DNA of 64,000 nt. It comes from Arcticibacterium luteifluviistationis. GTDB lineage: Bacteria; Bacteroidota; Bacteroidia; Cytophagales; Spirosomataceae. Location of the stretch: assembly GCF_003258705.1 (NCBI RefSeq), contig NZ_CP029480.1:186001-250000 (forward strand). Direction: 5' to 3'. Positions 1 through 64,000 of the stretch are shown piece by piece. Numbering within the stretch: position 1 is the first letter of the stretch; each line of letters begins with the position of its first letter. A model generated the notes under the pieces. It was not told where the DNA came from. It searched no databases and saw only the letters and a program-made list of their open reading frames with translations. Position numbers and translations under genes: made by a program.

Positions 1-765
1 CATGAAAAATTCAGCAATGCTTGTGGCAGCATAGGGAGCTATATATTTTAATCCCGGGGCATTGTTTCCTTCGGTTGCCACCACAATCGTATATTCCATT
101 GCTCCTTTTTCTTCCAGATTTGCAATTACTTTTGCAATGGAAGACGCTCGCTGCCCGATAGCACAATAAACACATATTACATTTTTATCATGTTGATTTA
201 GAATAGCATCAATAGCAATGGCTGTTTTACCCGTCTGCCTGTCACCTAAAATCAATTCACGTTGCCCACGACCGATGGGTATCAAGGCGTCAATAACTTT
301 CAAACCAGTTTGTAAGGGAGAGGAAACCGTAGCACGGTCCATGATGGCATGAGCAGGGCGTTCAATGGGTAGTCTTTTCTTAAAACTAACCGCACTTTTT
401 CCATCCATAGGTTCTCCCAATGGATTTATAACTCTGCCTATTAATGAATTATCCACAGGAATATCCATGACACGGCCTGTTCGCTCCACTACGTCTCCTG
501 CATTTAATTGGGCATCTTCACCTAACAAAATCACGCCTATTTCGTCTTCATCTATATTATAAGCTATCCCAAATAAATCTGCTGGAAACTTCAATAATTC
601 TTCGAATCCAACACTTGGTAGACCTGAAACTTTAACAATTCCCGCCGATACACTCACCACCGTACCCACTTCGCGAGGAGTGAAAGACAGTTTATGTTCA
701 TTCCTACTCTTTTCCAAAAGTTCGAATGTGCTGTTTATCGTGTTGGTAAATTGATTTATAGGCAT
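1..765 (-). CDS. atpA: N-type F1Fo ATPase subunit alpha (3' end beyond window)
   Basis: N-terminal 255 codons of an ATP synthase alpha subunit; the frame stays open to the left edge. The ATG at 765 begins MPINQFTNTINSTFELL. The nucleotide-binding motif GDRQTGKT lies near residue 175, close to its place in E. coli alpha, and the beta-barrel start (VGTVVSVSAGIVKVSGL) is present. It is the last visible gene of an eight-gene minus-strand operon. In N-type ATPase operons atpG (gamma) follows atpA, so gamma should lie just outside the window. Alpha carries the non-catalytic nucleotide sites of F1 on the cytoplasmic face of the membrane. Confidence 0.93.
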   Translation of the reverse strand, partial: MPINQFTNTINSTFELLEKSRNEHKLSFTPREVGTVVSVSAGIVKVSGLPSVGFEELLKFPADLFGIAYNIDEDEIGVILLGEDAQLNAGDVVERTGRVMDIPVDNSLIGRVINPLGEPMDGKSAVSFKKRLPIERPAHAIMDRATVSSPLQTGLKVIDALIPIGRGQRELILGDRQTGKTAIAIDAILNQHDKNVICVYCAIGQRASSIAKVIANLEEKGAMEYTIVVATEGNNAPGLKYIAPYAATSIAEFFM

Positions 766-864
766 GTTTCTTCTGATTTTATATTGGATGATGCTTCAAA
801 TCGTGCTTTTTCTACACAATTTCGAAAACTAACATTCCGTTTTTAAAAGTATTTCTGACGCCTC

Positions 865-1629
865 TTATGGCATCTCAACTACCGTTTCTGAGAGTTTTTT
901 TTGAAGCGAATTAAGGTACTCAGAAATACTCCATGCCAGTTTGTAACCATTTGATTTAAGCTCAATTCCTCCAATAATTTCGGGTTCCGTTTTGAATTGA
1001 AATTGAGTTTCATTACCAATTATTTCAATCAAAGCATTTTTAATGTCTGCTTGTTGATTTTCAGGTAAGTCAAAAGCAGTATTAATAAGAATAGAACCTT
1101 GAAATTTCGATTTGAATGCCTCTATAAATTGTTTCTTTTCTTCTTTTCCCAAATCATTTATACGCTGGATAAAAAATTTACCTAGTTGCTCTTCCAAACT
1201 CCCATTTGAAAGGTCCGTAAGTGTTTTTCTTGCTATCGCAAAAACTTCCTTTTGTGTCTTTTGAGCAATGTCTAAGCTTTGGCTCTCCTGCATTTCTGCT
1301 AAGGACTTTTCAAATTTAGAGCGTAACTCATTCGCCTCCTTTTTTACAGATTCAAGGAGTCTTTGTCGCTCTTGCTTAGTTTCGGAAATAGCTTTATCCA
1401 TAAGGCCTCGTTTTTCTTTATCGAAGGTCTCATTTTTTTTACTGAATTCAGCCTGTTCTTTTTTTGCCAAAGCGTCTTTAGCCTCCGCATCTTTTATGTG
1501 CCCTTCTATCTTTTTTTCTCGTTCGTCAATAGCCTTAAGTATGGGTTTATAAAGAAACCGCTTAAGTAACCATACCAAAACTATGAAGTTAATAATCTGG
1601 GCTATTACTGTGAACCAATTAATCTGCAT
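865..1629 (-). CDS. atpF: N-type F1Fo ATPase subunit b with delta-like C-terminal part
   Basis: 254 residues from the ATG at 1629 (MQINWFTVIAQIINFIVLVW). The frame is open further upstream, but that would overlap the whole end of the c-subunit gene. Residues 1-25 form the membrane anchor, about 30-130 a charged coiled coil typical of the b stator stalk. The last ~70 residues contain IIGGIELKSNGYKLAWSIS, which resembles the end of F1 delta. A usual b subunit has about 160 residues, so this looks like a b-delta type stator protein. That would explain why no separate atpH is seen between atpE and atpA. The fusion is inferred from motif memory, not from an alignment. Confidence 0.85.
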   Translation of the reverse strand: MQINWFTVIAQIINFIVLVWLLKRFLYKPILKAIDEREKKIEGHIKDAEAKDALAKKEQAEFSKKNETFDKEKRGLMDKAISETKQERQRLLESVKKEANELRSKFEKSLAEMQESQSLDIAQKTQKEVFAIARKTLTDLSNGSLEEQLGKFFIQRINDLGKEEKKQFIEAFKSKFQGSILINTAFDLPENQQADIKNALIEIIGNETQFQFKTEPEIIGGIELKSNGYKLAWSISEYLNSLQKKLSETVVEMP

Positions 1630-1640
1630 CCTTATGTAGT

Positions 1641-1907
1641 TTATTGAACAATGAAATTCCAAAAGGGATTGGCAAAAATGAGAATCATAGAAACCACGAA
1701 ACAATAGATGGCGGTTGATTCAATCATGGCCAAACCAACGAATAATGTTCTTGTAATCGTGGGTGCAGCGTCTGGCTGCTGTGATATAGAGCCTAATGCT
1801 GCTGATACTGCTTTTCCTTCACTTAATGCCGGGAACATACATCCAATTCCCGTTGTGAGCCCTGCAGTTATAATTGATGCTACTGCAATGATTGTTACAC
1901 TATCCAT
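1641..1907 (-). CDS. atpE: N-type F1Fo ATPase subunit c (rotor ring)
   Basis: 88 residues, two membrane helices joined by a polar loop QQPDA (residues 43-47; most c subunits have R-Q-P). Helix 2 carries the ion-binding signature E63-S64-T65 and Y68, as in the sodium-binding c subunit of Ilyobacter. Counted from the loop, the position of the helix-1 sodium ligand Gln is filled by E30. A second acid in helix 1 is a known feature of some N-type rotor rings. Whether the ring carries Na+ or H+ cannot be settled from sequence alone. It sits 31 bp after atpB and 11 bp before atpF. Confidence 0.92.
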   Translation of the reverse strand: MDSVTIIAVASIITAGLTTGIGCMFPALSEGKAVSAALGSISQQPDAAPTITRTLFVGLAMIESTAIYCFVVSMILIFANPFWNFIVQ

Positions 1908-1938
1908 TTTAATCTTCTTTATTGTTTAATAATACTGT

Positions 1939-2619
1939 CTATTTGTTCTCTTTTACACTACCCTGTACTGCAGCAGCAATGTAAACTGTTGCTAATATGC
2001 TGAATATATATGCCTGAACTACACCTGTAAGCAGTCCAAGAACCTTCATTATCACAGGAAAAAGAAAAGGTGTAATGCTTAATAATATCGCGATTATCAA
2101 TCCTCCACTCATCATGTTGCCAAAGAGTCTAACAGCTAATGCAAGTGTTCGGGTAATTTCGCTAATCAGGTTAAAGGGGAGCATGATAAAAGTAGGCTTG
2201 ATATAAGTCTTCAAGTACCCTCCTAAGCCCGTTTGGGAAATACCAAAATAGGGTACCGCCAAAAACACACAAATTGCTAGCGATGTAGTGGTGGAAAGCG
2301 AGCCCGTAGGTGGCTCATACCATGGCAGTATGATTAGCACATTTGACACAACAATAAAAAGGAATAAGGTGCCAACGAAACCAATGTAATACCTCGGGTT
2401 TTTCAGCCCTATTTCTTCCATCTGATTGTTTATTCCTTCTACTATTATTTCAAGAATGCATTGCCAGCGAGAGATACGTATGCCTGTTTTTAAATTCCTT
2501 GTTATTAAAAATGAAGCAGTTACCAACACCAGCATAATAGCCCAAGTGGTGACAATGGTAAGGTTTATGATAAAAAATCCATATTGCCAAAATATGGTTT
2601 CGTCTGGACTAAGATTCAA
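1939..2619 (-). CDS. atpB: N-type F1Fo ATPase subunit a
   Basis: 226 residues, about five to six membrane helices. The helix ITRTLALAVRLFGNMMSGG contains the essential stator arginine that faces the c-ring carboxylates (the equivalent of E. coli R210, in the family motif RLFGN). It forms the ion half-channels with the c ring. The start overlaps the end of atpR by 11 bp, indicating translational coupling. The protein is shorter than E. coli subunit a (271 residues), as usual for the N-type. Confidence 0.93.
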   Translation of the reverse strand: MNLSPDETIFWQYGFFIINLTIVTTWAIMLVLVTASFLITRNLKTGIRISRWQCILEIIVEGINNQMEEIGLKNPRYYIGFVGTLFLFIVVSNVLIILPWYEPPTGSLSTTTSLAICVFLAVPYFGISQTGLGGYLKTYIKPTFIMLPFNLISEITRTLALAVRLFGNMMSGGLIIAILLSITPFLFPVIMKVLGLLTGVVQAYIFSILATVYIAAAVQGSVKENK

Positions 2620-2908
2620 TATAAACCTCCCCTTTTTTTTCTATCCGTTTGGTGAAATGTGTCACCACGAAACGAGCTATAATAAAGCCTATTAAACAAA
2701 TAATGAGTCCTTGCCAACCAGCTGGAGAGACGTAATAAAACCCAATCATCACTACGCCTGTTCGGATTACTATACTCACAAAAAACCAGATAGCTGGTAT
2801 TTTTGCATTTACGCCTTTTTTAATGGTAAACCAGAGGCCGCCAAAGAAAAATAGGCCAAGTGCTATGCCTCCTATAAAAGCTAAAACCCAGTATAAAGTC
2901 TCACTCAT
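2609..2908 (-). CDS. atpR: N-ATPase subunit AtpR
   Basis: 99 residues, three predicted membrane helices (about 5-25, 38-58 and 63-82). AtpR is a small membrane protein found only in N-type ATPase operons. It has a conserved arginine in a membrane helix, seen here in SIVIRTGVVMIGF, that has been proposed to interact with the c-ring carboxylates. The gene overlaps atpQ upstream by 8 bp and atpB downstream by 11 bp. Its presence between atpQ and atpB separates this operon from the housekeeping F-type. Confidence 0.88.
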   Translation of the reverse strand: MSETLYWVLAFIGGIALGLFFFGGLWFTIKKGVNAKIPAIWFFVSIVIRTGVVMIGFYYVSPAGWQGLIICLIGFIIARFVVTHFTKRIEKKGEVYIES

Positions 2909-3221
2909 CCTTTTTGTTTTGATTTATTTCTTGATGTTCTTTGTTTATCCATCGCCATGCTACCAGGCACCCTGCAAATAAGCCTATAATCAAACCGCTT
3001 AAAGTCCATGAAAATGTTTCTGGGTACCTTTTATCTAACCATAAACCCAAGGCTGCTCCCAATAAAGTAGGCCCTACGATGGTCCAACCCACTATTCCCA
3101 TCATACCTAAACCGAACCAAACACTTTTTTGATCATTGTCTTTAGCATCGAGCTTACGCTGGGCTTTCTCTTTTACTTTTTCACTAAATTCAAAGGCCTC
3201 TTTATTATCTCCAGGTATCAT
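2901..3221 (-). CDS. atpQ: N-ATPase AtpI-like subunit AtpQ
   Basis: 106 residues. A charged N-terminal coiled region (about 10-32) is followed by two membrane helices (about 38-60 and 72-92) rich in glycine: TIVGPTLLGAALGLWLD and GLIIGLFAGCLVAWRW. This is the AtpI/AtpQ family, thought to help assembly of the c ring or handle Mg2+. The operon position directly after atpC and before atpR is the N-type order. Confidence 0.85.
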   Translation of the reverse strand: MIPGDNKEAFEFSEKVKEKAQRKLDAKDNDQKSVWFGLGMMGIVGWTIVGPTLLGAALGLWLDKRYPETFSWTLSGLIIGLFAGCLVAWRWINKEHQEINQNKKDE

Positions 3222-3223
3222 AA

Positions 3224-3613
3224 TTAATCTTCTTGAAATCGCTTCATATTGTATAAAAACCCGTTTTCCATCTTTGCCATAGAGACACGTATATCCCTTT
3301 CTGTTTCATCTAACTTCTTATACTCATTTTCTATAGATTCATGAAGTTTTCCTAGGTCTGCCCCTCCAAAAGCATTTCGTACAGACACCGTTACTTGGCT
3401 TCCGGCTTTTACTAAAACACCCTCATCCACAGCTAAGTAATGCTTGTTTTTGGATTCAGTTTCATAGGATAAAATACTAGGAACAATGGCCGCCACACAG
3501 TCGAGTCGCTGCGGCAAGAGGCCAAAAGAACCTTCGCTTGTTTCTGCAACAATATTGCTGACATTTTCAATTTCAGCGAAAACGCGATAAGGAAGAAGGA
3601 TTTTTAAATTCAT
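3224..3613 (-). CDS. atpC: N-type F1Fo ATPase subunit epsilon
   Basis: 129 residues. The N-terminal beta-sandwich is typical of epsilon: the conserved stretch TSEGSFGLLPQRLDCVAAI corresponds to the family motif in which G-x-x-G-x-L-P-x-H is usual; here Gln replaces His. The C-terminal part (about 85-129) is helical and shortish. Epsilon links gamma to the c ring and can inhibit ATP hydrolysis. It starts 6 bp after the atpD stop; in N-type operons atpD and atpC open the operon instead of closing it. Confidence 0.9.
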   Translation of the reverse strand: MNLKILLPYRVFAEIENVSNIVAETSEGSFGLLPQRLDCVAAIVPSILSYETESKNKHYLAVDEGVLVKAGSQVTVSVRNAFGGADLGKLHESIENEYKKLDETERDIRVSMAKMENGFLYNMKRFQED

Positions 3614-3619
3614 GGCATA

Positions 3620-5068
<1,449 letters not shown>

Positions 5069-5140
5069 TTATTCTATGTTTTGAAAGTTGACTGGATTAA
5101 TCAGAAATCTTTTGCCCCAAACTGATTGCAAAAACTCATT

Positions 5141-5599
5141 TTACTTTTTGCCAATAGTTTCCTTTTCCGTTTTTTTTGTTGGTACTATGAATAGCGGAAT
5201 ACTAGCGTCTTTAAGCACTTCTTCTGCAACGCTTCCCATCAGTATATTTTCCAACCATTTACGACTATGAGTACCCAATACAATGATGTCTGCATTTATC
5301 TCTTTTGCAGCCAGTAAAATTTGCTCAGCAGACTCCCCTTCTTTTACAAGTATTTTAATGCCTTCCGTTCCAAGGTCTTTTTTCGTTTTATTCAGAAAAT
5401 CTTGAGCTGCTACTTTTAAGTCATCTCTAAGCTCTAGCTGCTGATACATTCCAGAGTATTGCGTATAATAGAATAAGGGCTTTGAGATTACATGTAGCAA
5501 TGTAATTTCAGCGTGCATAGTTTTTGCCATATCAAAACCAGATTTAGCAACTTTCTGTGAGGTAGGATCATAGTCCAGCGTTATAAGTACTTTTTTCAT
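5141..5599 (-). CDS. universal stress protein (UspA family)
   Basis: 152 residues, one Usp domain. It starts MKKVLITLDYDP, with the first beta strand and a conserved Asp. The nucleotide-binding loop is seen as ADIIVLGTHSRKWLENIL followed by MGSVAEEVLKDASIPLFIVP, which fits the ATP-binding G-x2-G-x9-G-S/T logic only partly, since the second Gly is replaced. It lies 78 bp upstream of atpD on the same strand and may be the first gene of the ATPase transcript. Usp proteins respond to energy and osmotic stress, which fits the neighbour; that link is inference. Confidence 0.9.
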   Translation of the reverse strand: MKKVLITLDYDPTSQKVAKSGFDMAKTMHAEITLLHVISKPLFYYTQYSGMYQQLELRDDLKVAAQDFLNKTKKDLGTEGIKILVKEGESAEQILLAAKEINADIIVLGTHSRKWLENILMGSVAEEVLKDASIPLFIVPTKKTEKETIGKK

Positions 5600-6137
5600 A
5601 ATATGTGTTTGTAAATTATAATTTCAATAGATACAAGTTAAGCTTCTGTCCACAGATTATGTTATACAATTCTTGACATAGCTTACATAATTCATAGCTT
5701 ACAAATAACATTATTAACTTGTAGTCAAACACATACACCTTTCTGATGTTTTAGGTCTTACTCCCCCAGAATCTAAGCTGCTTATAAACCCGCTTTACAC
5801 CGGATGTTATACCAATATTTGAAAGTAACAGAGCATGTGATTTTTGAAGTTTTTAGCCAAAAGGTATGAAACTAAAAACCCAAATTAGCTGTACAAAATA
5901 AAAGAGTCACGCCGCTTTCTAAGGAATAAATCAAGGGCGACATTGAAAGCGATGAAGTGTTTTTATCCAAAGAGTTGGAAAGAGAAAAACGAGGGTGAAT
6001 ATTATTTAGAACAGGTTCTGCGATGCGTAGGGTATATTAAGTAGAACGCATACTTAAAAGAGATTAAATGTGAAAGCATTTTCATCCTACCAACTAACAA
6101 GTCCGCTTCGGCAAGACTCTGGTGAGGGAAAGAACTT
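5600..6137. other. intergenic region, 538 bp
   Basis: No convincing gene. The part next to 5600 should hold the promoter of the stress-protein/ATPase transcript. There is a short direct repeat of catagcttaca at about 5676-5705. Near 6091-6125 lies a short sequence (agtccgcttcggcaagactc) related to one at 6838-6870. Both sit just downstream of a minus-strand gene, so they may be part of terminators. Confidence 0.5.
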
Positions 6138-6740
6138 TCAGATGCGTTTGGAGACTATTTTACCAAGAAGGGTATTGGCTTCTATGCTAACCAATTTCCC
6201 ATTAGCGTAATTATAAATAGAATGATTATTGTCTGGTGTAATCAGTTGATATTTTCCAGTATCAATTTGCTTCAATTGAAGCATTTCCACGTACATGTTT
6301 GAAAAAACCTCTTTAATTTTTAAAGGTTCTTTAAAGTAAAGATCTACCACACAAAACCGAATGGGTTTACTTTTCATTTTATCCTTCACGCCATTTCGTT
6401 CTCGTTCATAAAGGCGGAATCCAATCTTTCTAATGGTGGCATTTACATCACTAGATTTACGACTTGCGTTTCGGTAAGCAGTTCCTTCTATTAGAATGCC
6501 TTTTTCTTGAGTTGTTCTTATTTCTGATTCCATGTAGATAGGAATTAAGAGAAAAGTGCTCTTCGTGTCGACGGTCAATTCTTTGAATGATTTCGAATCT
6601 GACTTAGTCTCCTGTGCATGCAGCGTACCAATTTTCTTACCCTTAAAGATGACATCAAAAATAGTTTCTTGTTTTTGAGCAAATGCCAAGGTGCATGTGA
6701 ACAGGAAACAAATAAATAGTCTGAAATTTAGTTTTGTCAT
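6138..6740 (-). CDS. secreted protein, DUF6134-like
   Basis: 200 residues with a clear signal peptide (MTKLNFRLFICFLFTCTLAF, cleavage likely after AFA-Q). The mature part is beta-rich: ETIFDVIFKGKKIGTLHA near the N-terminus, and YNYANGKLVSIEANTLLGKI at the end. This pattern resembles the DUF6134 family of Bacteroidota periplasmic proteins of unknown function, which tend to describe polar-lipid-like beta folds; the family assignment is from memory and uncertain. It is flanked on both sides by intergenic DNA and looks like a single-gene transcript. Confidence 0.7.
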   Translation of the reverse strand: MTKLNFRLFICFLFTCTLAFAQKQETIFDVIFKGKKIGTLHAQETKSDSKSFKELTVDTKSTFLLIPIYMESEIRTTQEKGILIEGTAYRNASRKSSDVNATIRKIGFRLYERERNGVKDKMKSKPIRFCVVDLYFKEPLKIKEVFSNMYVEMLQLKQIDTGKYQLITPDNNHSIYNYANGKLVSIEANTLLGKIVSKRI

Positions 6741-6893
6741 GATTTTAAAATTCCCTAGGTAATAATTTTGCCGTTTTTACGGAGACCACTAAAGATAGTG
6801 ATTGGTTTGCTAACATTTGCTGATTTAAGTAACAGAGTCCGCTTTTGCCGAGACTTTGCTGGGCAAAGTATAAAACCCGTTTTACCGGCTACT

Positions 6894-7226
6894 TTACCAA
6901 TGTCTTTTGAATAAATTTTCTATTCTAGTGCGTTCTTTAGCCCACTCTGGTCTTTTCTGAATTATTTGTTTTATTTGATCTTCAGTCGGGTTTCTAGGCA
7001 ATTCTAATAACTCATTGTTCAAATATTTTTCTGCGAAATCAGATATCGTGTATGGATAATAAGCACCGTGTGAATAAACAAAACCTGTATTCGAAGCAAT
7101 GTAAATGATATTTTTGTTTGCCAAACCGACAACTGTGTCGTTGACAATAGGTCGGATTTCTAAGTCTGCCAAAGCTTGTGCATTTTTGCCTCTATCGTCG
7201 CGAAAGAGTACATCCCAAAACTTCAT
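6894..7226 (-). CDS. small hypothetical protein, possibly N-terminally interrupted
   Basis: 110 residues from the ATG at 7226 (MKFWDVLFRDDRGKNAQAL). The same frame continues upstream to another ATG at 7277 (MSKEEVVD) but is broken by a TAA at 7251-7253. The nine codons between that stop and the ATG read LLKDFKEK, which joins well to KMKFWDVLFRDDRGKN. That opening resembles a family of small Bacteroidota proteins sometimes annotated as toxins (MqsR-like), from memory only. The C-terminal 75 residues (GFVYSHGAYYPYTISDF, then a charged helix) are not recognised. Either a short protein with its own start, or a gene with a nonsense change near the N-terminus. Confidence 0.55.
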   Translation of the reverse strand: MKFWDVLFRDDRGKNAQALADLEIRPIVNDTVVGLANKNIIYIASNTGFVYSHGAYYPYTISDFAEKYLNNELLELPRNPTEDQIKQIIQKRPEWAKERTRIENLFKRHW

Positions 7227-7469
7227 CTTTTCTTTGAAGTCCTTTAAGAGTTAATCAACCACTTCTTCTTTGCTCATAATTAGGTTTGATACGGCAAAGG
7301 TGCATATTTGCCTGTAAAGTTGTAAAAAGATAATATCTGGACGAAAAGTTAAACCTTATAGTAGTATTAATAATACTTGAAAAATTTACAATTAACCTCT
7401 ACTTAAAGTCCCCATTGAAATTAGAAAACTTATTATTCGGTAAATGGCTAATTAGAAATTGGAAGGTTT

Positions 7470-9128
7470 TTATTCCAACACTTGCTTTTTATCTAAGAGC
7501 TTACTTTTAATCTTATCATAGGTCAAATCTTGCACCGCTTTGTTTTCTTCTATGGCCAGTGAGGCTATAATGGCGGCACTTTGTCCCAGCACCATAAATA
7601 CAGGCTCCATACGTATAGACCCAAAGGCTATGTGGGTTGCACTCAGGCAAACAGGCACCAGCAGATTAGAAGCTTCTTCTTTTTTAGGGACTATGGAGCG
7701 ATAACTTATAGGAAAAGGGGCTTTCACATGAGCTTCCACATTCCCTTCGTTTGAGGCATGGCCTTTGGCGTTTATATAACGCTGTATATGATGGGAGTCC
7801 ATGCCATATGCAGCCATACCCACTGCATCTTGCACTTTTTCTATGCCCTCACAGTGTTTTTGGTTCATCACCACATCTGCTATCATTCTTCTGGCTTCTC
7901 TAATGTAAAGCTGTTGCTGCCAGCCATCTTCCCGCTCAAACTCATCTTTTGAGGTGCCCCATCTGCTTACTTCCTTTCTAATGTCTTCTGGTATTCTTGG
8001 GTGATTTGCCAAACTCCACATGAGACCTTGCTGATAGTCGCGGTGTTTGGTCACTATGTGCTCTCTCTCTGCATAGCTAGCTTCTGGGTAAGCATAATTC
8101 TGTCCTATAAAATCAGTAGAAAAACCATCTCTGTTATTTGAGTCCGTTTTTCTGTTGGGCATTTGGCTGTTTATCCAAGGTATTCGGGCGTATCCTGCTT
8201 CATAATTTCGAAAGAGCAATTCATAATCTTGCTCATTATAATTGGCAGGTTTTTTAAAAGGAATTCTGTTCTCAGGATGGTCTGTGAGGCACATGCGGAA
8301 GCAATAGGATTGTATTTTATTATCTCCACTTCCATCTTCATCTTCTATGGTGTTAATTCCAGAAAGTAGTCCAGAAGATGGGTCTCCGGCTCTGGTGTAA
8401 GGATCCACACCCGCCACAAAATTATGATTTATCCCATTTCTTGATAAAACGCCAGTGAGTGTTCTGCTGGTGTCATTGGCCTGGATGCCGTTTAATGATT
8501 CTCCATACTGTGCATTGGCTTCTCTTCCTATGGTATATGTTACGCCTGCAGCTGCCAAGAGGTCGCCCTCATAGGTGGCATCAATAAACATTTTACCACA
8601 ATATTTTTCTCCAGATTCCATAGTAATGCACTCAATGGCGGCACCGTTTTTTTGTACGTCTAAATTTCTGTCGAGTCTTTGTTTGTATATAATTTTAATG
8701 TCGAGGTCGTGTGTCATGTCATGAAAAATTTCCAATGCAACTGAAGGCTCAAAAGTCCACATGGCATCCTCATGGCTTGCGGTAGTGGTTTGCCCTCCAT
8801 CTTTATATTCAGACCTGTTTTGCCAAACCCAATTGGTAGAATCTTGGTAATGTTCTCTGATATTTTGATAAAACTCACGGGCTATGCCCCCAATTACCTG
8901 TTTATTGCCAATGTCTGTTTGACCCAATCCTCCTGTGGTTAGTCCTCCCAGACGATTCGTTGGTTCTATTAATATCACAGATTTCCCAAGTCGTGCCGTT
9001 TCAATGGCGGCAGATACACCTGCCGAAGTTCCACCATAAATAACCACGTCGGTCATGTTTGTTTTTTTTGTGGCACATGAGAAGAGGATTCCCGTGAAGA
9101 AGATTACTGATATAAGGTTTGTTTTCAT
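7470..9128 (-). CDS. secreted FAD-dependent oxidoreductase (FAD_oxidored family), lipoprotein
   Basis: 552 residues. The N-terminus is a lipoprotein signal (VIFFTGILFSCATKK, lipid Cys near residue 18). The dinucleotide-binding fold follows at once: DVVIYGGTSAGVSAAIETAR, then the acidic end of strand 2 in VILIEPTNRLGGLTTGGLG. The middle has MFIDATYEGDLLAAAGV, and near the end ASNLLVPVCLSATHIAFGSI, both typical of the FAD_oxidored (PF12831) family that occurs in Bacteroidota polysaccharide-use regions. The substrate is unknown. It appears to be transcribed alone; the protein is probably exported and anchored in the outer or inner membrane. Confidence 0.87.
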   Translation of the reverse strand: MKTNLISVIFFTGILFSCATKKTNMTDVVIYGGTSAGVSAAIETARLGKSVILIEPTNRLGGLTTGGLGQTDIGNKQVIGGIAREFYQNIREHYQDSTNWVWQNRSEYKDGGQTTTASHEDAMWTFEPSVALEIFHDMTHDLDIKIIYKQRLDRNLDVQKNGAAIECITMESGEKYCGKMFIDATYEGDLLAAAGVTYTIGREANAQYGESLNGIQANDTSRTLTGVLSRNGINHNFVAGVDPYTRAGDPSSGLLSGINTIEDEDGSGDNKIQSYCFRMCLTDHPENRIPFKKPANYNEQDYELLFRNYEAGYARIPWINSQMPNRKTDSNNRDGFSTDFIGQNYAYPEASYAEREHIVTKHRDYQQGLMWSLANHPRIPEDIRKEVSRWGTSKDEFEREDGWQQQLYIREARRMIADVVMNQKHCEGIEKVQDAVGMAAYGMDSHHIQRYINAKGHASNEGNVEAHVKAPFPISYRSIVPKKEEASNLLVPVCLSATHIAFGSIRMEPVFMVLGQSAAIIASLAIEENKAVQDLTYDKIKSKLLDKKQVLE

Positions 9129-9296
9129 GTAATGTTTTTTGGCTATTGAAAAAAGTATGATTAGTCATATGACAATGACTACCCAAATTTACAGTATTTT
9201 TTCTTCTAGCTTCCATTTGGTAAACCGATCGGATTTCGGTGTTGTACTTTCAGGCTAAAGCATCACGTACCAATTACCTTCAGAATTATTTTTACC

Positions 9297-10625
9297 CTAA
9301 ATAGGCCGTTTCCTAAAATTGATTTTCAGGATAACAAATCCTATGGCTCCTGCCACTATCGAACCCACTACTATTCCAATTTTAGAAGCATTAATTACAC
9401 CCGCATCTGTATACGCTAGATTGGTGATAAATAAAGACATGGTAAATCCTATACCTGCCAAAAAACCTACGCCGACAATTTGTATCCAATTAACACCCTT
9501 AGGTAATTTTGCCCATCCAAAACGAACACTTAGCCAGGAAAACAAACTAACACCCAAAACCTTTCCTACTAATAAGCCGAGCCCAGTAGCCAAGGTTACT
9601 TTATCCAAAAGATTAAATTCATTGCCTACAATCACAATGGATGCATTGGCAAGTGCAAATATTGGCATTACCAGATTGGCAGTAAAGTCACTCAAAGAAT
9701 TTTCTAGACTTTGGACGGGCGACTGCACCTTTTTAGCACTTTTTGCGATGCGGTCAACTGCTGAAATCTGTTTTTTCCCCAACACTACATTCGAATCTGG
9801 CCATTCCGCATTTTCGAATTTTGTTAAACTTGATTTAGTTTCTTCAATAAAATCGTCCATTCTTATTTTTCGCCTAGCTGGAATAGTTAGAGCTACCAGC
9901 ACACCAGCAACTGTCGGATGCACTCCTGACTTTAGAAAGCAAAACCACGCAAAGAAGCCAACGAATATATACAATGATAACATACGTAGGTCAAAATAAT
10001 TAAAGACAAGTAACAGCACAAAAAAGCCAGCAGCTGCCTGAAGATAAACCCATTGGATATCGCTGCTATAAAAAAATGCGATAATGAGTATGGCCCCAAT
10101 ATCATCCACGATAGCTAGGGCAGTAAGAAAAACCTTTAGCCCTATGGGTACTTTGGGACCTAGAAGACTTAATATTCCTAAACTGAAGGCAATATCGGTT
10201 GCCATCGGAATGCCCCAACCTTTGGCCATTTCAGAATTCCCCACCACTAGTAAAAAAATAATGGCAGGCACCAGCATTCCACCTATGGCGGCAGTTAAGG
10301 GCATAACCACATCTTTGATGGTGGACAATTCCCCAGCCATAACTTCGCGTTTGATTTCCAAACCAACCACAAAGAAGAATATAGCCATTAGGCCATCATT
10401 TACCCAATGAAGCAAAGATTCTGACACGCGAAACGACCCTATACCCAAAGTAAACTCGTACTCCCAAATATCGAAATACATAGCTGCATAAGAGGAATTA
10501 CTCCATATCATGGCAACGATAGCCGCTATCAGCAATAATATTCCTGCCGACGATTGCCTTTTCAAGAATCGCTCAAAGGGACTCAAAACTATGCTTGCTA
10601 TTTCTTTAGTCTGTTTTTTTATCAT
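9297..10625 (-). CDS. nhaA: Na+/H+ antiporter NhaA
   Basis: 442 residues, about 12 membrane helices. The ion-site aspartates are visible in GIPMATDIAFSLGILSLLG (E. coli D133) and FLTALAIVDDIGAILI (E. coli D163/D164). The early helix VNDGLMAIFFFVVGLEIKRE and the late LLVGKVLGVSLFSW / LAGIGFTMSLFITNLA are also diagnostic. It exchanges internal Na+ for external H+ across the inner membrane. Proximity to an N-type ATPase, itself thought to move Na+ or H+, suggests both serve ion balance, though they are separated by 3.7 kb of unrelated genes. Confidence 0.96.
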   Translation of the reverse strand: MIKKQTKEIASIVLSPFERFLKRQSSAGILLLIAAIVAMIWSNSSYAAMYFDIWEYEFTLGIGSFRVSESLLHWVNDGLMAIFFFVVGLEIKREVMAGELSTIKDVVMPLTAAIGGMLVPAIIFLLVVGNSEMAKGWGIPMATDIAFSLGILSLLGPKVPIGLKVFLTALAIVDDIGAILIIAFFYSSDIQWVYLQAAAGFFVLLLVFNYFDLRMLSLYIFVGFFAWFCFLKSGVHPTVAGVLVALTIPARRKIRMDDFIEETKSSLTKFENAEWPDSNVVLGKKQISAVDRIAKSAKKVQSPVQSLENSLSDFTANLVMPIFALANASIVIVGNEFNLLDKVTLATGLGLLVGKVLGVSLFSWLSVRFGWAKLPKGVNWIQIVGVGFLAGIGFTMSLFITNLAYTDAGVINASKIGIVVGSIVAGAIGFVILKINFRKRPI

Positions 10626-11115
10626 TTTCTAAATCTAATCATTCTCAGCTGAAACGCTTAAATGATACCATGAAGTCTAGTTTAAAGTTCTAATTCAGCT
10701 CTACTGTAGTCTTCTCTAAAATCCGAGAGTTAAAAAGAGCAGCAAACTGCCTTGTAATTCGAGACTCGACGTCCCCGTTCCTTACTGCTATTAGTTCCCG
10801 ATTCCGTGTTAAATTCCTATTACTTTCTAAATCCCTCCATTATTAGGACATTTTGCATGAAGGAGTACTTTATACTTACGAATCGAAAAGTCTTGAATCG
10901 TTATTTCATCATAGAAGCCCATTGAATGAAATTTTAGACGTGATAGTCATTTAGGCATATTCCCTTTTCATCCAGATATATTTGCAGAATCTCGGATTTC
11001 TTATCCTTATTAAGTTTTCTCAAAAACAGAATTTAACGGCAATCCCCAACTTTTATACTTGGTTCCTAGTTTCCTTTGATTCCGTTTACTGTTACACTAA
11101 CTGTTACACAGAATA
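10626..11115. other. intergenic region between nhaA and tRNA-Glu
   Basis: About 490 bp with no open frame that looks coding on either strand. The part next to 10626 must hold the nhaA promoter. Nothing else stands out. Confidence 0.5.
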
Positions 11116-11149
11116 GAAAAAGCCTAGCAATCTGTTGATTACTAGGCTT
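11116..11149 (-). terminator. intrinsic terminator of tRNA-Glu
   Basis: Inverted repeat aagcctag (11120-11127) / ctaggctt (11142-11149), an 8-bp perfect stem. On the minus strand it is followed by a run of T. It lies 17 bp after the 3' end of the tRNA. Confidence 0.75.
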
Positions 11150-11165
11150 ATAACTATCACTTGCG

Positions 11166-11237
11166 TGACCCGTACGGGAATCGAACCCGTGTTTCAGCCG
11201 TGAAAGGGCCGTGTCCTAACCGCTAGACGAACGGGCC
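11166..11237 (-). tRNA. tRNA-Glu (anticodon TTC)
   Basis: 72-nt cloverleaf on the minus strand. The acceptor stem pairs GGCCCGT with ACGGGTC (one G-U). The anticodon loop CTTTCAC gives TTC, and the T arm ends in GGTTCGAATCC. The CCA end is not encoded. A single tRNA, followed by its own terminator. Confidence 0.97.
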
Positions 11238-11431
11238 GACTGGTCCCATAATTCGTTGCAAGAAGCGTAAAAACTTACCTGTTTTTGACATTATGTCTCA
11301 ACTCGTTTCCGAATCGAGATGCAAAAGTAAGGCATGGAATTGGATTACACAACTTCTGACTAAAAATAATTGATTTATTTTTCAATTCAATCCTCAAATA
11401 CACCAAATATGGCCTTTCAAGCCAATTATCG

Positions 11432-11439
11432 TACTTTTG
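11432..11439 (+). promoter_or_regulatory. Bacteroidota -7 element upstream of the M14 peptidase
   Basis: TACTTTTG matches the TAnnTTTG -7 consensus, 14 bp before the ATG at 11453. No good -33 TTG is seen at the usual distance, so the site is only a candidate and would give a very short leader. Confidence 0.4.
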
Positions 11440-11452
11440 GGTACTTAAAAAA

Positions 11453-13873
11453 ATGAAAAAAATAATTTGCACCCTTATTGGTCTTTTGGCGTTGATTTCG
11501 GTAAACGCCCAAAATGCCTTTACACCGTCTGAGTTTTTAGATTATGAATTAGGTTCTCGTTTTACTTTTCAGGCTGATATTGAGCGGTATTGTGATTATC
11601 TGGTAAATTCTAACCCACATCAATTCAAAAAAGTCAACTACGGTAAAACAGAAGAAGGTAGAAATCTCTTTGTGGTAATACATGCTACTGAAGAGAACTT
11701 GAAAAATCTGCAGTCGCTTCGTGAAAACCATCTTAACAACATTGAGATATACAATGGCGAAAAAAAATCTGAAGACATTTTAATAACTTGGTATAGTTTT
11801 AATATTCACGGCGATGAAGCTTCTAGTTCTGAAGCTTCTTTAAAATACCTTCACTATTTAGCTTCTAGAAATACATCTTCTTCTGAAATCATTATAGTGG
11901 ACCCGTGCCTTAACCCAGACGGCAGAGAGCACTATGTGCAGTGGTACAGTTCCGTTCAGCATAAAAACAACCATTATAACGAAAACACTAGTGAACGTTA
12001 CAAACCTTGGCCTCAAGGCAGATATAACCATTACTTAAGTGATTTAAATCGTGACTGGGTATGGCAAGTGCAAAAAGAAAGCAAGCAACGATTAGCTTTA
12101 TATAACTCTTGGATGCCACATGTGCACGCTGACTTCCATGAAATGGAACCCAATAAGAGTTACTTTTTCCCTCCACCTGCAGAACCGGTACATGATGCAG
12201 TAATGCCTTATCAAAAAGAAATACTTAACAGCATAGGCAAAGACTTGGAGAAAGGTTTTGAAAAGAAAAATTGGGATTATTTCACAGAGAAAGAGTTTGA
12301 TTTACTTTATCCTTCTTATGGCGATACCTATTCTACGTTTAATGGGGCTATAGGTCTCACTTTAGAACAGGGAGGCGGAGATTTTGCGGGCCTAATGTAC
12401 ATTCAAAATAACGGTGACACATTAACCTTAAAGAAAAGGATTGACAAGCACTTTTACACAGTCAAAAGTCTTCATGAAACCGCTTTTAGAAACAAAACAA
12501 GTATCATAAGCAATTTTCAGACTTTTCATACTGAAGCTAAAGAAAGCGGAAACGGCATTTATAAAAACTTCGTCATCAAAAATGACGTCAAAGCCAAAAC
12601 ACTTGCTTTAATACAATTTCTAGATAATCTCGGCATTGCATATCAGTATGCCCATGAATCTATGCCGCTAGATGGTTATGACTTTCATAGCAAAAAACTC
12701 GAATCATTTACTTTGGAACCTAAGGACCTCGTTATTTCCACATATCAACCCAAAGGAAGGCTTGTGAGAGTTCTCTTTGAACCAAATACCGCTATTACTG
12801 ATATCAAAACTTACGACATCAGTAGCTGGGCAGTGCCATACCTACATCACACCACGTCATATGGCGTCGCAGACGGCTTTGGTATTGAAAAAGCAACAAC
12901 TCCTACGGAAAATAAAAATGAGAGCTCTACGGCTGATTATTTAGCCTTTTCAGTTAGAGTAAATTCTGCTTCTTGTTTCAAATTCCTTTCCGAAGCTCTT
13001 CAAATGAAAGCTCTCGTAACGTTTGATGATGGTACATTCATTATTAATAAAAATGCCAATAAAGACACCTTTGAAACTCTTCTCCAACGAGCCCGTTCCT
13101 TGAACCTTGATATTCAAAACTTAGAAAAGGGAGAACTAAAATCACTCAAAAAGAAACAGCTAAGTTATATTAATAGTCCTAAAATTGCAGTAATAGTTGG
13201 TTCGAGTGTTTATGAAGAAGAACTGGGAGACCTTCTCTTTTATTTGGATAAATATATTTCTTTCCCTTTTTCTGAAATTTCAACAGACAGATTTGAAAAC
13301 TTCGACCTTAGCAATTTTGACATCCTTATTATTCCGAACGGAACTTATGACAAGACCAAAATGGATGAAGATAAACTAAAAAGGTGGTTGGCCGATGGCG
13401 GAAAGTTGGTTTTAATGGAAGGCGGGATATCTATCAGTCAGAAGCTAGATATTGGAAAGCTACCCCTAACCAATACAGATGAAATCAAATATTCTACTGA
13501 CAAAAACAAACCCTTAAACCTTATTCAGGGAGCAATGTTTAATACCAAGATTGACAGTAGTAGTTCATTAAGATATGGGTTAGAAGGCGGCCTAAATTTT
13601 ATTTTGACTGGTATTCCTACCTATGCCTTAGGAAATTCTAAAACTTACTTCCCCTCCATTATCAACTCTAGCGACCATCTCAGTGGCTTTGTTGGCAAAA
13701 ATGCGAAAACATTCCTAAATAACTCTTTTATACTGGGCACTCATTTTTTTGGTAATGGCATTATTCATCAGTTTGCTATAAACCCTCTATTCCGAGGCAT
13801 TATGGAAGATGGAAAGATTCTTATGGGAAATGCTATTTTCCTTTCGAAACCGGCTAAACCTCAGACTAATTAA
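11453..13873 (+). CDS. secreted M14-family zinc carboxypeptidase
   Basis: 806 residues with a signal peptide (MKKIICTLIGLLALISVNAQ). The M14 domain occupies roughly residues 25-330. Zinc ligands are H119 and E122 in NIHGDEASSSEA, and the third His in WMPHVHADFHEMEPN (residues 223-229). The conserved LNPDGREH and DLNRDW segments lie between. The C-terminal ~450 residues contain a class-I glutamine-amidotransferase-like fold (KIAVIVGSSVYEEELGDLL, then FDILIIPNGTY), as in many large Bacteroidota M14 proteins. It probably degrades peptides outside the inner membrane. Single-gene transcript. Confidence 0.9.
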   Translation: MKKIICTLIGLLALISVNAQNAFTPSEFLDYELGSRFTFQADIERYCDYLVNSNPHQFKKVNYGKTEEGRNLFVVIHATEENLKNLQSLRENHLNNIEIYNGEKKSEDILITWYSFNIHGDEASSSEASLKYLHYLASRNTSSSEIIIVDPCLNPDGREHYVQWYSSVQHKNNHYNENTSERYKPWPQGRYNHYLSDLNRDWVWQVQKESKQRLALYNSWMPHVHADFHEMEPNKSYFFPPPAEPVHDAVMPYQKEILNSIGKDLEKGFEKKNWDYFTEKEFDLLYPSYGDTYSTFNGAIGLTLEQGGGDFAGLMYIQNNGDTLTLKKRIDKHFYTVKSLHETAFRNKTSIISNFQTFHTEAKESGNGIYKNFVIKNDVKAKTLALIQFLDNLGIAYQYAHESMPLDGYDFHSKKLESFTLEPKDLVISTYQPKGRLVRVLFEPNTAITDIKTYDISSWAVPYLHHTTSYGVADGFGIEKATTPTENKNESSTADYLAFSVRVNSASCFKFLSEALQMKALVTFDDGTFIINKNANKDTFETLLQRARSLNLDIQNLEKGELKSLKKKQLSYINSPKIAVIVGSSVYEEELGDLLFYLDKYISFPFSEISTDRFENFDLSNFDILIIPNGTYDKTKMDEDKLKRWLADGGKLVLMEGGISISQKLDIGKLPLTNTDEIKYSTDKNKPLNLIQGAMFNTKIDSSSSLRYGLEGGLNFILTGIPTYALGNSKTYFPSIINSSDHLSGFVGKNAKTFLNNSFILGTHFFGNGIIHQFAINPLFRGIMEDGKILMGNAIFLSKPAKPQTN

Positions 13874-14437
13874 AATCCGAGACGAAAAGTATTATTTTTA
13901 CAAACCGGCATAAAGGCTCCAAGATATTTTCCGGCTTTAACTCGTCGGAAATATTCAGACAAACAATTTCTGTAATTGATTAATGCTGAAAAAAAACAGC
14001 CTTTTACCTACACCTGATTTTATTAAATGACTCCACTTAAGAAGTGGCCACACTTTCTTTTCATTACAAAGCTAACTGTGTTGCCTTGGCTTCAATACAC
14101 CTTAACATGATTCTTATAGGCTTCTGCTTAATTAGCTAAAGCTATTACCTTACAGACAAAATCGTCTTATCAAACTGATAAGCGAAACTCTAGCCTGCCT
14201 TACTTTGTAGCTTTTATTTATACTATTTCACTAAACATCATTACAAACAACTGTTGTTACCTGTTCTATGAGAACAGTAACATTTACCCAATCCCTAATA
14301 GATAATCCCTAAAAAAGCCCTTAAAAAATCAAATAAGGCTACCTAGGCATCTGCTACTTAATTATACATTCTTGACATCAAAACATCTTTTGATTCTCAA
14401 TCTCCCATTTATAACTAGAAAAGATATTGCAGCACAT
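13874..14437. other. intergenic region, about 560 bp
   Basis: Convergent 3' ends of the M14 peptidase and the giant repeat protein. No supported gene; a short open frame at 14372-14614 overlaps the terminator and the giant gene and is not believable. An imperfect ccgg-containing hairpin at 13903-13945 may end the peptidase transcript. Confidence 0.5.
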
Positions 14438-14470
14438 AAAAAAGTCCGCCAAAGCAATGCTTTGGCGGAC
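14438..14470 (-). terminator. intrinsic terminator of the giant repeat gene
   Basis: Perfect 12-bp inverted repeat gtccgccaaagc (14444-14455) / gctttggcggac (14459-14470) with a 3-nt loop. On the minus strand it is followed by a run of six T. It lies 24 bp after the stop codon at 14495. Confidence 0.9.
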
Positions 14471-14494
14471 TCCAGTTTTGTTTTCTGGTATATT

Positions 14495-17400
14495 TTATCT
14501 CGCGATGGTGATGTAACCTACTTGTGGTTTAGCTACACCATCAGTTTTGATGTTATAGAAGTAAGTACCATCTGGCACAAACTCCTCACTGTCAAATCTC
14601 ATTCCTTGGTTTGAAACACCATTCCACTCGATAATTGTCTCTAAATCATCGATATTATCTGGTCTCCAAACTAAGTGACCCCACCTGTTATAAACCTCGA
14701 TATCGGTTATTTTAAGACCTGTTGGTTTATTCAACTTCCAAGTATCATTCACGCCGTCACCATTTGGAGAGAAACCACCTGGCATAACAAGCTGAACGTC
14801 TGAAGATATAGGCAGATTAACCACCGTAGGCGATGAAACCCCTGGGTTAATATCATTACCGTCGTTAGAGCTATCTGTAACAGTAGTGTCAGCTCCATGT
14901 CCAATTGCTAACACATAATTGTTATATGGTCCAGCATTGCCTTCATGGTAAAGTCTTACTGTAAAGAACACACTATCTGTATGACCAACTTGTAAGATGC
15001 TCGTACTATCACCCACTAACAGGTTATTGTCAGCTTTACCGTCATAGTTATCATTAATCTTCAATTGACCGTTGCTATTCGCTACTGGCGTTCCTACGAT
15101 TTCGTAGTCAAGCGTGTCACTGAATACTAACATAAGGCTGTCAATTAACTGCACATTGTCAAGGTCAACATTACCGATATTCTTAACCATCACTCTATAA
15201 GTAATGTCATAGCTTAGGTCGTCATGCTTCTCAGCATCCACTACACTAAGACCAACCGCAATTGCTGGAGCAGAAGTAAGGCTATCAACATCAAACTTAA
15301 CTGGTGTCGCTTCGTCGTTATTTCTTGGGTCTCCATCGTTATCAGGGTCAGCTAATAGTCCGTTTGTAGATGTATCAGAAACTTTATTAGAGTCTGTTCC
15401 TGCCACCGCTATTGCCGTGTTGAAGTATTGGTCAGTACTAGCTCCTGTGATATCTACTATCACTTTAAAGTCAATGCTAAACCTGTCTCCTACTGCTAAT
15501 GTACTCAATGAGTCAATTAACAAGGCCTGACCATCTATTCTACCTGTGTAGTTTGGATTAGCAGTTAATGTTCCTGTGGTAGTTACCTCCATAGTATCAC
15601 TAACTATTACCGCTCCATTACCAAATGTTCTATCCAAGTCATCAGTTACCTGAACATTGTTTAGAACACCACCTCCCATGTTTGAAACATAAATGGTATA
15701 TGGTACTTCGAATTGGTTATTCCCAAGACTTACAAAGTCTCCTACAACCTTAGACACTCCTATCAAGTTTCCATCAATCGGATTATTGATAACAAACTCA
15801 CTCACGTTATTAGACAGCGTATTATCAATTTGGTCAAGTTCTAATAACTCCGCCTTATTAACAATCTTACCAGCTGCAGACACCTTAGATAGGTAGGTCA
15901 TACTTACACTTTCTCCAGCTTTGAGCGAGTCGATAGTTGTTGATACAATTCCGTTTACAAAACTCGCATTGCTGCTTGTAGAGATGAACGCTAATCCACC
16001 TGGAAGTATATCTCTCACCACCACGCCTGTTGCAGCATATTGGCTTAAGTTTTTCACTTCCACTGTGTATGTTACAGTATCGCCTACATCCACCGTACTT
16101 GCTGAACCTGTTTTGCTTACAGCAATATCAACATACTGCGTAGAATCAATTATTACAGGGTCACCTTCACACTCTGTGATGGACACATTAATGGCCGCAG
16201 CATCACTGTAACATCCTAGCTTACTTCTTTCAAAGACGTAGAACGTTCCTGCTGAAACCATTCCAATGTTGGTTACTATTGGCGAGTTGATAGAGTTACT
16301 AGTATGGAACTCAAAGCTTCCGTTAGGCGAGCTCATCATTGCACTACTCAAATCAACCGTTTCAAAAGGACAAACATTAGTTATATCAGCAATCACGGTA
16401 GGTTTAGACACTGCCGAACCTACACTTATTATCACCTCATTTGATGTTTCACTCACACAGTCTCCTATGTTAGACTTACAAATTGCAGTGTACTTATAAG
16501 TACCAGCCACCGTTGGGCTAATAGCTAACACTCCACCTTCATCTCCCGTAGACCATACAATAGTACCTGTACATCCAGTTCCTGTTAGAGAAGCCGTTTG
16601 ACCAATACAAATTGAAGAGTTTTTACAACTAATAAATGGTTTGTTTGGCAAGCCAACCGCTATTTCTAGTGAATCAGAACTTTCGCTCACACATGTACCA
16701 TTGGTACAGAATGCTGCGTATTTCGTATTCTCATCTAAGGTCACTGAAATTGTATTTCCAGTAGCTCCCGTTGACCATGTTACTATACCGTCACATCCGT
16801 AAGCTTTAAGCGTTACAGACTCACCAGGGCAAACCAAGTCAGTACTACATGCTAACGTTGGTTTGTTAGCAGCACCTACCGTAATAGTTACTGGGTCTGA
16901 CAATACACTTATACAATTAGCACCTTCTTTACAGATAGCCGTGTATTTCGTGGTAGTAAATGGTCTTACTGTGATAGAGCTTGTTGTCTGACCAGATGAC
17001 CAAATAACTGCTCCATTACAATTATCAACCGAAAGTGTTACATCAGCGATCTCACAAAGGCTTAATGCACTTGCAGTAATAATTGGTTTAACTACATCAC
17101 AAGTACCACATCCGTTAAACTTATCCTTAATAATAATTCCTTCTGAACTATCACTAGTACCACATGTATTAGTACACTTCACTGAATATGTTCCAGATGA
17201 ATCAACCACAATGGATGCCGTAGTGGCTCCAGTATTCCAAGTCAATGTACCCATACATCCTGATGCTGTAATAATAGCACTTTCGCTTGGGCATATTTCA
17301 TTAGTAGTAGTTGACACTACCGGAGCTGATGGCTTACCTCCCGAAGTGATAACCATATTTTCAGATGGCATACTCGTTCCACATGCATTGGCACATGTAG

Positions 17401-20400
17401 CTGTGTATGTACCTGCTTGGTTTACATAAATAGTATCACCGATAGCTCCAGTACTCCATTTTACAGTTCCTGTACATACATCCCCAATCAGCATAGCCGA
17501 ATCAGGTAAGCATAAGCTTGTTTTGTTTGCAAGTATTCTTGGAGGTGATGGATTGCCATTGCTTCCTATCACAATAACACCAGATGGTGTACTTTCTCCA
17601 CAACTGTTTACACATTTCACTGTGTAAGAACCAGCTCCTACTTGAATCATTTCACCCGTTACTCCATTACTCCACACATATTCGAAATCACATCCTATTC
17701 CTTTCAAGGTTGCTTTTTCTTCTCCACAAACGTTTACTCTGTCTGTAGTAATGATTGGTGTGTTTGGAACACTAGTTTTGATGATTTGAACCTTGTTACT
17801 TACTGGGCTATCACCACAAGTTCCTTGACAAACAGCTGAGTAAGTTCCTGCTACTTTGACAAATATTGAAGCTCCTGTAGCTCCCGTTGACCAAAGTATT
17901 GTTTCAGAACAATTCACCGCTGTCAGCGTCACACTTTCGTCTCCACATATTTCAAACTTCACAGTCGAAATAATTGGTGCTTCTGGTGTTTCAACACTGT
18001 TAATTATCAATTCAGAACTCTTATCAGATAAACCACAAGCACTAGTACAAGTAGCAGAATACGTTCCTGCTCCTACCTGAATACTTGCCCCTGTTTCTCC
18101 TGTGCTCCATGTTATCACTCCAGAACAGTTGGTAGCCGTCAAAGTTGCCTTATCAGTACCACAGACTTCTATCTTATCTGAACTAACGTTTGGAGCTGTC
18201 GGTGCTGAACCTTCCCCTATAGAAACCGCAGCACTATTAGGTGATGTTCCACATGCATTACTACATGTCGCTGTATACGTTCCTGCTCCTACTTGAATAG
18301 TAAGGCCAGTCGTTCCAGTACTCCACACTACTGTTCCGTTACAATCCGCAGCAGTAAGTGTCGCTTTATCAGTTCCACAAACCTCTGTTGCATTTGAAGT
18401 AACTGTTGGTGCTACTGGTGTTGTTCCACCGCCTATTGTCACCTCATTACTATTATCAGATGCTCCACAAGCATTGCTACATGTAGCAGTGTAAGTTCCA
18501 ACTCCTACTTGAATTGCAGTACCAGTTGCTCCTGTGCTCCATGTCACTGTACCGTTACAGTTAGTCGCAGTAAGTGTTGCTTTCTCGGCACCACATATTT
18601 GCGTATCATTTGCAGAAATAGTAGGTGCGTTTGGTGTTTCGCCACCACCCACTGTAATCTCATTACTATTAGCCGAAGCTCCACATGAACTACCACATGT
18701 TGCGGTGTAAGTTCCTGTTCCTACTTGGATAGTAGTACCAGTTGCTCCTGTGCTCCATGTCACTGTACCGTTACAGTCAGTTGCAGTCAGTGTTGCTTTA
18801 TCAGTTCCACAAACCTGCGTCTTATCTGATGTAATATTTGGTGCATTTGGTGCATCTCCGCCTCCAATCGTAACCACATTGCTATTTCCAGAAGTTCCAC
18901 ATGAGCTGCTACATGTTGCTGTGTAAGTTCCTGACCCTACCTGAACGGTAGTTCCAGTTGCTCCTGTGCTCCATGTGACAGTTCCACTACAGTTTGTCGC
19001 TGTAAGCGTTGCTTTATCTGTACCACACACTTGCGTTTCATTTGTTGCAATGGTTGGTGCATTCGGCAGATTTCCATTTCCAATAACAATTGGGTTTGAA
19101 TCAGTGCTTTCTCCACAGTCATTTACACATTTAACAGTGTATGTTCCTTTACCTACTGAAATCATATTACCAGTAGCTCCATTGCTCCACACATAAGTGT
19201 AATTACAACCTAGAGCCATTAGACTTGCTTTCTCTTCACCACAAACTGTTGTCTTATCAGACGTCACTACTGGCGTATTAGGTGTTCCTACTTTAGTAAT
19301 ATCAATGATATTACTTCCGTCTGAAATTCCACAATCAGTTACACATTTAGCCCAGTAAGAACCCGCTCCTACACTTATAGTCGCTGTATTAGCTCCCGTG
19401 CTCCAAAGAAGACTACCACCAGTGCAATTGCTTGCGGTAATAGTAACTTTCTCAGTACCACATATCTGAATTTTATCAGAAGTAATTACTGGAGCAGTTG
19501 GTACAGTTCCTTCGTCAATAGTAATTGAATTACTATTTCCTGAAGTACCACATGAGCTGCTACATGTTGCTGTGTAAGTTCCCGATCCTACCTGAATGGT
19601 ACTGCCAGTTGCCCCTGTACTCCATGTCAGCGTTCCTGTACAGTTTGCTGCTGTAAGCGTCGCTTTCTCATCGCCACATATTAACGTCTTGTTTGTCGCA
19701 ATGCTTGGTGCTATTGGTGGCGTTCCTGTAGTGATGGTTACACTATTTGAAGTGCCACTCTCGCCACAGCTATTACTACACGTCGCTGTATATGTTCCTG
19801 CTCCTACACTTATTGTCGCTGTTGTTGCTCCCGTACTCCACTTAAGGCTTCCTGTACAGTTTGTCGCTGTCAAGGTCGCTTTCTCTACTCCACATACTTC
19901 TGTCTTAGTAGAAGTAATACTTGGAGCGTTTGGTACATTACCCTGGTTGATAGTAACTGTATTACTATTTCCTGAGGTACCACATGAGCTGCTACATGTT
20001 GCCGTGTAAGTTCCTGCTCCTACTTCAATCGTAGTGCCACTCGCTCCGGTGCTCCATGTTAACGTGCCATTACAGTTTGCTGCTGTCAACGTTGCTTTCT
20101 CTGCTCCACATACTTCCGTCTTAGTAGACGTTATACTTGGGGCATTTGGTGGTGTACCTGTTGTTATCGTGATAACATTAGATTTAACACTCTCGCCACA
20201 ACTGTTGCTACAGGTCGCTGTGTATGTTCCAGCTCCTACATTTATTGTCGCTGTTACTGCTCCCGTACTCCATTTAAGACTGCCTGTACAGTTTGTTGCT
20301 GTCAAGGTCGCTTTCTCTACTCCACATACTTCTGTCTTAGTAGAAGTAATGCTTGGAGCGTTTGGTACATTTCCTTGACCAATAGTAATCGTGTTACTAT

Positions 20401-22798
20401 TTCCTGAGGTACCACATGAGCTACTACATGTTGCTGTGTAAGTTCCTGCTCCTACTTCAATCGTAGTGCCACTCGCTCCGGTGCTCCATGTTAACGTGCC
20501 ATTACAGTTTGCTGCTGTCAACGTTGCTTTCTCTGCTCCACATACTTCCGTCTTATTAGACGTTATACTTGGGGCATTCGGTGGTGTACCTGTTGTTATT
20601 GTGATAACATTAGATTTAACACTCTCACCACAACTATTGCTACAGGTCGCTGTGTATGTTCCAGCTCCTACATTTATTGTCGCTGTTACTGCTCCCGTAC
20701 TCCATTTAAGACTGCCTGTACAGTTTGTTGCTGTCAAGGTCGCTTTCTCTACTCCACATACTTCTGTCTTAGTAGAAGTAATGCTTGGAGCGTTTGGTAC
20801 ATTTCCTTGACCAATAGTAATCGTGTTACTATTTCCTGAGGTACCACATGAACTGCTACATGTTGCCGTGTAAGTTCCTGCTCCTACTTCAATCGTAGTG
20901 CCACTCGCTCCGGTGCTCCATGTTAACGTGCCATTACAGTTTGCTGCTGTCAACGTTGCTTTCTCTGCTCCACATACTTCCGTCTTAGTAGACGTTATAC
21001 TTGGGGCATTCGGTGGTGTACCTGTTGTTATTGTGATAACATTAGATTTAACACTCTCACCACAACTATTGCTACAGGTCGCTGTGTATGTTCCAGCTCC
21101 TACACTTATAGTCGCTGTTACTGCTCCCGTGCTCCACTTAAGACTTCCTGTACAACCTGTCGCTGTCAACGTCGCTTTCTCTACTCCACATACTTCTGTC
21201 TTAGTAGACGTAATGCTTGGAGCGTTTGGTACATTTCCTTGACCAATAGTAATCGTGTTACTATTTCCTGAGGTGCCACATGAACTACTACATGTTGCCG
21301 TGTAAGTTCCTGCTCCTACTTCAATCGTAGTGCCACTCGCTCCGGTGCTCCATGTTAACGTACCATTACAGTTTGCTGCTGTCAACGTTGCTTTCTCTGC
21401 TCCACATACTTCCGTCTTAGTAGACGTTATACTTGGGGCATTTGGTGGTGTACCTGTTGTTATCGTGATAACATTAGATTTAACACTCTCGCCACAACTG
21501 TTGCTACAGGTCGCTGTGTATGTTCCAGCTCCTACACTTATAGTCGCTGTTGTTGCTCCCGTACTCCATTTAAGACTGCCTGTACAGTTTGTTGCTGTCA
21601 AGGTCGCTTTCTCTACTCCACATACTTCTGTCTTAGTAGACGTAATGCTTGGAGCGTTTGGTACATTTCCTTGACCAATAGTAATCGTGTTACTATTTCC
21701 TGAGGTGCCACATGAGCTACTACATGTTGCCGTGTAAGTTCCTGCTCCTACTTCAATCGTAGTGCCACTCGCTCCGGTGCTCCATGTTAACGTGCCATTA
21801 CAGTTTGCTGCTGTCAACGTTGCTTTCTCTGCTCCACATACTTCCGTCTTAGTAGACGTTATACTTGGGGCATTCGGTGGTGTACCTGTTGTTATTGTGA
21901 TAACATTAGATTTAACACTCTCACCACAACTATTGCTACAGGTCGCTGTGTATGTTCCAGCTCCTACACTTATAGTCGCTGTTACTGCTCCAGTGCTCCA
22001 TTTGAGACTGCCTGTACAATTTGTCGCTGTCAAGGTCGCTTTCTCTACTCCACATACTTCTGTCTTAGTAGAGGTAATGCTTGGAGCGTTTGGTACATTT
22101 CCTTGACCAATAGTAACGGTGTTACTATTTCCTGAGGTACCACATGAGCTGCTACATGTTGCTGTGTAAGTTCCTGCTCCTACTTCAATCGTAGTGCCAC
22201 TCGCTCCGGTGCTCCACGTTAACGTGCCATTACAGTTCGCTGCTGTCAACGTTGCTTTCTCTGCTCCACATACTTCCGTCTTATTAGACGTTATACTTGG
22301 GGCATTCGGTGGTGTACCTGTTGTTATCGTGATAACATTAGATTTAACACTCTCGCCACAACTGTTGCTACACGTCGCTGTGTATGTTCCAGCTCCTACA
22401 TTTATTGTCGCTGTTACTGCTCCCGTACTCCATTTAAGACTGCCTGTACAGTTTGTTGCTGTCAAGGTCGCTTTCTCTACTCCACATACTTCCGTCTTGT
22501 TGGACGTAATACTTGGAGCTGCTGGTGGCGTACCCGTTGTTATCGTTATTGAATTCGATGCTGGACTCACTCCACATAGTGTCTTACACGTTGCCGTGTA
22601 AACACCCGCGGTACTTACAGTGATACTTGCTCCCGTTGCTCCTGTACTCCATGTTACCGTTCCGTTACAGTTCGTCGCTGTTAACGTCGCTGTCTCTCCT
22701 GAACATAACTCGTTATCAGTTGTCGTGATAACTGGCGTCGTTGGTTTTGGTGGCGTTTGTATCGTTATCGTTTCTGTCACCTGACCCACCCTTGCCAC
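14495..22798 (-). CDS. giant repeat surface protein with T9SS type B / gliding C-terminal domain, 5'-truncated
   Basis: Open frame of 2767 codons. Residues ~1-2130 are about 30 tandem Ig-like repeats of ~72 residues, each with a pattern such as EVCGxEKATLTA, then [12 protein letters not shown] and SCG; the cysteines suggest two disulfides per repeat. Then come about three DUF11-type domains ([20 protein letters not shown] and relatives, ~2190-2600). The end is a gliding-motility-associated C-terminal domain ([33 protein letters not shown]), the signal for type IX secretion. There is no signal peptide: the first codon is a GTG just after a TAG stop, and the first ~8 residues (MARVGQVT) are encoded by a group II intron fragment. 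The true 5' end, with signal peptide, is missing, so this is probably a non-secreted remnant or pseudogene, or a junction error. Confidence 0.9.
19900..22540 (-). repeat. 432-bp near-identical tandem repeats inside the giant gene
   Basis: About six consecutive 432-bp units, each encoding two alternating Ig-like repeats ([10 protein letters not shown] type then [10 protein letters not shown] type). Landmark sequences recur at 20034, 20466, 20898, 21330, 21762 and 22194, exactly 432 bp apart. The units differ by only a few bases, while the repeats to the 3' side of the gene (14.9-19.8 kb) are much more diverged. This indicates recent expansion or gene conversion at the 5' side. Confidence 0.9.
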
Positions 22799-22893
22799 CT
22801 ACTTAGCTTAGGGTAACGACTCCCTTGCCTACGGGACTTTCACCCTTTGGATTGTTCTTTTAAAGAACTAAATTCGTCATTCAAGGCACACAC
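22776..22893 (-). mobile_element. group II intron 5'-end fragment (118 bp) fused to the giant gene
   Basis: The 118 bp are identical to 26489-26606, the 5' end of the complete intron. On the minus strand the fragment begins with GTGTGTGCC at 22893, exactly the intron start, and ends at 22776 where the giant gene's coding sequence begins. The 3' part of the intron, including the RT gene and domain V, is absent. Loss of the 3' part is not what incomplete reverse transcription produces, so deletion or recombination is more likely. Confidence 0.88.
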
Positions 22894-22954
22894 AAGTGAT
22901 ATGAGATCAGACTTGCTATCGCTGCGTCCGCTCCATATCACCGATACGTTATAG
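22894..22954 (+). other. attC-like recombination site, left end replaced by the intron fragment
   Basis: Hairpin with arms tgatatgag / ctccatatca (22898-22940) around a centre (gatcagacttgctatcgc and on) shared with the site at 26607-26668. It ends in the core GTTATAG (22948-22954). The expected inverse core with AAC on the left is missing because the intron fragment starts at that point. Length of the remaining part is 61 bp. Confidence 0.7.
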
Positions 22955-22963
22955 CGAATTAAA

Positions 22964-23830
22964 ATGAAGAAAGAACCTAAATATGCAGAACTGATAAAGA
23001 ATCATGATAACCTCATGAATCGATTAGAGCAATACGGAAGTAAATGGTTCATATTTCGAAATAGCAAGATAACAATTTGGGAAGCGTTTCAAATTAAAGG
23101 CTGGTATGAGTTTTTTATCAACGAAAACCTTGATGCAGCAAAACAAGCGTTTTATGATTGCTCAAAAATAGATATATACTATTATCAAAAACTAATAAAA
23201 CCAGGTGGTGACTTATTCTCTGCAGGAAGGACACATGTTCTTCAAACAGCACTAAGCGATTCTAAAGATTTAATGAAAGAATATAATCTGATTGACTATC
23301 CTGTGTCAAAAAGAAAAGGCAAAATTCTAAATTACAGTGACTTAGTTCAAGAAGGAAAAACCTATATCTATTGTGATCTAATTAACAAGGCTATGAATCA
23401 AGAAATTGACAAATTAGCCAACCTTGTTGAAATAGTGAAAGAAAAAACATTAGACAAAAAGAAAAACGAGTGGCTAAGAATTGATTTGCAATTTTTCGAA
23501 GGAATTATTAATAAAGAAAAGGATATTGTACTTGATGTAGTAAAACAATTATGTACAACCGAACACAAAAGAAGAAACAAACATTCTTGGTTTTATAAAG
23601 ACCTCGTATCACAACCAGCTCAAGGATATGCAAAAATTGCTTGGTTAAATGGTTTGCAAATAGAAATAGAGAATGACTTTGTTTATAATGAATTTCTACC
23701 AACAAGCCCAATGAAAGAATATGATGACAATGCAAAAGAATTAATTTCTAAAATGACTTTGGAGTCAAATGTTGAATTCTATAATGGTCAGAAGTTGAGT
23801 GAAGATGAATACAAACAATTATACAGCTAA
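22964..23830 (+). CDS. cassette 1 protein, unknown (possible Imm49-like immunity protein)
   Basis: 288 residues, ATG 10 bp after the cassette core. Soluble, mostly helical, no signal peptide or membrane segment. The segment IWEAFQIKGWYEFFINENLD followed by AAKQAFYDCSKIDIYYYQKL suggests a helical-repeat fold in which cells of a tetratricopeptide-like array are possible. The pattern is reminiscent of the Imm49 family of polymorphic-toxin immunity proteins, but that is a weak resemblance from memory. It is the only gene in its cassette; AT-rich and lysine-rich like the other cassette genes. Cassette immunity genes without their toxin are common in integrons; here this remains a guess. Confidence 0.75.
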   Translation: MKKEPKYAELIKNHDNLMNRLEQYGSKWFIFRNSKITIWEAFQIKGWYEFFINENLDAAKQAFYDCSKIDIYYYQKLIKPGGDLFSAGRTHVLQTALSDSKDLMKEYNLIDYPVSKRKGKILNYSDLVQEGKTYIYCDLINKAMNQEIDKLANLVEIVKEKTLDKKKNEWLRIDLQFFEGIINKEKDIVLDVVKQLCTTEHKRRNKHSWFYKDLVSQPAQGYAKIAWLNGLQIEIENDFVYNEFLPTSPMKEYDDNAKELISKMTLESNVEFYNGQKLSEDEYKQLYS

Positions 23831-23842
23831 ATGAAAAACTCG

Positions 23843-23911
23843 CTATAACAAGCTATGATCATGTCAGATTGGCTGAGGCCAAATCCGCCAGATATAGCCG
23901 ATCCGTTATCT
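23843..23911 (+). other. attC-like recombination site between cassettes 1 and 2
   Basis: Runs from inverse core CTATAAC (23843-23849) to core GTTATCT (23905-23911), 69 bp. Inside, GCTAT / ATAGC form the outer arms and gattggc-tgag-gccaaatc forms an inner hairpin with one bulged base. This is the R''-L''-L'-R' arrangement of integron attC sites. Confidence 0.78.
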
Positions 23912-23924
23912 GCAATTTGAATCA

Positions 23925-24281
23925 ATGAAGAAAATAGCTACAGATATAGAAACTGAGACATGGGCTAAAATTATTCGATCTTTTCGAGAAGAAGGATGGA
24001 TAGTGACAGCCAAGTATTGGGGATTTGATGCTGGAATTGATGATGATTATTGGTGTTTAAGAAAAGGATTTAAAAAGATAGAATTTGGCTGGTCAAATTG
24101 GACAGAAGGTGAAATAAAGGCAAGTACTGAGTTATTAATGGAAATTGAGAGTAAAATGAATTTGAACTTAAAATACGGAGAACCGCTAAATCTAAAAAAA
24201 TCGGTTATTCGAACCTATAAATTTCAATGCTTGCCATTAGTCATTCTTAATTTGTTTAATTTTTTTGGCAGGAAATTATGA
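23925..24281 (+). CDS. cassette 2 first protein, unknown
   Basis: 118 residues, ATG 13 bp after the cassette core. Soluble until a hydrophobic C-terminal stretch (CLPLVILNLFNFFGRKL). The N-terminal half is rich in Trp: TWAKIIRSFREEGWIVTAKY, YWCLRKGFKKIEFGWSNWTE. No family recognised. Its stop TGA (24279-24281) overlaps the ATG of the next gene (24278) by 4 bp, so the two are translationally coupled within one cassette. The tight pairing would suit a two-component function such as toxin-antitoxin or effector-immunity, but nothing in the sequence proves it. Confidence 0.75.
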   Translation: MKKIATDIETETWAKIIRSFREEGWIVTAKYWGFDAGIDDDYWCLRKGFKKIEFGWSNWTEGEIKASTELLMEIESKMNLNLKYGEPLNLKKSVIRTYKFQCLPLVILNLFNFFGRKL

Positions 24282-24760
24282 ATTGGATAATCAGAGATAC
24301 AAGTAAGTTAAAATTTCATACGAATTTGGATATTTTACTCCAACCAATTGAGAAAGAGATTGAAAGATATAATTGGTTGATAGCTGATCTTGAGATTAAT
24401 ACGTCTGAGATGCAAAAACTTCCAATAAATCATGAAAAGGATTGGTTTCTAATCAACTCAAATGAAATGAATACACTTAGAAAAACTGATACACAAATCC
24501 TTTGGGGAGCATTTTCAGCAATAGATAAAAACCTAAAACTCAAAATCACTGAAGATATATTGCCATATGCTGAAGGAGTTGATGAAATTTGGAAGAATGG
24601 CAATTTACAGGTAAAGGAATCCGTAATAGAAATAATAGCTTGGGATAGCGGCTATACAATTGTAAAATTCACAGATGAATTACTTTCAGCCAAATTTAAA
24701 GATTATTTTCAAGAAGCAATTGAATTAGAAAAATACAAGTGGAAGAGTAAAAGCAGATAA
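24278..24760 (+). CDS. cassette 2 second protein, unknown
   Basis: 160 residues, starting with the 4-bp ATGA overlap to the upstream gene. No signal peptide or membrane segment. Motifs such as YNWLIADLEINTSEM, DTQILWGAFSAIDKNL and IIAWDSGYTIVKFTDELLSA suggest an alpha/beta protein like the small Smi1/Knr4- or DUF2691-type proteins often found as immunity proteins, without a secure match. The stop TAA (24758-24760) lies in the attC inverse core, and its last base is also the last base of the group II intron. Without the intron the sequence would still read TAA, so the insertion leaves the protein intact. Confidence 0.75.
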   Translation: MNWIIRDTSKLKFHTNLDILLQPIEKEIERYNWLIADLEINTSEMQKLPINHEKDWFLINSNEMNTLRKTDTQILWGAFSAIDKNLKLKITEDILPYAEGVDEIWKNGNLQVKESVIEIIAWDSGYTIVKFTDELLSAKFKDYFQEAIELEKYKWKSKSR

Positions 24761-26606
24761 TCGAGTAGACGGCCGTAAGCCGTAAAGCCTACGGTACGCC
24801 TCTCACACCACCGTACGTACGGGTCTCGTATACGGCGGTTCATTGAATCTCTGGTTGCAAGCGTTGATAATAATCCTGCATACTTTCGTAACCACGTAAC
24901 CTTAACTTTTCAAGTGTGATGGTAGTCTTTAAAATAGGGCTTTGGGCAGTTGCCCAACCTCCCATTCTTGTACGACTCCACCGATATGCTTGAATATGGT
25001 TTACGCCAAGCCTAATCAAGTTCTTTCGTTTACGCTCTGGCTTTTTCCAATCAGTCCAAATACAATACCTCAACCTGTTTCTTAACCATTCGTCAAGAGC
25101 TTTGAGTTTGCCATGAATACTAGCCAAGCGGTAGTTGTTCACCCATCCTCTATAAACTTCTTTGATTTTGGTTAGTCGCAGGTCAAAACTGTATGGTTTG
25201 GTCTTTTTGGTGGCTGCCTTTAGCTTGCGTTTTAACGATTGCCAGCTGCTTTCTTTTACTACAAGTTGATATTTGCCTTTCTCTCCCTTTTTGTAAGTAG
25301 GCACAAAGCCATGACCCAATAGCTCAAAGTTAGAAGGGCGACGAATGCCGCTTTTCGCCTTGTTGATGGGTAGTTTTAGTTTGTCTCTTAGAAAGAGATA
25401 AACATAGTTACCTATCCGTTTGGCTTCTGCTTTTGATTTGCAATAGATGCTAAAATCATCTGCGTAGCGAACAAACTTTAAGCCTTTACTTTTGAGTTCT
25501 TTATCCAGTTGGTCAAGCATGATGTTTGACAATAATGGACTAAGTGGGCTGCCTTGTGGTACTCCTTTGCGGCGTTTGTGCAGTTTACCATTTATCATGA
25601 TAGGTGCACGAAGCCACTTGCGTATTAAACGCAGAGTGATGGGGCATTTTACCTTGTTGTAGATGAGTTGCAGAAGTTTGTAATGCTCTACTTCGTCGAA
25701 AAACTTACTCAAATCAATATCTACAATATCCTGAAAGCCATCATTGATGAACTTTTGGGCTTGTAAAACTGCTTGGTGCAAATTCCTCTTTGGGCGAAAA
25801 CCGTAGCTTTCGTCCTCAAAGTCGAGCTCAAACTTCATAGCCAGTTGCTGACTTACAGCTTGTTGTAACCATCGGTCGGTTACGGTGGGTATACCCAGTA
25901 TTCGGGTTCCACCACTTGCTTTCGGTATTTCTACCGCTAAGATAGGGCTGGGCAGATACGTGCTATTGACAATCGAAGTCAGTATGCGTTCTCCGTGCTG
26001 TTCGATGAACGATTTCAGTTCGGTTGTTTGCATTCCATCCACGCCTGCCGAACCTCCGTTCAACTCAACCTTTCGGCGAGCCTTAGTGAGGTTTTTAGCT
26101 TGTAAAATTTGCTCTATCATAGTTTACTTTCTGTCTTTTCTAAAGCTAAGCTATGCTTGATTCTTAGCTAATTCCAGACACAATTCAATGTTCAGTCCTT
26201 CAGTAATTTGTGAGTCCTCGAGGGTATGGTCTTAGCAATCCTCGCTCATTTCTTTTACCTAATATGACCTCTGCTGACTTCTCAATCCATACGCGTATGG
26301 TTCGAGAGCTCCCTTGGTAAGGCGAATATCCTTTTGTCTATCCCTGCTACATCTACTATTTCGGTACTGTCTCTTTTCAGAGCTTTGGACTTCGGCAGCA
26401 TGTGTTACCTCATCCGACCTAATAGCCTCAGTATGTAGTTCCTGTTCGTCAGTACAGACAACGTGGTTTGGCTTACTTCAGATGGTCAGTCACCTGACCC
26501 ACCCTTGCCACCTACTTAGCTTAGGGTAACGACTCCCTTGCCTACGGGACTTTCACCCTTTGGATTGTTCTTTTAAAGAACTAAATTCGTCATTCAAGGC
26601 ACACAC
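24760..26606 (-). mobile_element. complete group II intron inserted in an attC site (IIC-attC-like)
   Basis: 1847 bp on the minus strand. It starts GTGTGTGCC (26606), matching the GUGYG 5' consensus, and ends CTACTCGAT (24760), matching the AY 3' end. Domain V is visible at about 24804-24841 (on the minus strand GAACCGCCGTATACG, a loop, then CGTACGTACGG), followed by a GC-rich domain VI. The RT gene occupies domain IV and stops at the edge of domain V. Joining the flanks gives GCAGATA-ACCGTG, a complete inverse core that pairs with the start of cassette 2. Insertion in the bottom strand of attC, opposite to the cassette genes, with an RT lacking an endonuclease domain, is the behaviour of group IIC-attC introns. 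Confidence 0.9.
24840..26120 (-). CDS. group II intron reverse transcriptase/maturase
   Basis: 426 residues. RT domain with SYGFRPKRNLHQAV, the strand DIVDIDLSKFFDEVEH (first catalytic Asp), KGVPQGSPLSPLLSNIMLD, and the active-site motif FVRYADDFSIYC. The X/maturase domain follows, with EVYRGWVNNYRLAS near residue 330. There is no HNH endonuclease or clear D domain after ~residue 400, and the length suits group IIC-type proteins. It splices its intron RNA and copies it into new DNA sites. The stop TGA (24840-24842) adjoins domain V. Confidence 0.95.
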   Translation of the reverse strand: MIEQILQAKNLTKARRKVELNGGSAGVDGMQTTELKSFIEQHGERILTSIVNSTYLPSPILAVEIPKASGGTRILGIPTVTDRWLQQAVSQQLAMKFELDFEDESYGFRPKRNLHQAVLQAQKFINDGFQDIVDIDLSKFFDEVEHYKLLQLIYNKVKCPITLRLIRKWLRAPIMINGKLHKRRKGVPQGSPLSPLLSNIMLDQLDKELKSKGLKFVRYADDFSIYCKSKAEAKRIGNYVYLFLRDKLKLPINKAKSGIRRPSNFELLGHGFVPTYKKGEKGKYQLVVKESSWQSLKRKLKAATKKTKPYSFDLRLTKIKEVYRGWVNNYRLASIHGKLKALDEWLRNRLRYCIWTDWKKPERKRKNLIRLGVNHIQAYRWSRTRMGGWATAQSPILKTTITLEKLRLRGYESMQDYYQRLQPEIQ

Positions 26607-26668
26607 ACCGTGTATGATGATCAGACTTGCTATCGCTGCGTCCGCCACATACACAAAATCCGTTGGCA
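26607..26668 (+). other. attC-like recombination site between cassettes 2 and 3 (right part, after intron)
   Basis: From ACCGTGTATG to core GTTGGCA (26662-26668). Arms gtgtatg (26610-26616) / catacac (26647-26653) flank the same centre as the site at 22894-22954, although the arms there differ in sequence and pair with each other instead. With the 5 bp of inverse core left of the intron (24755-24759) the intact site would be 67 bp, close to the 69 bp of the neighbouring site. Confidence 0.78.
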
Positions 26669-26679
26669 GTAAGCTAAAA

Positions 26680-27423
26680 ATGAACGAAAAGCATAAAAAA
26701 CAAATTCGGAATAATTCAATACTAATTTTAATTGGAATATTGATTATTATAATATTTGGAAGCGAAAAATCTTGGCTGAGATATTTTAATGTTTTGGCTA
26801 TATTAATAATCTTGAGAGGTCTTATTTGGTTTGTTTCAAATTCTGAAGAATTATTATTTTATATTTTTCCAACAAAAACAATTCGTGAGAAAAAAGCGAA
26901 ATTTAAAGACAAAATTTGGAGTCATATTTCTATGATTTTGTTCTTTTCTGGTTTAGTGTTTTTAATCTTTCAAATGAACAATATTGAAAATATAATCGAG
27001 GAATTGCATTTTTGGAAAAGTTTTGGCTTTTTAGGATTTAGTTTCAGTTTAATAGGATTATTTTTTCTTTACAAATTTCAGCCTTCTGTATTTAGCGAAA
27101 GCGGAAGGAGATATTCTGTAGTTTTTGGTTTTATTTTAGGTTTAATAAGTTTGACAATTTCAACTGCAAGTTTTCTAAATAAAAATAATGCTGAACAAGA
27201 AATACAACAATCTGAATACACTATAAACCGAAAAAGTACTGGTGGAAAAAAGAATAAATTACATTGGATTTTTATTAAAATAAGAGAATCGGAAAGAAGA
27301 TTTGAAATAAAACCAAACTTGTGGAATAAAATAAAAGTTGGAGATAGAGTTTTATTAAAATTACAAAAAGGACATTTTGAATACGATTTTGTGAATGAAA
27401 TAAAGCCTACTGCCAACAATTAA
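26680..27423 (+). CDS. cassette 3 membrane protein, unknown
   Basis: 247 residues from the ATG at 26680, 11 bp after the core GTTGGCA. The frame is open upstream into the intron, but that part is intron sequence. Five predicted membrane helices (about 12-28, 34-52, 80-97, 111-128, 143-163) are followed by a soluble C-terminal domain (about 190-247) with KLHWIFIKIRESERRFEIKP and VGDRVLLKLQKGHFEYDFV, which looks like a small beta barrel. No family recognised. The stop TAA (27421-27423) falls just after the inverse core TGCCAAC, so the last residues (TANN) are encoded by the recombination site. Very AT-rich compared with neighbours, as often with cassettes. Confidence 0.78.
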   Translation: MNEKHKKQIRNNSILILIGILIIIIFGSEKSWLRYFNVLAILIILRGLIWFVSNSEELLFYIFPTKTIREKKAKFKDKIWSHISMILFFSGLVFLIFQMNNIENIIEELHFWKSFGFLGFSFSLIGLFFLYKFQPSVFSESGRRYSVVFGFILGLISLTISTASFLNKNNAEQEIQQSEYTINRKSTGGKKNKLHWIFIKIRESERRFEIKPNLWNKIKVGDRVLLKLQKGHFEYDFVNEIKPTANN

Positions 27424-27500
27424 GCTCGAATGCAGCGATTAAGACCCTTCGACTAAGCTCAGGACAGGCTCTGGTTTATTTGAGCCTCTGTTGAGCTCAA
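27412..27500 (+). repeat. intergenic repeat, copy 1
   Basis: About 75 bp closely matched at 31078-31150, in the same orientation. It contains cccttcgactaagctcagg, a REP-like sequence common between genes in Bacteroidota. The copy begins inside the inverse core of cassette 3, so the expected attC of that cassette seems to be interrupted or replaced here. Confidence 0.75.
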
Positions 27501-27800
27501 GCACCCAGATATTTGCTATGGGGATTCAATAAGAACTCGTTTGTTACTTGTGTTTATAAGAAGGGGTTTCTGTAACTATAATTTCAATTTTGCTTCCTTG
27601 ATTTCGCCTAAGTTTCCGACTACTCCAGCCTTTTAAATACCCATCTCTAGTAAAAATGTCAGCTATAGACATATCTCTCCCAGCTCCTTTTTGGAGTCAT
27701 TTTTCTATCTAGTTTTTCATTACTTCCCATCTCATTAAATTTGGTTTTACTCGGGCTGAAACACAAAGTGCCATACTGTGGCTGACGGTATGAAAATTTA
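27501..27800. other. intergenic region
   Basis: Downstream of both cassette 3 and the minus-strand methyltransferase. No believable gene seen. Confidence 0.4.
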
Positions 27801-28436
27801 TTATTTCTTTGCTACAACAAAATAACTAGATGCCCCTTTATATAACTTTTCAGTGTCAATTGTCTGAAAACCTCCATTTACCACTAAATCATCTAACTCG
27901 GAGCTTTTAAGTCTTCTAATAGGAATTGGGATTACTCCAATTTTGGATAATATCCGAACAAACTGAATCTGAATATTAACTAAAAATGCCATTTTATCCC
28001 GTAAACAAGGTGTTACAGAAATAAATAAGCCCTCAGGTTTTAACAACTCATATATCTTTTGTAAAACTACCTGAGGTTCAGCCACTGTATGCAACATATT
28101 GAAAGCCAAAATCACGTCAAACGATTCCTTTTTGTACCGTGTATCAAAAATATCCGTTTGCGAGAAATTTATATTTTCAACTTTAGTAGCGACTGCTTTC
28201 CTTTTTGCAATTGCAATCATCTTAGATGATATATCAATAGCATGAACCTCTTTCACCAGATTGGCAATTTCACAGGATGTTGTACCTGTACCACATCCAT
28301 AATCCAAAACAATATTGCTGCGGTTGAGATATTTTTTAGTGTTTTCTCTGGACTTACTATGAATATATTCAAAACGCTCTTCCGTTTTATCATAGTTTTT
28401 TGAAGCACTATCCCAGAACTCTTTCGATTTATTCAT
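27801..28436 (-). CDS. class I SAM-dependent methyltransferase
   Basis: 211 residues. Motif I VLDYGCGTGTTSCEIA binds S-adenosylmethionine; the acidic end of strand 2 is VHAIDISSKMIAIAKRK; motif IV is FDVILAFNMLHTV. This is the Methyltransf_11/25 type. The substrate cannot be read from the sequence; the C-terminal part (GASSYFVVAKK) is common in small-molecule methyltransferases of Bacteroidota. It stands alone on the minus strand, 123 bp after the small gene at 28560. Confidence 0.88.
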   Translation of the reverse strand: MNKSKEFWDSASKNYDKTEERFEYIHSKSRENTKKYLNRSNIVLDYGCGTGTTSCEIANLVKEVHAIDISSKMIAIAKRKAVATKVENINFSQTDIFDTRYKKESFDVILAFNMLHTVAEPQVVLQKIYELLKPEGLFISVTPCLRDKMAFLVNIQIQFVRILSKIGVIPIPIRRLKSSELDDLVVNGGFQTIDTEKLYKGASSYFVVAKK

Positions 28437-28559
28437 CTTTATTAATTATTTAAACTTTCTATTGTTCCAATTCCATTTTTTAATGAAACATAAGAAGGGC
28501 TACGAACAAGCGTTAAACTACTTTTAATGTTGAGACTTTTACCGTTTTCATTTCAATCC

Positions 28560-28775
28560 TTAATCTGGCAAAACTTCACATACAAAACCCTTGCTTTGCA
28601 TTAGCTGAATGACATCTTTCTCTAACGGTTTAGAGGAAACAATGCGAAGTACATTGTCCAAATCTTCGGTATCTACCGACCACTCTGAAATGCATGGATG
28701 CAAGTTAAATAAGGGTGCCATCCATTCAATTAAAGGAGGGGAACTAAGGTTTGTTTTAAACACCAATACATTCAT
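28560..28775 (-). CDS. small hypothetical protein, HMA-like fold possible
   Basis: 71 residues (MNVLVFKTNLSSPPLIEWMA start). The length and alternation of strands and helices (VLVFKTNL, SEWSVDTEDLDNVLRIV, DVIQLMQSKGFVCEVL) recall the ferredoxin-like fold of heavy-metal-associated domains, but the CxxC metal motif is missing. It follows the XRE regulator gene by 6 bp and is probably in the same operon. Confidence 0.65.
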   Translation of the reverse strand: MNVLVFKTNLSSPPLIEWMAPLFNLHPCISEWSVDTEDLDNVLRIVSSKPLEKDVIQLMQSKGFVCEVLPD

Positions 28776-28781
28776 ATTTGC

Positions 28782-29021
28782 TTACTTTTTCTTTTTGAAT
28801 TGGTCATTTAAAGGGTCATACTTAAATACTTCATCCAGAGTAACATCAAATACATTGGCAATTCTAAAGGCTAGTTGGAGCGTAGGAGAATATTTTCCGC
28901 TTTCGATGGCTGCCACCGTCTGTCGAGTAACCCCCACTTCATCTCCCAACTGCTGTTGAGTCATTTCACCTTTTAAAAAACGTAACATTCTTATCTTATT
29001 TTGAATATGGTCTTTACTCAT
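28782..29021 (-). CDS. XRE-family transcriptional regulator
   Basis: 79 residues from the ATG at 29021 (MSKDHIQNKIRMLRFLKGEM). An upstream in-frame start at 29063 would overlap the preceding gene more, so the internal ATG is preferred. The helix-turn-helix TQQQLGDEVGVTRQTVAAIE is followed by SGKYSPTLQLAFRIANVFDV, as in the small YozG/Cro-like regulators. Such regulators usually sit with a small membrane protein, as here (29029-29478), and control that operon. Confidence 0.88.
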   Translation of the reverse strand: MSKDHIQNKIRMLRFLKGEMTQQQLGDEVGVTRQTVAAIESGKYSPTLQLAFRIANVFDVTLDEVFKYDPLNDQFKKKK

Positions 29022-29028
29022 CTTAAAC

Positions 29029-29478
29029 TCATTTATTGTAGAAGTAGATTTTCCAAACATCACTCATCACTGCTGACACAAATCCAAAGCTCAATAGTGT
29101 TATAAACATATACTGCACCCCGTATCCCATTGAAAGTGGAACCATGGAGGCAAAAAATCCAACCATGGAAACCCAATTACTGTTGCGTTCTGATTTCATT
29201 TCTATTAGTTTATCTCGCTCGTCCATAAAATCCAGACTCTCTTTGTCTTCAGGTTCATTTTTTAGGGCTCTGAAAATGGCGAATAAAATGAACAACACGA
29301 TTTTGGCAACAACCATTACACCAGCCAGCTTTAAGATGAAGCTGCCCCAAAATTGAATTTCTGCTGCCTGCGGAAAGTATAAGTCTCCATGAATACCAAA
29401 GATGTAAAACAAGTACCCTCCCATTAAGAGCACGGTAGTTACCAGATTAAAAACTGCTTTTTGTACTGCTATTGCCAT
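29029..29478 (-). CDS. membrane protein of an XRE-linked operon, unknown
   Basis: 149 residues with about four membrane helices (9-27, 42-68, 99-118, 122-142). A charged cytoplasmic loop (KNEPEDKESLDFMDERDKLI) separates helices 2 and 3. The layout matches the family of small membrane proteins encoded next to a YozG-like regulator in Bacteroidota. Function unknown. First gene of a three-gene operon with the regulator and the 71-residue protein. Confidence 0.75.
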   Translation of the reverse strand: MAIAVQKAVFNLVTTVLLMGGYLFYIFGIHGDLYFPQAAEIQFWGSFILKLAGVMVVAKIVLFILFAIFRALKNEPEDKESLDFMDERDKLIEMKSERNSNWVSMVGFFASMVPLSMGYGVQYMFITLLSFGFVSAVMSDVWKIYFYNK

Positions 29479-30052
29479 TGTAGATGCTTTTTAAATTTAA
29501 CTATATTAACTTGATGTTTGATAAACATTACACAAAGTTAAATATTATTAACATAATGTAAATATATATTAACATATAAGTTTTGTAATATTTACCATAG
29601 AAGTGCTAATGAGCTGATTGTGATGTAGTTATGGATGGGTTGGAAATGAAGGTGTAATGGCTCAAAGTCCTGTGATTACTACTCTTTTCATCTCTAAAAT
29701 TAAGAAAGGCTTGAGGTGGCTGCTCCTGTCTCAACAAAACTTTTTAAGCTTTTCGTTGAAAATATTTCCTAAGCTGAGGCGTAAATTTCAATCGAATATT
29801 AAGCCGTTGTAATAAGAATTAACAACCTTTTCTTTATTCATTGACACAGAAAGAGTTTGAAATAATTCCTATTTTCATAAAAATTTATCATTGGGTAGCC
29901 AATCATATAAAGGAAAACAATACGGAAGCTGAGTTCATGGCCAGAGTTAGTTAAGAACTTGTGGATTTGACAAATTAAATAATAGAAAAACTACAAACGA
30001 CCCGCAACACAGTATAAAAATAATAGCGATTTTAGTGATAAATCAAAGAGAG
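29479..30052. other. intergenic region
   Basis: About 570 bp between divergent genes. The part at 29520-29580 is extremely AT-rich with repeats of attaaca/tgtaaat (29548-29578) and probably contains the promoter and operator of the membrane-protein/XRE operon. No gene is supported in the rest. Confidence 0.45.
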
Positions 30053-30060
30053 TATCTTTG
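30030..30060 (+). promoter_or_regulatory. Bacteroidota promoter of the alpha/beta hydrolase gene
   Basis: -7 element TATCTTTG (30053-30060) fits TAnnTTTG; tttag at 30030-30034 is a possible -33 element 18 bp upstream. The ATG follows 88 bp later. Confidence 0.55.
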
Positions 30061-30148
30061 TACAAAGGTTAGAGATAAATTGAAAGAATTATAGCTTGAA
30101 ACCTGCTACTATCCTTATGCTAACCGCTATACTTAATTGAAAAATAGA

Positions 30149-31075
30149 ATGAACAAGATACTTAAGTGGATAAAGCGGATTTTAATAGCAATCATTGGCT
30201 TAATCACGGTTTTAATGATTGGCCTTTATATCACTTTCTTCTTTTGGAAAAAAGCTGCAATTCAAAATTTACCTCAAAATTCGAAAGTCATAACTACATC
30301 CGAAGGACCTGTAGAATACACTTTAAAGGGTAATTCAGACCGATATATGCTCATGATTCATGGGTCTCCAGGTAGTGTACATGTTGCAGGGGGGGAGTCA
30401 TTTCTCGATAAAGGATTTAGTGTCTTAGCAGTTTCAAGACCTGGATATTATAAAACACCTTTGTCCTCTGGGGGAACACCCAAAGACGAAGCTGCACTCT
30501 ATAAAAGCTTATTAGATGAGCTAAAAATTGATTCTATATATGTCAAAGGAATATCTGGTGGTGGTCCCCCAAGTATTCAATTTGCGATAGATTATCCAGA
30601 CAGATGTGCCGGGCTGATACTATCTGCAGCTGTTTCTGAAAAAATGGAAGACAAATCGGACGACAATGGGCTTTTAAATTCATTTTTTCAATCTGAATTT
30701 GGCATGTGGATAGGCATTCAAATTGCCAAAACTCAAATGTCAGAAGAAGAAGAAGAAATGATGGATTGGTTTGTAGAAAGGGGTCTATTCCCATTCGCGT
30801 CTATTGATGATGGATTAGAAAACGATGACAATGAGGTGCTCCATTTAAAAGATCTTGAGATGGAGAAAATAATGTCGCCTACAATCCTATTTCATGGTGA
30901 TAAAGATGACAACGTTCCTTATTCTCACTCACAGAATGCTGCCAAAAGAATACCAAATTCAACGCTTTTTGAAATGAAAGGAAAAGACCATTATGTTTTC
31001 TTTACTTCCTATAGCGATACTATTAATACTGAAATCATGCAGTTTATCGACAATATAGAAACACATGAAAAATAA
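30149..31075 (+). CDS. membrane-anchored alpha/beta hydrolase
   Basis: 308 residues from the ATG at 30149; an earlier TTG at 30137 is less likely. One N-terminal membrane anchor (about 8-32). The hydrolase fold shows the oxyanion segment MLMIHGSPGSVHV, the nucleophile elbow VKGISGGGPPS (Ser in G-x-S-x-G), the acid in ILFHGDKDDNVPYS and the catalytic His in GKDHYVFF. Substrate unknown. Single-gene unit with its own promoter candidate at 30053. Confidence 0.86.
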   Translation: MNKILKWIKRILIAIIGLITVLMIGLYITFFFWKKAAIQNLPQNSKVITTSEGPVEYTLKGNSDRYMLMIHGSPGSVHVAGGESFLDKGFSVLAVSRPGYYKTPLSSGGTPKDEAALYKSLLDELKIDSIYVKGISGGGPPSIQFAIDYPDRCAGLILSAAVSEKMEDKSDDNGLLNSFFQSEFGMWIGIQIAKTQMSEEEEEMMDWFVERGLFPFASIDDGLENDDNEVLHLKDLEMEKIMSPTILFHGDKDDNVPYSHSQNAAKRIPNSTLFEMKGKDHYVFFTSYSDTINTEIMQFIDNIETHEK

Positions 31076-31077
31076 GA

Positions 31078-31165
31078 ATAACAATTAGGCTCGAATGCAG
31101 CGAAGTAGGGCCCTTCGACTAAGTTCAGGACAGGCTCTGGTTCATTTGAGTTCCGATAGCTATCG
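31078..31165 (+). repeat. intergenic repeat, copy 2, with palindrome
   Basis: Second copy of the repeat at 27412-27500. It is followed by the 14-bp perfect palindrome ccgatagctatcgg at about 31153-31166. It probably acts as a transcript end or is a REP-like element. Confidence 0.75.
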
Positions 31166-31568
31166 GGATTGAGCAAATTTTAATTTCCCTTTCAACTGAA
31201 AGACAAACCAAAGACATACTTCTCTCAGCTAAGTATTTTTTTGAGCCATAATTTTTAAACTGTCTTAAAAAAACGTAAGTCTACATCTTAACTAAAATCG
31301 ATAAGAATGAAGATCGTCTCTTTAGCTTTAACGTCCGCTCATACCATAATATTCATATGGTTTTGGGAGGCTTTGGGGGTATTTTGCAATCTAATAATTG
31401 CTTATTAAGCCAGTATAATATCCTTGGCCTTATAAAGGATTTCGATAGTTTTGAAAGGAAGTAGATGCCCAACAGCTTAATGGATTCTAACCAATAGCAA
31501 TGTATAAGCACCTAAAGGAAAAAGTGGAGCTATACTAATGTGGTCATCAAGTTTGAAATGGAGCACAT
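31166..31568. other. intergenic region
   Basis: About 400 bp between the hydrolase and the minus-strand HxlR gene. No supported gene or RNA. Confidence 0.4.
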
Positions 31569-31880
31569 TTATTTCTGACAATCTTCCAAACCCCATTTAT
31601 CTAAACTTCTTAAAATGTTTTCAAGTGATTTACCTCTACTGCTTAAGCTGTATTCCACTCTAGGAGGAACTACCGGAAATACTTTTCTAGAAATAAGCCC
31701 ATCTTTTTCTAAATCTCTTACTGTTTGGGTAAACATTTTATTAGAAATCCCAGGGATTTTCTTCTGTAACATTCCAGAACGCAAACCGCCATCTAATAAA
31801 TGAAATAGAACTAACGGTTTCCATTTTGTCCCTATTAAATTCATTGTATAATTTAATGGACAACTAATCTCTTTATTCAA
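31569..31880 (-). CDS. HxlR-family transcriptional regulator
   Basis: 103 residues. Single winged-helix domain with the family opening CPLNYTMNLIGTKWKPLVLF (usually CP...l.ligGKW...iL), the recognition region IPGISNKMFTQTVRDLEKDG and the wing VPPRVEYSLSSRGKSL. These regulators often respond to aldehydes or redox cues. It is divergent from the VOC gene at 32002, the usual target arrangement for HxlR proteins. Confidence 0.93.
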   Translation of the reverse strand: MNKEISCPLNYTMNLIGTKWKPLVLFHLLDGGLRSGMLQKKIPGISNKMFTQTVRDLEKDGLISRKVFPVVPPRVEYSLSSRGKSLENILRSLDKWGLEDCQK

Positions 31881-31952
31881 AATATAAAATTTATATAGTT
31901 GATAATCATTATTTTACTCGTTTAGGTAACTATGCTACTTTTTGGTAAGTTA

Positions 31953-31983
31953 TTGCCGATAGGGTAAATATAGTCTAATTTTG
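31953..31983 (+). promoter_or_regulatory. Bacteroidota promoter of the VOC gene
   Basis: TTG (31953-31955) and TAATTTTG (31976-31983), 20 bp apart, fit both -33 and -7 consensus well. The ATG follows 18 bp after the -7 element. It is probably under control of the divergent HxlR regulator. Confidence 0.7.
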
Positions 31984-32001
31984 AATTCTAAAATATAAAT
32001 T

Positions 32002-32514
32002 ATGACATCTAATAAAGATTATCCAAAATCATTTTCACATATAGGAATAACAGTTCCAAATATAAATGAAGCAGTAAAATTTTACTCAGAAGTAATGGGC
32101 TGGTACATAATTATGGAGCCCTCAAATGTCAAAAAGGAAAAAGAAACTGCCATTGGTCAAATGTGCATTGACGTTTTCGGAAATGATTGGTCTGAATTTG
32201 AAATTGCTCATTTAGCCACTTCAGACGGAATTGGAATAGAACTATTTTCTTTTCCGAATGGCGTCAAAGAAGCACCTGAATTTAACCCTTTCAATACTGG
32301 CCTATTTCATTTTTGTGTACAAGACCCGAATATTGAAGAACTCATTGATAAAATTGTGGCTTATGGAGGGAAACAAAGAATGCCAATCAGAGAATACTAT
32401 CCGAATGACAAGCCTTTCAAAATGTGCTATGTTGAAGACCCTTTTGGAATTGTATTTGAAATCTATACGCATAGTTATGAATTGACCTATTCTTCCGGTG
32501 CTTATTCAAAATAA
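32002..32514 (+). CDS. VOC family (glyoxalase-like) protein
   Basis: 170 residues. Vicinal-oxygen-chelate fold with a metal ligand His in FSHIGITVPNINEAVKFYSE, Glu candidates in GIELFSFP, a second His in GLFHFCVQDPNIEELIDKI, and the end CYVEDPFGIVFEIYTHSYE with a Glu at the fourth position. This fits lactoylglutathione-lyase-like or dioxygenase members; the substrate is open. Divergent with HxlR at 31569. A 10-bp hairpin (tggaaccaag at 32522 / cttggttcca at 32544) follows the stop but has no T run. Confidence 0.88.
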   Translation: MTSNKDYPKSFSHIGITVPNINEAVKFYSEVMGWYIIMEPSNVKKEKETAIGQMCIDVFGNDWSEFEIAHLATSDGIGIELFSFPNGVKEAPEFNPFNTGLFHFCVQDPNIEELIDKIVAYGGKQRMPIREYYPNDKPFKMCYVEDPFGIVFEIYTHSYELTYSSGAYSK

Positions 32515-32684
32515 ATATGAGTGGAACCAAGTAAAACTAATTGCTTGGTTCCATCTACTCAAGAAATCCCACGCGAATTCTTATCCGCCCGAAACTTATT
32601 CGGCTTAGTAAAAATTTATCGCTTTTCAGTACCTTACACTGTCTACAATTAAAGCAGAATGCTAAACATTGATTTTAATTTCGG

Positions 32685-33290
32685 ATGACAAACTTGGATA
32701 GCGAAAAAACGACTCCTAATAAATACATGGAAATAGACCAAATTCTTGATAATATATATCCATTAAGTATTGAATCAAAAAACTTAATAAAGGAGTCAAT
32801 AACTGAAACTGCATTTCCTAAGGGGCATATTTTATTTAAAGCAGATAAAACTGAAAGAAGTATTTATTTCATCAAAAAAGGAATAGCAAGAGCATATGCT
32901 TATTCGGATGATAATCAAATTACTTTTTGGTTTGGTAGAGAAGGAAACCCTATTGTTTCCATGCAGAGCTATGTCAATAATAAGAAAGGATACGAGGATG
33001 TGGAATTATTAGAAGATTGCGAACTCTACGAGTTAAAAACAGAACAACTTCAAAAGCTCTTTTTAGAAGACATTCAAATTGCAAATTGGGGGCGTAAATT
33101 TTCAGAATTAGAACTTATTAAATCAGAAGAGCGACTTATTTCTTTACAATTTGATACCGCAACCGAAAGGTATTTAGCACTTCTCAAAAAATATCCCAGT
33201 ATTGTTCAGCGTGTACAATTAGCCCATATCGCATCCTATCTAGGCATCACCCAAGTTAGTTTAAGTAGAATTAGAGCAAAAATAAGATAG
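32685..33290 (+). CDS. Crp/Fnr-family transcriptional regulator
   Basis: 201 residues. The N-terminal cyclic-nucleotide-binding-like barrel (HILFKADKTERSIYFIKKGI) lacks the residues that bind cAMP in Crp. The C-terminal helix-turn-helix is VQLAHIASYLGITQVSLSRI, typical of Bacteroidota Crp-like regulators. Upstream (32574-32684) is a 170-bp gap after the VOC gene. Its targets may be the neighbouring PfpI-like gene. Confidence 0.9.
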   Translation: MTNLDSEKTTPNKYMEIDQILDNIYPLSIESKNLIKESITETAFPKGHILFKADKTERSIYFIKKGIARAYAYSDDNQITFWFGREGNPIVSMQSYVNNKKGYEDVELLEDCELYELKTEQLQKLFLEDIQIANWGRKFSELELIKSEERLISLQFDTATERYLALLKKYPSIVQRVQLAHIASYLGITQVSLSRIRAKIR

Positions 33291-33443
33291 GTTTCGTTTT
33301 TATCATTTGTTAAATGGTTTCTTCACAATGTTATGGACTTTTGCACCGTAGCATTATTCTTTATTGAACGGGTAAAGCTGTTTCAAGCTTCTAAAATGAA
33401 GAGAATAATCTAAAACTTATTTTAAATTTAGATATATCAAATT

Positions 33444-34235
33444 ATGATAAAAATTAAAGCTCTCCTTGTTCTATTCTTGTTTTCGGTTATGTTTACTAGC
33501 TGTACTAGTGAAACCAACTCCACAAAATCAACAGAAGCAAAAGCATTAAAAAAGATACTATTTGTAGTTACAAGTCATAACGAAAAAGGAGATACTGGAG
33601 AAAAAACAGGTTACTATCTCGGAGAAGTTTCTCATCCTTGGGATGTATTACATACTGCCGGTTACGAAATAGATTTTGTAAGTCCAAAGGGTGGAAAAGC
33701 ACCTGTAGATGCATTCGATATGACTGATTCTATCAACAAGAAATTTTGGGATAACGAGATTTATCGTAACAAAATTGAAAACACCAAAAAGCCGAGTGAA
33801 GTAAATCCGGATGATTATGTAGCCATTCATTATGCTGGTGGGCACGGAGCGATGTGGGATTTTGCCGACAATACTGAAATTGCTGCAATTGCAGCAAAGA
33901 TTTATGAGAACAATGGTGTTGTCAGTGCTGTATGTCACGGACCTGCTGGCCTTGTCAATATTAAACTAAGCAACGGTTCGTACCTTGTAGATGGTAAAAA
34001 GGTAAATGCATTTACCAATGAAGAAGAGGTTAAAGTAAAACTAGAGAACGTGGTTCCTTTTTTATTAGAAGATAAGTTAAAGGAACGCGGAGCACTTTTC
34101 GAAAAGTCTGCTCCCTTTACCCAACACGTAGTGACAGACAAAAGACTAGTTACGGGTCAAAACCCGCAGTCTGCATCGAGTGTAGGAAAGGCTACCTTAA
34201 ATGAATTACAAAAACTAAGCAAAAGTGCAGAATAA
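33444..34235 (+). CDS. DJ-1/PfpI-family (Hsp31-like) lipoprotein
   Basis: 263 residues. Lipoprotein signal with C20 (LFSVMFTSCTSE). Class-I glutamine-amidotransferase-like domain: AIHYAGGHGAMWDF and the nucleophile elbow VVSAVCHGPAGLVNI with C164. Members of this group act as glyoxalase III or chaperone/deglycase-like enzymes in stress with reactive aldehydes. The export signal is unusual but common in Bacteroidota copies. Together with HxlR, the VOC gene and the SMR exporter it suggests a stress or detoxification neighbourhood; that is inference. Confidence 0.88.
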   Translation: MIKIKALLVLFLFSVMFTSCTSETNSTKSTEAKALKKILFVVTSHNEKGDTGEKTGYYLGEVSHPWDVLHTAGYEIDFVSPKGGKAPVDAFDMTDSINKKFWDNEIYRNKIENTKKPSEVNPDDYVAIHYAGGHGAMWDFADNTEIAAIAAKIYENNGVVSAVCHGPAGLVNIKLSNGSYLVDGKKVNAFTNEEEVKVKLENVVPFLLEDKLKERGALFEKSAPFTQHVVTDKRLVTGQNPQSASSVGKATLNELQKLSKSAE

Positions 34236-34236
34236 A

Positions 34237-34629
34237 ATGAGTGGAGAAACAAATTTAGAGACACTTTTAAAATCAATGAAGCCTAAACACAATGTAGGTG
34301 AATTTGTATTTTGTAAAACAGAAAATTTGGAGCAAATAAATTTGAGCCAAATCATAATGACTTTTAAAGAAGAGGAAAGCATTACTCTTATCACTGAAAA
34401 AGAAATCGCAGACAAACTCAATTTAGAATACTCTTTTGTGGCATCCTGGATTACACTTACCGTGCATTCCTCTTTAGAAGCAGTTGGTCTCACAGCGGCA
34501 TTTTCAAATGCCTTATCCAAAAATGGAATAAGCTGTAATGTAGTTGCGGCATATTATCACGACCATATTTTTGTCGATAAAAAGGACACAGAAAAGGCAA
34601 TGGACGTCTTAAATGAATTTTCGAAATAA
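34237..34629 (+). CDS. ACT-domain protein (ACT_3/DUF2241-like)
   Basis: 130 residues from the ATG at 34237, 1 bp after the PfpI-like stop; an earlier GTG at 34225 overlaps that gene. The sequence ends with the family pattern SSLEAVGLTAAFSNALSKNG, then NVVAAYYHDHIFVDKKDTEK, typical of the DUF2241/ACT_3 family (predicted amino-acid-binding regulators). Likely co-transcribed with 33444-34235. Confidence 0.88.
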   Translation: MSGETNLETLLKSMKPKHNVGEFVFCKTENLEQINLSQIIMTFKEEESITLITEKEIADKLNLEYSFVASWITLTVHSSLEAVGLTAAFSNALSKNGISCNVVAAYYHDHIFVDKKDTEKAMDVLNEFSK

Positions 34630-34713
34630 AGTACTTGCTTTGGTATTATGGTCCATAAAATCGCTGATACACTGTAAAAACAGACGGAAATGCACAAAAG
34701 AAATTAATAACAA

Positions 34714-35040
34714 ATGAATTGGATACTATTAATCATTGCAGGGCTTTTTGAAGTTGCTTTTGCTGCATGCCTTGGAAAAGCAAAAGAAACAGCCGGAACA
34801 GAATCAATATATTGGTACAGCGGTTTCATGCTTTGCTTAGTCATCAGTATGTCGCTTCTTATAAAAGTAACTCAGCAACTACCCATTGGTACGGCATATG
34901 CAGTTTGGACAGGTATTGGTGCCGTAGGAACAGTTTTGGTCGGGATTTTCATTTTTAATGAACCCGCCACATTTTGGCGTTTGTTTTTCATTTCCACATT
35001 GATTTTCTCCATTGTCGGACTGAAAGTAGTTTCGCATTAA
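34714..35040 (+). CDS. small multidrug resistance (SMR) family transporter
   Basis: 108 residues, four membrane helices. The essential glutamate is E13 in IIAGLFEVAFAACL. Further family motifs are LPIGTAYAVWTGIGAVGTVL and FIFNEPATFWRLFFI. Members are proton-driven exporters; the Gdx/SugE group exports guanidinium, the Qac group cationic drugs. The sequence (GLFEVAFA, then PIGTAYAVW) could belong to either group. It lies 84 bp after the ACT gene. Confidence 0.92.
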   Translation: MNWILLIIAGLFEVAFAACLGKAKETAGTESIYWYSGFMLCLVISMSLLIKVTQQLPIGTAYAVWTGIGAVGTVLVGIFIFNEPATFWRLFFISTLIFSIVGLKVVSH

Positions 35041-35329
35041 AACGGGCTATAATTAAGTCAATAAGCAGCCTAGAATGCAACCTTGAACCTATTCTTATAC
35101 CATCAAAGTTTTTGTTTTTTTGAATTAATCTCAAATTTGAGTCGATTAACCCTCAGTGAGTCTCTAGGTTCACAATAAACAACTTATTCTCAATCGGCTC
35201 CAGATAAATACCAAGCAATTTCATGTCCCCAGAGCACTATTCCTATGGCTTGTGAATTATCTTTGACGAAATACAAGCAAGGAAACCAAAAAAGAAACTG
35301 AAGAATTTCTCGAAGCAATAGCTTAAAAT

Positions 35330-35806
35330 ATGATTATCAAACATTTTACATTCGGTATTTCAATAGCATTTATATCTTGGATAGTAGGGATGATTTTAAA
35401 TGCTCTTTTGATGAAAACAGCATACTATAAAAGCATTTCAAACCTTAACATGATAGAAAGCAAAACGCTGAATAAAAATATTGGAATAGGTGCTTTTAAA
35501 TGGGTTGTAAAAAACACCCCTTTCAAGTTTTTTAATCAAAAGCTTCAATTAAAAACCAAAATTGGACTTCCAGAATTAGAGGTACTTAGAAAAGAAATGA
35601 CAGTAGCTGAGATAAGCCATTTAATTGGTTTTGGTTTCGTGACCGTTTTTGCTCTGGTAAAAGTGTTTAATAGCAATTATCTATTCGCCCTGATTATTAT
35701 GTTGGTCAATGTATTGATGAACTTATATCCATCCTTATTACAACAAGAGAACAAAAGACGCATTGATAGATTGATAAAAGTGGCTGGTCGCAAAAGTAGA
35801 CCGTAG
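35330..35806 (+). CDS. CrtO-like acyltransferase family membrane protein
   Basis: 158 residues, two to three membrane helices (about 8-30, 96-135). The motif VNVLMNLYPSLLQQENKRRI with K-R-R-I-D-R after it resembles the end of the glycosyl-4,4'-diaponeurosporenoate acyltransferase (CrtO) family, members of which are frequent in Bacteroidota without a carotenoid context. No carotenoid gene is nearby, so the real substrate is uncertain. Stand-alone gene. Confidence 0.6.
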   Translation: MIIKHFTFGISIAFISWIVGMILNALLMKTAYYKSISNLNMIESKTLNKNIGIGAFKWVVKNTPFKFFNQKLQLKTKIGLPELEVLRKEMTVAEISHLIGFGFVTVFALVKVFNSNYLFALIIMLVNVLMNLYPSLLQQENKRRIDRLIKVAGRKSRP

Positions 35807-36133
35807 CCACATTTACCCTACTTTTCAACTTTGAAAAATAATGCCCTATACCTTGGCACTAGCAAGAGTATCAAAAATATGAAGTCAATAACTGTTTGAA
35901 TAACCGGAATGAGCAAAGCATTCCCTCTTATCATAAGGTATAGCATAGAATGCGGTAGATTCAATGTTATCATTTAGACGTTCATGGTAATTTTGAAATT
36001 TTAAAGCTGGCTAAATATTAATCGGACGATTAATGTATAAACCCTTATCTTTAATTCTTAGGCGTAATTATGACAATTTGCATAGCAGCAAAGAATCTTA
36101 ATCCTAAGAATTAATTCAACCCAACCTTAACAT
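35807..36133. other. intergenic region
   Basis: 327 bp upstream of the DUF1080 gene. It must hold its promoter; tatcttta at about 36044 is a weak -7 candidate. No gene seen. Confidence 0.4.
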
Positions 36134-36814
36134 ATGAATTTATTACAAAGCCCTTTAAGTAGAGCGAAAAAAACTGCAGGAAACTTAATGTTTTTTGTAT
36201 TGGTAATCTTTGTTTTTTCTAATTACTCTTACGCTCAAAAAGTTGATTCAACATTTTCTCTTTTTGACGGTAGCAGCTTAAATGGCTGGAAGACAGTGAA
36301 ATCAGGTAATAGCAAATATTGGAAAGTGACAGATGGAGTTATTATAGGAGGTGATGGAGAAACTAAGATTCCAAGCAATACCTATCTTCATACTACCCAA
36401 ACTTTTGAGGATTTTGAACTGAGATTTCTATTTAGAATTTCTGGTAACCATGACCAAGGTTTAATAAATAGTGGTGCTCAATACCGTTCTATTATAGAAG
36501 GAAATAAAATTGTTGGTTATCAAGCAGATATCGGAAAAGGCTACTGGGGTGATATCTATGATGAGCATCGCCGTGCTAAACTTGTTGGCGGTAGTCTTGA
36601 CATTTTAAAACACATTCTTAATGAAGAAGGTTGGAATAGCTATATAGTTAGATGCAAGGGAAACAAACACGAACTGTATATTAACGGTGTAAAAGTTTCG
36701 GAGTATGTTGAGAAAGACCCTGACATTCCCTCAAAAGGGGTAATTGGTTTTCAATTACATAGTGGCGGAAACGCAAAAGTAGAATTCAAGTATATTACCA
36801 TTACAATTTTGTAA
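36134..36814 (+). CDS. secreted DUF1080 protein (3-keto-disaccharide hydrolase family)
   Basis: 226 residues with a signal peptide (ending NYSYAQ). One DUF1080 domain: FSLFDGSSLNGWKTV, then WKVTDGVIIGGDGE, EDFELRFLFRISGNHDQGLI, and YQADIGKGYWGDIYDEHRRA. The family is related to concanavalin-like lectins, and members hydrolyse 3-keto-glycosides. It is 30 bp upstream of the PVC-type cytochrome lipoprotein, suggesting an operon in which sugar derivatives are oxidised and cleaved in the periplasm. Confidence 0.92.
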   Translation: MNLLQSPLSRAKKTAGNLMFFVLVIFVFSNYSYAQKVDSTFSLFDGSSLNGWKTVKSGNSKYWKVTDGVIIGGDGETKIPSNTYLHTTQTFEDFELRFLFRISGNHDQGLINSGAQYRSIIEGNKIVGYQADIGKGYWGDIYDEHRRAKLVGGSLDILKHILNEEGWNSYIVRCKGNKHELYINGVKVSEYVEKDPDIPSKGVIGFQLHSGGNAKVEFKYITITIL

Positions 36815-36844
36815 TACTGTAATTGACAATCAATTAGTTAACAA

Positions 36845-39800
36845 ATGAATATTAAGAATCTAGCTTTAGCTACAGGTGTTGCTTTCTGTCTAATTATTGG
36901 CTGTAAGAAAATGGCATCAAAATCGGACTCAGAAATAAAAAAGGAAGTAGCACTTGATAAAAAAACTCAGTCAACTAGAACAGAGGCAAATTCCCCAGAA
37001 AAGGAATTAGCCGGTTTTCAAGTACCCGAGGGCTTTGTTGTAGAACTTGTAGCGAGCGAAAAAGATGGTATAGTCAATCCGATAGATATGACCTTTGATG
37101 ATGCTGGAAGGCTTTGGACTCAAACCGGTTCAATGTATCCACTCGATCCAGTTGCCAATATTAAATGGCAAGATTTATTGAAACTAATGGATAGTCCGGA
37201 AGCCCAAGAGAGTGACCCAAATTTCAAGCGAATTCTTGACTTATACAGAGGTATTACTAAGGGAGACGATAAAATATTGGTCCTCTCAGATTTGTACGGC
37301 AGCTCTAAAGTAAAGACTAATGTTTGGGCCGATGGTTTAGCAATTCCGCAAAGTATTTTACCCTATAAAAACGGTGCGTATGTGGCTCAGGGTTCAGAAC
37401 TATTCTTTTTAAGTGATAGTGATAATGACGGTAAAGCAGATGCCCGAACTCCGTTATTTGAAGGATTTGGTTTTACCGACACCCACACCATGTCTCATAC
37501 ATTGGTGCGTGGCCCTGGAGATTGGATACATTTCAGTCAAGGTGCTCTTAATAAAGGAGAAATAAAATCAGTGCTTAGTGGTGTCAAAGTACGTATTGAT
37601 TACAGTAAAATAGCTAGGTTTTCTTTAGATGCCCATAAATTAGAGCTTGTCAATGCGGGACTTAATAATATTTGGGGTTTTCAATTAAGAGGTAACGGGC
37701 AATGGTACGGAACAGAAGCCAATGACCAAGGTTATTCTATTGCACCCATGGAAAATGGGACAAGTTTTCCCGGCATTGGTAATCAACGTTTGCGGCCATA
37801 TCAGCCTTGGATACCACGGTTGCATGATTTTCGTGTTGGTGGGACCGGTATTTCGGGTTTAGCTTTTGCCGATGATAATTCAGGTTCTTTTCCCGATCAA
37901 TGGAAAGATGTAGCATTTTTAGCAAATCCAATTGCGAGCAACATCAATGCCGTTCGGATAATACGAAATAATGATGGGTCAATAACCGCCAAACATCTTC
38001 CAGATTTTTTAACTTCAACAGACGATTGGTTTCGCCCTGTGAACATGGAATTTGGTCCTGACGGTTGTTTGTATATAGCAGATTGGTACAACAAAATTGT
38101 TTCGCATAATGAGTTGCCAACTTCGCATCCTGATCGTGATAAAACACATGGTCGCATTTGGCGTGTAAGACATGAATCTCAGAAAACTAGAGAGATACCT
38201 AATTTTTATGAAGTTCAAACTGATGAACTTGTTGCTTATCTTAAATCTCCTTCATTATGGGCAAAAAGAGCGGCATGGCATCAGATAAGTGACCGTCCTA
38301 AAGAAGAAACCAAAGTATTGTTTAAAGATTTATTGGCAATTGTCTCTGATACTTCACAAGACGAAATCACTAGGATATTGGGGCTTTGGTCATTGGAAGG
38401 AATTCGACATTACGATGCAACGCTTATTTCTTCATTGCTAAATTCCAATTCAGATAACCTCAGGAGGGAAGCGGTACGTTCATTGGCATCTTTTTCGATA
38501 AATACAGATGATTTGGCGAGCTTGCTCGAAAAGGTTTCAGAAGACCCTAACCCAATGGTTCGTTCTCAAGTATTAAGAACGTTGGAAGAAATTGGTAAAG
38601 CCAATTCGAAAACAATAGCAATATTAATAAAGGCCTGTAAACCTGAGTTGGGAGGAAACAGCCTAGGAGGATCTTACGAACGCCTTTTTGAAAGGTATTT
38701 GGCGAGGAAAACACTTGAAAAGTATCCAAAAGAATTATTCGCTTTTATTAACTCTACAGAAGTAAATCAACTGCCTGCAAAGAACGTCATATGGGCCTCT
38801 CAAGCCTTGCCGGAAAAAGAACAAAGAGAACACGTTTTTCTTGATTTTTCTAAAAGAGCTGGCTACACATCTTTTGATGAATCTACATTTGTAATGGTTG
38901 CTAATATGTTGAACAACCCTGCAATATATCATGAGGTGGAGCCAATTTTGGGTGCTGAGAATGGGGCAGAAGCCCTTTTGTCAATGACAATCAAAAATTT
39001 AGATCAAGTTAAATCTGTAGAACTTGGCAAAATTTTACAAAAGCCAATTCAATTTTTACTTTCATCGGACGAAGAGTCCAAACAATATTTAGGGCTAAAA
39101 GCGGTTTCATTGCTCAATACTCCAAATGTGAGGGAGGATATTTTGGCCTTGAGCAAGAAAAATACTGATGCCAAAACGATGAGCCTTGTTATTTCGGTTT
39201 TAGAAAACAATGCCGAATTGAATACAAAAGAACTTTCAGAATTTACCAAAAATGAAACTTTAGATCAGTCCACGCGTGCCCTTGCTGCTAGAGCCTTAGC
39301 TAAAGGTGATATTGCATTAGCAACCAGTCTTTTAAATGAATGGTTACCTCCATTAAATCAATCACAACAGCTAGAAATAACTAAAATAGTTTCTGCATCC
39401 AAACAAGGTTCCAAAGCACTAATCGAATTATTAAAAGCTAACATTATAGACCAGAGTGCTTTTGATTTGTCAAGTGCCGAACGTTTACACAATTCCGATA
39501 TCAAAGACGAAGTAGGTTCTGCATTGTTGGAAGCCGTTATCCTTAGAGTGGAGGGTGAGAAAAAGGAATTTAAAGCCAACTTAGAGAAATTTCTAGTCAT
39601 TGCTCAAAATGGAAACGGTGACCCAAAGAAAGGAAAGGAATTGTTTCAAACTTGTTTAATGTGTCATCGTGTTGGAAATAATGGGCAAAATATAGCTCCA
39701 GCTCTCGATGGCTCCGCCAAACGCGAGAATGAGGCCTTATTAACAGCCATTTTGAATCCAGATGCAGCAGTTGAAAGCAGCTATGCAATGTATCGGTTGG

Positions 39801-40021
39801 TACAGAAAGATGGCAACTCTTTGGAAGGCTATCTATCAAAAAAAGATGATAAGGGAACTACCATTGCATTTATGGGCGGGAGCACATTATTTGTTTCTAA
39901 AGATGAAATAAAGACAGAAGGTTTTTTAGGCGGACGTTCATTTATGCCGAAAGGGCTTATAAATAACTATTCGGATGAGCAAGCCGCAGATTTATTGGCT
40001 TTCATTAAAACGTTGAAGTAA
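36845..40021 (+). CDS. PVC-type heme-binding CxxCH lipoprotein with beta-propeller and HEAT repeats
   Basis: 1058 residues. Lipoprotein signal with C20 (CLIIGCKK). Beta-propeller of the sorbosone-dehydrogenase-like kind at about 55-440 (GFVVELVASEKDGIVNPIDM, FGPDGCLYIADWYNKIVSH). HEAT-like repeats at about 450-880. A C-terminal cytochrome c with C937, C940 and H941 (TCLMCHRVG). Such proteins, common in Planctomycetes and Bacteroidota, are believed to accept electrons during sugar oxidation outside the inner membrane. It follows DUF1080 on the same strand. The final gene of this operon. Confidence 0.92.
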   Translation: MNIKNLALATGVAFCLIIGCKKMASKSDSEIKKEVALDKKTQSTRTEANSPEKELAGFQVPEGFVVELVASEKDGIVNPIDMTFDDAGRLWTQTGSMYPLDPVANIKWQDLLKLMDSPEAQESDPNFKRILDLYRGITKGDDKILVLSDLYGSSKVKTNVWADGLAIPQSILPYKNGAYVAQGSELFFLSDSDNDGKADARTPLFEGFGFTDTHTMSHTLVRGPGDWIHFSQGALNKGEIKSVLSGVKVRIDYSKIARFSLDAHKLELVNAGLNNIWGFQLRGNGQWYGTEANDQGYSIAPMENGTSFPGIGNQRLRPYQPWIPRLHDFRVGGTGISGLAFADDNSGSFPDQWKDVAFLANPIASNINAVRIIRNNDGSITAKHLPDFLTSTDDWFRPVNMEFGPDGCLYIADWYNKIVSHNELPTSHPDRDKTHGRIWRVRHESQKTREIPNFYEVQTDELVAYLKSPSLWAKRAAWHQISDRPKEETKVLFKDLLAIVSDTSQDEITRILGLWSLEGIRHYDATLISSLLNSNSDNLRREAVRSLASFSINTDDLASLLEKVSEDPNPMVRSQVLRTLEEIGKANSKTIAILIKACKPELGGNSLGGSYERLFERYLARKTLEKYPKELFAFINSTEVNQLPAKNVIWASQALPEKEQREHVFLDFSKRAGYTSFDESTFVMVANMLNNPAIYHEVEPILGAENGAEALLSMTIKNLDQVKSVELGKILQKPIQFLLSSDEESKQYLGLKAVSLLNTPNVREDILALSKKNTDAKTMSLVISVLENNAELNTKELSEFTKNETLDQSTRALAARALAKGDIALATSLLNEWLPPLNQSQQLEITKIVSASKQGSKALIELLKANIIDQSAFDLSSAERLHNSDIKDEVGSALLEAVILRVEGEKKEFKANLEKFLVIAQNGNGDPKKGKELFQTCLMCHRVGNNGQNIAPALDGSAKRENEALLTAILNPDAAVESSYAMYRLVQKDGNSLEGYLSKKDDKGTTIAFMGGSTLFVSKDEIKTEGFLGGRSFMPKGLINNYSDEQAADLLAFIKTLK

Positions 40022-40103
40022 TAAAAAACAAATATTTAACTTTCTAATTCAGAATTATTTTGGGCTTTCACCCTCAATTATGGGATAAATACGGGAACTC
40101 CAG

Positions 40104-40162
40104 CAAATAAAAAACCTCAAAACTTAGTGATAAGTTAATTGAGGTTTTATTTTGTGGAGCTG
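40104..40162 (-). repeat. tmRNA 3'-end/terminator remnant
   Basis: About 59 bp matching 42406-42465, the terminator and last bases of the tmRNA (both have caaataaaaaacctcaa, a loop, ttaattgaggtttt, then gtggagctg). Here the tmRNA body is absent and the sequence continues into a group II intron fragment at 40163. It is a direct repeat of the 42.4-kb site. Confidence 0.78.
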
Positions 40163-40388
40163 ATAGCCTCCGTATGTTTTGATGTCCGCAATGGAATTGT
40201 CGTCAGTACGGACAACGTGGTTTGGCCGGGCGGCGAACCGCTTACTTCAAATAGTCAGTCACCCGACCCACCCTCGCCACCTACTTAGCATAGGGTAACG
40301 ACTCCCTCGCTAAGGGGGCGGGGACACCCAGTCTTTCACCCTTTGGATTGTTCTTTTTAGAATTAAATTCGCCATTCAAGGCACATAC
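40161..40388 (-). mobile_element. diverged group II intron 5'-end fragment (about 228 bp)
   Basis: It begins on the minus strand with GTATGTGCC (40388) and matches the first ~230 bp of the intron at 26606 with substitutions and two small insertions (for example near 40300). The stretch gtcagtacggacaacgtgg (40203-40220) corresponds to 26449-26466. The RT gene is missing. The left end abuts the tmRNA remnant. Confidence 0.8.
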
Positions 40389-40589
40389 AAGGGCTTTAAT
40401 TAATACGGGCTTTGTGCTTAACCTAAAGTGTAGTGCTTTTAACCAAGTCCGCCAAATCTTTTGATTTGGCTTTACAACAAATAAGATAAAACAAAATAAA
40501 AGGTTTTGGCTAAGTGCTTAATCGAAAGTTTATTACTTTCAATTCCCGTACTAACCATAGCACACATTAAATTAATTAAAAGGACATAA
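40389..40589. other. intergenic region with repeats
   Basis: 200 bp before the Crp/Fnr gene. It contains the direct repeat gggctttaattaata / gggctttgtgctta (40391-40425), a perfect hairpin gccaaatc-tttt-gatttggc (about 40449-40468), and two copies of aagtgcttaa-like sequence. It could be a damaged recombination site or a terminator-like structure; no gene. Confidence 0.4.
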
Positions 40590-41171
40590 ATGAATAAACC
40601 AATAGTTGATTTTTTATCTCAATATATTGAACTCACGAATGAAGAAATAAATATTCTTTCAAATCAAAACTTCATGCAGTCCTTTAAAAAAGGAACAATT
40701 TTACTGTCTAAAGGAAAAATAGCAAAAGAGTGTTTTTTTATTCTTCAGGGCTGTGTCAGTAGTTATTATTTGGTCGATGGAGAGATTAAGGTTACCGAGT
40801 TTTTTACTGAAAAACAGCCCATAACTCCTGTAAGTTATACAACCAAGAAGCACTCGGAGTATTATTTAGAATGTTTGGAGGATTGTATTATTTCCATAGG
40901 TACGCCAGAAAACAGTGCGGAACTCATGAGAAAAATACCCAGACTGGCTATACTTGGTGCCAATATCATGGAAGACCAATTAGCAAACCAACGGATGAAA
41001 TATGACGACTTTATAAAACTTTCTCCTGAAGACCGTTATCAGAACCTACAAAAAACATCCTCTGAGCTTCTCAATCGAGTTCCGCAATATCTTATAGCCA
41101 GTTATTTGGGAATAAAGCCAGAATCACTTAGTCGTATACGTAAACGACTACTTAGAAAATCTTCAACCTAA
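40590..41171 (+). CDS. Crp/Fnr-family transcriptional regulator
   Basis: 193 residues. The barrel FKKGTILLSKGKIAKECFFI, then the helix-turn-helix VPQYLIASYLGIKPESLSRI. It is diverged from the Crp-like protein at 32685 but of the same Bacteroidota type. It lies between two tmRNA-end repeats (40104 and 42406) together with the lipoprotein at 41300. Confidence 0.9.
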   Translation: MNKPIVDFLSQYIELTNEEINILSNQNFMQSFKKGTILLSKGKIAKECFFILQGCVSSYYLVDGEIKVTEFFTEKQPITPVSYTTKKHSEYYLECLEDCIISIGTPENSAELMRKIPRLAILGANIMEDQLANQRMKYDDFIKLSPEDRYQNLQKTSSELLNRVPQYLIASYLGIKPESLSRIRKRLLRKSST

Positions 41172-41299
41172 TTATTTTCAGCCTTTTTTCTTCAAGAAAG
41201 GCTGTACTTTGATTTCTTAACCCAAGTCAACGAATAGCGATTATCAGAATCCGAGATTTGTACCGTAAAAACAATAAGTCGGTCAAATTATTAATTGCT

Positions 41300-42022
41300 A
41301 TGAAGAATTTTTCAAACGGTATTTTATCAAAAAACATTACCACTGCCAACATATCAGTATATGTATGTTTACTATTTCTAGTATCTCCATTTTTAAACGG
41401 TTGTTCCAGATTAAGAATCGAACTACAAAAGGATAAAAGCTACAAAGAATGGAAAGCTTATCAGTGGAAAGAAATAAAAAAGAGTCCAAATAGTGAAGTT
41501 AAAGAATGGATTATTTATTCCAGAAAACTTAGAGGGACAAATTTTTTAGAGTATAAAATTGAAGGCAAAGTAGAATCAACTGCATCAACTAGTCTTTCAG
41601 CTTTTAAAGGGGATATCATTCGCCATACAAACGGCTCTAAAATAGATGAAAAACTTACGACATATAAACTTATGGAGAAGTCTGAAGATTCACTTTTAAC
41701 ATACGTGATTCATGACGAATCTTTTCCTTTTAAAGACACTGAAATGTGCCTACGATATAAATTCTTTACTGATGAAGATAGGAATTCAATTGTAAAATGG
41801 AATGAAGCCTGGGACAAGTGCGAAATTCAGCCATCTAAAAAACTGAAACGAATTGAAATGTTTAGAGGCTCTTGGATTTTTTCTTCAACCGAGAATAGCA
41901 GCACCCAAGCCGTTAATATTGTTCAATTTGACCCAAAAGGAATGCCTATGTGGCTCGTAAAGCCTATGGTCATAAAATTTTTACGCAAGGGTTTAGAAAA
42001 CATAAGGAAAATAACCTTATAA
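41300..42022 (+). CDS. lipoprotein, unknown
   Basis: 240 residues from the ATG at 41300; a TTG at 41258 in the same frame is less likely. A lipoprotein signal is present (CLLFLVSPFLNGCSRLR, lipid Cys near 37), somewhat far from the start for such a signal. The mature part looks like a START/SRPBCC-like helix-grip fold: EWKAYQWKEIKKSPNSEVKE at the front, VQFDPKGMPMWLVKPMVIK near the end, as in polyketide-cyclase/lipid-transfer proteins. Not proven. It follows the Crp/Fnr gene by 128 bp. Confidence 0.7.
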   Translation: MKNFSNGILSKNITTANISVYVCLLFLVSPFLNGCSRLRIELQKDKSYKEWKAYQWKEIKKSPNSEVKEWIIYSRKLRGTNFLEYKIEGKVESTASTSLSAFKGDIIRHTNGSKIDEKLTTYKLMEKSEDSLLTYVIHDESFPFKDTEMCLRYKFFTDEDRNSIVKWNEAWDKCEIQPSKKLKRIEMFRGSWIFSSTENSSTQAVNIVQFDPKGMPMWLVKPMVIKFLRKGLENIRKITL

Positions 42023-42405
42023 AATATTTTTAAATCAAGGCAGTGATTGAGAACTCAGCCTCCAACTCTCTCATAAACTAAATGGAGCTACTATCAAGAA
42101 TACCGAAGCGAATAAACTGCTCAGCCTAAACAATCCCTATTATAGTCTTTATAGCTAAAGCTAACTTGAGAGTCGTTTACATAAAGTAGCCTGTGATTAC
42201 TTATGGCCACTTTATGGGTGTACTTCAAACAAACTTGTACATGCAAACTAGAGAAATATACTAGGATTGAAGGGAGTGAGATTTAGACGTGCTTTTTTAA
42301 GGCTAAAATAAAACACGGTATTCCCTTTCTATTTCAGAGAGGGTGAAAAACTATTCTTTACCTAATTAGCTGAAGAAGAAAAAAAATGAATAACGGGAAA
42401 AGTGA
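42023..42405. other. intergenic region
   Basis: About 380 bp between the lipoprotein and the tmRNA terminator. No gene or RNA recognised. Confidence 0.4.
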
Positions 42406-42410
42406 CAAAT

Positions 42411-42450
42411 AAAAAACCTCAACTACTTAGTTATAAGTTAATTGAGGTTT
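42411..42450 (-). terminator. intrinsic terminator of ssrA
   Basis: Stem acctcaa / ttgaggt around a ~20-nt loop, followed on the minus strand by TTTTTT. It lies 8 bp after the tmRNA 3' end. Confidence 0.8.
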
Positions 42451-42457
42451 TGTCTCG

Positions 42458-42828
42458 TGGAGCTGCAGGGATTCGAACCCTGGTCCGAACATGGCCGATG
42501 TCGAGCCTTCTACATGTTTATTCGGTCTTGTTTTTCGAGATTGAGAAGCCGTCCGACATACCAAATTCAATCCTTATTTCCTCCGATACTATTTAATGGT
42601 AAGAAAACCGCCATTAAACGCCTCTACGTGTCGACACCTCTGATTCCCCCGCGGCAGAGGTTAGCAGGAGAGAGATGTGGCGAATGGTTAATCTATACTA
42701 GATTAAGCAGCCATGGCATACTGAGTATTGCCTCTTGTTGTTTAGAAGAATTTTTAAATGGAGGTTCTACCAACTCCATACATGCTTATACTCGCATGAG
42801 CTTCACGCCGTCAAAACCGGTCAGCCCC
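42458..42828 (-). ncRNA. ssrA: transfer-messenger RNA (tmRNA)
   Basis: 371 nt on the minus strand. The 5' end GGGGCTGACCGGTTTTGACG (42828) and the 3' end with GGTTCGAATCC and CAGCTCCA form the tRNA-like domain: GGGGCTG pairs with CAGCTCC. CCA is not encoded. The tag frame at 42732-42703 reads G-N-T-Q-Y-A-M-A-A-stop; with the charged alanine the tag is AGNTQYAMAA. tmRNA rescues stalled ribosomes with SmpB and marks the product for proteolysis. The downstream terminator and 3' end occur again in damaged form at 40104 and 47605. Confidence 0.95.
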
Positions 42829-42874
42829 ATTGCGTTGCAACCTATTAACGATAAAACGCTTTTAAAGTTCCCAC

Positions 42875-43008
42875 TTACAAAGAAATTATTAAATAGTGGG
42901 CTAATATTCCTAAAAGGATAATAGGAGTGATGCTCAAAATTGTACCTATTAGTACATATTCCATTTGCTTGGTTTCGGTGTCTTTGAATCGTAAGATAGC
43001 CTTATTTA
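42875..43008 (-). pseudogene. C-terminal fragment of a DUF3307 protein gene
   Basis: 44 codons on the minus strand ending LRFKDTETKQMEYVLIG, then GILAHYLIISL-stop; nearly identical to the end of the intact DUF3307 protein at 47673-48395 (which ends YLITSL). Upstream the match stops abruptly around 43010. The rest of the gene is missing. It lies directly upstream of the tmRNA, and the intact relative has the tmRNA terminator remnant at the equivalent position. Confidence 0.85.
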
Positions 43009-43162
43009 TACTGCTGATGTATTTTCTGAATAATTTGTACAGCTATTTGAGGATTCCTTTTTCATTTAGGGCACTGCTTTAGGACTAGTTGTGTTGAAAT
43101 GTTTATTTTTATAATTCTCTACAATCATTAAACATTCTTAAAGATTAAAACCCAATTCAACC
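43009..43162. other. intergenic region upstream of nagB
   Basis: Presumed promoter region of the nag operon, AT-rich; no further feature recognised. Confidence 0.35.
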
Positions 43163-43930
43163 ATGAATCTATCAATATTCAATACTCCTGAAGAAATGGG
43201 AGTATCAGCTGGAAAAAGAGCCGCAGAAATCCTTAGAAATACAATTGCCGAAAGGGGTGAAGCAAATATTATCCTGGCAACTGGTGCAAGTCAGTTTGAT
43301 GTGCTTAAGCAAGTACTTTCAGAAAAAGATATTGCTTGGGATAAAGTAACCATGTTCCATCTTGATGAATATTTAGGTTTGCCACTTTCACACCCAGCAA
43401 GTTTTAGAAAGTACCTTTTAGATAGAGTTATTAATGTGATTAAACCAAGCTTTAAAAAAGTAGTATTAATTGATGGAGAAGTGGATGGTGAAAAAGAATG
43501 TCAGCGACTTGGTGAATTAATTGAACAACATCCCATTGATTTAGCATTCGTAGGCTTTGGTGAAAATGGACATTTGGCCTTTAATGATCCCCCAGCTGAC
43601 TTTGAGACAGAAAAGTCTTACATAGTTGTCGATTTGGACGATGCTTGTCGTCAGCAGCAGTTTGGCGAAGGTTGGTTCGAAAGCTTTGATGCTGTACCAA
43701 AACAGGCAATTAGTATGTCTATTAAGCAAATAATGAAAACGAAGCATCTAATTTGTTCCGTTCCTGATACTAGAAAAGCTGAAGCAGTTAAAGATTGTTT
43801 GAATGGAGAAGTTAGTAATCTTCATCCCGCTAGTATTTTACTAACTCACGCTAATTGTGAGTATTTCTTAGATAAGAATGCTGCGAGTCTTTTACCTGAA
43901 AGTATTTTAGCAAAATCAAAAATAGCATAG
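43163..43930 (+). CDS. nagB: glucosamine-6-phosphate deaminase
   Basis: 255 residues. Catalytic Asp in VTMFHLDEYLGLPLSHPASF and the active-site His in FVGFGENGHLAFNDPPADFE are clear. It converts glucosamine-6-phosphate to fructose-6-phosphate and ammonia. It is 1 bp upstream of nagA and shares its transcript; together they break down N-acetylglucosamine. Close to the usual length of short NagB proteins. Confidence 0.95.
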   Translation: MNLSIFNTPEEMGVSAGKRAAEILRNTIAERGEANIILATGASQFDVLKQVLSEKDIAWDKVTMFHLDEYLGLPLSHPASFRKYLLDRVINVIKPSFKKVVLIDGEVDGEKECQRLGELIEQHPIDLAFVGFGENGHLAFNDPPADFETEKSYIVVDLDDACRQQQFGEGWFESFDAVPKQAISMSIKQIMKTKHLICSVPDTRKAEAVKDCLNGEVSNLHPASILLTHANCEYFLDKNAASLLPESILAKSKIA

Positions 43931-43931
43931 C

Positions 43932-45116
43932 ATGTCGTCAAGAATAAAAATAGTTAACGGCAAAGTAATCACGCCAGAAGCAATTTTAGAACAAGCATCT
44001 GTTCTTGTTTCTGATGGTAAAATAATTGGAATAGAACAGGGCAATCGAGAATTCCCAGAGGCCATGGAAATTGATGCCAAAGGCCAATACATTTCTCCTG
44101 GATTTATTGATATACACGTCCATGGTGGCGGTGGCAGCGACTTTATGGATGGTACGCCAGAAGCCTTTTTAACTGTTGCCGAAACCCATGCAAGATTTGG
44201 CACAACAGCCATGTTCCCAACTACCTTGACTGCTGAGCCAGAAGACTTGGAAGCTACTTTAAATTCATTTGAAAAAGCGAAGGAGCAAAACAAGAAAGGA
44301 GCATCTCTATTGGGAATCCATTTAGAAGGGCCATATTTCGCTATGAGTCAAAGGGGAGCTCAAGACCCAAGATTTATCCGAAATCCTGATGAAAAAGAGT
44401 ACAAAGAGCTTATTGCAAACTATAAGAGTATCAAAAGATGGAGTGCTGCTCCTGAATTACCTGGTGCAATGGAGTTTGGGAAATACTTGACAGAAAACAA
44501 TATTCTTGCGGCTATAGCACATACAGATGCCATTTATGAAGAAGCTGAAGAAGCATTTCATAATGGTTATACGTTGGCAACTCACTTTTATTCAGCCATG
44601 CTTGGGGTTACACGTCGAAATACATACCGCTATGCTGGTGTGGTAGAAGCTGGTTACCTAATAGATGACATGGATGTGGAGATTATTGCTGATGGCTCAC
44701 ATTTACCAGCTCCATTGTTAAAACTTATTTACAAGATTAAAGGCCCAAAAAGAACAGCACTTATTACAGATAGTATGCGTGCCGCAGCCATGCCTGAAGG
44801 TAATTCTTTACTAGGTGGTTACAAAAACGGTGTCGAAGTTCTGGTAGAGGAAGGCGTGGCCAAAATGCCCGACAGAAGTTCATTTGCAGGTAGTGTGTCT
44901 ACATTTGATAGATTGGTAAGAACAATGCTCAACATGGCTGAAGTACCTATGCTGGAAACCATAGAAATGGCAAGTCTTACCCCAGCAAGAATCATGAAAG
45001 TGGATGCTCAAAAAGGCTCTTTAGAAGTTGGTAAAGATGCCGATATTCTAATTTTTGATGAAGAAATCAATATCAAAATGACCATGGTAGAAGGAAGAGT
45101 GGTTTATAGTTTATAA
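43932..45116 (+). CDS. nagA: N-acetylglucosamine-6-phosphate deacetylase
   Basis: 394 residues. Amidohydrolase fold: SPGFIDIHVHGGGGSDFMDG (metal site), GIHLEGPYFAMSQRGAQDP (conserved Glu), AIAHTDA and THFYSAMLG (His ligands) and the catalytic Asp in LITDSMRAAAMPEG. Follows nagB by 1 bp. The stop overlaps by 6 bp the stop of the convergent oxidoreductase gene. Confidence 0.95.
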   Translation: MSSRIKIVNGKVITPEAILEQASVLVSDGKIIGIEQGNREFPEAMEIDAKGQYISPGFIDIHVHGGGGSDFMDGTPEAFLTVAETHARFGTTAMFPTTLTAEPEDLEATLNSFEKAKEQNKKGASLLGIHLEGPYFAMSQRGAQDPRFIRNPDEKEYKELIANYKSIKRWSAAPELPGAMEFGKYLTENNILAAIAHTDAIYEEAEEAFHNGYTLATHFYSAMLGVTRRNTYRYAGVVEAGYLIDDMDVEIIADGSHLPAPLLKLIYKIKGPKRTALITDSMRAAAMPEGNSLLGGYKNGVEVLVEEGVAKMPDRSSFAGSVSTFDRLVRTMLNMAEVPMLETIEMASLTPARIMKVDAQKGSLEVGKDADILIFDEEINIKMTMVEGRVVYSL

Positions 45117-46103
45117 ACCAACTTCTTTCAAACTAACCGATGCTCCTCCTTTTTTCTTGCTTTCGTCTGCCGCCATCATGAATGCACACATTTCAAGTGT
45201 CTCATTTTTGTCTACTGGTGCTATTCCACTTTCGAAGAAATTAATAATTTCGATTAAAAGTGGGTCATAGCCGTTATACGGACCGAGAGGATTTATGCCG
45301 TTTTCGCCAAAAGCGGTACCACCATAGTTTTGCTTGCCGTTTTTAATACCTCTAAACGTACCTATACGCCCATCCTTCCAAATTCCAGTAACTACTTCTT
45401 GGTCTTCGCCAATGGTTCTTTGTACACTTTCACAACCAGTTCCCATGACCGTAAATAACATTTCTACGCCATGTATTCCATACCAAAATAAGTCTGGGTG
45501 AGTCTTCTCAAACTTCATTGGGCTAAAGGTATCTGCTCCAGAAATTTTACCAATTGACCCATTTTTGGTTTCCATCATTCCCGTAGCAAATCTTAATGAA
45601 GATGCCGAAAAAGTAGGAACACCATATTTGTCAGCTGCCTCAAAAATTGCTTGTGCATCTTTTAGTGATGCCGCAATTGGCTTGTCAATAAATGTTCTTT
45701 TCCCACTTTTGAATACCTCTACAGCTTGCTCTAGGTGCCTTCTCCCATCGTTTGTTTCTAACAAAACGACGTCCACTTTTTTCAATAGTTCGCTTATCGA
45801 GCTTACAATTTCAACGCCCATTTTCTTGACATCTTCTATGTAGCCAGGGATTCTTTCTGTGCTAGAAACTATATCCAAACTGCCTTTTGGATAGGCTGCA
45901 ACCACTTTATAGCCCTTAAAAGCAGCATCACCTCTATGTAGTGATTTGGTAAACGCCACCGAATGAGAAGTGTCAAGACCAATAATTCCGACACGCTTAC
46001 CCTTCATACTTTTTATGTTAGTGTTGGTCTTTTTTACAAATGACAAGCCAATACTTGCAGCTAAAACAGGTGCAAAAAAATCACGTCTTGTAAGTTTATT
46101 CAT
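45111..46103 (-). CDS. Gfo/Idh/MocA-family oxidoreductase, Tat-type signal
   Basis: 330 residues from the ATG at 46103, chosen because it overlaps the MFS stop by 4 bp (ATGA); an upstream ATG at 46118 also exists. A twin-arginine-like signal LTRRDFFAPVLAASIGLSF is present, so it may be exported folded. The Rossmann part is KRVGIIGLDTSHSVAFTKSL; TFIDKPIAASLKDAQAIFEA has the E-K-P-like motif with Asp. Not a standard GlcNAc enzyme; its substrate is open. Transcribed with the sugar transporter. Confidence 0.85.
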   Translation of the reverse strand: MNKLTRRDFFAPVLAASIGLSFVKKTNTNIKSMKGKRVGIIGLDTSHSVAFTKSLHRGDAAFKGYKVVAAYPKGSLDIVSSTERIPGYIEDVKKMGVEIVSSISELLKKVDVVLLETNDGRRHLEQAVEVFKSGKRTFIDKPIAASLKDAQAIFEAADKYGVPTFSASSLRFATGMMETKNGSIGKISGADTFSPMKFEKTHPDLFWYGIHGVEMLFTVMGTGCESVQRTIGEDQEVVTGIWKDGRIGTFRGIKNGKQNYGGTAFGENGINPLGPYNGYDPLLIEIINFFESGIAPVDKNETLEMCAFMMAADESKKKGGASVSLKEVGL

Positions 46104-47419
46104 TTTGAAATTTTCCATGTTCTAAATTGATGCCCTTTTAAGGCGTAAAATACTAAGTAAAGATAAGCAGGGAAGAGTACCCAATAGGCTGACTTCACAT
46201 CATAAATATCAGCAAAATGGCCGTAAACCAGTGGCATAATAGCATTTCCGCAAAGCATCATTATTAAAATTGACGATCCAAGTTTGGTGAATTTACCTAA
46301 ACCATCTAATGCTAGTGGCCAAATGCCCGCCCAAATTAAGGAATTGGCTAAGCCCATTAAAACCAAAAACCAGATAGAAATATCGGCGGTTAAGCCTAAA
46401 AACTCAACTTCTCCTTTTGTGAAAATAACCAAAAGCGTTAAAATCAAGCCTAATACAGTACAAAACCTAAGTGCAGTAACTTGAGATATAATTTTTGGCA
46501 TTAATACTATTCCCAAAAGGTAACCGCATATAGTGGTAGCCAGGGTATAAGATGGAAACACCTTTGCCTCCATTAACTGAATATTCATGGAGGCCGCATA
46601 GCCAATAATAGTATCTATTGCGATTACTTGTGTACCCACGTGCATAAAAATCGCGACCGCTCCAAGTATCAAATGCGGGAATTGGAAAATACTTGTTTTA
46701 GCAGTTTTACTATCAGTAGATTCTTCTTTGTCTCCATCAGTGTCAATCTCAGGTAAAGGTGAAAAACGAATACCCAAACCCAATAAAAAGAGCACAATTC
46801 CCACTATTAAATAGGGCGTAACTACACGTTGAATGAGTTCGTCTAATGCGGCAGCTTTATCTACCTCATTCATGCTCGCCAAATTTTGGAATAGGTCGCT
46901 ATCAGTTGCTCTTAAAACTACGGCAGCAAAGATTAAAGGAGCAAGTATACCTGCGGCTTTATTACAAATACCCATAATACTAATTCGCTGGGCAGCTCGT
47001 TCTTTTGGGCCTAGAATAGTGATATAAGGGTTTGCAGCAGTTTGTAAAATGGCCAAACCAGCACCAAGCGTAAATAAGCCAATTAAAAATATATAATAAG
47101 TACGACTATAAGCAGCAGGAATAAAGATAAATGCTCCTATGGACATGACCCAAAAACCAAGCATTATCCCTTTTTTAAACCCGACTCTTTGTAATAAAAA
47201 AGAAGCGGGAACTGAGATTATGAAATAAGAGATATAAAAGGCAAAGGCAACTAAATATGCTTGGAAATTGGTGAGTTCGCAACCTATTTTAAAATAGGGA
47301 ATCAAAATAGCATTAATCCAAGAAACAAACCCAAATATGAAAAACATTACTGCGACTATTGCAATGGATATACGGGTTTCGTTTTTGCTCAAAGAGCTTA
47401 CTGCAACGGCTTCAGACAT
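46100..47419 (-). CDS. sugar MFS transporter, FucP/NagP-like
   Basis: 439 residues, 12 membrane helices. It begins with FFIFGFVSWINAILIPYFKI, the FucP-family opening, and has LAILQTAANPYITILGPKER. Family members in Bacteroidota carry fucose, glucose or N-acetylglucosamine with protons. Because it is adjacent to nagBA, uptake of N-acetylglucosamine is the best guess. It is the first gene in a two-gene operon. Confidence 0.9.
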   Translation of the reverse strand: MSEAVAVSSLSKNETRISIAIVAVMFFIFGFVSWINAILIPYFKIGCELTNFQAYLVAFAFYISYFIISVPASFLLQRVGFKKGIMLGFWVMSIGAFIFIPAAYSRTYYIFLIGLFTLGAGLAILQTAANPYITILGPKERAAQRISIMGICNKAAGILAPLIFAAVVLRATDSDLFQNLASMNEVDKAAALDELIQRVVTPYLIVGIVLFLLGLGIRFSPLPEIDTDGDKEESTDSKTAKTSIFQFPHLILGAVAIFMHVGTQVIAIDTIIGYAASMNIQLMEAKVFPSYTLATTICGYLLGIVLMPKIISQVTALRFCTVLGLILTLLVIFTKGEVEFLGLTADISIWFLVLMGLANSLIWAGIWPLALDGLGKFTKLGSSILIMMLCGNAIMPLVYGHFADIYDVKSAYWVLFPAYLYLVFYALKGHQFRTWKISK

Positions 47420-47604
47420 TTAATAAGATTTATGGTTAAATAATAAGTTTAAATATAGTCTAAAATGTTTAGTTTATTATCGGACATTCTTTACTTATCC
47501 TACCTAAACAGTCAATTAAGCAAGTTTTTTAGTTTTAGCCTTATCTTTTTCAAAGAGGAAAAAGGTTTCTGTGAAAAGGTTATTTTGGGCTGAGTATAGG
47601 ATGA

Positions 47605-47654
47605 AACCCAACTCAATTATTTAGTAATAAGTCAAATGAGGCTTTATCCTGTGG
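47605..47654 (-). repeat. degenerate copy of the tmRNA terminator without tmRNA
   Basis: About 50 bp like the ssrA terminator region (aactcaattatttagtaat / gtcaaatgaggctttat), followed by gtgg and then cctatta, the sequence that lies upstream of ssrA at 42841. The tmRNA itself is absent between these two pieces. Confidence 0.65.
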
Positions 47655-47672
47655 CCTATTAGGGTAAAATAT

Positions 47673-48395
47673 TTATAAAGACGTTATTAAATAATGGGCT
47701 AATATTCCCAAAAGTATGGTAGGAGTGATGCTCATTAATGTACCTATAAGCACATATTCCATTTGTTTTGTTTCGGTGTCTTTAAACCTTAAAATAGCCT
47801 TTGTAGCTATCAAGAAGCCCATTGCCGAAAACTGATTGGTCAATATGAAAGTCAAAATAAGCACCCTTTCAAACACACCAATCCATAATCCAGCTTTTTG
47901 TAAAGATTCCTGTCTGTCTGGCTCTAATTGAGAACGCCATCTGTCTGTGAAAATATTTATAACCACACTTAATGGAAAAGTGATGACGCCATAGGCAAAA
48001 ACAAGAATCCATGTTTGTGGCGTATCTACCAGCCAAATAGTAGATTCTTTTAGCCATTGCCAACCATCAATTAAACATAACCAGGTTATGAGAAGAATTA
48101 AGGTATGCAATGCTTGGTCAATAATAAATAAGACAAACCTGTTAATCTTGAGGTAGATTTTACCAAGGTCTATCAAGTAGTGCGTTACGCCTATAAATAG
48201 TGCTGCCCAAAAGCTTCCAGAAAACAGAAAAGCAGCCAAGAAAGTAATTAGAATATGTAAATAGAGTTTTTTAGAGCGTATCTTATTAACTTCTTTGTCT
48301 TTACTCCATGAGCTGAACTGCAAGAAATAGTCAGACACCATGTGGGCTGTAAACAGTTTTAGCAATAGACTTATTTCTGAATTCGTGAGACTCAT
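47673..48395 (-). CDS. DUF3307 membrane protein
   Basis: 240 residues with about six membrane helices. It starts with LKLFTAHMVSDYFLQFSSWS, typical of DUF3307, and has FIGVTHYLIDLGKIYLKI. It overlaps satD by 4 bp, a pairing found widely in Bacteroidota. Its role is unknown. The last 44 codons occur again as a fragment at 42875-43008. Confidence 0.9.
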   Translation of the reverse strand: MSLTNSEISLLLKLFTAHMVSDYFLQFSSWSKDKEVNKIRSKKLYLHILITFLAAFLFSGSFWAALFIGVTHYLIDLGKIYLKINRFVLFIIDQALHTLILLITWLCLIDGWQWLKESTIWLVDTPQTWILVFAYGVITFPLSVVINIFTDRWRSQLEPDRQESLQKAGLWIGVFERVLILTFILTNQFSAMGFLIATKAILRFKDTETKQMEYVLIGTLMSITPTILLGILAHYLITSL

Positions 48396-48979
48396 AATGT
48401 ATGATTAAAATGGCTTACAATATTTTCAATCAAATTCCAGCCAGAGTTTTTGATACGTCGGTTTACGGAGGATTGGCGAATACCTATTTCTTCAGCTATT
48501 TCTTGCTGCGTATAATCAAGTAATAGCCAGTAATGCACCTCCATTTGGTTTAGGGTATTGGTCTTTTCCAGATAGTCTAGAGTGGCAGCATGTAGCTTCC
48601 ATTCCGCATTTTTGGTATCATCAGATGTATGAATGCTAATGATTGTCTTTTCCTCTTTCATAGCATCTAAACCTTGTCCAGATAGCCAAAAAGCAGGCCC
48701 ATCGGAATTGGATAGCCTTTCTTCTAAAATATTGACTTCTCCTATACCAATAGATATTCTGACAGAAAAACCAGTTTTCAGTTTTAAAAGGTACTTGATT
48801 TTTAAAGCCTCAGTGAGTCCATCGGTTTCTAACATTACTTGAAAAGAGTCGCCACGTATAAAGAAATCATATTGCCCTTTGGAGCTTTGGGCAAGGCTTT
48901 CCAGAATTGCGGCTATAGCCTTCCTTTCAGCATTGCTGAGCTTTGTAGAGTCTATAATGTCGCCTGTTAAAACCTGCAT
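48392..48979 (-). CDS. SatD-family protein with C-terminal helix-turn-helix
   Basis: 195 residues. The start MQVLTGDIIDSTKLSNAERK and SVRISIGIGEVN fit the SatD family. The C-terminus carries a sigma-70-region-4-like helix-turn-helix: LLDYTQQEIAEEIGIRQSSV followed by NRRIKNSGW. It is likely to bind DNA, and the four tandem 29-bp repeats directly upstream (48990-49105) are the natural candidates for its operator. First gene of the satD-DUF3307 operon. Confidence 0.85.
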   Translation of the reverse strand: MQVLTGDIIDSTKLSNAERKAIAAILESLAQSSKGQYDFFIRGDSFQVMLETDGLTEALKIKYLLKLKTGFSVRISIGIGEVNILEERLSNSDGPAFWLSGQGLDAMKEEKTIISIHTSDDTKNAEWKLHAATLDYLEKTNTLNQMEVHYWLLLDYTQQEIAEEIGIRQSSVNRRIKNSGWNLIENIVSHFNHTL

Positions 48980-48989
48980 TTATTTAAAT

Positions 48990-49105
48990 TATGTACAAAT
49001 ATATACATAATTATCAATTATGCATTCCTATATGCATATTTATAGTTTATGCACTCTCATATGCATATTTTAAATTTATACAATTGAAAGTGCATAATTG
49101 CCATA
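48990..49105. repeat. four 29-bp tandem repeats upstream of satD (putative operator array)
   Basis: Units begin at 48990, 49019, 49048 and 49077, exactly 29 bp apart. The common pattern is TATGYA-N6-ATATGCATA-TTT; units 2 and 3 carry the full palindrome atatgcatat, units 1 and 4 are more diverged. The repeats fill the whole space between the ctlX stop and the satD start. No spacers of unique sequence exist, so this is not a CRISPR. Confidence 0.85.
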
Positions 49106-49107
49106 TA

Positions 49108-50037
49108 TTACGCTTTAAGGGGTAAGTGAATTTCCGCCAACATACACCTCGCCGAGCCACCACCAAGGGTTTCAATCAAACCTAATTCAGCTCTTAAAAT
49201 AAAAGTCCTTTCTTCTAAAAATGCAATTTGACTCTTATTTAAACTTTGATACGCTCTTTCAGACATTACCAAAATACGTTCTCCGTCTATGTTTTCCACC
49301 TGCAGCATGTTACCTGCAAATTCGTTCATTTGTGCTAGGCTGATTTCCAAAGGTTCTTTTCCACTCTCCTTGAGCCTGTTTAGCACCTGATTTCGCTGTG
49401 TAATATCTCTTATGCTTTCAGCACAAATTAAAGAGAAATCGGCTCCTATATTCATCATAACATTGGTATGGTAAATAGAAACCCCAGCTTCATCAAGTGC
49501 ATCAAAAGTCACTATTTCATAGTCCGGAAAATGAGAAGCCCAATCCTCAATTACACTTTCATGCGTTCTGCTGGAAAGGCAAGCATAGGCTACTTTTTTC
49601 GACCTATCTAAAACCAAGCTTCCTGTGCCTTCTAAGTAATGTTTATTATTTTCATGCTGCTCTAGGTGGTGAATACTTTCGATATTGAAATTACTTTCAA
49701 GTAAATTAAGAAGATTTGTGCTCCGCTCAGCTCTCCTGTTTCTAGCTTCCATAGGATAGAGGAACACCCTGCCATCTGCATGAAAAGAGACCCAATTATT
49801 CGGAAAAATACTGTCTGGGGTACACGGTTCTGGCGTGTCTTCAATAACCGTGATATTGACTTTAGCCTTTCTTAGCTTTGCTACAAATTCATCAAAGTGC
49901 TTTAAAGCATCTTCTTGCGGATTTTCATTTGGCTCTGCCTCATGCATAAATGCATTACTCTCCGCTGTTTGCTCGTTAAAACCGAAGCAAACAGGACGCA
50001 CCATCATTAGGTGAGAACAACATTGTTTTTCCATCAA
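49108..50037 (-). CDS. ctlX: citrulline-utilisation hydrolase CtlX-like protein
   Basis: 309 residues, guanidino-group-modifying (pentein) fold. Motifs: HLMMVRPVCFGFNEQTA, DSIFPNNWVSFHADGRVFLY, EGTGSLVLDR and the C-terminal nucleophile region LGGGSARCMLAEIH. CtlX acts on citrulline in Bacteroidota without ornithine-carbamoyl routes. The ATG overlaps the stop of the arginine deiminase gene by 4 bp; the pair would turn arginine into citrulline and then ornithine. Confidence 0.88.
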   Translation of the reverse strand: MMEKQCCSHLMMVRPVCFGFNEQTAESNAFMHEAEPNENPQEDALKHFDEFVAKLRKAKVNITVIEDTPEPCTPDSIFPNNWVSFHADGRVFLYPMEARNRRAERSTNLLNLLESNFNIESIHHLEQHENNKHYLEGTGSLVLDRSKKVAYACLSSRTHESVIEDWASHFPDYEIVTFDALDEAGVSIYHTNVMMNIGADFSLICAESIRDITQRNQVLNRLKESGKEPLEISLAQMNEFAGNMLQVENIDGERILVMSERAYQSLNKSQIAFLEERTFILRAELGLIETLGGGSARCMLAEIHLPLKA

Positions 50038-51464
50038 ACGGAAGCTCTAAGAATTGGTAAACTCATACAATGAGACCCACCTCTGGCTCTTGAAAGTTCT
50101 GCAGAAGGCAAAAGAATAATGGTGTTTTCTAATGTTTCTGGAGATTTAATATTCTTCTCAAAGTCCAATAATAGGTCTTTGACATTGACCACCTCAAAAC
50201 CTGCATTTTCAAAAGCTTCCGAAGTCTTATTATTTCTATCGTAACCTACTGCTACACCTTCTTTTAATACTAGCAAATTACAAGAATCAGTCCATTGTTC
50301 ACGAGCTCCATAGGGGAATACATTGTTTCCAGAATAAACAAATTTGACAGGTTCTTTACATTTTAGGTCAACCTCCGAGATATCGATTAGTAAGTCTTCT
50401 AAGTTTTCAAATGACCTTGACTTCTCTAGGCCATTTTCCACATAAAACTGCTTAATCATCAGTTCTTCAGCCTTATTTCTTTGACCCAACTCTTCCCAAA
50501 TCAAATCTCTTTTATGTTTTTCGGCAGCACGGCCAATAGAAGCCAATAACACCCACACATTCTTTTTGATTTGTGTAAAAACGGTGTCAATGTGCATATA
50601 ATCACGTTTGGCAGGTATTTTCACCAAAGTCACTTTAGTCAAAACTTTTTTATCAAAAAGCTTACGCATGACCTGTCTGGCAGCTTCTACACTTGTTCGC
50701 TCACTAATTCCTATTAATAAGTGGTTTGGTGCCACCATCATCACATCGCCACCTTCTAGCGTCTCTTCTTTGTCACCTTGCTCATTTTCTGGCATCAGAA
50801 ACTGCTCATCATTTTCTTCTATTTCAACTAGCTTGCTTCTTAAACTTTCAAAAATGGCATGATTAAAGAAAACATATTTAGCTAGTAGAGACTCTCTTCG
50901 CCTTGCCAGTTTTGCTGGTTTATTGAGTAAGAAGTGATCATTAATCATAATGCCAATGTCTCTCGTGAAAATAAGGTTAGGAATAGGGGAGAAGTACATG
51001 TCTCCTGCACTTGTCATTCCAGTTATTAGAAGTCGGGTCAATTCCAAATCAGAGAAGGTAAGAAATTGTTCCATCTCTTTATAAGAGCACTCTTCTATGG
51101 CAGAAACTGCCGCAATAAGCTGATTTTTGATGGCAGTATTTGTTAAAACCTCTTTTAAGAGTACTTCAAACTCTATGACTTTGTCAGATTGAAAATAAGC
51201 CTTGTGTCCTGGAATAAAGAAACCTCTGTCGGCAGCTCCATCTATTTTATGGAGCTTCCCTTTAATCTTATCTGTGTCTAAGAAGTAGAGTAAGAGTTTT
51301 ACATAATAGTCGTATTCTTCTTTACGCATTGTTTCTAAATGTACAATGTCCTCAAAAAGCCAATCTTGAGCTTTAGATGGTACGACCTTGCCCAAACCGC
51401 TGTCTGGGCTATGTATAATGAGTTTTTGTAAGGTGGCTACCTCACTATTTACTTGAAAATCCAT
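50034..51464 (-). CDS. arginine deiminase family protein
   Basis: 476 residues. Pentein motifs: HSPDSGLGKVVPSKAQDWLF near the start, EGGDVMMVAPNHLLIGISER, MHIDTVFTQI (catalytic His) and RGGSHCMSLPI with the nucleophile Cys. Arginine deiminases hydrolyse arginine to citrulline and ammonia. It is longer than classic ArcA (about 410 residues) because of insertions near residues 190-280 and 330-370. First gene of a two-gene operon with ctlX. Confidence 0.88.
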   Translation of the reverse strand: MDFQVNSEVATLQKLIIHSPDSGLGKVVPSKAQDWLFEDIVHLETMRKEEYDYYVKLLLYFLDTDKIKGKLHKIDGAADRGFFIPGHKAYFQSDKVIEFEVLLKEVLTNTAIKNQLIAAVSAIEECSYKEMEQFLTFSDLELTRLLITGMTSAGDMYFSPIPNLIFTRDIGIMINDHFLLNKPAKLARRRESLLAKYVFFNHAIFESLRSKLVEIEENDEQFLMPENEQGDKEETLEGGDVMMVAPNHLLIGISERTSVEAARQVMRKLFDKKVLTKVTLVKIPAKRDYMHIDTVFTQIKKNVWVLLASIGRAAEKHKRDLIWEELGQRNKAEELMIKQFYVENGLEKSRSFENLEDLLIDISEVDLKCKEPVKFVYSGNNVFPYGAREQWTDSCNLLVLKEGVAVGYDRNNKTSEAFENAGFEVVNVKDLLLDFEKNIKSPETLENTIILLPSAELSRARGGSHCMSLPILRASV

Positions 51465-51730
51465 TTTATTTTTGATTTATATGTCATATCACACTTTTAA
51501 ACTAGGAAGTAGAAAAGAGCACTACATAAAACCAAAGTGAGCGATATAATATAATATCAAACTAGTGATTTTTGAAAAAGAAGTTGTCATAAATTGATGA
51601 AGATTTTGGTCATTGAAACCAATCGATTCAAAGATAATAATAAGTTTCTAATGATTAATTACATTTTCTCGAACGGATTTTTCCTAATCTAGGTTTATAC
51701 AGTGAAATATGATATTGCAAAGAAAAAAAG
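51465..51730. other. intergenic region
   Basis: About 270 bp between divergent genes, AT-rich. It must carry the promoters of the arginine deiminase and sufC transcripts. No gene. Confidence 0.4.
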
Positions 51731-51738
51731 TATCTTTG
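51731..51738 (+). promoter_or_regulatory. Bacteroidota -7 element upstream of sufC
   Basis: TATCTTTG, a perfect TAnnTTTG match, 32 bp before the sufC ATG at 51771. A TTG at 51715 is closer than the usual 19-20 bp. Confidence 0.55.
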
Positions 51739-51770
51739 CACCCCAATTTAAGACCAAATAATTGTCCAGA

Positions 51771-52538
51771 ATGCTGAAAATCAGTAACTTACACGCTAGA
51801 ATCGAAGATAAAGAAATTTTAAGAGGTATAAACCTTGAGGTAAAACCAGGCGAGGTACACGCTATCATGGGCCCCAATGGCTCAGGTAAAAGTACGCTTG
51901 CTTCTGTTTTAGCTGGTAGAGAAGATTATGAAGTCACAGAAGGTTCTGTAGACTTTATGAATAAAGACCTACTTGACTTGGCTCCTGAAGAAAGAGCGGC
52001 AGAAGGCATCTTCTTGGCGTTTCAATACCCAGTAGAGATTCCTGGTGTCACTACCATCAACTTCTTAAAAACAGCCATTAATCAAGTCAGAAAATATAAA
52101 GGGGAAGAGCCAATGAATGCGGCTACCTTTTTAAAATTGATGAAAGAGAAAGCTAAATTGGTTAAGATTGATGACCAACTTTTAAGACGTTCTCTAAACG
52201 AAGGTTTTTCTGGAGGAGAAAAGAAAAGAAACGAAATCTTCCAAATGGCAATGATGGAGCCTGTTTTAGGTATTTTAGATGAAACAGATTCTGGATTAGA
52301 TATAGATGCACTTAGAATTGTGGCTGATGGTGTAAACCAGTTGAAAAACAAAGACCGTTCTTTTGTAGTTATTACCCACTATCAGCGTTTACTAGATTAT
52401 ATCGTACCTGACTATGTTCACGTATTATATAAAGGTAGAATAGTGAAGTCTGGAACTAAGGATTTAGCTTTAGAACTAGAAGAAAAAGGGTACGATTGGA
52501 TTACTGAGTCTATTGACGCCAACGAAACAGTAGCATAA
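51771..52538 (+). CDS. sufC: Fe-S cluster assembly ATPase SufC
   Basis: 255 residues from the ATG at 51771 (MLKISNLHARIEDKEILRGI); a TTG at 51762 lies upstream. ABC ATPase: Walker A IMGPNGSGKSTLA, signature LNEGFSGGEKKRNEI, Walker B PVLGILDETDSGLDIDA (SufC has DE-T-DSGLD). It drives the SufBCD scaffold. sufD follows 18 bp later. The usual partner sufB is not upstream: the gene there is on the minus strand. Confidence 0.96.
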   Translation: MLKISNLHARIEDKEILRGINLEVKPGEVHAIMGPNGSGKSTLASVLAGREDYEVTEGSVDFMNKDLLDLAPEERAAEGIFLAFQYPVEIPGVTTINFLKTAINQVRKYKGEEPMNAATFLKLMKEKAKLVKIDDQLLRRSLNEGFSGGEKKRNEIFQMAMMEPVLGILDETDSGLDIDALRIVADGVNQLKNKDRSFVVITHYQRLLDYIVPDYVHVLYKGRIVKSGTKDLALELEEKGYDWITESIDANETVA

Positions 52539-52556
52539 TTTATCAAAGAGTCTCCG

Positions 52557-53864
52557 ATGTCTGAAAATAACTTACAAAGTCAGTTAGAAGAAGTATATAA
52601 TGATTTGCAGTCCTCATTAAACGGGAGTGCGTCAGAAGCGTATAATCAAAGGCGTATTACCGCCATTGATAGCTTTAATAAATTAGGTTTTCCAACCACA
52701 AAGCATGAGGAATGGAAATACTCTAATGTAAAGAACCTTGTTAAAGGGACTTACAACTTTAAGGCTGTAAAAAGCCTTAAGTCAGAAGATGTTAAGAATC
52801 TTGAGATTCCTGGTTTAAAGGGAGTTATCCTGTATTTTGTGAACGGTTACTTTCAGGAAGAACTTTCTGATTTAAGTTTAGCCGAAGGCAAAATTTCAGT
52901 TCAAACCTTCCAAGAGGCTCAAGCTAATAATCCTGAAATACTAAACGAACATTTCTCTAAATACTCTAAGGATAGTATAGAAGCGTTTACAGCATTGAAT
53001 ACTGCTCTTGCGAGTAATGGCGTGGTGGTTAATGTAGAAGCCAATGCTACTATAGAGCACCCTATCATTCTAAGAATGATTACTGATGTAACTCAAGAAA
53101 ACGTGGGTAGCAACATCAGGAATTTAGTAGTTGTTGGAAAAAATGCTGAAGTGAAAATTGCTGAAGTGTATAGAACTTTAGGAGAGCAGTCTTCTTTTGT
53201 GAATACCGTAACGGAAATAGTAGTAGCTGAATCGGCAAGGGTAGATTATTATAAGATACAAGATGATAACGATGCATCTTATCATGTAGGAACTACCAAT
53301 GTTTATCAGGAAGATAAAAGTTATTTCTATGCTGCTACCATTACTTTAAATGGTGGTTTTACTAGAAACAATCTAAACCTTGATTTGAACGGTGAGTATT
53401 TAGAAAGCTTCATGTATGGCCTTTATATTCCAAACGAGAAGCAGCATGTTGATAATCACACCGTAGCAGACCATAGAAAGCCTAATTCAGTCTCAAATGA
53501 GCTTTATAAAGGTGTATTGATGGATAAATCTACGGGGGTTTTTAATGGTAAAATATTTGTTAGACAAGAAGCTCAAAAAACTAACGCTTACCAGAACTGT
53601 AGAAACGTAATAACTTCTGACAGTGCTACCATGAACACAAAACCTCAGTTGGAAATTTGGGCTGATGATGTGAAATGTTCTCATGGAGCTACTACAGGTA
53701 TGCTTAATGATGAAGCTATATTCTATATGCAGTCTCGTGGAATTCCTAAAGAGGAAGCCATCAAAATGCAGCTTTTAGCTTTTGCTGATGATGTAGTTTC
53801 TCAAATAAAGATTGAAACCATTAGAGAATACTTAAGTGAAATTATTCACAAGAAATTAGGCTAA
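52557..53864 (+). CDS. sufD: Fe-S cluster assembly protein SufD
   Basis: 435 residues. The N-terminal helical region precedes FPTTKHEEWKYSNVKNLV, the typical SufD entrance motif. The beta-helix core ends with KTNAYQNCRNVITSDSATMN, then DDVKCSHGATTGMLNDEAIF and YMQSRGIPKEEAIKMQLLAF, hallmark SufB/SufD C-terminal motifs. It belongs with SufB and SufC in the Fe-S scaffold. Co-transcribed with sufC. Confidence 0.95.
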   Translation: MSENNLQSQLEEVYNDLQSSLNGSASEAYNQRRITAIDSFNKLGFPTTKHEEWKYSNVKNLVKGTYNFKAVKSLKSEDVKNLEIPGLKGVILYFVNGYFQEELSDLSLAEGKISVQTFQEAQANNPEILNEHFSKYSKDSIEAFTALNTALASNGVVVNVEANATIEHPIILRMITDVTQENVGSNIRNLVVVGKNAEVKIAEVYRTLGEQSSFVNTVTEIVVAESARVDYYKIQDDNDASYHVGTTNVYQEDKSYFYAATITLNGGFTRNNLNLDLNGEYLESFMYGLYIPNEKQHVDNHTVADHRKPNSVSNELYKGVLMDKSTGVFNGKIFVRQEAQKTNAYQNCRNVITSDSATMNTKPQLEIWADDVKCSHGATTGMLNDEAIFYMQSRGIPKEEAIKMQLLAFADDVVSQIKIETIREYLSEIIHKKLG

Positions 53865-53870
53865 AAATGG

Positions 53871-54356
53871 TTAGAGCATCAGCTGTAAGAAAAGGCAGTC
53901 GAGCCATTCACCGTTTTTAAAACCAATCTCTTTAAAAGTTCCTATTTCTTGGAAGCCAAATTTTAAGTGAAAATCAATGCTTCCTTGATTACGAGTGTCA
54001 ATACCGGCCGTCATACTATGATGGCCGTCTTTTTTTGCCCTTTCTATTAAGGCTGTCATAAGTCTTTTTCCGTAACCTTTTCCCTGCAGGTTAGGGTAGA
54101 GGTATACGCCATGTTCTAAACTGTATTTGTAACCAGAGCGTCCTCTAAATTGACCGTAGGTAGCATAACCTACTACTTTCTTCTCATCTTCAATAACTAA
54201 AATGGGATAGCCGTTTTGTTTTTTCTCTTGATAAAATTCTTCAAAGAAAGACATCGCCTTTGGCTCACTGTCATAATTATAGGATGTATTGATAATGTAG
54301 TGATTCCAGATTTCGGAAATTTGCACTAAATCGTGCTTGGTAGCCTCTCTAATCAT
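53871..54356 (-). CDS. GNAT family N-acetyltransferase
   Basis: 161 residues, full GNAT domain. Motif A GVYLYPNLQGKGYGKRLMTA binds acetyl-CoA (Q-G-K-G-Y-G). The end LKFGFQEIGTFKEIGFKNGE matches phosphinothricin-type acetyltransferases. The substrate is open. It lies on the opposite strand inside the suf region and overlaps the membrane protein gene upstream by 4 bp. Confidence 0.9.
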   Translation of the reverse strand: MIREATKHDLVQISEIWNHYIINTSYNYDSEPKAMSFFEEFYQEKKQNGYPILVIEDEKKVVGYATYGQFRGRSGYKYSLEHGVYLYPNLQGKGYGKRLMTALIERAKKDGHHSMTAGIDTRNQGSIDFHLKFGFQEIGTFKEIGFKNGEWLDCLFLQLML

Positions 54357-55027
54357 TTTTTTAATAAATGTCTAATGCTTACTAAGTGAGAAAATAGAAC
54401 GGTAGGGACAATAAAGGAAGCCAACCAAACATAAGGGAATTGTATAATGCCTTTATTAGGCATCTCAAAAGACATAGTCTGCAATGGAGAGTCAATAGAT
54501 AAAATAGCCATAACTACTATGTTTAACAATAAGAAAAGGCAAAGTACATTCCATAATAAGAGCCTATTTTTGTCAATAATCGGTTTTCTTATACCATAGA
54601 ATATGATCAATGGGGCGGTTAAACCTGCTATAATATCAAAGTTACGACCTCTGAAGGTCATTGCTTCTGGTATTTGCGAAGCCACAAAAAGCATCCATAA
54701 AACTATTTCGATAGGTATTCTTACGGTGTGAATCCAGTACAGAGATTCAGGGTCTAGCTTATCCATAAATTTCTTTCCTTTAGGAGAGAGGAAAATATAA
54801 GCTATCAAGATAAGTGTAGGAATTAGTGCTAAACCAAACTTAGGAGGAAGCGAAGTGGTATCCTGATAAAAACCTGAATTGGCCAAAAAGCCTTGCAGCC
54901 CTAACCATACATATAATATTACTAAAGTGATTTGATTTGGCTTAAAAGCTCGTTTAAAAAGCCAAATGGTATATAAGGTAGTCAGAATGAAGATTATACT
55001 GACGTATTCAGGTATTTCTGGATTCAT
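54353..55027 (-). CDS. membrane protein, unknown
   Basis: 224 residues with about seven membrane helices (first at 10-25, last at 198-215). No family name recalled; similar proteins with stretches like FRGRNFDIIAGLTAPLIIFY are found in Bacteroidota. It overlaps the GNAT gene by 4 bp (ATGA) and follows DinB by 28 bp, so the three minus-strand genes are likely one operon. Confidence 0.75.
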   Translation of the reverse strand: MNPEIPEYVSIIFILTTLYTIWLFKRAFKPNQITLVILYVWLGLQGFLANSGFYQDTTSLPPKFGLALIPTLILIAYIFLSPKGKKFMDKLDPESLYWIHTVRIPIEIVLWMLFVASQIPEAMTFRGRNFDIIAGLTAPLIIFYGIRKPIIDKNRLLLWNVLCLFLLLNIVVMAILSIDSPLQTMSFEMPNKGIIQFPYVWLASFIVPTVLFSHLVSIRHLLKK

Positions 55028-55055
55028 ATAGTGTACTTTTTCCTAAAGATAATGT

Positions 55056-55568
55056 TCAATCATTATCATTCTTAATATTAAGGTCCATATCATCATAAAA
55101 ACCAAGTTGTTGGTCTCTAAGTAATTTGGTATAAAAAGCTATTTGACCCGTATGGTAAGATAAATGCTCTACTACATGAATTAAAATAGCTATTCCGGTA
55201 AAGTTAAAACCTTGTACATTTCTTTCTTTTACCCATTCCGTGTTATTAACCTCCCGAATTACTGCTTTTGCTTCATTTATCGTATCTTCAAATAGGAAGA
55301 TCAATTCTGCTTTAGAGTAACCACCTTTTGATTCAAATTCTTTGTCTCGCTGTCGTTTATCGGGTAAGTTGCCAAGAGAAGAAATGGCGTATTGTCTCAC
55401 ATTTCCACAAAGGTGAAGTATTAAGTTGCCAATGCTGTTAGAAGAGTTACTAGGCCTTTGCCAAACTTCCGTTTCGGATAATAAGTCTAGACACTTTCTA
55501 ATTCTTGGTGGGTTTTCGTCAATTCGGAAGATACTTTGTGCTACAAATTCTGATTGAAATACTGTCAT
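55056..55568 (-). CDS. DinB-like family protein
   Basis: 170 residues, four-helix-bundle type. Conserved metal-ligand-like histidines occur in NLILHLCGNVRQYAISSL and in AILIHVVEHLSYHTGQIAFY (H-x3-H type arrangement). DinB-like proteins are metal-binding, of largely unknown function, some acting as thiol S-transferases. First gene of the minus-strand trio between sufD and sufS. Confidence 0.9.
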   Translation of the reverse strand: MTVFQSEFVAQSIFRIDENPPRIRKCLDLLSETEVWQRPSNSSNSIGNLILHLCGNVRQYAISSLGNLPDKRQRDKEFESKGGYSKAELIFLFEDTINEAKAVIREVNNTEWVKERNVQGFNFTGIAILIHVVEHLSYHTGQIAFYTKLLRDQQLGFYDDMDLNIKNDND

Positions 55569-55638
55569 TCTCTCTAAAGTTCAATAATTAAACACAAGCA
55601 GTAAATTATTTAGATCTTTTCCAAACTAATTAATATCT

Positions 55639-56898
55639 ATGCTTGTTGGAACATTGAATAATAGAAAAGAAGCTTTGAATACGTTAAATATAGATAATAT
55701 AAGGGCGGAATTTCCAATTTTGGACCAAGATATCAATGGTAAAAAATTGGTTTATTTTGACAATGCCGCTACTACCCAGAAACCGCAAGTGGTTATTGAT
55801 GCAATCAGTAATTATTATACGGGTTATAATTCCAATATTCATAGAGGAGTCCATCATTTAGCGGAAAAAGCGACTTCTGCTTTTGAGTTATCAAGGAAGA
55901 CGATTAAGGAATTTATAAATGCTGAAAGTACAGAAGAGATAATCTTCACCTATGGTACTACAGACGGCATTAACCTTGTGGCTCAAACATATGGAAGAAG
56001 CTTTTTGAAGGCAGGTGATGAAATTATCATTAGTACCATGGAGCATCATTCTAATATAGTGCCCTGGCAAATGCTGTGTGAAGAAAAAGGCTGTGTTCTT
56101 AAAGTAATTCCTATCAATGATGAAGGTGATATTCTTTTTGACGAGTACAAGAAACTTCTTTCAGAAAAGACAAAGATAGTTTCGGTGGTTTATGCTTCAA
56201 ATGCTTTAGGAACTGTAAATCCGATAGCTGAAATTATAGAAGAAGCTCATAAAGTAGGAGCTGTGACACTAGTAGATGCTGCTCAGGCTATGTCTCATAT
56301 TGATATAGATGTGCAGGCTTTAGATATTGACTTCTTATGTTTTTCTGCCCATAAGCTTTACGGACCTACGGGTATGGGAGCATTGTATGGTAAAAAAGAA
56401 CTGCTGAATAAGATGCCACCATGGCGTGGGGGAGGAGAAATGATTAAGGAAGTTACTTTTGAGAAGACTACCTATAATGAACTCCCTTATAAGTTTGAAG
56501 CGGGTACGCCAAATATTGCTGACGTAATCGGAATTACAGCGGCTATTGACTACGTTAATAAGCTTGGGAAAAAGAATATAGCCGATTATGAAAATGAACT
56601 TTTAGAATATGCTACAGAGCGTTTTGAGGCAATTTCCGGTTTAAAGATTATAGGTAGAGCTAAAGTAAAAGTTAGCGTTCTATCTTTTGTAATTGATGGC
56701 ATTCATCCACAAGATATTGGTGTGTTGCTAGACCAACAAGGCATTGCTATTAGAACTGGGCACCACTGTACGCAGCCTCTTATGCAGCGTTTGGACCTTG
56801 TAGGAACTTCTAGAGCCTCATTTGCCGTTTATAATACCAAAGGGGAGATTGATAGGATGGTAGAGGGAATTGAAAAGGCTAAGCGGTTTTTATTGTAA
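55639..56898 (+). CDS. sufS: cysteine desulfurase SufS
   Basis: 419 residues, slightly longer at the N-terminus than the ~405 typical of SufS, so the real start may be a little downstream. Motifs: YFDNAATTQKPQVVIDAISN, TYGTTDGINLVAQTYG, TLVDAAQAMSHIDIDVQALD, the PLP lysine in FLCFSAHKLYGPTGMGALYG, and the active Cys in AIRTGHHCTQPLMQRL. It removes sulfur from cysteine for Fe-S assembly. sufE, a SufT-like gene and a bacilliredoxin follow. Confidence 0.95.
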   Translation: MLVGTLNNRKEALNTLNIDNIRAEFPILDQDINGKKLVYFDNAATTQKPQVVIDAISNYYTGYNSNIHRGVHHLAEKATSAFELSRKTIKEFINAESTEEIIFTYGTTDGINLVAQTYGRSFLKAGDEIIISTMEHHSNIVPWQMLCEEKGCVLKVIPINDEGDILFDEYKKLLSEKTKIVSVVYASNALGTVNPIAEIIEEAHKVGAVTLVDAAQAMSHIDIDVQALDIDFLCFSAHKLYGPTGMGALYGKKELLNKMPPWRGGGEMIKEVTFEKTTYNELPYKFEAGTPNIADVIGITAAIDYVNKLGKKNIADYENELLEYATERFEAISGLKIIGRAKVKVSVLSFVIDGIHPQDIGVLLDQQGIAIRTGHHCTQPLMQRLDLVGTSRASFAVYNTKGEIDRMVEGIEKAKRFLL

Positions 56899-56923
56899 AT
56901 TGCCAACTGAAAGACACAAAGAA

Positions 56924-57352
56924 ATGACGATAAAGGAAATACAAGAAGAAATAATAGAGGATTTTGAGCTTTTTGACGATTGGGAAGGCAAATATGAGTA
57001 TATCATAGATTTGGGCAAAAGCTTACCAAAAATGTCGGATGAGTTTAAAACAGAAGACAACGTTATAAAAGGATGTCAATCTTTAGTTTGGTTAAATGCT
57101 TATACAGAGGGTGATAAGGTTTATTTTCAAGCAGACAGTGAAGCCATTATTGTTAAAGGATTGGTAAGTATGCTATTAAAGGTTTTATCAGGGCATAAGG
57201 CAGATGAAATTTTAAATGCAGACCTTTATTTTATTGAAAAAGTGGGTCTTGCTGGGCATTTAGCTCAAACAAGGTCAAACGGACTAGCCTCTATGGTTAA
57301 ACAAATGAAAATGTACGCATTAGCGTATACAAGTCAAGAATTAAAGATATGA
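56924..57352 (+). CDS. sufE: sulfur acceptor protein SufE
   Basis: 142 residues from the ATG at 56924; an open frame from 56870 would overlap sufS. Motifs: FELFDDWEGKYEYIIDLGKS, DNVIKGCQSLVWLNAYTEGD (the acceptor Cys in K-G-C-Q-S) and the end SNGLASMVKQMKMYAL. It takes the persulfide from SufS. It starts 25 bp after sufS. Confidence 0.95.
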   Translation: MTIKEIQEEIIEDFELFDDWEGKYEYIIDLGKSLPKMSDEFKTEDNVIKGCQSLVWLNAYTEGDKVYFQADSEAIIVKGLVSMLLKVLSGHKADEILNADLYFIEKVGLAGHLAQTRSNGLASMVKQMKMYALAYTSQELKI

Positions 57353-57666
57353 CAGAAGTAGAAACAGAATTAAAGGATAAAGTTGTAGCGGCCATAAAAG
57401 AAGTTTATGACCCTGAAATACCGGTAGATGTTTTTGAGTTAGGATTGATTTACGAAGTAAAGATTTTCCCTGTCAATAACGTTTACATTTTAATGACACT
57501 TACATCACCATCATGCCCGTCTGCAGAGGCTATTCCAGCTGAAATAGAACAAAAAGCAAGAGAAGTAGAGGGTGTTAGTGACGTAACCGTGGAGTTGACT
57601 TTTGACCCTCCTTATACACAAGACATGATGTCTGAAGAGGCAAAATTGGAACTTGGTTTCATGTAA
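57349..57666 (+). CDS. SUF-system Fe-S assembly protein, DUF59 (SufT-like)
   Basis: 105 residues, MIP18/DUF59 domain: AAIKEVYDPEIPVDVFELGL, then LTSPSCPSAEAIPAEIEQKA (conserved Cys) and VTVELTFDPPYTQDMMSEEA. It helps Fe-S maturation in SUF systems. The ATG overlaps the sufE stop by 4 bp (57349-57352). Confidence 0.92.
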   Translation: MTEVETELKDKVVAAIKEVYDPEIPVDVFELGLIYEVKIFPVNNVYILMTLTSPSCPSAEAIPAEIEQKAREVEGVSDVTVELTFDPPYTQDMMSEEAKLELGFM

Positions 57667-57704
57667 TTTATAAAAATAACAGAATAATTTAAACAAAGAT
57701 AGAT

Positions 57705-58130
57705 ATGTATCCTCCTCATTTAGTTGCACCTATGAAAGCTCAGTTAACCGATGCCGGTTTTACAGAACTTCTTACGGCTGCTGACGTAGATAATTTCATG
57801 GAAAACCAAAAAGGTACGGCCGTAATAGTAATAAACTCTGTTTGTGGTTGTGCTGCTGGAACTTGTCGTCCGGGTGTATTGGCTTCTTTAGCAAATGCTA
57901 CCATCAAACCAGACCAATTGGTTACTGTTTTTGCGGGTGTTGACACTGAAGCTACACAGCGTATGCGTGAGCATATTCCAATGCCTCCATCGTCTCCATC
58001 AATAGCTTTATATAAAAACGGAGAGTTGGCTCATTTTGTAGAAAGACATCACATTGAAGGTCGTTCGGCAGAGATGATTGCTCAGCACTTAGGAATGGTT
58101 TATGATGAACTTTGTGCTACGGAAGCATAA
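57705..58130 (+). CDS. BrxA/BrxB-family bacilliredoxin
   Basis: 141 residues, thioredoxin-like YphP/YqiW family, with the unusual active site VCGCAAGTCRPG (C-G-C). Bacilliredoxins remove bacillithiol from proteins. It closes the suf operon, 38 bp after the DUF59 gene; the terminator at 58160-58195 follows. Confidence 0.93.
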   Translation: MYPPHLVAPMKAQLTDAGFTELLTAADVDNFMENQKGTAVIVINSVCGCAAGTCRPGVLASLANATIKPDQLVTVFAGVDTEATQRMREHIPMPPSSPSIALYKNGELAHFVERHHIEGRSAEMIAQHLGMVYDELCATEA

Positions 58131-58159
58131 GTTTCTAAGAATAGCTTAATTCAACATTT

Positions 58160-58195
58160 AAGAGGTCGTCTCATTCAGAGACGGCCTCTTTTTTT
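58160..58195 (+). terminator. intrinsic terminator of the suf operon
   Basis: Stem aagaggtcgtctc (58160-58172) / gagacggcctctt (58178-58190) with one G-T pair, 5-nt loop, followed by T7. Confidence 0.93.
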
Positions 58196-58410
58196 GTAAA
58201 AAGGATTCAAAAATGGTCTATTAAACTCATTCGTATATCTAATAATGGAACTTAGCCCAAATACCCTCCAAACCCTACTTTTAGCTCTCTAATGGCATAG
58301 ATTTTGAACTCTAAATGCTAAACGAAGAATGTGTTATGACAATCTTGGTTGTCAGAAAAATATTTTAATGGCTGTTTAAAAGTTTAATACAGTAGTTAAA
58401 GGAGCTAATT

Positions 58411-61400
58411 ATGTCAGAAAGAAAAATCAAATATCAATTAAGTATTGAGAAAATACTTAGGGGACTCCCTTCTAAAATTGGATGTAAGGCTGTCTTATTA
58501 TGCTCCCGTCTTACGGGCTACAGAGATTGTCAAACTTTTGATAGTAAGGTTGACCAAAAGCTTATTAGAAAACTTAATATTCCTGCTTTACAAGCTTTTA
58601 TTGAAACTCAAGAAAAGAAGCCTAGTTTCTCTACTATAAAAAATAGAGTTCCTGAATTATCTTTTCTAAAAAAAGATAATTCCATCAAAGGGCTTGAATT
58701 AGTTCCTATTTCTGGCGGAAATGGTAATAAAATTGGAGTCTTACTAATTTTTACTACGACCACAAGCTTTGATTCTAGTATTATAAAAGTTGATCTTAAA
58801 AAGCTAGCGTATGAATTAGAGGCATGTGATGAGTTCTCTAATCTTTCTTTTTACGAGAACATATTCAAAAAATCCTCGGACATGGTGATGGTAGCTGGTA
58901 CCGATGGTTATATTAAACGTGTCAATCCGGCATTTAGAACTTTATTATGGTCGGAAGAAGAGCTTTTTAATAAAAAAGCAATTGAATTTGTTCATCCAAA
59001 AGACTTGGAGGCTGTAAAAAAGGCTATTGCTGGGATAAATAGGAAAACCAACCATTTAGAGTTTGACGCAAGATTAAAAGAGAAAACGGGGGGCTATAGG
59101 AAAATTGAGTGGGTGATTTCTTTAGATGTTGCAAATCAACTTGTTTATGGAATTGGTCGTGATATAACCAAAGCAGAAGAGACTAAATATGAGTTAATAA
59201 GAGCCAAAGAGATGCTTGAGGGTACAAACCGAGTAGCAAAAATTGGTGGTTGGGAGTATAATGCGGTTAATGAAAGTTTATTTTGGACTTCCATAACGCA
59301 CGAGATACATGAGGTTGGAGAGGAGTATGATATTAATATAAATAACGGGATCTCCTTTTATAAAGAAGGAGAAAGCCTCGACAAAATTTCAAAAGTTTTT
59401 AATCTAGCAGTTGAACAAGGTATTCCTTTCGATGTAGAATGTGAGATTATTACTTTTAAAGGTAATGCAAAGTGGGTTAGGTCAATAGGAAAACCACATT
59501 TTGTAAATGGAAATTGCATTAAAGTAACGGGAACATTTCAGGATATTACAAAGGAAAAGAGCACCCGCCTGGCCCTTGAGTCTATAAACAATAGAATGGA
59601 GGCTGTTCTTAACGCAAGTACAGAAACTTGTATTATAGCAACGGACTTAAATGGTAAAATCACTCATTTTAACTCTGGTTCGGAAATATTATTAGGGTAT
59701 ACTGCTAAGGAAATAGTGGGAATTTATACACCAATAATTTTTTATGATGCTAAAGAATTAGAAAATCAAGCACAAGAGCTTTCCAAAGACTTTGGGCTTA
59801 TGATAAATTCAGGAATTGACAGTTTTAGACTTAGATCCAAACTTGGATTACCAGATAATGGCGAGTTTACTTATATAACAAGGGATAATGAACGAGTAAA
59901 TGTAAAGATTTCAGTAACGCCAATTCGCGATAAAAGTGACGAGATTGTTGGGTATTTAAGTGTTGCTGACGATATAACAGAGAAAAAACTTTGGGAAAAG
60001 AAGATACTTGAAAGTGAAAAAAGATATCGAGTATTTTTTGACAACTCTGAGGTAATTATGTTCACCCATGACATGAATGGTAATTTCAATTCCATGAACT
60101 CGATGGGAGCAAAGGTTATTGGAATAGAGATGGAAGAAATAAGTCAAAAAAGTATTATTGATATTATTCCTTTTAAGTCAAAAGGTAGTTTTCCTTATTA
60201 TCTAAAAGAATTAGAGGAAAATGGAAAGGCCAAAGGACTTATGCAAGTTTTTAATCATTCAGGTCGGGAGATGACTTGGATGTATAATAATGTAGTAATA
60301 GAGTCAGCAGAAGGAGTTAAGTATGTTTTGGGTAACGTAATAGACATTACTGACAGAATAGAGCTAGAAAGAGATTTGAATGAGTCAAAAAAACTGGCGG
60401 AGTATAATGCAAGAATGAAGGATCTATTTCTGGCTAATATGAGTCATGAAATTAGAACTCCGATGAATGCTATTACCGGTTTTGCTAGATTACTAGGAGA
60501 TACAAAGCTAGACTTTGAGCAGGATGATTATTTGAAGTCAATAAGGACTGCTTCTTCTAATCTGCTGAATATAATAAACGATATTTTAGATTTTTCTAAG
60601 ATAGAGTCTGGCGAGGTTAACATTGAAAGTATTGACTTCAGTTTAAAAGAAAACGTATCTAATGTAGAACGTTTATTGGCTCCAAATGCTAAGGCTAAAA
60701 ACCTGAATTTAATGTTTGATATTGGTGAGAGTGTTCCTCAATCTTTAATAGGAGACCCTACTCGTCTTAATCAAATTTTGACAAACCTTATTAGTAACGC
60801 TATTAAATTTACTGAGCAAGGCTTTGTAAAAGTAGAAGTAAAGCTTTTTAATGAAAGTGAGGACTTCTCTGAAGTTCAGTTTAGTGTTACGGATTCAGGA
60901 ATTGGTATTCCTAAGGATAAAGTTCAAGTAATTTTTGAAAGGTTTACACAGGCAAATACTAATACCACAAGAAAATACGGTGGAACGGGATTGGGGCTGA
61001 GTATTTCTAAATCATTAGTAGAACTTCAAAACGGTACGTTCTTCGTTGAAAGTGAGGAAGGCATGGGGTCTTGCTTTGCTTTTAGAATTCCATTTAAAAA
61101 GTGTATTGAAGAAAAAGGAAAAACTTCCATAGTAGAAAAAACAATATTTAAGCATTCTGGACTAAAGGTTCTTTTGGTAGAAGATAATATCTTAAATCAA
61201 AAGCTTGCTTTAAAAGTGCTGGAAAAGCAAGGCTTTATAGCTAAAGTGGCCGAAGATGGTAAAGTGGCTGTAGAGATATTGGCGAAGGAAATTTTTGATG
61301 TGGTATTAATGGATCTCCAAATGCCTGAAATGGATGGCTATCAAGCTACTGAATATATTAGAGAAACGCTCAAACTAGATGTTCCTATTATTTCAATGAC

Positions 61401-61890
61401 TGCTCACTCCTTAGTAGGCGAAAAGGAGAAATGTATAAAAGTAGGTATGAATGACTATTTACCTAAACCGTTTAGTCAAGAGCAGCTTTATGAAAAAATA
61501 ATCACACTAACACAGAATAAACAGATGGAAGAAAAGACGGTGGTGTCAAAACCCACTTATGATTTAAATTATCTCAGAACTATGGCTGAAGGGAACAAGG
61601 AGTTCGAGAAGGATATTATCAATACTTCTTTAGTTCATATTCCAGATAATTTAAAATTATTATTTAATGCCATTCGATTACTAGACCTGAAGGAGGTAAG
61701 TGCGGTAGCACATCGTTTAAAATCGTCATTTAATGTTATGGGAATTGATGATCAGAATCTTCTAAAAGACTTTGAACTTAAAGGGATTGATGATTTATCT
61801 ACGCTTGAAAATATGTATATCAAATTAGATGATATTTATAACCAAACAAGAGAGTGTTTAGAACTAGAACTGGAAGAATATTATGCCTAA
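58411..61890 (+). CDS. multi-PAS hybrid histidine kinase with receiver and Hpt domains
   Basis: 1159 residues. An N-terminal GAF-like or unknown region (1-140) is followed by about four PAS domains (~145-260, ~270-390, ~395-525, ~535-650). The HisKA box LANMSHEIRTPMNAITGF has the phosphorylated H679; the HATPase has DSGIGIPKDKVQVIFERF and GGTGLGLSIS. A receiver domain has D968 in VVLMDLQMPEMDG. The last ~100 residues form an Hpt domain with H1101 (AVAHRLKSSFNVMG). No membrane segments, so it senses cytoplasmic signals. The response regulator at 61922 and two further genes follow with short gaps. Confidence 0.93.
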   Translation: MSERKIKYQLSIEKILRGLPSKIGCKAVLLCSRLTGYRDCQTFDSKVDQKLIRKLNIPALQAFIETQEKKPSFSTIKNRVPELSFLKKDNSIKGLELVPISGGNGNKIGVLLIFTTTTSFDSSIIKVDLKKLAYELEACDEFSNLSFYENIFKKSSDMVMVAGTDGYIKRVNPAFRTLLWSEEELFNKKAIEFVHPKDLEAVKKAIAGINRKTNHLEFDARLKEKTGGYRKIEWVISLDVANQLVYGIGRDITKAEETKYELIRAKEMLEGTNRVAKIGGWEYNAVNESLFWTSITHEIHEVGEEYDININNGISFYKEGESLDKISKVFNLAVEQGIPFDVECEIITFKGNAKWVRSIGKPHFVNGNCIKVTGTFQDITKEKSTRLALESINNRMEAVLNASTETCIIATDLNGKITHFNSGSEILLGYTAKEIVGIYTPIIFYDAKELENQAQELSKDFGLMINSGIDSFRLRSKLGLPDNGEFTYITRDNERVNVKISVTPIRDKSDEIVGYLSVADDITEKKLWEKKILESEKRYRVFFDNSEVIMFTHDMNGNFNSMNSMGAKVIGIEMEEISQKSIIDIIPFKSKGSFPYYLKELEENGKAKGLMQVFNHSGREMTWMYNNVVIESAEGVKYVLGNVIDITDRIELERDLNESKKLAEYNARMKDLFLANMSHEIRTPMNAITGFARLLGDTKLDFEQDDYLKSIRTASSNLLNIINDILDFSKIESGEVNIESIDFSLKENVSNVERLLAPNAKAKNLNLMFDIGESVPQSLIGDPTRLNQILTNLISNAIKFTEQGFVKVEVKLFNESEDFSEVQFSVTDSGIGIPKDKVQVIFERFTQANTNTTRKYGGTGLGLSISKSLVELQNGTFFVESEEGMGSCFAFRIPFKKCIEEKGKTSIVEKTIFKHSGLKVLLVEDNILNQKLALKVLEKQGFIAKVAEDGKVAVEILAKEIFDVVLMDLQMPEMDGYQATEYIRETLKLDVPIISMTAHSLVGEKEKCIKVGMNDYLPKPFSQEQLYEKIITLTQNKQMEEKTVVSKPTYDLNYLRTMAEGNKEFEKDIINTSLVHIPDNLKLLFNAIRLLDLKEVSAVAHRLKSSFNVMGIDDQNLLKDFELKGIDDLSTLENMYIKLDDIYNQTRECLELELEEYYA

Positions 61891-61921
61891 AAGGTATGTT
61901 AATAATAAAAAGACTGCGTGA

Positions 61922-62302
61922 ATGAATATACTTTTAATTGAAGATGATATATTATTACTAAAAACTGTTGAATACAAACTGACTAAAAACGGCTTTGATG
62001 TGGAGACTTGCAAGAATGGATATGACGCCACAGCTTACCTAGATGCTAATACTCCAGATCTAATTGTGACTGATATTATGATGCCGTTTATTAATGGCCT
62101 GGAGATAGTAAGTTATGTCAGAAATATATTAAAAAGAGACACTCCCATCATTATGCTAAGCTGTGCGGGCTTAGAAAAAACAGTATTAGAGGCATTTGAA
62201 TTAGGTGCCGACGACTTTATCACCAAACCTTTTAGTCCGAACGAATTAATAATAAGGATTAATAAAAATTTGGCTACAAGAAAAGTTATTAAGAATACGT
62301 AG
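61922..62302 (+). CDS. single-domain response regulator
   Basis: 126 residues, receiver only. Phosphorylation site D51 in DLIVTDIMMPFINGLE; switch Ser/Thr in PIIMLSCAG and Lys in DFITKPFSPNEL. There is no output domain, so it acts through protein contacts. It is the natural partner for the kinase upstream (31 bp). Confidence 0.93.
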   Translation: MNILLIEDDILLLKTVEYKLTKNGFDVETCKNGYDATAYLDANTPDLIVTDIMMPFINGLEIVSYVRNILKRDTPIIMLSCAGLEKTVLEAFELGADDFITKPFSPNELIIRINKNLATRKVIKNT

Positions 62303-62304
62303 AA

Positions 62305-63393
62305 ATGAATTGGATGAGTATCATATTATTAAGTATCGAAATCTCGGGTATTAAAGCCTTAGCGATGCTTTACGGTATGAGCTTATTTCTAGTGATTTTG
62401 AGCTTTATATTCTTTTGGATAGTGATGTCAACTAGAAAATCAAAAGAAAAGTTAAGAAACCAAAAGGAAATTCTGGTTGACAGATGTCGTGAGTTTATTT
62501 CTGAATTGGTTTTTGAGGATGACCTCTGTAAAGAGTCAAAACAGTTTGAGCATTACCTATTGTCTTCTAATTTTAGAAGTCAAATTTTACTAGAAGAATT
62601 AATTAACCTTCATAAAAGTCTTAAGGGAGAGTTAGCACATTTTCTGGAAGGTTATTTTATAAATAAGAAGCTTTATAAGCTTAGCTTTTCTAAAGTAAAG
62701 AGTCATAATGATTATGATGTAATAGAAGGCTTGTACGAACTGTCTAAGTTAAACGCTAAGGTGGCTATACCAATGGTGCTTAAAATATATAGGAGACAGC
62801 AAGAGTCAGAAATGAAGAATTACTTCTTGGAGTTCCTTATTAATCAAAGTCCAAAAGAAGGTATTGATGAACTAATTAAAGCATCCACTTTTTTATCAGA
62901 CTGGTTTCAAATTAAGGTTATCAATATATTAAATGACAATAACTTTATAGCCGTTCCTCCATTGTCAAAATGGCTAAAAAGAGGTGGTAGTCATGCTATT
63001 TTTGGCTGTAAACTTACCGCATATGCTAAGGTACATTCAGAAGCAGACGAGTTAATAGGTCTACTTGATTCAAAGAATGATGACTTAAAAATAGAAGCAT
63101 TGAGAGCACTTGTAGCTCTGGAAGCAAAACAGAATGATGAATTACTAATTAAAAATTACTTTAATCAGTCAGATTTAGTACAAAGGGAAATTCTATTGAC
63201 TTTGACTCAGTTTGAATCAGACCTTAATGTTGTTTTTCTAAATAAGTGTAAAGTATCAAAGGCAAGTGAAATTAGACTGTTCGCACGAAATGCTCTCAAT
63301 AAACTAAGTAGGTCTAAGAAATACTTAGAGTTACAGCAGCAAGCTTCTTTAGCCTATAGTAGGAGCAACAGTGGTTTAAAAATAGGGGCCTAA
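62305..63393 (+). CDS. membrane-anchored HEAT-repeat protein
   Basis: 362 residues. One membrane helix near 25-43 (SLFLVILSFIFFWIVM), then helical repeats: KAVAIPMVLKIYRRQ-like units such as SKLNAKVAIPMVLKIYRRQ, DDLKIEALRALVALEAKQ and KASEIRLFARNALNKLS. These HEAT-like repeats probably serve as a scaffold between the response regulator and the glycosyltransferase. It starts 2 bp after the response regulator stop. Confidence 0.87.
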   Translation: MNWMSIILLSIEISGIKALAMLYGMSLFLVILSFIFFWIVMSTRKSKEKLRNQKEILVDRCREFISELVFEDDLCKESKQFEHYLLSSNFRSQILLEELINLHKSLKGELAHFLEGYFINKKLYKLSFSKVKSHNDYDVIEGLYELSKLNAKVAIPMVLKIYRRQQESEMKNYFLEFLINQSPKEGIDELIKASTFLSDWFQIKVINILNDNNFIAVPPLSKWLKRGGSHAIFGCKLTAYAKVHSEADELIGLLDSKNDDLKIEALRALVALEAKQNDELLIKNYFNQSDLVQREILLTLTQFESDLNVVFLNKCKVSKASEIRLFARNALNKLSRSKKYLELQQQASLAYSRSNSGLKIGA

Positions 63394-63395
63394 TT

Positions 63396-64000
63396 ATGAA
63401 TGTCTTTTTAGAATACCTTTCCTATTTTGCCCAAAGGACTCTATTCGTTTATGCGGTAGTGTTAATGCTGTCGTATATTGTACTGGGTTATATCTCTATT
63501 AAGGCTCTAAAAAAGTATCTTTTAGTTAATAAACATACTAACTATCTCGAGTTACTTCCTTCGAGTCAGGTTCCTGCAATTTCGCTGATTGCCCCAGCGT
63601 ATAATGAGGGCTTAACCATTGTTGAGAATATTCGTTCTTTGGTTTCATTACATTACTCTAATTTCGAGGTAATAATAGTTAACGATGGAAGTAAAGATGA
63701 TACACTTGAAAAAGCGGTTAAAGCCTATGAAATGGAGCCGGTAGATTACAAGTTTACTCAACACATCGCTACAAAAAAAATCAGGCAAATATACCGTTCT
63801 AGTTTACCTGCCTTTAAACATCTAATTCTAATTGATAAAGATAACGGCGGAAAATCAGATGCATTAAACACGGGTGTAAATGTATCTAAAAGTAAATATG
63901 TGGCCTGTATTGATGTGGATTGCATCCTAGAACAAGATTCCCTTTTGAAGCTAGCTAAACCTTTTCTTGACTCAGAAAAGAAGGTAATAGCCACCGGCGG
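63396..64000 (+). CDS. glycosyltransferase family 2 protein (3' end beyond window)
   Basis: 202 codons from the ATG at 63396, 2 bp after the HEAT gene; open to the right edge. A membrane helix (about 17-38) precedes the GT2 domain: ISLIAPAYNEGLTIVENIRS, FEVIIVNDGSKDDTLEKAV, NGGKSDALNTGVNVSKSKYV and the metal motif CIDVDCILEQDSL (DxD). This is the layout of membrane polysaccharide synthases of the poly-GlcNAc/cellulose type. It closes the visible operon kinase-regulator-HEAT-GT2. Confidence 0.9.
   Translation, partial: MNVFLEYLSYFAQRTLFVYAVVLMLSYIVLGYISIKALKKYLLVNKHTNYLELLPSSQVPAISLIAPAYNEGLTIVENIRSLVSLHYSNFEVIIVNDGSKDDTLEKAVKAYEMEPVDYKFTQHIATKKIRQIYRSSLPAFKHLILIDKDNGGKSDALNTGVNVSKSKYVACIDVDCILEQDSLLKLAKPFLDSEKKVIATG

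Follow-up and report, generated by a model that had tools for sequence, protein, structure and literature searches.

Four palindromes that precede the satD–DUF3307 operon of Arcticibacterium luteifluviistationis very probably form an operator array, to which SatD would bind to repress its own operon. They are located in a 64,000-nt stretch of contig NZ_CP029480.1, referred to here as the window.

The array in the satD promoter

Direct reading of the 128-bp gap between ctlX and satD identified four 22-bp palindromes with the consensus TTATGCA-N8-TGCATAA, each with one or two mismatches to it, spaced by exactly 29 bp and separated from their neighbours by 7 bp (Table 1). The array spans positions 48989 to 49097, and does not reach 49105 as proposed in the first-pass annotation, which had been made from the sequence. 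That annotation correctly described four units with exact 29-bp spacing, also apparent from TATG at 48990, 49019 and 49048 and TATA at 49077; the core that it had proposed, atatgcatat, covers no more than the right arm in two of the units (2 and 3), the true unit being the 22-bp palindrome. The array was also detected by TRF (48985-49076, period 29, score 93) and, in a search over a range of periods and unit lengths, it scored 72.2, as compared with a maximum of 37.9 over 100 dinucleotide-preserving shuffles. Within the 5.4-Mb genome, pairs of TTATGCA half-sites 29 bp apart occur with zero mismatches only in the satD array; allowing one mismatch, we found the two adjoining pairs of this array and two other places.

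Table 1. Features of the satD promoter and operon (positions in the window).
Feature	Position	Strand	Remarks
Operator site 1 (closest to satD), TTATGTATATATTTGTACATAA	48989..49010	-	22-bp palindrome, in register with sites 2-4
Operator site 2, ATATGCATATAGGAATGCATAA	49018..49039	-	
Operator site 3, ATATGCATATGAGAGTGCATAA	49047..49068	-	
Operator site 4, TTATGCACTTTCAATTGTATAA	49076..49097	-	
Match to TAnnTTTG (presumed Bacteroidota -7 element), TATATTTG	48996..49003	-	Lies in site 1; 17 nt separate it from the start codon of satD
satD	48392..48979	-	PF16264; N-terminal class III cyclase-like domain and C-terminal helix-turn-helix
DUF3307 membrane protein gene	47673..48395	-	PF11750; start overlaps the satD stop; presumed co-regulated partner

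Upstream of satD lies ctlX (citrulline utilization hydrolase; minus strand, ending at 49108), with an arginine deiminase-like gene upstream (window 49108-51464), and ctlX likewise directly precedes satD in several relatives. Elsewhere in the window, positions 18233-22543 contain large tandem repeats on a coding scale, with units of 216 and 432 bp, in up to seven copies with 93% matches.

Conservation of the array and its relation to the SatD recognition helix

Relatives of SatD were collected by whole-genome searches in the family, order and phylum, and the DNA around 191 satD loci, all with a clear SatD ORF, was retrieved. DUF3307 is encoded directly downstream of satD and on the same strand in 181 of these loci. 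Removal of similar upstream regions left 168 non-redundant satD promoters from Bacteroidota, in which the dominant self-similarity lag within the 200 bp upstream was 29 (z 36.6), followed by 28, 58 and 56. Within intervals of 160 bp, the z value for lag 29 was 41 at the promoter, whereas three control regions from these loci gave -2.5, -3.4 and 4.3, and palindromes with 7-bp arms were most strongly enriched (4.1-fold) at a total length of 22. The array score exceeded the 95th percentile of shuffles in 127 promoters, all but one of them (126/127) with a period of 28 or 29 and usually with three (83) or four (39) sites; the other 41 of the 168 fell below this threshold. Thus, position, unit length and period are conserved across satD promoters, whereas the sequence of the sites is not. 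The first-pass annotation had suggested looking for the same motif upstream of satD–DUF3307 in other Bacteroidota: the array is indeed there, but usually with a different half-site sequence.

Arrays were also found outside Bacteroidota, including gammaproteobacteria and haloarchaea, in each case with a score reached by at most 1 of 100 shuffles. Plasmids encoding satD and DUF3307 in Vibrio lentus (three sites, TTAGCC-N6-GGCTAA) and Salinivibrio (a weak array) have a period of 28, and those of two haloarchaea (TTCGCC-N6-GGCGAA) a period of 29. Two unannotated Pseudoalteromonas records contain satD with GTAACC sites and period 28, and one Sphingomonas plasmid has satD with three sites of period 28 and no DUF3307 annotated alongside. 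The same shuffle-scored search revealed no array in the satD promoters of Sphingomonas insulae and of a Segatella plasmid. The period-28/29 array can serve as a simple genomic marker of the satD–DUF3307 system from Bacteroidota to haloarchaea. In the two haloarchaeal plasmids, two TTCG-type pairs, each about 29 bp apart, sit upstream of satD on either side of a gap, as if flanking an archaeal promoter. The gene adjoining satD–DUF3307 in the plasmid of S. insulae bears the annotation "Pycsar system effector family protein".

The strong AT-richness of the gap between ctlX and satD might suggest a chance or low-complexity repeat, but such an origin is scarcely conceivable: none of the 100 shuffles reached the score of the array, its period is conserved across phyla, and controls at other regions, gaps and half-sites were empty or nearly so. 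These controls already refute it.

The spelling of the sites varies with the type of SatD. Most A-type proteins, the type found in the window, are associated with WTAT-nnn-N8-nnn-ATAW sites, those with an IWKR-type helix-turn-helix (HTH) with TTnTTTCA-N7-TGAAAnAA, and those with a YKN-type HTH with TTAAC or TCAAC. A dyad of even length was preferred in 37 of 42 period-28 promoters and in 52 of 77 period-29 promoters, counts in which B-type proteins are still pooled with A and add odd-length cases. The preference for an even dyad at both periods suggests a dimer site formed by the 22-bp palindrome, with the variation lying in the gap of 6 or 7 bp.

The recognition helix follows the pattern Q-x-x-V-[NS]-X-R, residue X being R174 in the SatD of the window. 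We tallied X against the inner triplet of the half-site in 72 non-redundant A-type arrays. The triplet was GCA in 3 of 5 arrays with X = R, AAG in 20/26 with Q, AAC in 3/3 with K and CGn in 4/4 with D; E was accompanied by CGG, CTG or CGT (16/16), and G by CGT (5/6). Residue Q was paired with several triplets. As a control for common descent, pairs of SatD were stratified by their identity outside the HTH: at 25–30% scaffold identity, the probability of sharing the triplet was 0.48 when X was equal and 0.016 when it differed, and the contrast had the same direction in every identity stratum. Among 25 representatives with less than 50% scaffold identity, the R174 column showed the highest covariation with the triplet of all 182 protein columns. 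With stricter removal of redundancy it dropped to rank 7 (14 representatives) and 12 (7 representatives), so that the residue-level code rests mostly on moderately related proteins. The stratified pairs and the low-identity representatives took the place of a column-wise ranking by MI with no redundancy control, in which phylogeny was the dominant influence. Genomes with two satD genes contain two different arrays, which are mostly both significant and suited to the HTH type of the respective SatD. From these comparisons, the inner three bases of the half-site are probably read in part by residue 174, regulator and operator having changed together. That the half-site tracks the SatD recognition helix points to SatD itself as the binder, as the first-pass annotation had suspected.

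We considered whether the palindromes could instead act as RNA, as hairpins of a cis-acting element in the satD leader. A hairpin with a 7-bp stem and an 8-nt loop is conceivable for each site, and some of the phage copies described below lie among tRNA genes. However, the -7-like element of the window is within site 1, which would place sites 2-4 upstream of the transcript. In addition, the 28–29 bp phase is preserved despite variation in loops and gaps, and a DNA-recognition helix covaries with the arms, making an RNA element highly improbable.

We also compared the positions of arrays in complete genomes with the SatD coordinates from the whole-genome searches. Perfect two-site TATAAG arrays were present in 38 of 222 family genomes, all directly upstream of satD, and this restriction to satD indicates that SatD very probably binds its array and regulates its own operon with DUF3307. 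TATCGT arrays occurred in 2 of 380 order genomes, at satD in both, with one extra copy in a prophage of one of them. We found no wider SatD regulon in the genome of A. luteifluviistationis, in five related genomes or in family- and order-wide pattern searches, the only array outside satD promoters in these cellular scans being that in one prophage of a relative. This prophage, which inspection of its proteins showed to be Mu-like, has a pair of perfect SatD sites at a distance of 29 bp (L202:1977-2025, equal to G005:C26:604176-604224) just upstream of an operon of small genes, and their specificity matches that of the host satD (L004). The same relative contains a single perfect TATCGT palindrome (L203:1552-1571; G005:C20:134151), about 20 bp upstream of an ORF for a LytS-type histidine kinase, which may be due to chance.

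The genome encodes many HTH proteins, any of which might bind the array and leave SatD as merely a regulated gene. We consider this quite unlikely, given that a change of half-site from one lineage to another goes with a change in the SatD recognition helix and that paralogous satD genes of one genome have different arrays. Nor would an unlinked regulator explain that family genomes contain no arrays elsewhere.

Proposed action of SatD and its partner

The SatD of the window belongs to PF16264 (E 6e-11; 42.9 bits versus a curated cut-off of 29), as do 117 of 124 aligned relatives at E 0.01. Its AlphaFold2 model (mean pLDDT 96.9) places the HTH at residues 158-179, with the recognition helix at approximately 169-179 including the specificity-linked R174. 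Residues 1-120 resemble GTP cyclohydrolase III (2qv6; Z 11.7, with an rmsd of 2.1 across 109 residues) and the adenylyl cyclases of class III (Z about 10), with fold matches overall at Z 9-12 and Foldseek E values of 7e-5 to 1e-3 for both groups. The SatD profile retrieves the cyclase Ma1120, and D7 and D44 align with its metal aspartates; in class III cyclases, the corresponding aspartates bind metal. Among the 124 SatDs, D44 is invariant and D7 nearly so. Since the fold is that of cyclases and GTP cyclohydrolase III and both aspartates align, a nucleotide is the likely signal or ligand, which would alter SatD binding. SatD differs from these enzymes in its C-terminal HTH, and the overall sequence identity is about 20%.

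The model of DUF3307 (AF2, pLDDT 94.4) is an all-helical membrane protein, for which a fold search yielded no significant match among solved structures. Its near-invariant histidine, aspartate and glutamine residues (H18, D22, Q26, H47, H72, D76, D93, Q94 and H97) hint at a membrane metal site. Phages carry a family related to DUF3307, PHROG 2470. Comparison with PADLOC produced only weak, HTH-level matches for SatD (E > 1e-3) and none for DUF3307, and neither PADLOC nor PHROGs returned a defence assignment for SatD.

We propose that the 22-bp palindromes are each occupied by a dimer of SatD by way of its C-terminal HTH. Neighbouring dimers, 28–29 bp or about 2.7 helical turns apart, would wind round the DNA, and their binding may be cooperative. 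The first-pass annotation had reasoned that a period of 29 bp is not a whole number of turns; the arithmetic holds (29/10.5 = 2.76 turns), but the period is 28 bp in certain lineages, so that what is conserved is the unit and not the phase. Bound at the site closest to the gene, SatD would cover the probable -7 element and most likely repress satD–DUF3307, and a nucleotide on its N-terminal domain would probably change binding, which is the weakest step of the proposal.

Repression is suggested by the overlap of the site with the -7 box and by satD of Streptococcus pyogenes, an accessory gene present in 178 of 249 genomes and yet essential by Tn-seq in all strains tested (PMC11323703). Such a pattern is to be expected if SatD acts as a repressor and its loss sets free a partner that does harm. 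SatD could also bind the array and activate the operon, or switch in both directions according to its ligand. This is a less likely option. In its favour, three or four sites extend 60–110 bp upstream, the cyclase-fold sensor domain suggests a ligand switch, and only about half of the promoters with an array contain the strict -7 motif, which leaves room for activation. Specifically, TAnnTTTG occurs in 62 of the 127 array promoters, versus 12.7 ± 3.0 in shuffles, with 53 occurrences falling within the array, for the most part in the final or penultimate site. Against activation, in most loci the last site either overlaps the -7 element or is a few bases (median 8 bp) away from the start codon, and the essentiality of the accessory S. 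pyogenes gene fits a repressor better. An operator over the -7 element or beside the start codon is typical of repression.

The papers retrieved on the SatD family and the sat operon of S. mutans treat SatD as an acid-tolerance gene of unknown biochemistry. Our literature search, in agreement with the first-pass annotation, which knew of no operator for SatD proteins, retrieved no description of DNA binding, an operator or a cyclase-like fold for SatD. Self-repressing regulators, such as lambda CI/Cro and antitoxins, have several spaced palindromes across the promoter of their own operon, and the sequence specificity of autoregulated HTH repressors diversifies between relatives. The satD array resembles lambda CI/Cro-type operators in both respects, and differs from them in keeping a strict 28–29 bp period with 3-5 units from Bacteroidota to haloarchaea, in the nucleotide-cyclase fold of the SatD sensor domain and in having as a partner a membrane protein with no assigned function. 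Pycsar systems consist of the PycC cyclase and a transmembrane effector. Similarly, SatD is a cyclase-fold protein encoded beside a membrane protein, and phages appear to interact with the system; unlike in Pycsar, SatD carries a DNA-binding domain and has an operator array.

Arrays carried by phages

Prompted by the array in the prophage of a relative, we scanned viral contigs (IMG/VR) for two exact adjacent sites, obtaining 25 matches for TATCGT, 67 for TATAAG, 21 for TATCGG, one for TATGCA and five for TATAAC. In these contigs, neither TATAAG with a gap 4 bp longer nor the unrelated half-site TATGCT gave any match, and other gaps within the extracted array-bearing viral DNA gave 0 or 1. B-type viral matches were left out of the counts, having only 20 specified bases and several being near-identical, with the exception of an array on a contig that also carries a TATAAG array. 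The 114 arrays from the TATCGT, TATAAG, TATCGG and TATGCA scans represent 56 unrelated contexts, 53 of them with exactly two sites. TATAAG arrays have a period of 29 in 28 of the 30 contexts from phages and in 32 of the 33 cellular promoters, and TATCGG arrays a period of 28 in 14/20 and 10/12, respectively; the phage periods thus match the cellular ones by half-site.

The genes near viral arrays include those for terminase, portal, major head protein and DNA polymerase, indicating that the carriers are phages. BLAST of the array-bearing segments against named phages returned only tRNA or short matches. SatD and DUF3307 were absent from the array-bearing viral loci, and no SatD was found in 50 whole viral records carrying arrays, which may be fragments, or by tblastn in 50,697 phage records. 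Only one representative phage array is inside an ORF or tRNA. Of 51 cases, 12 had convergent flanking genes (p 4e-4 versus other gaps) and 9 had divergent ones (p 1.0), indicating that phage arrays do not favour promoters, and a tRNA gene was within 200 bp of 14 of the 56. Arrays without satD (L207-L319 and L320-L324) often lie between tRNA genes or convergent genes, examples being L214:7108-7155, L248:1248-1295 and 4921-4969, and L256:7516-7610.

These facts are best accommodated by a decoy function, which is the leading, if unproven, explanation: phages may carry two-site copies of the operator, short, with the spelling and period of the host and away from promoters, that sequester SatD while the cell is being infected. 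We judge the chances of this to be about even. The main alternative is that phages use the host SatD as a regulator. We know of no natural example of phage DNA decoys against a host regulator, and our literature search found no natural phage DNA decoy for a regulator. Should the phage sites prove to be decoys, they would represent a new kind of finding. If this reading is true, satD–DUF3307 would be a phage-relevant system, probably of defence or exclusion, and the spelling of its operators a record of an arms race.

As part of the decoy reading, phages that meet hosts with different SatDs would carry two specificities side by side. Two specificities occur together in five phage cases: AAG and CGG, with one mismatch, in L246; AAG and CGG in L248; adjacent AAG and TAC in L256; adjacent AAC and AAG in L321/L322; and, on contig 3300042379_000363, AAG in L243 and TTTCA in L349.
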